Shown: piece after piece, positions 1-32,429 of the stretch
How positions within the stretch are numbered: the first letter of the stretch is position 1
How the letters are laid out: every line of letters begins with the position of its first letter
IMG/VR virus record: IMGVR_UViG_3300036804_000353
Span: 1-32,429 of that record
Strand: one strand, 5' to 3'
DNA length: 32,429 bases
DNA from: a virus
Position numbers and translations under genes: made by a program
The notes under the pieces: model-generated
Told to the model about the DNA's origin: nothing
Database searches by the model: none
What the model saw: only the letters and a program-made list of their open reading frames with translations

Positions 1-249
1 ATGGAACATGCTTTAAAAATCGCCCCGGTTCACTTTGCTGCGGTTGCCGATGGACTCAAGCACGCTGAGTTAAGGGCGAATGACCGCGCTTTCAACGTTG
101 GCGACAAAATCACGCTCAGTGAGTACCGCATGCAAGTTGGGTATACAGGTGAGTGTGTTGACGTTGTTATCACTCACATTGCCGAAGTCGGATTTATAGC
201 ACCGGGTTATGTGCTTTTGAGTATTGAGCTTTTGCGGGATGGTAACTGA
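1..249 (+). CDS. DUF3850 (ASCH/PUA-like) small protein
   Basis: An 82-residue protein. The segment HALKIAPVHFAAV followed by GLKHAELRANDRAFNVGD is the typical DUF3850 core: an LKI strand, a G-K-x-x-E-L-R-x-N-D-R block and a V-G-D turn. Members are small PUA/ASCH-like proteins common in phages and thought to bind RNA; no reaction is established for them. Its stop is directly followed by the ATG of the next gene, so it belongs to a tightly packed set of small accessory genes. The window begins exactly at its ATG, so the upstream ribosome site cannot be judged and a longer start outside the window cannot be excluded. The family call is firm; the role is unknown. Confidence 0.75.
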   Translation: MEHALKIAPVHFAAVADGLKHAELRANDRAFNVGDKITLSEYRMQVGYTGECVDVVITHIAEVGFIAPGYVLLSIELLRDGN

Positions 250-492
250 ATGAATGGGGCTGTTTTTACAATTGCTTATCTGTGCGCGGCGTTGCTGGTA
301 GCAGAAAGGTTACAACGCAATATAAAAAAGAGTCCGCGCCGGGCAGAGTTTGAACGAAACGGCAAGGAAATCATGTATTGCGCCGTATTCATCATGTCAG
401 CGTTGTGGCCATTTTTTATGGGGGCAACATATTTGCGCGCCTTTAATAAATTCATTTCAAAGAAATGCGGTAAAGGGGGTAAGCCAAAATGA
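250..492 (+). CDS. Small two-helix membrane protein, unknown function
   Basis: An 80-residue protein with two clear hydrophobic stretches, about residues 3-19 and 42-62, joined by a basic loop (KKSPRRAEF) and followed by a basic tail rich in lysine and glycine. It is therefore probably an inner-membrane protein with two crossings. The ATG directly follows the stop of the DUF3850 gene, which implies translational coupling. I do not recognise a family. Phage accessory proteins of this shape include superinfection-exclusion proteins and lysis helpers, but nothing here separates these possibilities. Confidence 0.6.
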   Translation: MNGAVFTIAYLCAALLVAERLQRNIKKSPRRAEFERNGKEIMYCAVFIMSALWPFFMGATYLRAFNKFISKKCGKGGKPK

Positions 493-516
493 CCACTAAC
501 AAGGAGCTTAAACAGA

Positions 517-804
517 ATGAGTAAGGCAACAGCGATAGAAAAATTGGCTCAGGCTTATTCGAAACAACGTCGCGCGCTCACGATACGTAGCCGCACTGTT
601 TACGCAGACAAAGACCGCTGGCTGGAGGTGTGCGGTGCGCAAAATCGCCGCGTCCGCCGCAAATGGCGACGCTCGGTAGGTAAGTCCAACAAACTCGGAT
701 TTAGGTCAACCGCGTCCGGGCGCGTAGCTGCAATGTGTGAAGCGGATATGTGGTCGCAGATTTGTCGTAACAATCGCCGCTTAGGGGGATTAAATGACCA
801 ATAA
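517..804 (+). CDS. Small very basic protein, unknown function
   Basis: A 95-residue, strongly basic protein (many Arg and Lys, for example QNRRVRRKWRRSVGK) with two to three cysteines. AAGGAG at 501-506 is well placed before the ATG at 517. The charge suggests nucleic-acid binding, but no fold is recognisable. The end overlaps the next gene by 11 bases. An 11-codon mini-ORF (489-524) bridges from the previous stop into this start and may only reflect the ATGA junction. Confidence 0.55.
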   Translation: MSKATAIEKLAQAYSKQRRALTIRSRTVYADKDRWLEVCGAQNRRVRRKWRRSVGKSNKLGFRSTASGRVAAMCEADMWSQICRNNRRLGGLNDQ

Positions 805-1006
805 CAAAAGGGCTGCGGGATGGGCTAGGCCAGTAAACGCCAACAAGCACCACTATTTTAAAGCTGGTGAGTTAACCAGTATTTGTGGCCGGTGGATGCT
901 GTTTAGTGATAACCGCGAACCGGACACATTCGAAAGCCCTGATGATTGCACAGCGTGTCGCCGCAAGCTGAAGGTGGAAAAGACCAGGACGCCGCGAAAT
1001 GACTGA
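794..1006 (+). CDS. Small zinc-knuckle-like phage protein
   Basis: A 70-residue protein carrying HHYF, then SICGRW, then DDCTACRRKLK. This C-x(n)-C-x2-C arrangement with preceding histidines recurs in small phage proteins annotated as zinc-finger-like and probably binds one zinc ion. It starts inside the end of the preceding gene, with a purine-rich AGGGGG site just upstream, and ends inside the start of the next gene, so the three are translationally coupled. The function is unknown; a role in modulating host or phage nucleic-acid metabolism is only a guess. Confidence 0.6.
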   Translation: MTNNKRAAGWARPVNANKHHYFKAGELTSICGRWMLFSDNREPDTFESPDDCTACRRKLKVEKTRTPRND

Positions 1007-1709
1007 ATCCGTCATCACCTTCCGTTGTGACAAAGGCATCCACGACCGCGCAAAGGCACGGTTGTCGGTCGGTGTCGTCAAGATGCCAGACTTGCTGCGT
1101 CTGGCCATTAAGGCCATTGCCGATGATGACGCAACGGCATTTAACGAAGTGCTGAAGGAGGGCGGCACCGACTACGCCGCCGGGATTAATTCCGCCTGGC
1201 TGTTCTATAAAGCACATGAGTTGTTTACCTACGATGACGGCATTCTGTACCGCAACAGCAATAAGGGCGCTGGCGTGCGCGGCGCACCTGTTGACCTTGT
1301 TACGCGCGGCGGTGTGTCCTGCGTCACTATCAATGGGGGTTATTACCCGGTCAAAGACATTATCTGGCTAATGTTTTACGGCCACGTTTCTGGTGATGTT
1401 GTTTGCACTGAAGGCGATAGCCTTAAAATAAGCAACTTAATGTTAACGAATGAAGATAATCCTATTGCCAAAATAAGTCATAAAGTGACCCCGTTTGAAG
1501 GTGACTTAATAAAAATTGGAAAATTACGCGCGCTGGTGGTTGAGTCAAAAACCGGTAGTGGCATTAAAAATGAAAGTCTTGAGCAGTTATGCAACGCGGG
1601 GAGTGTCTTTTATTTGGCTCTAACTGATGGTGCCGGGTGGAAGGCAACACGCAGCGCTATACACGCTCAAAGAATAGGGCTTCATAAATTCGTAATTAGT
1701 ATTTCATAG
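999..1709 (+). CDS. Ribbon-helix-helix-like N-terminus fused to a degenerate HNH-like domain
   Basis: A 236-residue protein in three parts. Residues about 4-42 (ITFRCDKGIHDRAKARL, then MPDLLRLAIKAI) look like a ribbon-helix-helix DNA-binding unit. Residues about 73-151 follow the layout of phage HNH endonucleases of the AP2/HNH type: FTYDDGILY, then YYPVKDIIWLMFYG, then EGDSLKISNLMLTN. The usual catalytic His in the Y-x-x-H-R-x-x-W block is Lys119, and the D-H-x-D-G block reads VCTEGD, so the metal-binding site appears lost. The last 85 residues are unrecognised. I infer a DNA-binding protein rather than a nuclease. The gene ends at the palindromic operator in front of the XRE gene. The domain calls come from pattern reading and need profile confirmation. 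Confidence 0.5.
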   Translation: MTESVITFRCDKGIHDRAKARLSVGVVKMPDLLRLAIKAIADDDATAFNEVLKEGGTDYAAGINSAWLFYKAHELFTYDDGILYRNSNKGAGVRGAPVDLVTRGGVSCVTINGGYYPVKDIIWLMFYGHVSGDVVCTEGDSLKISNLMLTNEDNPIAKISHKVTPFEGDLIKIGKLRALVVESKTGSGIKNESLEQLCNAGSVFYLALTDGAGWKATRSAIHAQRIGLHKFVISIS

Positions 1710-1724
1710 GGTAGAAATCTACCC
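1709..1724. promoter_or_regulatory. 16-bp palindromic operator, copy 1
   Basis: GGGTAGAAATCTACCC is a palindrome with 7-bp arms and a 2-bp centre. It lies directly after the stop of the preceding gene and 40 bases before the XRE-type regulator. A TATTAT candidate -10 lies at 1743-1748, which would place the -35 on the right arm of the palindrome. Three close relatives lie at 3690, 4031 and 14008, all between genes. Autoregulation by the XRE protein is the simplest reading. Confidence 0.65.
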
Positions 1725-1763
1725 GCAATAAACAATAATTGATATTATAGCGGAGGGTTTACG

Positions 1764-2045
1764 ATGAGGGTGTTAGCCATGGTTAACGATGCCGTTAAAC
1801 GATTGCAAAAAGAAAAGCGCGTACTGACGTTGGGTCAGCTTGTCGATGACATTTGCAGCGGGAATTTAAGAAAAGAGTGCCAGCTTGATAAAAATGCCTT
1901 TGCAGAACTGGTGGGAACAACACGCAAGACGATTCGAGAATATGAGGATTGGGAAAAGTCACCGCAGATGCGCATGATTTTTGACATCGCAACCACGCTG
2001 GGAATCAAGCTGGTAATGCCGGGGGCGCATGATGGAAGCAACTGA
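1764..2045 (+). CDS. XRE-type helix-turn-helix regulator
   Basis: A 93-residue protein. Residues about 40-82 (LDKNAFAELVGTTRKTIREY through the LGIKLVM end) have the pattern of an XRE/HipB-like helix-turn-helix: a first helix with A-E-L-V-G, a turn, a recognition helix TRKTIREYE, then a closing helix. GGAGGG at 1752-1757 sits 6 bases before the ATG at 1764; an internal ATG at 1779 is possible but has no better site. It is preceded by palindromic operator copy 1 and is the only canonical transcription regulator near the integration module. It is therefore the best candidate for the protein that reads the four operators. It is shorter than a CI-type repressor and has no visible cleavage domain. 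Confidence 0.7.
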   Translation: MRVLAMVNDAVKRLQKEKRVLTLGQLVDDICSGNLRKECQLDKNAFAELVGTTRKTIREYEDWEKSPQMRMIFDIATTLGIKLVMPGAHDGSN

Positions 2046-2382
2046 AATGGAAACCAAAGTCGCAGCAGGTCTGGCGGCTGACATTGTGGCCATTGCAGAA
2101 ACGCGCGCGGCGGCTGAAGGCTTGCTTGGTAGCACGTTGTCACGCCACCGCACCGCGATTAATTCGTTATCTGAAGCGCTCAATGGTTCCCCTGTACGCC
2201 TGACGCGTCCGGGTATGTGGGTATCGTTGTACGCCCGCGAACCGTCCACCAGCACTGTTATTTCAAATATGAAGTTTATCGCGTCAATTCTCGAATGGAC
2301 TGAAACACAACACTACGACCAGACCGCTTATTACCTCCGCATTGCTGGCGCAATTCGCCAGGCATTGGCGGTGAAGGCATGA
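2032..2382 (+). CDS. Stand-alone recombinase core-binding-like domain
   Basis: A protein of about 116 residues (an ATG at 2029 directly precedes this one; GGGGG at 2021-2025 fits 2032 better). Its second half, STVISNMKFIASILEW followed by GAIRQALAVKA, aligns with ATTVRAELNYTAAVLEW and AIRQTARQV in the N-terminal part of the recombinase encoded just downstream. The SRHRTAINSL segment likewise matches SRECHAINTA. It is therefore a paralogue of the recombinase's N-terminal SAM-like domain without a catalytic part. Its stop overlaps the recombinase ATG (ATGA), so the two are made together. It could act as an accessory DNA-binding partner or modulator, or be a relic of duplication. Confidence 0.55.
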   Translation: MEATEMETKVAAGLAADIVAIAETRAAAEGLLGSTLSRHRTAINSLSEALNGSPVRLTRPGMWVSLYAREPSTSTVISNMKFIASILEWTETQHYDQTAYYLRIAGAIRQALAVKA

Positions 2383-3257
2383 TTGCAGACGTACTGGTCA
2401 CAATGGCGGAGAGGCGCGGAAAAGACCGCGCTTTGAGCCGTGATTCAATTTCCCGCGAATGCCACGCCATCAACACGGCGCGCCCGGTGTTGTGCCTTGG
2501 CGTGCGCGCCGCCTCTCATCCTGACTACTGGAAGCGCCACGCGGAAGCCCGCATCACTGATGGCCGGGCGGCAACCACAGTGCGCGCGGAACTGAATTAC
2601 ACCGCCGCCGTGCTGGAATGGATCGTCAAAGGTGACATTGACCTAAAGGTGATGACCCACACGTCAGCCACCGCCATTGCACAGGCCATCAGGCAAACCG
2701 CGCGACAAGTCAGTAAGCGGGTAAAACGCTATCCGTCTTTAGCCAAACCCGCGCGCGTAAGTATTGAAGATTTTGACGTAACCGCCGCGCAAATTCAGGA
2801 CATGAAAAGCCCGCATAAAGAAATATGCGCCATGACGTTATGCTTTGGTTTACGTGTGAATGAAGCCATCAAGTTAAAAGAATCATCATTACTTAAAAGC
2901 GGCTCGCTATTTATTCCAGACCGCAACACAAAGACCCGCGCTAATTTATTGCTTCCTGTTCCTATCAAATATCATAAAACAGTAAGGGAATGGCTCAGGG
3001 TAATTGAGCAGGGCGCATTGACGTATTCAGCAACGTATATGTATATCGAGCGCAAAGGCTTTAAATGGCGACCGCATGACATGCGTAAAATGTTCAGAAC
3101 AAAAGCTGCTGTAAGGGGCGAGGATTATTTAGCATGTGAGTTAATCCTCAATCATGAAATAGACGATGTTCAAAATGTTTACCTTCAGCAACCACCATAT
3201 AAACGCATGCGTGACGCGTTATTGCACTCCCTGAACGATTACCACGCCGCCAGATAA
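2379..3257 (+). CDS. Tyrosine recombinase / integrase
   Basis: A 292-residue site-specific recombinase. The N-terminal half (about 1-120) is a helical core-binding region. The catalytic half shows the full set: Arg159 in CFGLRVNEAIKL, a likely Lys185 in NTKTR, His233 and Arg236 in PHDMRKMF, His259 in LILNHE, and the nucleophile Tyr268 in VQNVYLQQ. The spacing is normal for the family, so the enzyme looks intact. It should cut and rejoin phage and host DNA at attachment sites, or resolve circular multimers if the element replicates as a plasmid. It is coupled to the upstream core-binding-like gene through ATGA and is followed by a terminator and a gene-free region that may hold its target. No excisionase is visible. 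Confidence 0.85.
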   Translation: MIADVLVTMAERRGKDRALSRDSISRECHAINTARPVLCLGVRAASHPDYWKRHAEARITDGRAATTVRAELNYTAAVLEWIVKGDIDLKVMTHTSATAIAQAIRQTARQVSKRVKRYPSLAKPARVSIEDFDVTAAQIQDMKSPHKEICAMTLCFGLRVNEAIKLKESSLLKSGSLFIPDRNTKTRANLLLPVPIKYHKTVREWLRVIEQGALTYSATYMYIERKGFKWRPHDMRKMFRTKAAVRGEDYLACELILNHEIDDVQNVYLQQPPYKRMRDALLHSLNDYHAAR

Positions 3258-3281
3258 AAACCCGCCAGAATAGCCAAATTG

Positions 3282-3306
3282 ACCGCCACAGCCCGGCGGT
3301 TTTTTT
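3282..3306 (+). terminator. Rho-independent terminator after the recombinase gene
   Basis: A hairpin ACCGCC / GGCGGT with a 7-base loop is followed by a run of seven T. It closes the left-hand plus-strand unit 24 bases after the recombinase stop. Confidence 0.85.
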
Positions 3307-3342
3307 ACACCCAAAATCCGCGCAGACATGTTAAAAAAATGT

Positions 3343-3358
3343 TGCTCGTAAACGAGCA
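3343..3358. repeat. Short perfect palindrome (possible recombinase core site)
   Basis: TGCTCG-TAAA-CGAGCA has two 6-bp arms around 4 bases and lies 86 bases after the recombinase stop. It has no T-run on either side, so it is not a terminator. An inverted repeat beside a tyrosine recombinase gene could be its crossover site, but the arms are shorter than usual. Confidence 0.3.
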
Positions 3359-3445
3359 TTAACCTGTTAAATGTAGTGACAATACTGTTAATAAAATGTC
3401 ATGTGGATAACTTTAACTCATTCATAACACGCGAAAAATTAACAG
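3359..3445. repeat. CTGTTAA motif cluster
   Basis: CTGTTAA occurs at 3364-3370 and 3385-3391, exactly 21 bases (two helical turns) apart, and inverted at 3439-3445 as TTAACAG. The first copy is also the right half of TTAAC-CT-GTTAA (3359-3370). The spacing suggests protein binding on one face of the DNA. A DnaA box lies between the second and third copies. Confidence 0.35.
3402..3410 (-). promoter_or_regulatory. DnaA box (exact, minus strand)
   Basis: TGTGGATAA, the complement of TTATCCACA, is a 9 of 9 match to the high-affinity DnaA box of Escherichia coli. It lies inside the AT-rich left part of the gene-free region. Confidence 0.55.
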
Positions 3446-3576
3446 TGTTTAGTCAGGTCGCAACGCCCAAAACAGCAAAAATAAATAACATTATAAATAT
3501 CAATGCGTTATGAAAATGCGTTGCTTTTCGGTTATTAACTGACCACGAAAGGCACGTTATATAATTAATTCCGGTC

Positions 3577-3629
3577 AACATCAGCCACAAAAGTAAGAGC
3601 ACACCAAATCAGGCCATAACATCAGCCAC
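3577..3629. repeat. Direct repeat AACATCAGCCAC x2
   Basis: AACATCAGCCAC is present at 3577-3588 and again at 3618-3629, an offset of 41 bases (about four helical turns). Such spaced direct repeats can be arm-type sites of an integrase or binding sites of an initiator. Confidence 0.4.
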
Positions 3630-3670
3630 TTACGCGCATGTTATATGTGGAGGGGGAACACTTCACACGC

Positions 3671-3886
3671 GGTCACAGGGGTTGAAGTCGGGCAGAAACA
3701 TACCCGTTAAAGCGCAAATATAAATAAACGTGTCTCGCTTTTACATTTTCGGTCACAGGGCGGCGCGTTTCAGGCGCGTACAAACCACATAAAATCAAAG
3801 TAATAGATGAATTAAGCGAAAAGTGCCGCCATAAATGCCCCGTAAATGTTTCCGGTCGGTGGTCGCACCAGTTCAAAGAGGTCACA
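3671..3886 (+). repeat. GGTCACA repeats (iteron-like)
   Basis: GGTCACAGGG is present at 3671-3680 and 3751-3760 (offset 80), and GGTCACAA at 3880-3887. The copies share orientation. Together with the 79-base-spaced GGTGGTCGCA pair they form a loose array of GGTC-containing elements in the middle of the gene-free region. Confidence 0.35.
3690..3705. promoter_or_regulatory. 16-bp palindromic operator, copy 2
   Basis: GGGCAGAAACATACCC, followed by G, matches copy 1 at 12 of 16 positions and keeps both outer GGG/CCC arms. A TATAAA candidate -10 lies downstream at 3719-3724. It is one of two copies upstream of the baseplate operon. Confidence 0.6.
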
Positions 3887-3946
3887 AACCCGGCCAAATC
3901 CCACAGCAGCAAAAATGCAAAGCCGTTGCCAGTCGTGGTGGTCGCA
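3858..3946 (+). repeat. Direct repeat GGTGGTCGCA x2
   Basis: GGTGGTCGCA at 3858-3867 and 3937-3946, an offset of 79 bases, nearly the same as the 80-base offset of the GGTCACAGGG pair. A shared periodicity of this kind suggests ordered protein binding. Confidence 0.35.
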
Positions 3947-4030
3947 TAACTTATTTTACGTCCGGGGATGTTTCAGCCCTTGCCATGCGGGCATTGTTGG
4001 TGACATGCATTTTTATGCAGATTCCATCAC

Positions 4031-4046
4031 GGGCAAATATATACCC
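4031..4046. promoter_or_regulatory. 16-bp palindromic operator, copy 3
   Basis: GGGCAAATATATACCC, followed by GCG, is the third copy of the operator family. It lies about 275 bases before the first baseplate gene. TACATT at 4059-4064 is a weak candidate -10 at about the same distance as the one beside copy 2. Confidence 0.6.
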
Positions 4047-4132
4047 GCGTTGCGCTGTTACATTTATTGCGGATGTCAGATAAGGAACAGGAAGGCAGGG
4101 AAACGACGCGGTAAAGGTTGGCACGGAAATTA

Positions 4133-4141
4133 ATATCCACA
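4133..4141 (+). promoter_or_regulatory. DnaA box (8 of 9)
   Basis: ATATCCACA differs from TTATCCACA only at the first base. It lies 79 bases before the exact box at 4221. Confidence 0.4.
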
Positions 4142-4220
4142 GCCATTTACAGTGCTGATGCGGGTTGGAGTAGGCATTGACAGAATACAACTTTTAAGCA
4201 GGTCGCCATATTTGATGGGG

Positions 4221-4229
4221 TTATCCACA
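4221..4229 (+). promoter_or_regulatory. DnaA box (exact, plus strand)
   Basis: TTATCCACA, followed by G, is an exact DnaA box near the right end of the gene-free region, about 90 bases before the ribosome site of the first baseplate gene. Confidence 0.55.
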
Positions 4230-4321
4230 GCGCGCGCAATTTATGACTTGTGGTGCGCTATGTGACGCGTTCCACGCCTGATGATGTCATTGCTTCACTT
4301 TATATAAAGGAGGCAAGAGAC

Positions 4322-5275
4322 ATGGCGTGGGGCCGTATTTACCAAATAACCATTAATTGCACGACGGGTGAATCCATCACCATTGATGGTGCTGACGTTG
4401 ATTTCTCTTGCGTGCGTGATGACGCAAAAGAACCCAACGAAGCTGATTTAACGATATGGGGCATAACCGCCGACACGCAAAACAGTATCGCTGTTTCCGG
4501 TAGCACATTAAGCATCGCGGCAGGTTACCGGGATGAGGGTTTATTAACGCTCTTTCAGGGCGAATTGATTTCCGCCGTAACCGTCAAGCCAGCGGAAGTC
4601 TACGGGCTGCGCATACGGCTGTATGAATCACTTATCCCGTTCCGGGCATCTGTCACCAAACGTGCATTCACCAAAGGTCAAAAGCTGGAAGATGCCGTCA
4701 GGCTCGTTGCGTCTGATATGGGGGTTGGCTGCCAGCTATCCCCAAACGCAAAGGCGCTGACGCTTGATAAGCCCGTATCAGGCGTGGCGCTATCCCGCAA
4801 CGTCCTTAACAGCCTGTGCAAGCCTGTTAATGCCGCCTGGTCAATTCAGTACCAGACGTTACTTGTGACCATGGGTGATGCCATTACGACCGGGTCGGCG
4901 GTGTTCGCACCTGAAAGCGGATTGCTCGGCGTTCCCGCGCTGAAGCTACACACGCCAAAGCGTCATAAAAAGCACACCAGCAGCAGCGGCACCACGCAGC
5001 ACAAGAAGAAAAAAAGCAGTGTCGCAACATACCCATGGCCCCCGAAAAACTCCCACACCGACTACACGCAAGGCGCACGCCGTCAGATAGGCACTATTGA
5101 GGGCATTAACTGGCGTTCGGTTCTGCGTGGCGGTATCGAGATTGGTGACAAGGTGCAGCTCAATTCCCCTTCAATGGGTCAGGGCTGGTGGGTCACTGTC
5201 ACCAAAATTACTCACAAGTTCGGCACGCGTGACGTCAGCGTGTGGGAATCGCAGTTTGAAGGGGTGATTGCATGA
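4322..5275 (+). CDS. Baseplate hub protein
   Basis: A 317-residue protein starting at 4322, where AAAGGAGG at 4306-4313 is ideally placed; a longer open frame back to 4250 has no ribosome site. Position before the spike gene, length, and content (an N-terminal strand-rich region, then GINWRSVLRGGIEIGD, and a C-terminal WWVTVTKITHKFGTRDVSVWESQF typical of hub proteins) fit the T4 gp27/Mu gp44-like hub that caps the tube and carries the spike. Residues about 210-233 form a lysine/histidine/serine-rich linker (TPKRHKKH and QHKKKKSS), which is unusual. It is the first gene of a coupled baseplate operon; its end overlaps the next ATG (ATGA). Confidence 0.7.
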   Translation: MAWGRIYQITINCTTGESITIDGADVDFSCVRDDAKEPNEADLTIWGITADTQNSIAVSGSTLSIAAGYRDEGLLTLFQGELISAVTVKPAEVYGLRIRLYESLIPFRASVTKRAFTKGQKLEDAVRLVASDMGVGCQLSPNAKALTLDKPVSGVALSRNVLNSLCKPVNAAWSIQYQTLLVTMGDAITTGSAVFAPESGLLGVPALKLHTPKRHKKHTSSSGTTQHKKKKSSVATYPWPPKNSHTDYTQGARRQIGTIEGINWRSVLRGGIEIGDKVQLNSPSMGQGWWVTVTKITHKFGTRDVSVWESQFEGVIA

Positions 5276-5991
5276 GGTCGGGTAGTCAGGTCGCCGCCAT
5301 TGTTAATGAAGAACTTGCATCCGCAATATTCACGCTTGAGGCAACCATTGTGTCTGTGTCAGGCGGTAAGGCTGTCGTGCAACCTACAGCCCGGCGGGTG
5401 TTCGGTGATAACGATGAGCCTTTTGAGTATGAGCCCATAAGTGATGTGCGTCTGTTGTCGCTGGTCTGGAACGGCGGCGCATCAGGCGTAAGCGGGGAAG
5501 TTAAAGCGGGTGATGGCTGTTTGCTTATTGCGATTTCGCACAGTGACGCGCAAGAGCCAGACCATAAAACGCTTTCAGCGTGCGCGGCCATTACCGGCTT
5601 TAGTGATTTGGCTGCGCATCCGTTCCCGGACAACGTCGGGTTACGCATCTTTCATGCCGCCGCGTTTATCACGCTGGATGACAACAACATCACAGTTGAT
5701 AACGGCGGCGGGGCAAAGCTGGTGTTTAACGGGGGCGGCATCACGCTTGATGCGCCAGCAGGGTTTACGGTCAACGCGAATACGCAGATTAACGGCAACG
5801 TTGGCATTGCTGGAGACATGACGACCACAGCAGGTGCGGGCGGCGGTACTGGTCGGGCGGCATTTGCCGGGGATATTCAGGTTAACGGCGTCAGCGCTGC
5901 GATTGACCACAATTCGGGTGGCATAAGCGGCATTGGCCACACGCACAAAGAGAATGGCGACGGCGGCGGCATAACTGACGCGCCAATGTAA
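5272..5991 (+). CDS. Tail spike / baseplate assembly protein V-like (gp138-type)
   Basis: A 239-residue central spike. Residues about 20-115 resemble the gp138-type OB fold: VVQPTARRVF, then DVRLLSLVWNGG, then VKAGDGCLLIAI. Residues about 130-200 are a glycine- and asparagine-rich stretch expected to form the intertwined beta-helix needle. The C-terminus has GIGHTHKENGDGGG: His223 and His225 form the HxH motif that binds iron at the tip of phage spikes such as P2 gpV and phi92 gp138. The ATG overlaps the hub stop. The trimer should sit below the hub and pierce the outer membrane during contraction. Confidence 0.8.
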   Translation: MRSGSQVAAIVNEELASAIFTLEATIVSVSGGKAVVQPTARRVFGDNDEPFEYEPISDVRLLSLVWNGGASGVSGEVKAGDGCLLIAISHSDAQEPDHKTLSACAAITGFSDLAAHPFPDNVGLRIFHAAAFITLDDNNITVDNGGGAKLVFNGGGITLDAPAGFTVNANTQINGNVGIAGDMTTTAGAGGGTGRAAFAGDIQVNGVSAAIDHNSGGISGIGHTHKENGDGGGITDAPM

Positions 5992-6014
5992 ACGGATAAA
6001 AAAGGAATCACACA

Positions 6015-6401
6015 ATGAAAATGAACGATTACGCAGCAGCACTGGCACTGGAGAACGGCGGATTTTTACTGGCAGGTGATGCAGTGCTGACCATTAAGCC
6101 GGGTGATGTGATTGAAGTCACAGAGCGTGCCGGGCTTGAGGTCACCGCCGTTGATGTTAAGACGCTGGCGGACGTGCCTGTTGCAATGGTGATGTCGGCA
6201 TGCCGTCAGGCTGATGGCGGTTGGGTGCCGTATTACAGCGATGTTGTGTATGAAACGGCGTATCAGGCCGCATACGCACAGTTAATGAGTGATGCCGGGC
6301 GCGGGTTTGATGTTGATGACGTGCTTGACTGGCAGGTGTTAGACGAGCCGGTCACAGTGGCATCCGTAAAGCAGGTGACCAACTATGCAGATAAACAGTG
6401 A
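6015..6401 (+). CDS. Baseplate-operon protein, unknown
   Basis: A 128-residue, rather acidic protein starting after AAAAAAGGAATC. The sequence shows a DAVLTIKPGDVIEV stretch and no clear domain or membrane segment. It lies between the spike and wedge genes and overlaps the next gene by 17 bases, so it is most likely a structural or assembly factor of the baseplate. I do not recognise the family. Confidence 0.55.
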   Translation: MKMNDYAAALALENGGFLLAGDAVLTIKPGDVIEVTERAGLEVTAVDVKTLADVPVAMVMSACRQADGGWVPYYSDVVYETAYQAAYAQLMSDAGRGFDVDDVLDWQVLDEPVTVASVKQVTNYADKQ

Positions 6402-6603
6402 ACAGTACCGCGCCGCGAAAATTGGCCACTTTTATTCCCGCGTAATTCCGTTGGCTGACGAGCCAGTCACGCTGGTTATGCTGACGCCGCGCGGACGTCG
6501 TCGCATTCCGGTTGGCAACGTCAGTGACATTAAGGTGTTGGGTGCGGCTCAATGCCTCATCAGCATTGACAATCTGGCATCAGTAGCGGGGATTTACACG
6601 TGA
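6385..6603 (+). CDS. Small baseplate-operon protein, unknown
   Basis: A 72-residue protein with mostly alternating hydrophobic pattern, LVMLTPRGRRRIPVGNV, suggesting a small beta-rich fold. It overlaps both neighbours: 17 bases with the upstream gene and one base with the downstream ATG (TGATG). Its place before the wedge gene suggests a tail role. No family is recognised. Confidence 0.5.
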   Translation: MQINSEQYRAAKIGHFYSRVIPLADEPVTLVMLTPRGRRRIPVGNVSDIKVLGAAQCLISIDNLASVAGIYT

Positions 6604-6947
6604 TGGACGTAATGCAGGATGCAAGCGGGGTCATCATTAAGAATGGTGACCTTGTTTTAGATGGTGGCATAGATGGTATCGCCCAACAATGCGAAATACG
6701 CGTAGGCATGAATAAGGGTGAATGGTGGCTTGATGAGTCGATGGGGATTCCGTGGTTTTTCGGTGTAATGGGCCAAAAACTACCAGCCACCATTGTTGGC
6801 CAGATGATAGCGGAAGAAGGTATCAAAACCGATGGCGTAACAGATGTGCGCATCACGCGTGCGGAGAACGTTAGCGGCAAGCTTGCCATTGCCTTTGCCG
6901 TCTATGTCGGAACGAAATCAAAAGGAATGACAACCAATGGCGCTTAA
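6603..6947 (+). CDS. Baseplate wedge protein (gp25/W, Mu gp46-like)
   Basis: A 114-residue protein. GEWWLDESMGIPWFFGVMG, then ATIVGQMIAEEGIKTDGVTDV, follows the pattern of Mu gp46/gp25-like wedge proteins: a W-x-L/D-x-x-x-G-x-P-W block followed by I-x-x-x-G-V-x-x-V. It should join the sheath end to the wedge complex with protein J. The ATG at 6603 overlaps the previous stop (TGATG); a GTG one codon upstream is possible. The order W then J is standard for contractile tails. Confidence 0.75.
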   Translation: MDVMQDASGVIIKNGDLVLDGGIDGIAQQCEIRVGMNKGEWWLDESMGIPWFFGVMGQKLPATIVGQMIAEEGIKTDGVTDVRITRAENVSGKLAIAFAVYVGTKSKGMTTNGA

Positions 6948-8382
6948 TCTTGTAAGTGATAGCGGGTGGCGTGGTGCGCGCTTGCCAGAAATACGCGGCG
7001 AAATTTACGCGGGCATGCGCAGTCTTCTTAAAGCACCAGACGGAAGCCCGGCGGTTATTTCGTCGGATGGTGATTCCGTCATTGGTCAGGTTATCGCCGT
7101 GTGCTCTGAGGATGACTTGCAAATCATCGAGGCGATGGGGTGGATTTTTGGCGGCTTCTTCATTTCGCAGGGTGAGGCGGCGCAATTAGACGGTGCCGGT
7201 GAGTGGCTTAACGTTACCCGATACGGGATGACACAATCCGCAGCGCGCGTGGTGTACCTGCTTGAGCCTGACAGCACGGTCAATGCCGGTGATGCATTCA
7301 ACGTGCAAGGCATAGACGGGGATTGGATCGTATCAGCAACCACAACCGCAGATGCCACCGCCTGTACTGGCCTTATTCTGGCTGTGGATGATGCAGCGCT
7401 GGTGGATGGCAACACGTTTGTCATTTCGGTTAACGGCACTGAATACACGACGCAATTTGAAACGGGCGACACGTCTGACACGGTGATTGCGCGCCTGTTT
7501 GGGCTGGTCATTGCCAGCGACAGTGCCATGACCACGGAACAGACCGCATACGGTGAAATGCTGTTTGTGGCCGATGGCGTGAGTGTGGCGCGGTTTGCGT
7601 ATGCATCCGGGGTGTACGACGTTGTGCGCACAGGCATGCCAGTTGTTGCTTACTACGACTCTGAAACCGTGTTCCCGGTGGTTGATTATGGTGACGTCGT
7701 AAGTGATGACGTGCTTGTGTTGGCTAATGGCAGTCAGGGCTTTTTGATTGAAGATGATGAAAGCTATCGGGCGCGCCTGAAAGCCGCAGCAGCGGCACGC
7801 AAAACCGCTATTGGGGCATCGCGTCCGGGTATAAAAGCATCCGTGTTGGCTGTTGAGGGTGTTTCGTTCTGTTCGGTCAACGTCAATCGGGGCATTGATA
7901 CTGACGCAAACGGGCTACCAGGTAAAAGCGTGCAAGTCTTCGTTGCGGGTGGCACGGATAATGACGTTGCACAAGCGATTTATAACGCGGCGGCGGGCGA
8001 AGCTGGCACCTATGGTGGCAGTTTTGGCACAGCTACTGACGGCGACACAACAGAGACAATGTATTTTACCCGTCAGGCTTATCAGTCGGTTTACGTGGCT
8101 GTTTCTGGTGATACGTGGGATGCAGAGACAACGGGCAAGCCCGCCGATTACAACACGGTCACCCGCTCAGTTATTGAGGATTATTTCACCAGTCTGATTG
8201 TTGAGCGTGATGTGTTTGCCAAACAGATTGAGGCAAGCCTGATGGTGGCTATGCCAACATTGACAGACATCACGGTCATGGTTGGCACCACGACCAATCC
8301 GACCGGGCGCACTGTTCCCATCGCGTCTGGTGTCATTGCAGTCACCAACGATACCTTCATTACCATTGAGGGGGAAGCGTGA
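6937..8382 (+). CDS. Baseplate J-like protein (Mu gp47-like)
   Basis: A 481-residue protein. The C-terminal half carries the conserved J features: DESYRARLKAAAAARKTAIGAS, then GVSFCSVNVNRGIDTDANGL and PGKSVQVFVAGG. The N-terminal part (residues about 10-100) has RGEIYAGMRSLLKAP and GGFFISQGEAAQLDG, which match the first domain of Mu gp47-like proteins. It is the main wedge component linking hub and fibres. It overlaps the wedge gene by 11 bases and its stop overlaps the GTG start of the next gene after GAGGGGGAAGC. Confidence 0.85.
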   Translation: MALNLVSDSGWRGARLPEIRGEIYAGMRSLLKAPDGSPAVISSDGDSVIGQVIAVCSEDDLQIIEAMGWIFGGFFISQGEAAQLDGAGEWLNVTRYGMTQSAARVVYLLEPDSTVNAGDAFNVQGIDGDWIVSATTTADATACTGLILAVDDAALVDGNTFVISVNGTEYTTQFETGDTSDTVIARLFGLVIASDSAMTTEQTAYGEMLFVADGVSVARFAYASGVYDVVRTGMPVVAYYDSETVFPVVDYGDVVSDDVLVLANGSQGFLIEDDESYRARLKAAAAARKTAIGASRPGIKASVLAVEGVSFCSVNVNRGIDTDANGLPGKSVQVFVAGGTDNDVAQAIYNAAAGEAGTYGGSFGTATDGDTTETMYFTRQAYQSVYVAVSGDTWDAETTGKPADYNTVTRSVIEDYFTSLIVERDVFAKQIEASLMVAMPTLTDITVMVGTTTNPTGRTVPIASGVIAVTNDTFITIEGEA

Positions 8383-9134
8383 AGCCGACAATAAAATCAC
8401 CTGAAGCGCTGGCCAAAGAGCGCTTTACGGCAAAAGTGAGGTTGCCAAACAATATCAGCCTGGTTAAAGGGCTGCGTGCAAATCATGACAGCATGACCAG
8501 CGCCATTGGCTATCTTCAGACGGGCGCGAAGTTGTCCACGGCAACGGGCGTGTTACTGGATGCGAAAGGCGAGTTTTATGACCTGCCACGCGCGGGCATG
8601 AGCGATGACGAGTACCGCCAGCAGATGCAGACGCTTTCGTCTGGCCTGACCGCATCGCAACAGAGCCGTCCAACACTCGGCAAGTACATTGCGAGCGCCT
8701 ACGGCGTCACATGGCTCAAGCTGTCGGGCGTTAACGCCCCTACGGGCGCGTTGGGCGCTGTATTCAACCGCGCACCACTTGACCGCATGATTTACGTTCA
8801 GTGCGGACGGGATGCGCCCAATATTAGCCTTCCTGAAACGCTGGTCAGCGCGACCTTTGCCGGTGACGTCTACAGCACCGCCACGCGGCCAAACGTCAAA
8901 ATGACGGATAACGCCCCAATGATGCCGGGCAACGTCTTTGCGTCTGTATGGGGTGGCCTGAACTACATCAGGACTGAGCGAGCGATACGTGTAAAGGCAG
9001 GTATCACAATCCGGGTTAAGGCGGGTATGTCTGTACTCACCCGCGAAAAAACCAACGAAATTATCAGTGAAGACGCAGTCAGCCCAAAGAATACGCTGGC
9101 CACGCGCAAGGCAATCGAGGTGAGCAATGGATAG
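8379..9134 (+). CDS. Tail protein I / DUF2612-like baseplate protein
   Basis: A 251-residue protein starting at a GTG after GAGGGGGAAGC. VLLDAKGEFYDLPRAGMSDDEYRQQM (residues about 60-85, split: LLDAKGEFYDLPRAG and MSDDEYRQQM) is the L-D-x-x-G-x-x-x-x-x-x-R-x-G-x-x-D-x-x-Y-R signature of DUF2612 and gpI/Mu gp48-like proteins. These connect the wedge to the tail fibres. Position directly after J supports this. The C-terminal third repeats IRVKAG twice (RAIRVKAGITIRVKAG), a small internal repeat. It overlaps the next gene by 8 bases. Confidence 0.65.
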   Translation: MKPTIKSPEALAKERFTAKVRLPNNISLVKGLRANHDSMTSAIGYLQTGAKLSTATGVLLDAKGEFYDLPRAGMSDDEYRQQMQTLSSGLTASQQSRPTLGKYIASAYGVTWLKLSGVNAPTGALGAVFNRAPLDRMIYVQCGRDAPNISLPETLVSATFAGDVYSTATRPNVKMTDNAPMMPGNVFASVWGGLNYIRTERAIRVKAGITIRVKAGMSVLTREKTNEIISEDAVSPKNTLATRKAIEVSNG

Positions 9135-9369
9135 TTGGGCCGCAACCGATACGTCATACCCGTCATTTAACGCGGACACGCCAAACAAACAGCAGCCTTC
9201 AGCGGAAATGCAAGCCGTGGGGTTTGCACCAACATACCAGGATAAAGGCGGCAATCTTGTTATTGGCGATCCACTTACGGCACAGCACATCAATTTCATA
9301 TTTTTTGATTTGTACCAGAAGTACACCGCAGCACTTGCCCGCATTGATGAGCTTGAGGGGAAAGCGTGA
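9127..9369 (+). CDS. Small tail-attachment protein, tandem paralogue A
   Basis: An 80-residue protein with AEMQAVGFAPTYQDKGGNL, then INFIFFDLYQKYTAAL and a short C-terminal coiled-coil-like end (ARIDELEGKA). It shares its layout with the next gene (P-S-A-E-M-Q-x-x-G-F-x-P-T, N-F-I-F-x-D-L-Y-x-K, L-E-G), so the pair arose by duplication. Position between tail protein I and the fibre region suggests a fibre adaptor or baseplate accessory. No named family is recognised. Confidence 0.6.
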   Translation: MDSWAATDTSYPSFNADTPNKQQPSAEMQAVGFAPTYQDKGGNLVIGDPLTAQHINFIFFDLYQKYTAALARIDELEGKA

Positions 9370-9605
9370 ATAAATTCGCCTATGTGCCGCGCCTGTACCC
9401 GATGAAAGGCGGCGATTATCCGTCTATGGCAGAGCCGCCAGCAGATATGCAAAAGAACGGCTTTAAGCCCACGTTTACTGACCCTGACGGGAAGTTATCG
9501 TTGGGGGAGAAGGTCGAATATAAGTACCTGAATTTTATTTTTAATGACCTGTACGCGAAAGCCGCAGACATGGAAAGCAGACTAACCGCACTTGAGGGGG
9601 ATTAA
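9366..9605 (+). CDS. Small tail-attachment protein, tandem paralogue B
   Basis: A 79-residue protein starting at a GTG after GAGGGGAAAGC and overlapping the stop of paralogue A. It carries PADMQKNGFKPTFTDPDGKL and LNFIFNDLYAKAADM, the same frame as paralogue A at about 40 percent identity by eye. The divergence suggests both are kept for distinct positions in the tail rather than a recent copy error. Confidence 0.6.
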   Translation: MNKFAYVPRLYPMKGGDYPSMAEPPADMQKNGFKPTFTDPDGKLSLGEKVEYKYLNFIFNDLYAKAADMESRLTALEGD

Positions 9606-10241
9606 GTGGCCTTAACAGATGATGAACTGATTGCCATCAGCGAATTACCGAACGGTAAAAACGACAACGCCACCATGCAGCCTGATTTAATCACGTTGCA
9701 TGAGGTACGTGACACAACAGACACGGTATTTTCATTGCCGTACCAGAATACCAATATTGATGTTTTCGGGGGTGGTGCTGCCGGCCAGTGGTCGCTTAAC
9801 TTCCAGAATCCACTACAGCGCGTTGTCTTAGACCTTGAGGTCTTTTTCGGGGATTTATCGGCAGAGAGTGCGCCACCTAACCTGTCGGCGCTTACGATGA
9901 CGCTGACGGGCTTTTCAAGTGGGGTGTTGTTTTCACCGGCTACCGCGTACAACGCCGCCGCACCGGCTGACTTTTTCGGGCTGAAGGTGGCAGGGCTTAC
10001 GCCAGTTATTAAGCTTGGCGGAAAGCGCCGCCGCCTTGAGCAGTCAGGGCAAGTGATAATCCCGCTGGTGGCCGTTCTGCTGTCAGAGAACCCACTGACC
10101 ACGCAAGAGACATTTCGCACGCTGTCGGTGGCACTGAAGCGCACAGACGAGACACAAACAAGCGTTGTGCCAATAATCGGCGGCATGGTCTACAGCAACC
10201 CGCTACCGTCTGCCCGTGACCGTCTTGTGACAACCAAATGA
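9606..10241 (+). CDS. Baseplate/fibre-region structural protein, unknown
   Basis: A 211-residue protein starting at a GTG after GAGGGGGATTAA. No signal peptide or membrane helix is visible; predicted character is mostly beta, with a proline-flanked end (VVPIIGGMVYSNPLPSARD). It is the last gene of the coupled baseplate operon and may be a fibre-linked or carbohydrate-binding structural protein; no family is recognised. Confidence 0.5.
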   Translation: MALTDDELIAISELPNGKNDNATMQPDLITLHEVRDTTDTVFSLPYQNTNIDVFGGGAAGQWSLNFQNPLQRVVLDLEVFFGDLSAESAPPNLSALTMTLTGFSSGVLFSPATAYNAAAPADFFGLKVAGLTPVIKLGGKRRRLEQSGQVIIPLVAVLLSENPLTTQETFRTLSVALKRTDETQTSVVPIIGGMVYSNPLPSARDRLVTTK

Positions 10242-10289
10242 CGAATACCGCGCAAAAGTAAAAAATACAGACCATACATTTGCAACCAT

Positions 10290-10327
10290 CAAAGCGCCGC
10301 TTTGTAACTAACAAATCTAAGGTTTGT
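10290..10327. promoter_or_regulatory. Palindromic elements before the orphan gene
   Basis: CAAAGCG-C-CGCTTTG (10290-10304) is a 15-bp palindrome. It is followed by alternating TTTGT (10301), ACAAA (10311) and TTTGT (10323). A weak promoter pair may overlap: TTGCAA at 10280-10285 and TGTAAC at 10303-10308 with a 17-base spacer. This looks like a regulated start for the small gene at 10333, independent of the baseplate operon. Confidence 0.35.
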
Positions 10328-10332
10328 ATTTT

Positions 10333-10602
10333 ATGAAAATGATTACCCGCAAAAAGCCCGCCTTTTCTGACCTGTATCAAGCGGGAGTTTTCACGCGCAT
10401 TGCCGCTGTCAAAAGTGCTGACGGCGGCGGATGGCGTCTGTTTGGCCTGTGGCGAGACAAGGACATTGCCGTCTTTGTGGAAGCGGCGCGCGGTGGTGTG
10501 CGTGAGTGGTCAGGATTAAATTACCTGGCGGATTTTTGCGAAAGTTGCGGGATAAGTTTGTGGGAAGTTCACAGCAAGACGGATAAGAAAACGCCCGCAT
10601 AG
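10333..10602 (+). CDS. Small orphan (moron-like) protein, unknown
   Basis: An 89-residue protein; the ATG at 10333 follows TAAGG and is preferred over an upstream TTG. It shows FSDLYQAGVFTRIAAVKSA, then GWRLFGLWRDKD, then ARGGVREWSGLNYLADFCES and a CGISLWEV end. The alternating strand/helix pattern suggests a compact alpha/beta fold. It has its own possible promoter upstream and a terminator at its stop, so it is an independent cassette between tail genes, typical of accessory (moron) genes. I do not recognise the family. Confidence 0.55.
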   Translation: MKMITRKKPAFSDLYQAGVFTRIAAVKSADGGGWRLFGLWRDKDIAVFVEAARGGVREWSGLNYLADFCESCGISLWEVHSKTDKKTPA

Positions 10603-10618
10603 CGCGGGCGGTGTTTTA
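10593..10618. terminator. Shared hairpin between convergent genes
   Basis: GCCCGC-ATAGC-GCGGGC, with T-rich sequence on the plus-strand side (TTTT at 10614-10617) and GTTTTC on the other strand, can terminate both the orphan gene and the convergent fibre operon. The TAG stop of the plus-strand gene lies in the loop region. Confidence 0.6.
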
Positions 10619-11053
10619 TCAGGCGCTGGCGGGTGGCTCTGGCCATTCAATATCAGGCGCAAGTGATGAGTCAACGCGATTAAGCTGAACACGGTATTTT
10701 TTCCATGCCAGCAAGAGTGCGCTTTCTTCATCGGTTGCAATTTCAAGGTCTGCCGCATCCTGAAGTGGTGCAATGGCAGTCGCCGCACTGGTCATCAACT
10801 GTGTTTTTACAGTGTGCACTTTTGCAATAAGTTCCTCCGGTGTTGCAACGTGCTCGGGTCTGTCCTGTAAAATAGGATAGCCATTTTCACCCGGCACAAT
10901 CATTTGACCATTGGTCTGCCCATCCATCAGCGCCCTGTAATCATCATCCTTTACGCGTATGAAGAAGCCAGGCCATGTACCGGCGGCGCGATAAGCCGCT
11001 TCCAACTCATCATTATAAAAACCACCCGTCATTGGCTTATACACAAATCCCAT
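10619..11053 (-). CDS. tfa: Tail fibre assembly chaperone
   Basis: A 144-residue protein with the Tfa signature at its C-terminal half: [20 protein letters not shown] followed by PDIEWPEPP. The middle has [14 protein letters not shown], also typical. Tfa proteins help fold and trimerise the fibre and may stay on its tip. The gene directly follows the fibre gene on the minus strand, as expected, with no base between stop and start. Confidence 0.85.
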
Positions 11054-12163
11054 TTACCAGCCCTCCGCGATATACATTAATGTGACTGTACCGCCACCGG
11101 CGATATGTAAATTAAAACCTGTCTGGTCGACATTATACGGAGTCATTGCTGTGCCACCGCCAGACGCGGAGTTTTGGTTTGCAACTACCGCCGTACATAT
11201 ATTTGGGAAAGCCTGTGGAAACGTAATGCGCGCCCCTTCGCCAACATTGCCAATTGTGGCAGACATACGCATCGCGCCGGTACTGCCACATCGCCACCAC
11301 ATTAACGCACCGTTCCACGCCGCTGTATTTGGATTTGCTTTCGCGTTTACGTCATTTTTTGTAGCGAGGTGAATAAGATTACCTGAGCCTGACGCTCGCA
11401 TGTAAGGGTCATTCTCATTGCTAGAGACGATGCCGACATAACTAATCCAGTCAGCGCGCGGATACCGGGAGTCAAAATTCGTCATGTTTCCCGGAATCAC
11501 TTGCCCTGCAACTGTCACATTACTGTTAATATCCATATATAACGCCGCAGTAGCGCCGTTATCTCCGATAAAATGGAGCATCATGTTGCCGAAATCACTT
11601 TTTCCGCTGCGCAGAATGCCGAGGCTCACCGCGCTACCGAACCCCACAGTTTCAGTCGAAGAAAGCCCCTTGACGATAGGTAAATATACCGAAACATCCT
11701 TCGGGCTTACATAACCGTAAGGGATGCAAAACGGGGCTGCGCTATTATCGTATTGATTTGAAAGTGCTCCGCTGCCGTCCCACGTTCCTGGTTTAATTCT
11801 GTAATGGCTTGAATTGTCTAAATAGGCAACATTGCCACCTGATGTAGGAACAGCGCCAACATCGGTCGCGCTAATGGTAATTTCGCCACTGGCATTCGGA
11901 GACTCACCATTAATGCTCTTGATTGTGCCCAGCACCTGCCATCCGGGCGCGGTCAGTCTGAATGTATCGCCATTGGTGGACACAAAAAAGAGCTTGGGCG
12001 CTGTTGTGGGGAGGTACACTATAAGTGTGCCAGCAACAGAGTCGGGCGCGGTTTCGTTACCAGCGTCAACGGGGTATATTCCCGCAGCGGTGATTGTCTT
12101 GATGTCAGTTGTTGCAGGTAGTGCGCGGCGCATCATTAGCGCCGCATAGAAATCTTCAGGCAT
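11054..12163 (-). CDS. Tail fibre protein
   Basis: A 369-residue host-recognition fibre. It contains INGESPNASGEITISATDVG (a common collar or shaft repeat start), a variable shaft, and the widespread C-terminal head GARITFPQAFPNICTAVVA with a glycine-rich end. It should trimerise and bind host surface sugars. It lies on the strand opposite to the baseplate genes and reads toward them. The start is preceded by GGGGGCTTT, a motif also found before two other genes here. It is only 10 bases downstream of the ERF gene, so the two may be co-transcribed. The N-terminal 100 residues are the attachment part. Confidence 0.8.
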   Translation of the reverse strand: MPEDFYAALMMRRALPATTDIKTITAAGIYPVDAGNETAPDSVAGTLIVYLPTTAPKLFFVSTNGDTFRLTAPGWQVLGTIKSINGESPNASGEITISATDVGAVPTSGGNVAYLDNSSHYRIKPGTWDGSGALSNQYDNSAAPFCIPYGYVSPKDVSVYLPIVKGLSSTETVGFGSAVSLGILRSGKSDFGNMMLHFIGDNGATAALYMDINSNVTVAGQVIPGNMTNFDSRYPRADWISYVGIVSSNENDPYMRASGSGNLIHLATKNDVNAKANPNTAAWNGALMWWRCGSTGAMRMSATIGNVGEGARITFPQAFPNICTAVVANQNSASGGGTAMTPYNVDQTGFNLHIAGGGTVTLMYIAEGW

Positions 12164-12173
12164 AAAGCCCCCG

Positions 12174-13715
12174 TTAAAAGGGTAAATCGTCCTCCGTTAT
12201 TTCAAGACCAGAGGCGGGCGCATCAGGATTAATGAGCCTGGCCAATATTTCATTGATTTCCTCGGCGGCTTGAAAGTCGACGCGTGACAAGACCCGTTTA
12301 ATGAGTGTGACCTTTTCGTCTGTAGTGCCTTCACCGTCAGCAATCTCATTGCATAGCGTCACCTTTGCGCGCATGAGCGTTGCGTGCTCGTCGTTCAGGT
12401 CAACGGCGGGTAGTTTTGCCTCATCAGGGAAAGGCGGTTGCAGGGCGTCACCGTGCTTATACGTGAACCATATGCGGTCAAGTTCTTCCGCTTCTGGCAT
12501 ATCCCCCATCATTTCGCCACGCGCGGCACGCTCTTTGACTTCAGCCACCTTTGCAGCAAGGCGGGCTTGCTCATCGTCTGCTGGTGCATTCAGGCCATTT
12601 GGATCTTCCATGCAAGCTGGCGCGGCAACAGAATCATCCGGGCCGAAATGGCGCTCAATCAATGCGTCTGCTTCTTCATCAGTACCGGTGATGATTTGCG
12701 CGGTGATGAAGCCGTCATATTCCTCGCACGCTTCCAGCCATACGCGCCGCAATGCGCGGGTCTGGTCTTCATCGTCAAAGAAGGTGGCTTCACCGCTGCG
12801 CACCTTGTCAAAAAATTCTTCCTGAAGACGGCGTTGAATTGTGTCGAGTTCGCGCAAATCACCTTTCAGAGGTTGCACGATACGGTTAATGAGGTTGATT
12901 TCGTCAGGGCTTAACGGTGCGTAACGGCGTTCTTGTTCAGCCGCGCGGGCATGTTCTTCAGCAGTGAACGGCACCGCACCCATAGCGACGGCGGCGCGCT
13001 CGGCGGCTTCACCTTCAGCGCCCGGCATTGGCAACCATTGGCGCTGGCTGGTGGTGGCTGGTGACTGTTGCGGTGCGCTACGGCGACGGCTACGACGTGA
13101 CACGCCGTCAAGGTCGCCGCTGTCGTCAGGTTGCAAGCCTAATTCAGCGTACAGGGCATAGCGGCGGCAATAGGTCATTGTGTAGCCCCATTGCTGATGT
13201 TCGTCGAGTTGCTTACCTGAGCGCTTGAGCATCTTTTCAATGTCAGTGCTGGTGGTCGCTAAATGCGCCTCATGCACGGTAGCTGTTGGGATATGGCGGA
13301 AGGTGGTCACGATTTCTTGCACGCCGTCAGCATTGGTGCGCATGGTCTGTGAGTGACGCACGCCCGCCTGATACAACAGCGGTTTAATCACACGGTGCAG
13401 TTCAGGCAGGTCAGACCATGCAAAGTGTTCTTCTTCGCTCCAGCGATTCTTAACCGGATTTTGCGCGGCATGAGACACCCACAATAACGCGGCGTGAACG
13501 TCGGCAAACTGTGAGCCGTTCGTGTTGGCTTCGTGCATAGCAGGTGCGGTGACTGGCGCGGGGGTGACCGTTTCCGGTTTTTCGACTGGATTTGAGGCAG
13601 TATTGATGACCGGGTCTTTATTTTCGCTTTCCGTAGTCATGGGGTCTAATCCATTAAGCAGGGCGCTAACGCCACTTAAGATGACTGATACGTTATGCAG
13701 GGTATGAGTTTGCAT
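12174..13715 (-). CDS. erf: ERF-family single-strand annealing protein with SSB-like C-terminal tip
   Basis: A 513-residue protein, much longer than typical ERF proteins (about 200). Residues about 68-205 hold the ERF core: ADVHAALLWVSHAAQ, then LHRVIKPLLYQAGV, then HQQWGYTMTYCRRYALYAEL and GLQPDDSGDLDG. ERF proteins coat single-stranded DNA and anneal complementary strands in phage recombination. Residues about 210-505 are an acidic, largely unassigned extension. The extreme end ITEDDLPF resembles the SSB C-terminal tip (DDDIPF) that recruits replication and repair partners. AAGGAG sits 8 bases before the ATG at 13715. The leader contains a C4-like RNA that can pair with this ribosome site. 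Confidence 0.75.
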   Translation of the reverse strand: MQTHTLHNVSVILSGVSALLNGLDPMTTESENKDPVINTASNPVEKPETVTPAPVTAPAMHEANTNGSQFADVHAALLWVSHAAQNPVKNRWSEEEHFAWSDLPELHRVIKPLLYQAGVRHSQTMRTNADGVQEIVTTFRHIPTATVHEAHLATTSTDIEKMLKRSGKQLDEHQQWGYTMTYCRRYALYAELGLQPDDSGDLDGVSRRSRRRSAPQQSPATTSQRQWLPMPGAEGEAAERAAVAMGAVPFTAEEHARAAEQERRYAPLSPDEINLINRIVQPLKGDLRELDTIQRRLQEEFFDKVRSGEATFFDDEDQTRALRRVWLEACEEYDGFITAQIITGTDEEADALIERHFGPDDSVAAPACMEDPNGLNAPADDEQARLAAKVAEVKERAARGEMMGDMPEAEELDRIWFTYKHGDALQPPFPDEAKLPAVDLNDEHATLMRAKVTLCNEIADGEGTTDEKVTLIKRVLSRVDFQAAEEINEILARLINPDAPASGLEITEDDLPF

Positions 13716-13743
13716 TGTGCTTGCTCCTTCTTGTGAGACTTAT

Positions 13744-13762
13744 CCCCACTTTTGAGATGGGG
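13744..13762 (-). promoter_or_regulatory. Hairpin between C4-like RNA and ERF ribosome site
   Basis: CCCCA and TGGGG flank an 9-base loop just downstream of the C4-like element on the minus strand and 17 bases before the GGAG ribosome site. It lacks a T-run, so it is a processing or spacing hairpin rather than a terminator. Confidence 0.35.
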
Positions 13763-13763
13763 C

Positions 13764-13844
13764 GGGCTGGAGCTCAAAACCGCAAGAAGTCGGCGGACGT
13801 ATTACGCAGGGTATGCACCCGCGCTATTAGTCGCACTCCAGCCC
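13764..13844 (-). ncRNA. C4-like antisense RNA / structured leader of the ERF gene
   Basis: On the minus strand, GGGCTGGAG (13844-13836) and CTCCAGCCC (13772-13764) form a perfect 9-bp closing stem. Inside are small hairpins: GGGT-GCAT-ACCC, and CCGC-CGACTTCTT-GCGG. The loop CTTCTTG (13789-13783) is exactly complementary to CAAGAAG (13733-13727), which overlaps the ERF ribosome site. GTGCGACT (13836-13829) pairs at 7 of 8 with AGTCTCAC just before it (13740-13733). Two separate pairing segments bracketing a ribosome site downstream in the same transcript is the known layout of C4 RNAs of phages P1 and P7. Family membership is inferred from layout and pairing only. Confidence 0.5.
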
Positions 13845-14007
13845 ATAAATCAGCACTGTGACGGCATGGCCGCCAGAGCATAAAATTTAGGCACAAAAAA
13901 ATCACGCTGACGGGGTGAGTTGCCGCTTCTTGTTAAATGGTGTTTTGAGCACCGGAGACAAAATTACCGCCAATAACTGCAAAAAGCAATGACCACATAC
14001 CGCAAAT

Positions 14008-14023
14008 GAGTAAATATCTACCC
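14008..14023. promoter_or_regulatory. 16-bp palindromic operator, copy 4
   Basis: GAGTAAATATCTACCC, followed by GCA, differs from the consensus only in its left arm. It lies 23 bases before the ATG at 14047, at the head of the packaging and head unit, so bound protein would overlap the promoter or transcript start. Confidence 0.6.
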
Positions 14024-14046
14024 GCACAGATCAAAAGGTGATCAAT

Positions 14047-14370
14047 ATGGTGATTAAGGTAGATTCAAAAGGGTTGGCGAAAGTTGCTAAGTGGGAATTA
14101 CGGCAAATTGCTTGTGATGCGGGTTTTAGGCTGGGCAATGCCGCCGATTACCGGGAAGCAAGGAAGGGTGGGATGCGCTATTACCGCCGCAATTGCATTT
14201 TTGATGAATTATATGGTCACGGGCAGTATGAGGGCATGTTTTACGATGCCAGAGCAGACCCGCCACAAATTCTTATGCCATGCAGGTGCTGTTATGCCGA
14301 GTGGTTGTTTTATTCTGAGGATGTGAAAGAAGCTATCGCCGCCATAAAGCAAAATAAACGTGCGCTATAA
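14047..14370 (+). CDS. Small cysteine-containing protein, unknown
   Basis: A 107-residue protein; the ATG at 14047 lies 8 bases after AAAAGG, and an in-frame GTG at 14038 is less likely. It contains MRYYRRNCIFDELYGHG and MPCRCCYAEWLFY; the CxCC cluster may bind metal. It is the first gene after operator copy 4 and is separated from the terminase genes by a hairpin with a T-run, so it may be made in excess of them. No family is recognised. Confidence 0.55.
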   Translation: MVIKVDSKGLAKVAKWELRQIACDAGFRLGNAADYREARKGGMRYYRRNCIFDELYGHGQYEGMFYDARADPPQILMPCRCCYAEWLFYSEDVKEAIAAIKQNKRAL

Positions 14371-14417
14371 CCCAACCCCGCAACGCTCCCACAAGTAAAC
14401 CAATTCAATAACCCATA

Positions 14418-14453
14418 CCCCGTGCGGCAACATTGCGCGCATGGGGGCTTTTT
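14418..14453 (+). terminator. Terminator/attenuator hairpin directly before the small terminase gene
   Basis: CCCCGTGCG (14418-14426) pairs with CGCATGGGG (14438-14446), with one G-T pair, followed by GC and five T. The stem contains the GGGGG that would serve as ribosome site for the ATG at 14458. It can therefore both stop transcription and mask translation of the small terminase gene. Confidence 0.65.
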
Positions 14454-14457
14454 GTGC

Positions 14458-14988
14458 ATGAAAAAAATAAACAAGCGTGATGAACGCTTTGCCCGCCTTG
14501 TTGCGGAAGCCACAACAGCGCCGGGCTTTTGTTATGCGACATCCAGAGAACGTGAGTACAAGGGTTTTAACGACGATTACCAGGCTGACCAGCTACTCAA
14601 AGATAACGATATAGCCAAAGCCGTTAACACGTACCGCAATCACATTCTTTCGCGTGATGTCCTTTCACGGCAAGAGGCTTTAGTAAAACTGACGGCCATT
14701 TTTCGCGCGCCTACAGCAGCGGAAATATTCAGGGAGCTTGACGGGTTGTCAGGGCTGCGAATAGACCCCGACATCATGAAGGCAAAAATGGACGGGCTTG
14801 AACTGACAGGCGTGAAGCGGATTAAGCGGACAAAGAACGGACTGGAAATCGTCGGTTATGACCTTGACACGCTGGCTGCACGCATCCTGCAACTGGCCGG
14901 GGTGGATGTCAGTAAACCAATTACAGAAGAAGGCAAAAGCACAGCACGCCGCATGCTGGCGGATATTTTCGGGGGGATGGCGTCATGA
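14458..14988 (+). CDS. terS: Terminase small subunit
   Basis: A 176-residue protein starting at the ATG at 14458 (an in-frame GTG at 14422 lies inside the hairpin and is disfavoured). The N-terminal part KRDERFARLVAEAT, followed by ADQLLKDNDIAKAVNTYRN and LSRQEALVKLTAIF, shows the helix-turn-helix DNA-binding region and the a-helical pattern of phage small terminases that recognise the packaging site. The C-terminal part (TEEGKSTARRMLADIFGG) binds the large subunit in related proteins. It overlaps the large-subunit ATG by ATGA, the standard arrangement. Confidence 0.7.
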   Translation: MKKINKRDERFARLVAEATTAPGFCYATSREREYKGFNDDYQADQLLKDNDIAKAVNTYRNHILSRDVLSRQEALVKLTAIFRAPTAAEIFRELDGLSGLRIDPDIMKAKMDGLELTGVKRIKRTKNGLEIVGYDLDTLAARILQLAGVDVSKPITEEGKSTARRMLADIFGGMAS

Positions 14989-16352
14989 GTGGCAACCCGC
15001 CTTTCAGGTTAAAACCGATGCGCGCCATGATGCGTCCGTTATTCGAGTCACATCGCGTCAAGTGTCTTTATGGCGGGCGTGGGTCGGGTAAGTCGTGGGA
15101 TGTGGCAGAGGCGTTGATTGAAATTGCTGTGCGGTCTGAAGTACGCATTTTGTGCTTGCGTCGGGTGCAAAAGTCAATCGCTGCGTCTTCACACCAGTTG
15201 CTTTCCGACACCATCCGCCGGTTGGGGTATGAATCGGAATTTACGATAACTAACAACGCCATCCGCTCAAAAGAGGGGGCGGAATTTATGTTTATGGGTC
15301 TTCAGTCGAACCTTGACAGCGTCAAGTCAATTGAAGGCGTAGACATTTGCTGGGTTGAAGAAGCGCATTCGATTTCCGCCGCCGCATGGGAAATCCTGTT
15401 ACCGACCATCCGCCGTGAATGTTCGGAAATATGGATCACATTCAACCCGGATTATGCGTGGGATGACACATACGTCCGGTTTGTGCTTAACGCGGAAGAT
15501 GACTGGTTTGTTATCGAAGTTAACTGGAGTGACAACGAGCACTTCACGCCAGAGTTAGAAAAAGAGCGCCAGACGTGCCTGAAGTTCTACCCCGACCGCT
15601 ATGACAACATTTGGGAAGGGAAGCCGATTTCAGAAACGCCGGGCGCGGTAGTCAACCGTGGCAACCTTGAACGGCTATTTGTAGATCCAGATTCTGCCCT
15701 TGCGGCGGTCTGCCGTAGCGGGATTAAGCGTGCCGTTCTGGACGTGGCCGACGATGGCGCGGATGACAGCGTTTTAACCCTGTGGGATGGCTATTTCTGT
15801 TACAGGGTGGTGCGCCTTCAAACCCGCGACACTGTGCAGCTTGCCGTACAGGCATTGGCCATAGCCATTGAGGAAGGTTGCGAGGTATTGACGTATGACT
15901 CCGTCGGCGTGGGTGCCGGGGTGCGGGGTGAGCTTAATAAACATGAGGGTGACGGCATCACCTTCAAGAAATTTGTGGCCAACGGGGAAGTCCAGCGCAA
16001 AACGAAGCGCTACCGGGGCGGGCGCAAAAATGAGGAAGTCTTTGCAAATCTCAAGGCGCAATCGTGGTGGGCGTACCGTGACCGGGTTAACGACACATGC
16101 CGCTATCTGGACACAGGCATCAAGCCGCTTGACGGCATGATTGCTTTTTCCAGCAAGATTGAGCGCCGTTACCGTGAGCGCATTTTATCGGATTCAACCG
16201 GGGTGCGATGGGAAAGCAACAAAGACGACAAGATTCAGATTGAGGACAAAAAATCGGTCAAGAAACGTTTGGGTGTTTCGACGGACTACGCCGACGCAAT
16301 CATCCCGCACGCTATCAAGTTCAAATCAGGATTAGACGCATATGACGAGTAA
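14985..16352 (+). CDS. terL: Terminase large subunit
   Basis: A 455-residue packaging motor of the PBSX/Terminase_3 type. The ATPase has Walker A GGRGSGKS at 30-37 and Walker B VDICWVEEAH at 119-128 with the catalytic glutamate. Coupling motif TFNP is at about 152-155. The nuclease half has acidic residues Asp253 (VLDVADDG), Asp305 (YDSVGVGAG) and Asp434/437 (STDYADA). All key residues are present, so the enzyme looks functional. It cuts concatemers and drives DNA into the prohead through the portal encoded next; the two genes overlap by 11 bases. Confidence 0.9.
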   Translation: MSGNPPFRLKPMRAMMRPLFESHRVKCLYGGRGSGKSWDVAEALIEIAVRSEVRILCLRRVQKSIAASSHQLLSDTIRRLGYESEFTITNNAIRSKEGAEFMFMGLQSNLDSVKSIEGVDICWVEEAHSISAAAWEILLPTIRRECSEIWITFNPDYAWDDTYVRFVLNAEDDWFVIEVNWSDNEHFTPELEKERQTCLKFYPDRYDNIWEGKPISETPGAVVNRGNLERLFVDPDSALAAVCRSGIKRAVLDVADDGADDSVLTLWDGYFCYRVVRLQTRDTVQLAVQALAIAIEEGCEVLTYDSVGVGAGVRGELNKHEGDGITFKKFVANGEVQRKTKRYRGGRKNEEVFANLKAQSWWAYRDRVNDTCRYLDTGIKPLDGMIAFSSKIERRYRERILSDSTGVRWESNKDDKIQIEDKKSVKKRLGVSTDYADAIIPHAIKFKSGLDAYDE

Positions 16353-17679
16353 GAAAATACCCACACAAGGCACGCTCATTGGTGGTGAGGTGCGGGAAGA
16401 CATCAACAATGACAGCTATGTAAGCATGATGCAGGGAGTGGCCGGGTTAGGCGGCGTCAATGGAATTGGTGCGCGCGGTGCGGCGGGTATGACGTCACCA
16501 ACAGCCCGCCGAATGATGGCGCGCATAGCGTCGGGCATGATTCCCATTAATGCGATGTTGCTCAATGAACAAAGCGGCGTTGGCCACCGTATTTGCGCCG
16601 AACCCGTGCGCGCGGCCATGAATGCGGGTTACTCGATTGTGACCCAAAACCCCGCAGACAAAGAAGCCATTGAAAACCTGTTTGAAGACCTGAACGTCTG
16701 GCGCGTGGTCGGCAATGCCGCCGTCTACCGTCGGGCCGCTGGCTGGTCGGTCATCGTGTTTGGTGATGCTTTTGTACGCCCGCACCCGGCTTACCGCATT
16801 ACGCCATCTAACGACTGGTATACAGATTACCGGTCACCACTGTTCGGCTTGCCTGAAGGCTGGCAAATCGAGTTAAAAGCGCCCATCGGCGGGGATGTGT
16901 TTATCCCGCAGCAGGACAGCTTTTTGATGGGTGATAAAGACTACGACCCGATTTATCAAATCACCGGCACGGAATTTGGCACGCCGGTATTGGGTCGCGT
17001 TTATTCATCACTGGAGCGCCTCGGTCTGACCCATGAGCTTATTTTATCAATTCTTTCAATGAGCATTCAGGACATCTATAAGCGCCAAAACCTTGATGAA
17101 GAACTTGAAACGCAAAAAGGAGAAAGGAAGGTTGCCAGTCGCATTGGCGGCATTGCTGCAACGCGCATGCTAAATGACATGGTGGTCATTGACGGCGAGG
17201 AAGCTATTGAGCGACTTCAGTCAACCATAGCCAATCAGGCCGACCTTATTGACGCAGCCATCCGCATTGTGTCGCTGGAATCTGGCGTTCCCGTGTCCGT
17301 TCTGGCCAACACAAAAGCGGGGTTAAGTAACAGCGATAGCAGCGGGGATGACGTGTGGGCGCGTCTGGTCGATACCGAAAACACTGACTACATCATCCCG
17401 GCACTGAAGGCGATAGCGCTCAATTTTCTTGGTGTTCGTGCTGACTTCGTGGCGAACAAGTCGCAGGGTGACATCAAGCGTGATGCAGACACCGACAAAG
17501 TGAAGGCGGAAACCGTCAAGCTGTACTACGACATGCGCGCCATTACATCAGAAGAAGTGCGCGCCACCGGGCAGGAAAGCGCCGCCTTTGTCAGCCTGAC
17601 AACCAATCTGCCGGGTAAAACAACCAACGACCCGGAAGCTGACGAGGTTGACGACGATGAAAACGACGCCACGCTATAA
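16342..17679 (+). CDS. Portal protein (DUF1073 type)
   Basis: A 445-residue portal. AAVYRRAAGWSVIVFGDAF, then YSSLERLGLTHELILSILSM, then IRIVSLESGVPVSVLANTKAG, and the S-N-S-D-S-S-G-D-D-V-W-x-R block are typical of DUF1073 portals. Twelve copies form the ring at the capsid vertex that the terminase docks to. Pfam now names this family after Acb1 because of fused relatives; the H-x-T/H-x-S phosphodiesterase motifs of Acb1 are absent here. The acidic tail (EADEVDDDEND) overlaps the next gene by 23 bases. Confidence 0.85.
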   Translation: MTSKKIPTQGTLIGGEVREDINNDSYVSMMQGVAGLGGVNGIGARGAAGMTSPTARRMMARIASGMIPINAMLLNEQSGVGHRICAEPVRAAMNAGYSIVTQNPADKEAIENLFEDLNVWRVVGNAAVYRRAAGWSVIVFGDAFVRPHPAYRITPSNDWYTDYRSPLFGLPEGWQIELKAPIGGDVFIPQQDSFLMGDKDYDPIYQITGTEFGTPVLGRVYSSLERLGLTHELILSILSMSIQDIYKRQNLDEELETQKGERKVASRIGGIAATRMLNDMVVIDGEEAIERLQSTIANQADLIDAAIRIVSLESGVPVSVLANTKAGLSNSDSSGDDVWARLVDTENTDYIIPALKAIALNFLGVRADFVANKSQGDIKRDADTDKVKAETVKLYYDMRAITSEEVRATGQESAAFVSLTTNLPGKTTNDPEADEVDDDENDATL

Positions 17680-19042
17680 CGGGGCTTTTCCTCTCGCCGC
17701 TGAAATGGTGCTGGCATCCCGCCTGGATAAACAGGCGCGGGCGTTTACGGCCATCGTCAAAAAAGCGTGCCTTGCCACTTACAAGGCAATAGCCACGTCA
17801 GGTGCGGCGGCGTCGTATAACGTCAATACCGATGCCGCAGACGGCAAAGACATTGGCGTTGCCGCAGCGGCGGGCGGGAACCTGTCATCAGCACAGGTTA
17901 AAAAAGTCCGCAAATACCTTAAACAAAAATACGGGTCAAACTGGTCGCACTTAACCCGCGCCAAACAAACTGACCTGATTAATGCGTTTATCAGTCAGGT
18001 TTTAGATCCTCCCGCTAATGTGAGTAAAAAAAGTGCCGTAGATGGCCTGATTTCTTATGGCGAATACGGCGCATTACCGGCGCATATCATTGCTGGCATT
18101 CAACAGGGCGTAGCCTCAAGCCTCGCCAAAAGTTATGCCGCAACAGGCACGGGCAACATTGGTGCCGCCGCCGGTAACGTGTCAGCCATCGCCCGTAAGG
18201 CTGACAACGTCCGCGCACAGATTGAGGCCGCTGACTTTGGGCTGACGCCTGAATACTGGAAAGGCCATTACCAAAAATTCACGGTCAATGAAGCGCCGCT
18301 TGTAGACGCCATCACCGCAGCGCCTGTGACCGCCAGCACCGCTGGTGCCGTCGCGCCAGAAATACCCGCCTTAATCGCGCCCGTGGTGGAAATGGCCACC
18401 ATCAGCAGCGCGCCCGCGCTCGATGCCGTCAAAAAGGATGTCATCAACAACGTTGAGCAAAATTTTCAGTTAATCGTCAGGGCGGCGGAAGGGCAGCGCC
18501 TGGCTGATGGCGTGAAGCTGGCACCGGAAGACTTAGAAGACCTCATCAGCGTTGATGTGTTCGAAAACAACCCGGATTTAAGCGCCGCAACAGATAAGTG
18601 GGTCAACGACAACATGACCCGCCTTAAAAACATGAATGCCGACGCGGTAAAGCGCGGCATCAATGTTACACAACAGGCGATTAAAGAAGGGCGCTCTCTG
18701 CCTTGGCTGGAAGAACAGCTAACAAAACAGATGGACATTTCAGCGGGCAGAGCCAAAACCATTGCCCGTACCGCCACCAGTAATGCCGCATGGAATGCCG
18801 AGTTGGCCACCGCCACCGCCGCTGGCATGCAGTATTACCGCTGGCGCGGCATGCTCGATGAGCGTGAACGACAACAGCACGTAGACCGGGAAGGCCACGC
18901 ATACGACCCCGCACACCCGCCAACGGACGGAAATCCGGGTCAGCCCATTAATTGCCGTTGCTGGCCAGAATGGTTATTTACCAGCAGTGAAATTGAGGAA
19001 GCGGAAAATGAAATCACAGCACGTTACAGAAATGCAGCATGA
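17657..19042 (+). CDS. Mu F-like minor head protein
   Basis: A 461-residue protein starting at the ATG at 17657 (a TTG three codons upstream lacks spacing from the GAGG site). The C-terminal third is the Mu F/SPP1 gp7 head-morphogenesis domain: SAGRAKTIARTATSNAAWNA, then YYRWRGMLDERERQQHVDREG and the closing GNPGQPINCRCWPEW with the conserved C-R-C. The N-terminal part is alanine-rich and helical. It is a minor component attached to the portal and may protect or eject with DNA. Its end overlaps the following gene by 35 bases. Confidence 0.8.
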   Translation: MKTTPRYNGAFPLAAEMVLASRLDKQARAFTAIVKKACLATYKAIATSGAAASYNVNTDAADGKDIGVAAAAGGNLSSAQVKKVRKYLKQKYGSNWSHLTRAKQTDLINAFISQVLDPPANVSKKSAVDGLISYGEYGALPAHIIAGIQQGVASSLAKSYAATGTGNIGAAAGNVSAIARKADNVRAQIEAADFGLTPEYWKGHYQKFTVNEAPLVDAITAAPVTASTAGAVAPEIPALIAPVVEMATISSAPALDAVKKDVINNVEQNFQLIVRAAEGQRLADGVKLAPEDLEDLISVDVFENNPDLSAATDKWVNDNMTRLKNMNADAVKRGINVTQQAIKEGRSLPWLEEQLTKQMDISAGRAKTIARTATSNAAWNAELATATAAGMQYYRWRGMLDERERQQHVDREGHAYDPAHPPTDGNPGQPINCRCWPEWLFTSSEIEEAENEITARYRNAA

Positions 19043-20042
19043 CACGGAAATTAACGTTGATGCCGTCCGTGACTGGACGGTCACGGATGAGGGCTGGTTA
19101 CAAATTGATATTCCGGTGCGCCGCGCCGGGATTCTGACCTACGACAAAAGCAAGGGTGATGCCTTCACCGCAAAAGAATACTTGTCAGAAGATGAATTGT
19201 TTAACGCCGATTCAATGAAGACACTTATTGGCAAGCCGGTAGCCATGACCCCGCACCCAAAAGGGGGGAAGGTTACCGCTAAAAACTTCCGTGCGCTCAC
19301 TGTAGGCACGGTAATTGACGCCTTCAGGCGTGGCGATGACCTGATAGCCCGGTCACTCGTTCAGGATGAAAACAGCATCAAGCTTGTTCTGAATGATAAA
19401 TCACTGCGTGGGGCGTCTGCCGGTTATCAGTGTGACGATAAACCCAAAATAACCGGCACATCTCAATGGGGCGATTACGACACGGTGCAGCGTGGAACGA
19501 AATATAACCACGTCATCATTTGTCGTAATCCACGTAACAGCCATGCGCGCTTTAATCTGGATGAAATTATGGACCCTGAAAACATCAACGTTGATGAACT
19601 GAAAACGCAGGTCACAACATTAACCAAAAAGAGTGATGACCTTGAAAAAAAGGTCGGTTCTCTTAACGGCGAATTACTGGCCGCAAACAAAAAAATTGTG
19701 AATCTGGACTCACTGAACAGTGAAGCCTACGAGCGCGGCCTGAAAGATGGCAAAAACCAGCATTTGCTTAACGAGCACGCCAAAAAGCTTGGCATCAATG
19801 TTGATAGCCTCGATCCAAAGCTGGTGAAAGTTGCCGTTATCAAGAAAGCCAGCCCGGAAATTAATACCGATTCATGGGATGACGCGCAAATTGATACCGC
19901 GCTTGAAATGGCGATGACCATCAAACCGGCGAAAGATTTCCCGCAGAATCCGCGCCGCCCGCAGGTTAACAACGATGGCGATAACGGCGGCGATGTTGAC
20001 AGCCATGACGACTATCAAAAACGCGCTTTCGGGGGCAAATAA
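19008..20042 (+). CDS. DUF2213 prohead protease / scaffold fusion
   Basis: A 344-residue protein starting at 19008 with TTGAGGA at the right distance; an in-frame GTG at 18987 has no site. Residues about 37-175 are DUF2213: RRAGILTYDKSKG, GKPVAMTPHPKGG (His83), LRGASAGYQCD (Ser137), NHVIICRNPRNSHARF. The His/Ser positions resemble HK97-type prohead proteases. Residues about 195-245 form a heptad-like coiled coil (TLTKKSDDLEKKVGSLNGEL), typical of scaffolding proteins. I infer an N-terminal protease that matures the head and a C-terminal scaffold domain. Catalysis is inferred, not shown. Confidence 0.7.
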   Translation: MKSQHVTEMQHDTEINVDAVRDWTVTDEGWLQIDIPVRRAGILTYDKSKGDAFTAKEYLSEDELFNADSMKTLIGKPVAMTPHPKGGKVTAKNFRALTVGTVIDAFRRGDDLIARSLVQDENSIKLVLNDKSLRGASAGYQCDDKPKITGTSQWGDYDTVQRGTKYNHVIICRNPRNSHARFNLDEIMDPENINVDELKTQVTTLTKKSDDLEKKVGSLNGELLAANKKIVNLDSLNSEAYERGLKDGKNQHLLNEHAKKLGINVDSLDPKLVKVAVIKKASPEINTDSWDDAQIDTALEMAMTIKPAKDFPQNPRRPQVNNDGDNGGDVDSHDDYQKRAFGGK

Positions 20043-20830
20043 TGCAGACTGAAATCAAAACAGATTATGACGCGGGCCTACCCGGTCAGCTTGCCGTGTT
20101 GCCATCGTTTAACAGCGCGGCAAAAGTGCGCTCCTGCCGTGCTGGTGGCCTGATTTATGCCGGTGATGCGCTGAAGCTTGGCAGCACTGACAACAGTGTT
20201 GTTGCGCTGGAAGATGGTGACACCGCCGACATGATTTGTGGTGTAGCCGTGCGCTCTCATTCCAACTTTGGCATGACGCCAACCCGCACGTATGGCGCAA
20301 CCAGCGCTTATGCCGTGGACGCGAACAGCGCGCAGGGCTCTTGCGAAGATGGCCCGATTTACGTTGCGCTGAAATCAGGACAGGCACCGAAAAACGGCGA
20401 CCTTGCAACCCCGATGGGGCGCAACGCTACCAGTAACGTTATGGAGTGGGGCGTACTGGCGGCGGACGGCGGGCAGACACGCGCGAAATTCATCACCAGC
20501 GCCTTAACGGGCGGTGTGGCCATTATTCAGATTACTGATGGCGCACTGCTGGGAAAGTATAACGCGCCAGTTGTTAACGTGACTGGCGCGACCGTCGCCC
20601 CGACCACCGCCAGCATTGCGGCAGGTGCAACACAGCAGTTAACGGCAAGCGTTACGCCAGCCAATGCGACCGATAAAACAGGCGCATGGAAAAGTAGCGA
20701 TGTAACCAAAGCCACGGTTGATGCAGCAGGGCTGGTGACGGGCGTTGCAGCAGGAACGGCAACAATCACATTTACGACAACGGACGGCGCGAAAACCGCC
20801 ACTTGTGCCGTTACTGTTACGGGAAGTTGA
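20042..20830 (+). CDS. Capsid decoration/cement protein with Ig-like (BIG2) domain
   Basis: A 262-residue protein. The N-terminal part (about 1-175; GQLAVLPSFNSAAKVRSC, AGDALKLGSTDNSV, DMICGVAVRSHSN) resembles the structural cement proteins encoded just before DUF2184 capsids. Residues about 178-260 are a bacterial Ig-like domain group 2: VAPTTASIAAGATQQLTASV, ATVDAAGLVTGVAAGTATIT, TTDGAKTATCAVTV. Such domains on capsids or tails can bind surface glycans weakly. The TAATG junction couples it to the DUF2213 gene. Confidence 0.7.
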   Translation: MQTEIKTDYDAGLPGQLAVLPSFNSAAKVRSCRAGGLIYAGDALKLGSTDNSVVALEDGDTADMICGVAVRSHSNFGMTPTRTYGATSAYAVDANSAQGSCEDGPIYVALKSGQAPKNGDLATPMGRNATSNVMEWGVLAADGGQTRAKFITSALTGGVAIIQITDGALLGKYNAPVVNVTGATVAPTTASIAAGATQQLTASVTPANATDKTGAWKSSDVTKATVDAAGLVTGVAAGTATITFTTTDGAKTATCAVTVTGS

Positions 20831-20832
20831 GC

Positions 20833-21768
20833 ATGAAAAAGAATGAAATTACGCAGGTGATGCAGGCTTATTGCGCCAGCACGTTGCGCGCAAACGGCCA
20901 GGACGTCAACGTCGATGAGCAAGGCTTAATTTTTGCTGATGATGTGATTGCGGTATCAAAAAAGATTTATGAGAAGAAAATGCCCGCGCCGCAAGCGCTG
21001 TCACTTTTTCCTCAAGAGCCTGATGTCACTGACGCCGATGAATGGTTTGAATACCGCATGTATGACGCACAGGGCATGGCAAAAATCATGGCCGCGTATG
21101 GTACTGACATGCCAATGATGACCGTGAAGGGCGAAGCCTTCATTGCGAAAATGTATACCGTGGGCCTTGGCTATGGCTGGACGTACAAAGAAATGCTTCA
21201 GTCAGCTAAAAAAGGTATTCCGCTCAAGCAGATTGAAGGCACCAGTTGCCGCAAAATCCATGAGCGCACCGTCAGTAATATCCTTTGGAAAGGTAACGAC
21301 GAATATAAAATCGTCGGCTTTTCCAATCACCCGAACATCCCGGAAGTGGCTGTTGCGGGCGGGTGGGGTAGCGCGGACGGTGACGCCATTGTTGATGACG
21401 TTGCCGCGAATATTTCCGCAGTGAACGGCACTTCAATCTTTGACGTCAATAAGTACCAGATGCCGTCAAAAGCCTGGACGATTGCGCAAAGTAAGCGCCT
21501 GAGCGCAACCGCTGACACTGTGCTGTCATTCCTGAAGAAGGCATTCCCTGAAGTTACCTTCAGCAAAAACCCGGATTTGGACGCGGACGGAATTTGCATG
21601 GCGATTGACATGAATGAAGAAAACTTCAGCCAGGCAACACCAGTGCTTTTCCGTCAGTTAGCCCCGCAACCGGTCGGCATTGATATTTCCGTGCCGTGTA
21701 TTTCCATGACCTGTGGCGTGATTGTTCGTCAGCCGCTGGCCGCTGCAAAAACAACGAAAGTGGTGTAA
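20833..21768 (+). CDS. Major capsid protein (DUF2184)
   Basis: A 311-residue protein starting at the ATG at 20833 (GGGAAG upstream). Sequence and position match DUF2184 capsids of HK97 fold: FPQEPDVTDADEWFEYRMYD, then GLGYGWTYKEMLQSAKKG, then GIDISVPCISMTCGVIVRQP at the end. It follows protease/scaffold and decoration genes and precedes connector genes, the normal order. Hundreds of copies form the shell. Confidence 0.8.
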   Translation: MKKNEITQVMQAYCASTLRANGQDVNVDEQGLIFADDVIAVSKKIYEKKMPAPQALSLFPQEPDVTDADEWFEYRMYDAQGMAKIMAAYGTDMPMMTVKGEAFIAKMYTVGLGYGWTYKEMLQSAKKGIPLKQIEGTSCRKIHERTVSNILWKGNDEYKIVGFSNHPNIPEVAVAGGWGSADGDAIVDDVAANISAVNGTSIFDVNKYQMPSKAWTIAQSKRLSATADTVLSFLKKAFPEVTFSKNPDLDADGICMAIDMNEENFSQATPVLFRQLAPQPVGIDISVPCISMTCGVIVRQPLAAAKTTKVV

Positions 21769-21771
21769 CCG

Positions 21772-22098
21772 ATGACCGCAAAAAACAACCAGACCCAAAG
21801 CAACCAGACCGCCACCGAACAGACGACAGGCCAGCCGGTATGGCTGGCCAACAAAACGCAACGCCCAATTCATATTATGCAGCGTGGCAAGGATGCTGAG
21901 GGTAATAACCTCGACAATATCCGTCTTTCCACCATGGGTGCGGTGAAGGTGGCAGAAGCAACGCTCAAGCTTTCTGGCGTGCAGCAGCTTTTGAAAAAGG
22001 GCTCATTGGTCAAAGTCAGTGCCGCAGAGGCCAAAAAGCTTAACAAAGAGCATGACGACACCGTCAGCGCGGAAGATGACGACGAAAGCGAGGAATAA
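21772..22098 (+). CDS. Small head-region protein, unknown
   Basis: A 108-residue protein with a Gln/Asn/Thr-rich N-terminus, a central part (RPIHIMQRGKDAEGNNLDN, LSTMGAVKVAEATLKLSG) and a very acidic tail (EDDDESEE). It lies directly between major capsid and connector genes, so a role in head completion or decoration is likely. No family is recognised and the ribosome site is weak, which suggests coupling to the capsid gene. Confidence 0.55.
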   Translation: MTAKNNQTQSNQTATEQTTGQPVWLANKTQRPIHIMQRGKDAEGNNLDNIRLSTMGAVKVAEATLKLSGVQQLLKKGSLVKVSAAEAKKLNKEHDDTVSAEDDDESEE

Positions 22099-22103
22099 AG
22101 CCC

Positions 22104-22472
22104 GTGACAACTGTTGAAGGCTGGCTTGCCATCCTTTTACCGGGTTACACAGTTGATGAGGGCGCTATTAGCGCCCTTTCTTCATTGTGTGCGCGGGTCT
22201 ACGACCTGCAAGCGGCGGTAGATGATGGCTATGAAGAAACATACTTACTGGCGCTGTATATCGCGGCCAATCAGGTTTACGCGATTGAAGGCAGTAGCGG
22301 CAGCATCAGGCCCGTCACCAGTAAAAAAGAGGGCAAAGTGTCCGTTTCATACGGCACAGACAAGGGCGGAGCCACACAGGGTGGATGGAAAGGCACCACG
22401 TTTGGCCAGGAGTTTTTAGACATCATGCGCATCAGTCGCGGTGGGGCAATGCTGTTGGGTAGTGCGTCATGA
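22104..22472 (+). CDS. Head-tail connector (DUF4054-like)
   Basis: A 122-residue protein starting at a GTG with GAGGA 9 bases upstream. LLALYIAANQVYAIEGSSGS, then KKEGKVSVSYGTDKGG and TTFGQEFLDIMRISRGGAML follow the pattern of DUF4054 connectors (helical N-terminal half, G-x-V-S-V-S-Y, then T-x-F/Y-G-x-x-F). It should bind under the portal. ATGA overlap with the next gene. Confidence 0.7.
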   Translation: MTTVEGWLAILLPGYTVDEGAISALSSLCARVYDLQAAVDDGYEETYLLALYIAANQVYAIEGSSGSIRPVTSKKEGKVSVSYGTDKGGATQGGWKGTTFGQEFLDIMRISRGGAMLLGSAS

Positions 22473-22945
22473 AAGGCGGGGCGCAGTTTAACACGATGGG
22501 CTTTGACAGGGTCATACGTAAGAACATCAGCGCCCTTGCCGGGATAAAGTTGAAGGTCGGCATTCAGAAGGGTGCAAAAGCCACTGGCGGTGGTCTTATC
22601 GCGCCCTATGCGGCAGATAACAACTTTGGCACCAAAACCAAACAGGGCAAGACAAGAATACAGGCGCGCCCGTTTATGACCTATTCAGCAGACCGCATGG
22701 CGGACTGGCTTGAAACCGCCGCATTTTATGAAGTGGTCAACGACGTTATCACCGGCAAGATAACCGCAGATATGGCCGCAACGCGTATCGGCACAAAAGC
22801 GGTTGATATTACGCGGCGCACTATCCGTGACTCGGCGCTGTATAAACCAAACGCCGCAAGCACCATCGCCCGCAAAGGTCACGCCAGACCACTTCAGGAC
22901 TCAATGTCTATGTTCCGTAACGTTAAATTTATCAGGGTGATGTAA
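22469..22945 (+). CDS. Neck / tail completion protein (HK97 gp10-like)
   Basis: A 158-residue protein with LKVGIQKGAKATGGG, APYAADNNFGTKTKQGKT, ARPFMTYSADRMADW and a C-terminal PNAASTIARKGHARPLQDS. The pattern V-x-I-x-x-x-A, N-x-F-G-T, R-P-F and the P-L-x-D-S end is that of phage neck proteins assembled between connector and tail. Coupled on both sides (ATGA, TAATG). Confidence 0.65.
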   Translation: MKGGAQFNTMGFDRVIRKNISALAGIKLKVGIQKGAKATGGGLIAPYAADNNFGTKTKQGKTRIQARPFMTYSADRMADWLETAAFYEVVNDVITGKITADMAATRIGTKAVDITRRTIRDSALYKPNAASTIARKGHARPLQDSMSMFRNVKFIRVM

Positions 22946-23295
22946 TGCGCCGACAGGTTCAGATTATGCAGCCCGCAAAGGGTGAGCTGGTGGCCGGGGT
23001 GTATCGGCAGAGCCACGGGAAGCCAGTATTGGCCATGTTGAGCATGCAGCCCGCCAACGGCGGTGGCACGTTCAAGGAATACTTAACGGGTAGAAAAGTA
23101 TCCGATTACATGGAGGCTATCGGGGAAATAGATCTCAAATCAACAGAGGAAGGCGAGCACAACGGTGCGTTAGTCATTTGTGGCGGCAAAACGTATGAAG
23201 TGGTTGACCGGCTTGAATGGCTTAACGGCGTCATCAACCATTATGAATACCTGCTTTACAGCACCAACACGGAAAAAGCGAAGGTGAGCGGATGA
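22945..23295 (+). CDS. Head closure / neck protein
   Basis: A 116-residue beta-rich protein. SMQPANGGGTFKEYLTGRK, then LKSTEEGEHNGALVICGGKT and VDRLEWLNGVINHYEYLL are compatible with head closure proteins that seal the connector after packaging (Q-P central motif, a G-D/G-A-L strand, G-x-x-Y-E-V, W, H-Y-x-Y). Family assignment rests on position and pattern. Confidence 0.55.
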   Translation: MRRQVQIMQPAKGELVAGVYRQSHGKPVLAMLSMQPANGGGTFKEYLTGRKVSDYMEAIGEIDLKSTEEGEHNGALVICGGKTYEVVDRLEWLNGVINHYEYLLYSTNTEKAKVSG

Positions 23296-24074
23296 ACGAG
23301 TCACCAGTTAACCTGCTTACCGTTGATGGGGTAATAAAATACCCGTCATACCGGGCAGAGGAAGCGGCGTTTGACGAGCGCGGCAACGTCAATGAAATAG
23401 TGTTCACTGCCTATGATGACAACGACCCGCAGCAACTAACGGGCGTATCGTTCACGCTGGATGGCGCACCCGTCACCGTGGCAATTGATGTGCTGGTCAC
23501 GGTCGGCACCGTCGTTAAGTTCAATCCCGGCACACTGACGGCCACCACGGCAACGCCTGAAGTGTTACGCGGTGCGCCGTATTTTGCCGCCGTGCGCGCC
23601 CGTCAAATGCTTGTCGAGTTAATGGGAACGACTGACGCCGCCTATGCGCTGCAAAGCATGCCAGAGCCAAAAGCTAATTTCGCCATTGCGCACGTTACCA
23701 GCCATTCAACCAGCCCGTCAGAAATAGACAGCGACTTTGACGAGCACGGGCGCTGGTATGACTTTAACGCCTGGGCAGAAATCACCATCTACCGCAGCAG
23801 CACCACGGCCATTCAGTATCTTCACGACCTGCTAACCATTCTGGAAACCCGGCGCGGCTATTACTGGCAGTTTGACCGGGGTTTTGATTTAGTCAGGTCG
23901 CAAGAAGTGTCTAACGGCTCGCCCCTTATTAATAATCTCGGCTACCAGCAACAAGCAGAGGTTGCCATGACGTTTTCGTTTGTTTATCGCCACTACGAGC
24001 AGGAAGGCTGGATTGCCCGTGCGGTGGTAGGTGACGACATGGCGCACGTTGATTTAATTCGAGAAGGGGAATAG
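23292..24074 (+). CDS. Tail terminator / neck protein (LIC12616-like)
   Basis: A 260-residue protein. The C-terminal 145 residues (WYDFNAWAEITIYRSSTTAI, HDLLTILETRRGYYWQFDRG, NLGYQQQAEVAMTFSFVYRH) match the terminator-type fold that caps the tail tube and sheath near the head. The N-terminal 110 residues are an additional beta domain (SFTLDGAPVTVAIDVLVTVG). Position just before the sheath gene supports this. Confidence 0.6.
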   Translation: MNESPVNLLTVDGVIKYPSYRAEEAAFDERGNVNEIVFTAYDDNDPQQLTGVSFTLDGAPVTVAIDVLVTVGTVVKFNPGTLTATTATPEVLRGAPYFAAVRARQMLVELMGTTDAAYALQSMPEPKANFAIAHVTSHSTSPSEIDSDFDEHGRWYDFNAWAEITIYRSSTTAIQYLHDLLTILETRRGYYWQFDRGFDLVRSQEVSNGSPLINNLGYQQQAEVAMTFSFVYRHYEQEGWIARAVVGDDMAHVDLIREGE

Positions 24075-24076
24075 AC

Positions 24077-25435
24077 ATGGCAGACTTGCGCCGCCTGTTT
24101 AATATCAGCATCACCCGGCAGACCAAAGCCGCCGCCTATGGCGTTTTTGGTGTCGGGCTGGGGCTTTCGCCCGCGCCGGGCTTTTATGGCGTAACCGCAG
24201 AAAATTTCGAAAGCATCACCATTGATGATGTTTCAAAGTCGGTGAAGGTTTACACGATGTATGACGACGTCATTGACGATGGCGTCAAAGGTGCCGCACT
24301 GAAGGCCGCTAACGCTTATTTTGCGCAGTCGCCAACACCTGACACGCTGGTCATGGCGGATATTTCCGGGGCGTTCTCGGCGGTGGCCATCGTGATTAAT
24401 AACGATGATACCGGCATCGCTGAGGTCAAAGCCGCTGTTGCGTTTGTGGACGGTAACGACGTGGTCAACGCCACCTTTGATGGCACGGCGTGGGTTGGTA
24501 CGGGCGCAGACAAAATCACCGCCGATGAAAACAACCCCGACTTGTACCGCATTGCCGGGCGTATTGTATTTGTCACGGGTGCGGATGTGTCGGTTGGTTA
24601 TTCCACGGTTAAAGCCGATTCATTCACCGACGTTATCACCGATATTCGCCATCAAAATGATAACTGGTTTATGTCGTTTACCACGTCGCGTGATCCAGTT
24701 TTGTTGACTCAAATTGCAGACTGGACAGAAGCCCAAACAAACAAAATGGCCAACTTTGTTGACGACGGCGGCGCGGTCTATAGCTCTGACCCTAAATGGC
24801 CGCTTGGCGGCATCACGCAATATCTTTTTGATAAAGAGTGCGCGGGTAGTTTTGCGACCACAACGCGCGTTGAGTCAAATTATCTGGATGCGGCACTTGC
24901 CGGGCGCTGCCTGACTATGCAACCCGGTACAGAAACATGGGCGCTCAAGACGCTTTCAGGCGTGGTGGCGGATAACTTCACCGAAACGGATTACCAGACC
25001 ATTACGGCCATTAACGGCAATACGTTTGAAGATTACGGGTCGGGCGTCACTGTCAGTTATCCCGGCACCGTGGGTGATGGCGAGGCAATCGAGGTTGTGC
25101 GGTTCTGTTACTGGTTATCCGATTACATGCAAAAAAATCTGGCCACGATGACCATTAACCAGAAAAAGCTTAACTATGGCCCAACGGGCATTGAGCTTGT
25201 ATGTAAAAACATGGAATCCAGCCTTAAAACCGGGCAGGACAATCAGGGCATTTTGCCTGATTTCACCAATGGTGATGAGTACGTGCGCGGCTTCACTGTC
25301 ACGCGTCCTACCATGAGTCAAATCACCGCCGCACAGCAAATTAAGGGTAATTTGCAGGTAGCTTTCAAATTCTATCTACAGTACGCCATCAAGCACGTTG
25401 ACGGCATCGGTACTGCTATGACGTGGGGAATGTAA
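24077..25435 (+). CDS. Tail sheath protein (DUF3383)
   Basis: A 452-residue sheath protein. DUF3383 features are ITRQTKAAAYGVFGVGLG at the start, AYFAQSPTPDTLVMADISG, NDNWFMSFTTSRDPVLLTQI in the middle, and QIKGNLQVAFKFYLQYAIKH at the end. The contractile sheath drives the tube through the outer membrane. The start follows GAAGGGGAATAGAC. The next gene encodes the tube, as usual. Confidence 0.85.
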   Translation: MADLRRLFNISITRQTKAAAYGVFGVGLGLSPAPGFYGVTAENFESITIDDVSKSVKVYTMYDDVIDDGVKGAALKAANAYFAQSPTPDTLVMADISGAFSAVAIVINNDDTGIAEVKAAVAFVDGNDVVNATFDGTAWVGTGADKITADENNPDLYRIAGRIVFVTGADVSVGYSTVKADSFTDVITDIRHQNDNWFMSFTTSRDPVLLTQIADWTEAQTNKMANFVDDGGAVYSSDPKWPLGGITQYLFDKECAGSFATTTRVESNYLDAALAGRCLTMQPGTETWALKTLSGVVADNFTETDYQTITAINGNTFEDYGSGVTVSYPGTVGDGEAIEVVRFCYWLSDYMQKNLATMTINQKKLNYGPTGIELVCKNMESSLKTGQDNQGILPDFTNGDEYVRGFTVTRPTMSQITAAQQIKGNLQVAFKFYLQYAIKHVDGIGTAMTWGM

Positions 25436-25437
25436 CT

Positions 25438-25851
25438 ATGGGTTCTTATCTGGGTAGCCAAAACCCCAAAGACTGGATTTTAACCGTTGGTGCGTTGCCT
25501 GTTGTGGGCTTTGCGAAAGACAGCAACATCGAGCTTGAGTTACGGGAAGATGCCGTTGATGCAGATGTCGGCATCCAGGGTGACTGGACGTTTGTTGAGA
25601 AGAATGACGGCTCATCGACGGTTAAGTTTACGTTGTACCGCAATTCATCATCAAACGCCGCTTTGCATGCGTACCTCAAAACACGGGCGGTGGTTCCGAC
25701 AACACTGACCAACATCCGCAACGGCACTGTCCATGCGCTGCCTTATTCAGCTATTCAGAAGCAGCCCAAAGACGGCAATAACGGCGGCTCAAACGCAAAT
25801 ACACTGGAATGGACAGTCATTGCCGGTGAAACGGATTCCACCATCATTTAA
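25438..25851 (+). CDS. Tail tube protein (DUF3277)
   Basis: A 137-residue protein starting at the ATG at 25438, two bases after the sheath stop, with GGGGA upstream. It contains GSYLGSQNPKDWILTVGALP, then NSNAALHAYLKTRAVVPTTL-like helix and SLIR-type strands and the conserved closing SNANTLEWTVIAGE (as ANTLEWTVIAGETDS). DUF3277 forms the hexameric inner tube around the tape measure. Size and order fit. Confidence 0.8.
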   Translation: MGSYLGSQNPKDWILTVGALPVVGFAKDSNIELELREDAVDADVGIQGDWTFVEKNDGSSTVKFTLYRNSSSNAALHAYLKTRAVVPTTLTNIRNGTVHALPYSAIQKQPKDGNNGGSNANTLEWTVIAGETDSTII

Positions 25852-25860
25852 GGCGGTAAA

Positions 25861-26361
25861 ATGTCATCATCACCGGCAGTATTTAAGGAAGTCAGCATTG
25901 GTGAGCGAAAATTCACCATTGTCAAAATGTCCGCATTTGACGCGATTCACTTCAAATTGCGCATTATGGAGCTTATCGCAAAGCATGGGATTAACACGTC
26001 AGGCTCAATGATGGAAGCCGCCGGGCGTGCCTTCACATTGTTAAACCGTGAAGACCATGACGAAATGCTGTTAACCCTGTTGCAACAGTCGCGCGTACAG
26101 TGCATGACTAATGAAATGATGTTGGACGACTGGGGCGCGCTTGATGCCACTTTCGGCGTGGACAGCATCGCGGATGTTTACCTTGTTGCGCTTGAGTGCG
26201 TTAAATTCTCAATCGCGCCGGTAGCAGAAGGGTTAAAAAAAAATATTGGTCTGGACATCAGTCTCAATCAGAGTCTTCAGAGCGCCGTCAGGGGATTATT
26301 GAGCGACTTGCTGAAGGGCTTGACCCCGCCGTCAGAGCAGAAGTCACAATCTGGCGAGTAA
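25861..26361 (+). CDS. Tail assembly chaperone (G-type, zero frame)
   Basis: A 166-residue protein: IGERKFTIVKMSAFDAIHFK, then LNREDHDEMLLTLLQQSRVQ, then DVYLVALECVKFSIAPVAEG. It is the short form of the tail assembly chaperone that coats the tape measure before tube polymerisation. The reading frame ends at 26361 after a run of nine A at 26235-26243, where a -1 shift gives a longer form (separate entry). Confidence 0.75.
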   Translation: MSSSPAVFKEVSIGERKFTIVKMSAFDAIHFKLRIMELIAKHGINTSGSMMEAAGRAFTLLNREDHDEMLLTLLQQSRVQCMTNEMMLDDWGALDATFGVDSIADVYLVALECVKFSIAPVAEGLKKNIGLDISLNQSLQSAVRGLLSDLLKGLTPPSEQKSQSGE

Positions 26362-26501
26362 TACAATCGGGCCTGATTTCGTTTGACGATGTCAAAACGG
26401 GTCGGGCCTCCTTTGATGACATCATGCGCGCCGCCGCAATCCTCCAGTATGACTCCGCAGTCTCCGCCGCTATATCAGAAGCCGAGAAACCAAAAAAATG
26501 A
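25861..26501 (+). CDS. Tail assembly chaperone, -1 frameshift product (GT-type)
   Basis: Zero-frame reading to the A-run (codons TTA AAA AAA AAT at 26233-26244) and then a -1 shift gives a product of about 213 residues. The -1 frame is open from before the A-run to a TGA at 26499-26501 and reads EGLKKKYWSGHQ at the junction, then RQGIIERLAEGLDPAVRAEV, TIWRVIQSGLISFDDVKTG and DDIMRAAAILQYDSA. The W-R-V-I-x-x-G-L-I-S motif is characteristic of the second domain in frameshifted chaperones of myophages. It ends in ATGA with the tape measure start. Confidence 0.75.
26235..26243 (+). other. Slippery A9 site for -1 frameshift
   Basis: Nine consecutive A in zero-frame context TTA AAA AAA AAT offers A_AAA_AAA for tandem slippage. 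Both frames are coding around it. The element is conserved in role, not sequence, across phage tail chaperones (lambda G/GT, P2 E/E'). Confidence 0.7.
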
Positions 26502-28459
26502 CCGAACAAACCAAAGAGCTTGTCACAAAGGTAGACGTGCAGCCCGATCTTGCCGGGCTGTTAGCCTTTGAGGCTGAATTAGACCGCGCCATTGGTAAAG
26601 TTAACCAGCTTGACGCCGCGATAAAACGCACAAATGAACTGAAGCCAAAAGGGCGTTTTGCACCGCCTGTGAACAATCCCAGCGCAACCGTCGCCGCCGC
26701 TGGTCTTGCCGCCGGGCTTGGCGCTAATCTCGTTAACCGTGGCGCGCTGGCACCGCTGGTACGTAAGGCGTCAGAGGATGTGGCAAAGAATGCCGCGAAA
26801 ACCGCCGCAACGGGCGTCAATATGGCCATTGAGGGCATGCGCGGGCGCATTGGTGGCGGTGGTGGACTTCTTGGCATTGCAGGGCCGCGCAGTGCGGGTG
26901 GTGGCGGTGGCACACTGGCGACACGTCCGGGGCCGTTTGATGGCATGAATTTTTCCCGCAGTAATTTTGATGGCACACCATTAGACGGGAAGAAAGCCGC
27001 CGCAGCCAAAGCGGCCAGAGCACCCGGCAGCGGCTTTAAAATGCCTGACATGATGGCGGGTGCGGCGTCGGCGTATGCGTTAAGCGCAGGGCTTGACGCA
27101 ATAGCGCACAGCCTCGACCGCGTACAATCCGCAGAGGCACAATTAGCCAGGCTACCGCAAACCATCGGCAGCAGCAAAGACGCCTTCATTGAGTTAACCA
27201 ACGCTGCAACGCAGGTGCGCGGCGACGGTGACGCATTCATCAGCACATACACCAACATGGCCACCGCAACGGAAAAGCTAGGGTTAAGCCAGGCGGAAAC
27301 CATCAAAGCCACGCAAGGGCTTGTGAGCTCGTTACAGTTGGGTGGAGGCAGCAAAGAGGCGGTCACAAACGCGCTGTATCAAATGGGGCAGGCGTTTTCG
27401 TCTAACCGGTTCGGCGGCGATGAGTTCCGCTCATTCATGGAGGCCATCGGCACTATGGCACCAGAGGTGGCCAAAGCGTTTGGCACGGACGTTGCCGGGT
27501 TGCGTCAGATGTCGGAGCAGGGAAAGTTAACCGCAGAAACCATGACCAAAGCTTTTGAAACCATGGCAGATAAAAACATGGATTTGCTTAAAAAACAGGG
27601 CTGGACGTGGGGGCAGGTCACAACGGTCATGGGCAATGATTGGGGTACCTTTATCGCCACGGCCACGGAAAATGGCGAATGGTCGCACCTGATGTCATGG
27701 ATAGCCACCAACGTTACACCCGTTTTCAAAACAGCAGAGCAAGCCGTTGCGGGATTCTGGAACACGACAACGGATGAAAGCAAGGCCAGCATATTGATTG
27801 GTATTCTGGCATCCATAGGCGCAGCGTTTGCGGCGCTGGCAATTCCTGTTCTGGCGGCGACGTGGCCATTTCTGGCCGTTGGCGCGGCGGTGTTCCTGCT
27901 GTATGAACTTTTCCAGGAGTTTCAACACTGGATGGACGGAAGCGCGAAGACGATTTTTGACAATTTGTTTGGATCGTTCGATGAGTTCGAAAAACGTTAC
28001 CCGGCTATTGTGAAGGGGTTGAAAGCGCTGATTAATGCCACTGGTGGTGCGGCAAGTGCCGTGAATGACGCGTCAGGGGGAGCCATTACAAATGGCAGTG
28101 TTTTAGGTGACTTGAGTCGGCATCTACCTGTCATCGGCCCACTGATTAACAGTTGGAAGTCTTTAAAAGATGTCAATGATGTCTCTGGCGGTAAGTTAAA
28201 TCCTTTGGATGGGCTTGAGGGGCTTTTCAGCCTCTTCGTTGGCGATGACAAGCCAGCGTCTGGCTTGAATGGGTTAACGCCTCCATCGGTGGCGAATGGC
28301 TCACAGACAACCATCTCTAACACCAATAGTGGGAACACAACAATACAGGTTGCAACGCCTGAAGATGCCGCGACCGTGGCAAATGCGCGCGACAAAACGT
28401 TTGTTAATCATATGGGTAATGACCTCGGGAATATGGCAGAGGGCGGCGGATACCTGTAG
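26498..28459 (+). CDS. Tail tape measure protein
   Basis: A 653-residue protein. The tape-measure domain lies around residues 200-370: VQSAEAQLARLPQTIGSSKD, FSSNRFGGDEFRSFMEAIGT, MAPEVAKAFGTDVAGLRQMS and ETMTKAFETMADKNMDLLKK. A glycine-rich region is near 118-145 and a hydrophobic stretch at about 428-468 (ILIGILASIGAAFAALAIPV) probably helps DNA enter through the inner membrane. The ATG overlaps the stop of the frameshift product and lacks a strong ribosome site, so its translation is probably coupled to termination of the -1 frame. Confidence 0.85.
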   Translation: MTEQTKELVTKVDVQPDLAGLLAFEAELDRAIGKVNQLDAAIKRTNELKPKGRFAPPVNNPSATVAAAGLAAGLGANLVNRGALAPLVRKASEDVAKNAAKTAATGVNMAIEGMRGRIGGGGGLLGIAGPRSAGGGGGTLATRPGPFDGMNFSRSNFDGTPLDGKKAAAAKAARAPGSGFKMPDMMAGAASAYALSAGLDAIAHSLDRVQSAEAQLARLPQTIGSSKDAFIELTNAATQVRGDGDAFISTYTNMATATEKLGLSQAETIKATQGLVSSLQLGGGSKEAVTNALYQMGQAFSSNRFGGDEFRSFMEAIGTMAPEVAKAFGTDVAGLRQMSEQGKLTAETMTKAFETMADKNMDLLKKQGWTWGQVTTVMGNDWGTFIATATENGEWSHLMSWIATNVTPVFKTAEQAVAGFWNTTTDESKASILIGILASIGAAFAALAIPVLAATWPFLAVGAAVFLLYELFQEFQHWMDGSAKTIFDNLFGSFDEFEKRYPAIVKGLKALINATGGAASAVNDASGGAITNGSVLGDLSRHLPVIGPLINSWKSLKDVNDVSGGKLNPLDGLEGLFSLFVGDDKPASGLNGLTPPSVANGSQTTISNTNSGNTTIQVATPEDAATVANARDKTFVNHMGNDLGNMAEGGGYL

Positions 28460-28500
28460 AATTGCGACGTTACTACATACACACGCAAGGAAAAAACAAG

Positions 28501-28617
28501 ATGGAATTGACCAGGTTACAAAAATATTTTCTGTGCCCTTTGGCAAGCGTCGCGTTGACGGCGGCTTTGTACCTTCAGATTGAATACTTATCCGGTTTGG
28601 TGAAATCGTTTTTGTAA
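28501..28617 (+). CDS. Tiny membrane protein
   Basis: A 38-residue protein with AAGG 10 bases before its ATG. Residues about 10-28 (FLCPLASVALTAALYLQIEY) form one hydrophobic helix. It lies between tape measure and a DUF4282 membrane gene with 12 bases to the latter. No family is recognised; expression is plausible from spacing and ribosome site only. Confidence 0.45.
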   Translation: MELTRLQKYFLCPLASVALTAALYLQIEYLSGLVKSFL

Positions 28618-28629
28618 AGGATTAAAAAC

Positions 28630-29001
28630 ATGAGAATTTTAACGTTAGATGACATGATTACCCCAAAGATTTTGACCAGTCTTTATATTTTCACCACGCT
28701 AGTTGCGTTTGTTGCTTTGGTCTTCACATTGTCAGTGGGGCATTACACGGGTTCAATTATACTCGCTGTGGTCATTGTGTTTAATCGCGTTTTTTTTGAG
28801 TGCATCATTGTTGTTTTTAAAAATAATGAACATCTTAAAAATAGTGCTGAATATTTGCGATACATCGCAAACACCATGGCCAACAACTATGATGAAGAAC
28901 ATATTGCAGCAGCCCGGAAGGCCAAAGAGTCGCAGCAATTCGAAAATGACGCAGACTTTAGCACTGACAGCAAAGAAGACACCCCACAAGACAAACAATA
29001 A
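28630..29001 (+). CDS. DUF4282-like membrane protein
   Basis: A 123-residue protein with AAAGGA 8 bases before its ATG. Two membrane helices lie at about 14-37 and 39-63. The pattern D-D-M-I-T-P-K-I-L-T, R-V-F-F-E-C-I-I-V-V-F and N-E-H-L is that of DUF4282. The C-terminal 55 residues are hydrophilic and acidic. Unusually it lies inside the tail module, between tape measure and baseplate proteins, and is followed by a strong terminator. Its function is unknown. Confidence 0.65.
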   Translation: MRILTLDDMITPKILTSLYIFTTLVAFVALVFTLSVGHYTGSIILAVVIVFNRVFFECIIVVFKNNEHLKNSAEYLRYIANTMANNYDEEHIAAARKAKESQQFENDADFSTDSKEDTPQDKQ

Positions 29002-29022
29002 TAAAGATACAGCGCCCGGCAT

Positions 29023-29050
29023 AAAATCCACCTTCAGCGGTGGATTTTTT
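29023..29050 (+). terminator. Strong terminator after the DUF4282 gene
   Basis: AAAATCCACC pairs with GGTGGATTTT around a TTCAGC loop, a 10-bp stem with T-run to 29050. It is symmetrical enough to act in both directions and precedes the next gene by 14 bases, so downstream genes need read-through or their own start. Confidence 0.85.
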
Positions 29051-29063
29051 ATTTGGGGGCTTT

Positions 29064-29630
29064 ATGTCAGATATGGGCGGGTTAAACGCACCAGCGGGGC
29101 GCAGGGTTGTTATTGTGTCATCGTCGGGCGTTTCCGTGTCATTACGATTACGCAAGCGCGAAGCATATTCCGCAAAGCGGAACGTTTCGCAAGGCGCGCT
29201 TGAAACGGGTTATAAAATATCCGACGGAACTGTAAACGAACAACCCGGCATAGAATTAGAAGGCATCGTCACGGGCAGTGATGGTTATGCGCTCGCATTT
29301 GATCCTTCACGTATTAACGCCGAAGTGGCCAGCATCAAAAACGCCTTTAATCTCGATGAGCTTGTCTCTGTATACGCATCATTTATAGCGATGAGTGATG
29401 CAGTGCTGACAGAGTTCACCGCAGAGGCAACCCCGAAAGACAAAACCATCACCATAAAACTTGCCGCGAAAAAAATTAAGTTCGTGACCTTCCAGCGCAC
29501 CCAAAACGAAGCGCCAGCCCCTAAATCAACAAAAACAAAAAATCCCGCCGGGCAGGGGAGGGCAGACACCGGCAAAAAATCAGCCACACCAAAAGACAAA
29601 CCTAAAACGGATATTCTTTACTTTACATAA
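29064..29630 (+). CDS. Dit-like baseplate protein
   Basis: A 188-residue protein starting at the ATG at 29064 after GGGGGCTTT. The AKRNVSQGALETGYKISDGT and EQPGIELEGIVTG region matches the Dit-like N-terminal fold found in the proximal baseplate hub of contractile and siphovirus tails (E-x-G-x-x-I-S-D, G-I-V-T). The C-terminal 35 residues are Lys/Pro/Thr-rich and disordered. Expected role: first ring at the tube end. Confidence 0.65.
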   Translation: MSDMGGLNAPAGRRVVIVSSSGVSVSLRLRKREAYSAKRNVSQGALETGYKISDGTVNEQPGIELEGIVTGSDGYALAFDPSRINAEVASIKNAFNLDELVSVYASFIAMSDAVLTEFTAEATPKDKTITIKLAAKKIKFVTFQRTQNEAPAPKSTKTKNPAGQGRADTGKKSATPKDKPKTDILYFT

Positions 29631-29642
29631 GGTTAAATAAAA

Positions 29643-29978
29643 GTGGATGAGCAATTTTACAGTTTGCCGCTGGTGGCCTCCATCCCTGACCAGTCAATGA
29701 CCGTCAGTTTTGATGGCTCCTTCTTTTCGGTTCGGGTGTTCTTTTCGACCAGCACAAACTTGTGGTGGTTGGAATTGAGTAGCGTTGATATGGCTGTGAC
29801 ACTGTCACAAATCGCACTGCGACCAAATGTGATGCATGGGTTGTCTGGCAAGGTTCCGGGTTATGCCGGTGCCGCGTCAGTCGGCATGATTAGCTTGCGA
29901 AGTGGTGGGGTTTACGGCTCGATTGATGCCTTTGCGGGTGATTTTGGGCTTTTCATGGCTGATGCCGTGACAGTGTAA
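29643..29978 (+). CDS. Baseplate plug protein
   Basis: A 111-residue protein starting at a GTG at 29643, after AAGG. The pattern YSLPLVASIPDQSMTVSFDG, then FSTSTNLWWLELSSVDMAVT, then ALRPNVMHG and a closing GSIDAFAGDFGLFMADAVTV is that of phage baseplate plug proteins that seat in the tube end. It directly follows the Dit-like gene, as in related phages. There the hub gene comes next; here it is at 4322. Confidence 0.65.
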   Translation: MDEQFYSLPLVASIPDQSMTVSFDGSFFSVRVFFSTSTNLWWLELSSVDMAVTLSQIALRPNVMHGLSGKVPGYAGAASVGMISLRSGGVYGSIDAFAGDFGLFMADAVTV

Positions 29979-30010
29979 CGTCGGGGCGCTGTTTTAGCTG
30001 GTGGTTAACG

Positions 30011-30355
30011 ATGAATAACACATTACAGGAGTTGATTGGTCAAGTGACTAAATGGATTGAGATTTATTTCCCGGCGATTTGTGCCGGTATTATGGCCGCA
30101 GCAATCAATATTTTAATGGGTGTCAGAGCCAGTGAGCCGCCAAAGAGAAATGTAACAGGGGGCGCTATATGTGGGCTTATTGCGACAGGTTGCTACTCAT
30201 TCGCAATTTATTTAGGTATGCCACCTGAAGCGGGCATTTTCTTTGGCGGGTTCCTCGGCTTTCTCGGCCCTGATGGCATCAAAGAGATTTTTGTCACTGC
30301 TGGCAACGTTATCAAAAAACGCAGGTCTGGAGGGTTAACAGATGCAAATAAGTAA
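30011..30355 (+). CDS. Holin
   Basis: A 114-residue protein with three hydrophobic stretches (about 19-38, 50-70, 73-86) and a basic C-terminus (IKKRRSGGL). It directly precedes the endolysin gene and overlaps it by 14 bases, so it is the pore-forming protein of the lysis cassette. The G-x-L-G-F-L-G-P-D-G-I element is shared with holins of the lambda-S/LydA-like class; exact class is uncertain. Confidence 0.7.
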   Translation: MNNTLQELIGQVTKWIEIYFPAICAGIMAAAINILMGVRASEPPKRNVTGGAICGLIATGCYSFAIYLGMPPEAGIFFGGFLGFLGPDGIKEIFVTAGNVIKKRRSGGLTDANK

Positions 30356-30809
30356 CAACATGAAAGCGTATTTATCAATGCTTGGGTGGTCTGAAGGAAC
30401 GACCACAATAAAAGGCAGTGATAATGGCTACAACGTTATCGTTGGCGGTGGTTTATTTACCTCATATGCAGACCATCCGCATAAATCGGTAAAAATACCA
30501 TCATTGGGGATTAGCTCGACAGCGGCTGGGCGTTATCAGTTACTTGCAAAATATTGGGATGGGAAGAACGGGTATAAATATAGCCTCAAGCTGTCGAATT
30601 ATGGCCCCGAAAGTCAAGATGCTGTTGCCGTTCAACAAATTAAAGAGCAGGGCGCATACGCTGATATTGAGAGTGGCAATATTAAAGCGGCAATTCAAAA
30701 GTGCTCGAATATATGGGCATCATTGCCCGGCGCTGGTTACGGACAGCATGAGCAAAAGATTGATGATTTACTTGCGGTCTACCGTGAAAACGGTGGGATT
30801 GTCGCTTGA
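30342..30809 (+). CDS. Endolysin, lambda R-like lytic transglycosylase
   Basis: A 155-residue enzyme that is clearly homologous to lambda R: MLGWSEGTTT with the catalytic Glu18, VIVGGGLFTSYADHP, AAGRYQLLAKYWD, SQDAVAVQQIKEQGA and CSNIWASLPGAGYGQHE. It cleaves the glycosidic bond of peptidoglycan forming an anhydro end. There is no signal sequence, so release needs the holin. GGAGG lies 9 bases before the ATG. Confidence 0.92.
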   Translation: MQISNNMKAYLSMLGWSEGTTTIKGSDNGYNVIVGGGLFTSYADHPHKSVKIPSLGISSTAAGRYQLLAKYWDGKNGYKYSLKLSNYGPESQDAVAVQQIKEQGAYADIESGNIKAAIQKCSNIWASLPGAGYGQHEQKIDDLLAVYRENGGIVA

Positions 30810-31336
30810 TGCGCACGCTATGGAAGCCGCTGACCGCTGGCGGCTTAATTCTGCTGGCTCTGTGCTGGTTTTCCCATGCGCGCTATGAATCTGGCTATCA
30901 GGCGGCGGATTCATCCTGGAAACTGAAGGACGAAAAGCGCCAGAAAGCAAACGCGCTGGCGCTGGCCAGCAAACAGGCCGACGAGCGAAGCAAGGAGAAA
31001 GAACGACGTGACGCCGCAGACAAAGCAGCAGCAGAAGCGGACACACAACTTGCTAAAGCGCGTGCTGATGCCGCTGATGCTGAGCGTACTGGTGACCAGT
31101 TGCGCGCAACAATATCAGCCATCCGCAAGCAGTTTGCAGCAAGTGAAACCGGCAGATTATCCGCAGTTGCCGCAGCAAGCTCGGCAAGAGCCAATACCGG
31201 CATTTTGCTTGCCAACGTGCTTGAAAGCGCTGACAAGCGAGCGGGAGAACTGGCGGAATACGCTGACAGGGCAAGAATAGCCGGTCAGACATGCGAGAAA
31301 ATTTACAATCAAGTAACCAAAGGAAATCAACAATGA
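30809..31336 (+). CDS. Rz: Inner-membrane spanin Rz (DUF2514-like)
   Basis: A 175-residue protein with an N-terminal membrane helix (about 4-22) followed by a long charged coiled coil (DEKRQKANALALASKQADE and onward). This is the i-spanin architecture. It starts at the ATG at 30809, which overlaps the endolysin stop (TGATG). It pairs with the Rz1 lipoprotein encoded inside it to fuse the inner and outer membranes in the last lysis step. Confidence 0.8.
   Translation: MRTLWKPLTAGGLILLALCWFSHARYESGYQAADSSWKLKDEKRQKANALALASKQADERSKEKERRDAADKAAAEADTQLAKARADAADAERTGDQLRATISAIRKQFAASETGRLSAVAAASSARANTGILLANVLESADKRAGELAEYADRARIAGQTCEKIYNQVTKGNQQ
31008..31280 (+). CDS. Rz1: Outer-membrane spanin Rz1, nested in Rz
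   Basis: A 90-residue lipoprotein read in a different frame within Rz. It starts at a GTG at 31008 with AAGGAG at 30992-30997. The lipobox is LVTSC with Cys32, followed by a proline-rich mature part (QVKPADYPQLPQQARQEPIP). Full nesting of Rz1 in Rz is common in enterobacterial phages. Confidence 0.85.
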   Translation: MTPQTKQQQKRTHNLLKRVLMPLMLSVLVTSCAQQYQPSASSLQQVKPADYPQLPQQARQEPIPAFCLPTCLKALTSERENWRNTLTGQE

Positions 31337-31569
31337 GCGAAGCAAAACCACAGGACGGCAGCACCGTAAAGGGTTATCGCAGCCTGACCGACAAAGACAT
31401 TGCCAACATGAATCGACTTAAAGAAATCAGCCGCCAGTTTTTGGCCCAGCTTTCATTTTTAGATAATGGAGAGCATGACGGGCGCTGGCTGGCGATTGCT
31501 AAAACTGAAATGCAGAAAGCCTGTATGTCTGCGTGCCGAGCAGTAGCGCAACCGGATGAAGACTGCTGA
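31333..31569 (+). CDS. Acb2/Tad1-family hairpin protein (cyclic-nucleotide sponge candidate)
   Basis: A 78-residue protein starting at 31333 (AAGGAA 9 bases upstream, ATGA overlap with the Rz stop). It has the Acb2/Tad1 hairpin-family signature: KGYRSLTDKDIANMNRLKE, then RWLAIAKTEMQKACMSACRA and VAQP at the end. Family members bind and sequester cyclic oligonucleotide signals, blocking CBASS or Thoeris defence. Tyr15 and Lys30 keep the same 15-residue spacing as the ligand-binding Tyr and Lys I recall from Acb2 of phage PaMx33. Ligand and activity are inferred. A strong terminator follows. Confidence 0.75.
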   Translation: MSEAKPQDGSTVKGYRSLTDKDIANMNRLKEISRQFLAQLSFLDNGEHDGRWLAIAKTEMQKACMSACRAVAQPDEDC

Positions 31570-31595
31570 ATCTGGTGAAGCCCTTGTTGGATTTA

Positions 31596-31621
31596 GCCCG
31601 GAACTGACCGGGCATTTTTTT
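31596..31621 (+). terminator. Terminator after the Acb2-like gene
   Basis: GCCCGG-AACTGA-CCGGGC followed by A and seven T ends the lysis/anti-defence unit 27 bases after the stop. Confidence 0.88.
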
Positions 31622-31636
31622 GTCTGTTGACTGGCG

Positions 31637-31654
31637 GGTAACATATAAGTTACC
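31637..31654. promoter_or_regulatory. Palindromic operator before the HTH-DUF29 pair
   Basis: GGTAAC-ATATAA-GTTACC is a perfect 6-bp inverted repeat 33 bases before the ATG at 31687. TTGACT at 31627-31632 is a plausible -35 just upstream; no good -10 is seen at standard spacing. The placement suggests autoregulation by the HTH protein. Confidence 0.5.
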
Positions 31655-31686
31655 TTTATTATGTGAATGCACATCAAGGGGGCTTT

Positions 31687-31992
31687 ATGGCCAGCATTGA
31701 AACTGATGAAGCAACAATCAGTTACTTAAAGGAAGACCCGCAAGCAAGGCTTGCAATCATAAATGAGGTATACCGGCTAATAAGCGATGGTGATGTCGAT
31801 GTCGCCAAAACCACATTGCGCATGGTTATCAATATGACCTGTGGATTTCGAGCCATTTCTGATGAAGTTGGCAGACATCCAAAATCCATCATGCGCATGT
31901 TGACCCCGGATGTAGATCCAGGCATCAAGGCGTTTATGTCAGTGGTCAATGCCACAAAGCGCCAGATAACGAGCGCCGCAAAGGAGGCATAA
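31687..31992 (+). CDS. HTH antitoxin-like DNA-binding protein
   Basis: A 101-residue protein starting at the ATG at 31687 after AAGGGGGCTTT. The C-terminal part CGFRAISDEVGRHPKSIMRM, then LTPDVDPGIKAFMSVVNA, follows the helix-turn-helix pattern of HigA-2-like antitoxins (G-x-x-x-I-x-x-x-x-G, S-I-x-R-x-L, P-x-I/L-x-x-x-x-x-V). The N-terminal half is helical. The next gene, a DUF29 protein, follows after 2 bases, so the two form an operon behind a palindromic operator. A toxin-antitoxin unit is possible but no known toxin is present. Confidence 0.65.
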   Translation: MASIETDEATISYLKEDPQARLAIINEVYRLISDGDVDVAKTTLRMVINMTCGFRAISDEVGRHPKSIMRMLTPDVDPGIKAFMSVVNATKRQITSAAKEA

Positions 31993-31994
31993 AA

Positions 31995-32429
31995 ATGCAG
32001 AGCAATTTACATGAAACCGATTTTTACGGGTGGACGCAGCAACAGGCCGAACTGTTAAGAAAAGGGAAACTCACTGAGGTGGATGTGATGAATTTAATCG
32101 AGGAAATCGAGGACATGGGCGGCAGCGAAAAAAGGGAACTTGAATCACGTCTTGGCGTGTTGTTTATGCATTTGCTCAAGTGGCGTTATCAGCCCACACA
32201 CCGTGGCCATTCATGGCGTCTGACCATTGCAGAGCAGCGCAGCAAGATTGCGCGCCGCTTGAGGAAATCGCCGTCACTCAAGTCTTCACTGGAAGAAATC
32301 GCCGCTGACGCTTACAGCGATTCACGTTATGGCGCATCGCGTGAAACCGGTCAGGTGCTGGAAGTGTTCCCGGATGATTGTCCGTGGACGCTCGCACAGG
32401 TGCTGGATGTTGACTATTTGCCAGACTAA
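31995..32429 (+). CDS. DUF29 family protein
   Basis: A 144-residue protein of complete length with AAGGAGG at 31981-31987 before its ATG. HETDFYGWTQQQAELLRKGK, then NLIEEIEDMGGSEKRELESR, then LKWRYQPTHRGHSWRLTIAE and DCPWTLAQVLDVDYLPD at the end follow the whole DUF29 pattern (D-x-x-x-W, L-x-E-E-I-E-x-x-G, L-L-x-H-L-L-K-W, W). The function of DUF29 is not known. Here it is in one operon with an antitoxin-like HTH protein. The window ends at its stop. Confidence 0.8.
   Translation: MQSNLHETDFYGWTQQQAELLRKGKLTEVDVMNLIEEIEDMGGSEKRELESRLGVLFMHLLKWRYQPTHRGHSWRLTIAEQRSKIARRLRKSPSLKSSLEEIAADAYSDSRYGASRETGQVLEVFPDDCPWTLAQVLDVDYLPD

Follow-up and report, generated by a model that had tools for sequence, protein, structure and literature searches.

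A small structured RNA in the leader of a phage recombination gene very probably works like the C4 RNA of phage P1, silencing the gene behind it. The proposal comes from comparing the sequence of a viral stretch of 32,429 nucleotides (IMG/VR virus record IMGVR_UViG_3300036804_000353, positions 1 to 32,429; the window) with that of related loci. Genes of the window encode a terminase, portal, capsid, tape measure, lysis functions and an integrase-like protein. Hence, the window is probably a temperate phage. The first-pass annotation, made from the letters of the window alone, had placed a recombination protein and a downstream tail fibre behind the leader. Indeed, an ERF domain is followed by fibre genes on the same strand, and the tail-fibre gene is probably in the same operon as ERF. 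Coordinates are collected in Table 1.

Table 1. Elements of the ERF leader and genes of the operon, in transcript order (window coordinates)
Feature	Position	Strand	Basis or remark
Candidate sigma-70 promoter: TTGCTT (13989-13984), 17 nt, TAATTT (13966-13961)	13961-13989	minus	6/12 consensus
a1 hairpin GGTG-CTCAAAA-CACC; loop 13949-13943 complementary to a'	13939-13953	minus	Sequence; 0 expected in shuffles
b1, CAAGAAG, upstream site complementary to b'	13926-13932	minus	Sequence; own-b1 match in 34/35 loop types
Terminator-like hairpin TCAC...GTGA, then T7	13895-13918	minus	4-bp stem, weak in the window; terminator function putative
C4-like / sRNA-Xcc1-like antisense RNA, ~81 nt	13764-13844	minus	Closing stem P1, with P2 and P3
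P1 closing stem	13844-13835 paired with 13773-13764	minus	Covarying stems in relatives
b', P3 loop CTTCTTG, variable specificity segment	13783-13789	minus	119/119 cells paired with b2
a', linker TTTTGAG between P3 and closing stem	13773-13779	minus	Complementary to CTCAAAA of the a1 and a2 hairpins
a2 hairpin CCCCA-TCTCAAAAG-TGGGG; CTCAAAA 13756-13750 in loop	13744-13762	minus	Sequence; folds in leader prediction
b2, CAAGAAG, overlapping Shine-Dalgarno AAGGAG (13729-13724)	13727-13733	minus	Own-b2 match in 32/35 loop types
ERF-family ssDNA-annealing protein, 513 aa, controlled gene	12174-13715	minus	PF04404, E = 2.4e-9; phrog_2324, phrog_155
Tail-fibre gene, 10 nt downstream of ERF	11054-12163	minus	Same strand; order ERF-Ref-fibre-tfa in L004
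Tail-fibre assembly protein, directly adjacent to tail-fibre gene	10619-11053	minus	PF02413, E = 1.5e-34

The minus-strand leader from 13844 to 13764 is predicted to fold into a perfect 9-bp closing stem, extended by one U.G pair, with two inner hairpins. Apart from the extra U.G pair, this is the fold that the first-pass annotation had described. The predicted energy of -37.6 kcal/mol (z = -2.95) was equalled by 2 of 200 shuffles. In the resulting three-stem architecture, b' forms the P3 loop and a' the 3' linker. The two segments occupy the same positions in the C4 RNA of an E. coli prophage (L005). Changes on both sides were found for 12 of 21 predicted pairs in an alignment of relatives with no ERF link, and for 6 of 26 in the ERF alignment. 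We conclude that the leader RNA is real. Its closing stem starts with GG, which may be compatible with a 5' end made by RNase P.

One claim made for the window was that the loop CTTCTTG is an exact complement of CAAGAAG at the ERF ribosome site. This holds. Covariation of loop and ribosome site in relatives, which had been suggested as a check, is clear. Across an alignment of 17 ERF leaders, b' is paired with b2 in 119 of 119 cells, and both sides have changed in 5 of the 7 pairs. The covariation score is 0.708, compared to 0.202 when shuffled and at most 0.108 when the segments are slid. The match is far above chance because of this covariation. The ribosome site is one of two targets; a third copy of the segment, b1 (13932-13926), lies upstream and had been missed. 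Directly after b1 is CGGC, so pairing could extend to the 5' arm of P3.

Peptide patterns applied to viral contigs, with tblastn confirmation, identified no relatives of the window ERF protein. Relatives were obtained instead with a leader pattern, GTGCTCAAAACACN{140,170}TTTTGAGC, which fixes the a1 hairpin and the linker only and has an expectation of 0 in shuffles of the window. The pattern matched 32 viral and 20 genome stretches; the plasmid collection gave no match. With chance matches L039 and L056 left out, 49 loci and 35 distinct loop windows were kept. An exact complement of at least 7 nt was present in the locus's own b1 for 34 of the 35 loop types and in its own b2 for 32. Sites of other loci were matched over at least 7 nt in 1.7% (b1) and 3.1% (b2) of cases. 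The summed matches to own b1 and b2 were reached by none of 10,000 permutations. Leaders that are more than 90% identical (L003 and L008; the window and L014) have different loops, and both target sites have changed to match. L003 (E. coli CX12) has the loop CTTCTTG of the window, and the L014 type is CTGTTTG. The b segment also covaries with both sites in two independent sets of relatives found by RNA model only (28 and 46 loci; 0 of 5000 permutations each).

The second pairing segment differs from that first proposed. The original suggestion was GTGCGACT with AGTCTCAC, which pair at 7 of 8 positions in the window. In 17 relatives, 78.7% of cells were paired compared to 78.2% after shuffling, and no covariation was detected in the 17 ERF leaders. 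In two wider sets, the stretch holding GTGCGACT matched the downstream site with own means of 4.39 and 4.61, against 4.40 and 4.62 when permuted. With neither covariation in the ERF leaders nor an excess in the wider relatives, this candidate was rejected. On sequence evidence, the true second segment is the linker TTTTGAG, pairing with the CTCAAAA hairpin loops at both sites (13949-13943 and 13756-13750). Both hairpins had escaped the first reading. Linker and CTCAAAA are constant across the ERF leaders. Hence, that group gives no proof of pairing. Relatives found by RNA model only have linker variants (TTTTGAG, GTTTCTAG, GTTGTCAA, GGTAATCA and others). The linker of a locus fits the upstream and the downstream site of that locus in both sets (28 and 46 loci); in each set, none of 5000 permutations did as well in any of the four tests of the a and b segments against the two sites.

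Duplex energies were considered as a test of specificity. At site 2, cognate pairs averaged -16.3 and non-cognate pairs -14.6 kcal/mol, with overlapping ranges; the energies barely separate the two classes because the constant a segment dominates. The test was set aside. Four loci (L015, L018, L029 and L030) have a variant arrangement. In these, CTCAAAAAGG sets a2 on the Shine-Dalgarno sequence, and b2 (e.g. ATACTGTAATG) lies over the start codon.

A generic promoter scan of the window found no minus-strand promoter. However, in 37 of 49 related loci a promoter-like pair with at least 8 of 12 consensus positions occurs at the same place as the candidate in Table 1, compared to 9% of control positions. 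Transcription is expected to begin with the GG that opens the a1 hairpin, or close to it. A T-run of 5 or more follows b1 in 42 of the 49 loci. Termination there would yield a short a1b1 leader RNA. Promoter and terminator of the window are both weaker than the average of the 49 loci, and weak by consensus.

We propose that a promoter at about 13985 drives a single minus-strand transcript through the leader into the ERF operon. The transcript would carry, in order, the a1 hairpin, b1, the weak terminator, the 81-nt RNA, the a2 hairpin, b2 over the Shine-Dalgarno sequence and the ERF operon. The RNA would be cut out of this transcript, a step that related RNAs seem to undergo. Pairing of b' (CTTCTTG) and a' (TTTTGAG) with b2 and a2 would then block ribosome entry on the ERF mRNA. 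Both excision and the block are proposed by analogy with C4, IsrK and P4 CI (PMC5320573, PMC4825925). Expression of the fibre genes would also fall, probably by coupling. Pairing with a1 and b1 would most likely promote early termination. The RNA would act both in cis and in trans. In a lysogen, it would keep the operon silent and would also silence phages of its own loop type that enter the cell. We consider it highly likely that the model holds as a whole, with a leader antisense RNA repressing the ERF operon by C4 logic in cis and in trans.

A leader switch acting only in cis would give identical covariation. Here, pairing of b1 with b' would free the ribosome site, pairing of b' with b2 would close it, and no separate trans-acting RNA would exist. 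All three segments do lie within one transcript, and alternative structures of this kind are described for the isrK-orf45-anrP mRNA of Gifsy-1 (PMC4825925). However, some relatives of the Rfam family RF02221 (sRNA-Xcc1), to which we compare the window RNA below, are known to exist as discrete RNAs of 88-89 nt. RACE mapped sRNA-Xcc1 as a discrete 88-nt RNA (PMC2996969). In E. coli O157:H7 EDL933, an 89-nt RF02221 RNA accounted for 40,293 reads with a ribosomal coverage value of 0.02, and is almost untranslated (PMC5331693). The self-contained closing stem and conserved P2 also resemble a stable processed RNA, and in IsrK the short RNA acts in trans. We regard a switch confined to cis as unlikely, and favour an RNA that acts on both its own and other transcripts.

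The favoured model closely resembles C4 of P1/P7 (RF01695) with its a1b1 element. Both have three stems, a P3 loop that carries b', a linker that carries a', target sites up- and downstream, b2 at the ribosome site and a single transcript. The window RNA differs in belonging to a separate sequence-structure family and in its target, which is ERF here and an antirepressor operon in P1/P7. The hypervariable segment is b' here, whereas a' is reported to vary in P1/P7-type C4 (PMC5320573). In the isrK-orf45-anrP locus of Gifsy-1, an upstream element and terminator give a short leader RNA before an antirepressor gene (PMC4825925). However, it is true C4 loci that have isrK as their leader element, L005 among them. 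The isrK model (RF01394) gave no hit in the window at the cut-offs of Rfam, and none in 13500-14100 in a search up to E = 5. Comparable in layout is the CI RNA of P4, a processed immunity RNA that pairs up- and downstream in its own transcript, at seqA and seqC (PMC4825925). It differs in acting by premature termination on replication genes. Most loci here have a terminator-like hairpin behind b1, where upstream pairing may cause premature termination as with P4 CI RNA.

These similarities raise the question of whether the leader RNA is a true C4. The C4 locus of L005 has the identical order of parts (a1, b1, C4, a2 and b2 over the Shine-Dalgarno sequence); there, too, the P3 loop holds b' and the 3' linker holds a'. 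However, the RF01695 covariance model, named at the outset as a check, had no hit in 13500-14100 when searched up to E = 5 and none at the gathering cut-off in the whole window. By comparison, RF02221 scored the window RNA at 33.4 bits (E = 5e-4), which is under the curated cut-off of 53 bits. Relatives L002 and L005 scored 79 bits and ERF-type relatives 36-40 bits. We built a covariance model, R1, from 22 RNAs with no ERF link, L002 and L005 included. With R1, the RNA of the window scores 51.6 bits (E = 1.3e-9), and the true C4 in L005 goes undetected at E values up to 10. The structure of P2 also differs. In the RF02221-type family this stem has a UAAUACAA...GGGAAUA internal loop, whereas C4 has a simple tetraloop hairpin. 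Since R1 finds the window RNA and misses the L005 C4, the window RNA is of RF02221 descent and is set apart from RF01695 by sequence and structure. Membership of RF01695 fails at the sequence-structure level and is very improbable.

As judged by sequence, then, the window RNA is a divergent relative of RF02221 by descent, although under the curated cut-off, and is not a member of the C4 family. It shares with sRNA-Xcc1 a homologous fold and sequence, and relatives with the same a1b1, RNA and a2b2 layout; it differs in its sub-cut-off score and in its P2. Common descent of the two families is possible. Of the original claim of C4-like, two-segment pairing within one ERF transcript, the architecture and mode of action stand, while C4 membership and the second segment do not. 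Two outcomes had been named in advance as refuting the idea, a missing C4 model hit and missing covariation of the pairing segments. The first was obtained, since RF01695 is unmatched; the second was not, since loop and ribosome site covary overwhelmingly. We therefore call the RNA C4-like, yet outside the C4 family. That covariation also refutes in practice, and leaves a negligible probability for, a non-regulatory origin by chance complementarity or as a structured DNA element that serves as operator or in packaging: 7-nt matches in a single genome are modest evidence alone, but inverted complementarity is preserved over ~35 loop types at three places (two direct copies, one inverted) and b2 adjoins the start codon.

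An ERF target had been called unusual. It is indeed not an antirepressor, but it is recurrent, with ERF at ~19 of 49 loci. ERF follows b2 in the window, in L003 and L004, and in ~16 further loci. BLAST had identified L003 and L004, which represent two types of E. coli prophage that carry ERF and a Ref nuclease. The other BLAST relatives are L002, an Acinetobacter phage with the RNA ahead of a KilA-N gene, and L005, an E. coli prophage with RNA copies ahead of ORF6N genes. In many loci the gene after b2 is antirepressor-type (KilA-N, ORF6N, AntA, Rha or Bro-N). Other loci have a SymE-family toxin (8 checked loci) or a small ORF of unknown kind. SymE lies directly behind an RF02221-like RNA in L049, L062, L069, L071, L083, L086, L093 and L099, most with the same a/b target layout. 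We conclude that ERF is a real and recurrent variation, and that most other relatives probably control antirepressor-type genes. C4-type control would act here on a recombination operon (ERF and tail fibre, with Ref in the E. coli relatives) rather than an antirepressor. At least one RNA copy occurs in 30 of 398 sampled Pseudomonadota genomes.

Earlier work presents sRNA-Xcc1 as a trans-acting sRNA carried by integrons, with no known target (PMC2996969, PMC12444791). The most widespread Xanthomonas integron cassette combines symE with sRNA-Xcc1, and its authors left regulation open (PMC12444791). In Xylella, RF02221 matches were reported near C4 and isrK matches, and a functional link was not drawn (PMC12189769). 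In the literature searched, with subscription journals mostly outside it, we found no work tying RF02221 to C4-type control; an earlier description is possible. Distinctive here are the hypervariable b' code and the ERF operon as target. By analogy, the pairing rule is a candidate explanation for the position of sRNA-Xcc1 upstream of symE in cassettes. This formerly target-less family thereby gains a likely job and a testable mechanism. The rule itself (b' with b1 and b2, a' with a1 and a2) predicts target and cross-immunity from sequence.

We lean, by a modest degree, towards a broader interpretation. RF02221-type RNAs would be antisense switches of C4 logic throughout the Pseudomonadota, with a hypervariable two-segment code, in a module found ahead of antirepressors, ERF recombination and fibre operons, and SymE toxins. 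If so, the promoter, a1b1, RNA and a2b2 form one module placed before different genes that are dangerous when on. The Xanthomonas sRNA-Xcc1 and symE cassette would be a toxin module under antisense control, with its origin in phage immunity. Solitary RNA copies would provide immunity against phages with a matching loop type.

Several genomes contain multiple copies. Genome G145 has four RNA copies, among SymE-linked loci. Genome G429 has eight RF02221-like copies, including two pairs (L103/L104 and L105/L106) ~285 nt apart on one strand. One copy of each pair is without a clear match on either side. These pairs may be tandem arrays of specificities, comparable to the sXF1-5 cluster in Xylella (PMC12189769). 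In L005 (3035-4761), two RNAs of identical sequence lie 930 nt from each other, and behind each is an ORF6N gene. The pair adjoins the true C4 and isrK locus ahead of Rha, which brings two C4-logic systems together. In L003 (5068-5362) and L004 (5616-5910), the opposite strand carries a Hok/Gef gene and a match to the sok antitoxin RNA immediately upstream of the ERF leader. Within the window, 16342-17679 (plus strand) encodes a protein that matches a portal family (PF06381). For the protein at this location in E. coli relatives, RefSeq gives the name anti-CBASS Acb1 family, which may be misleading. Finally, an isrF (RF01389) match above the cut-off (77.1 bits) at 31759-32025 (plus strand) overlaps predicted ORFs 31663-31992 and 31995-32429.
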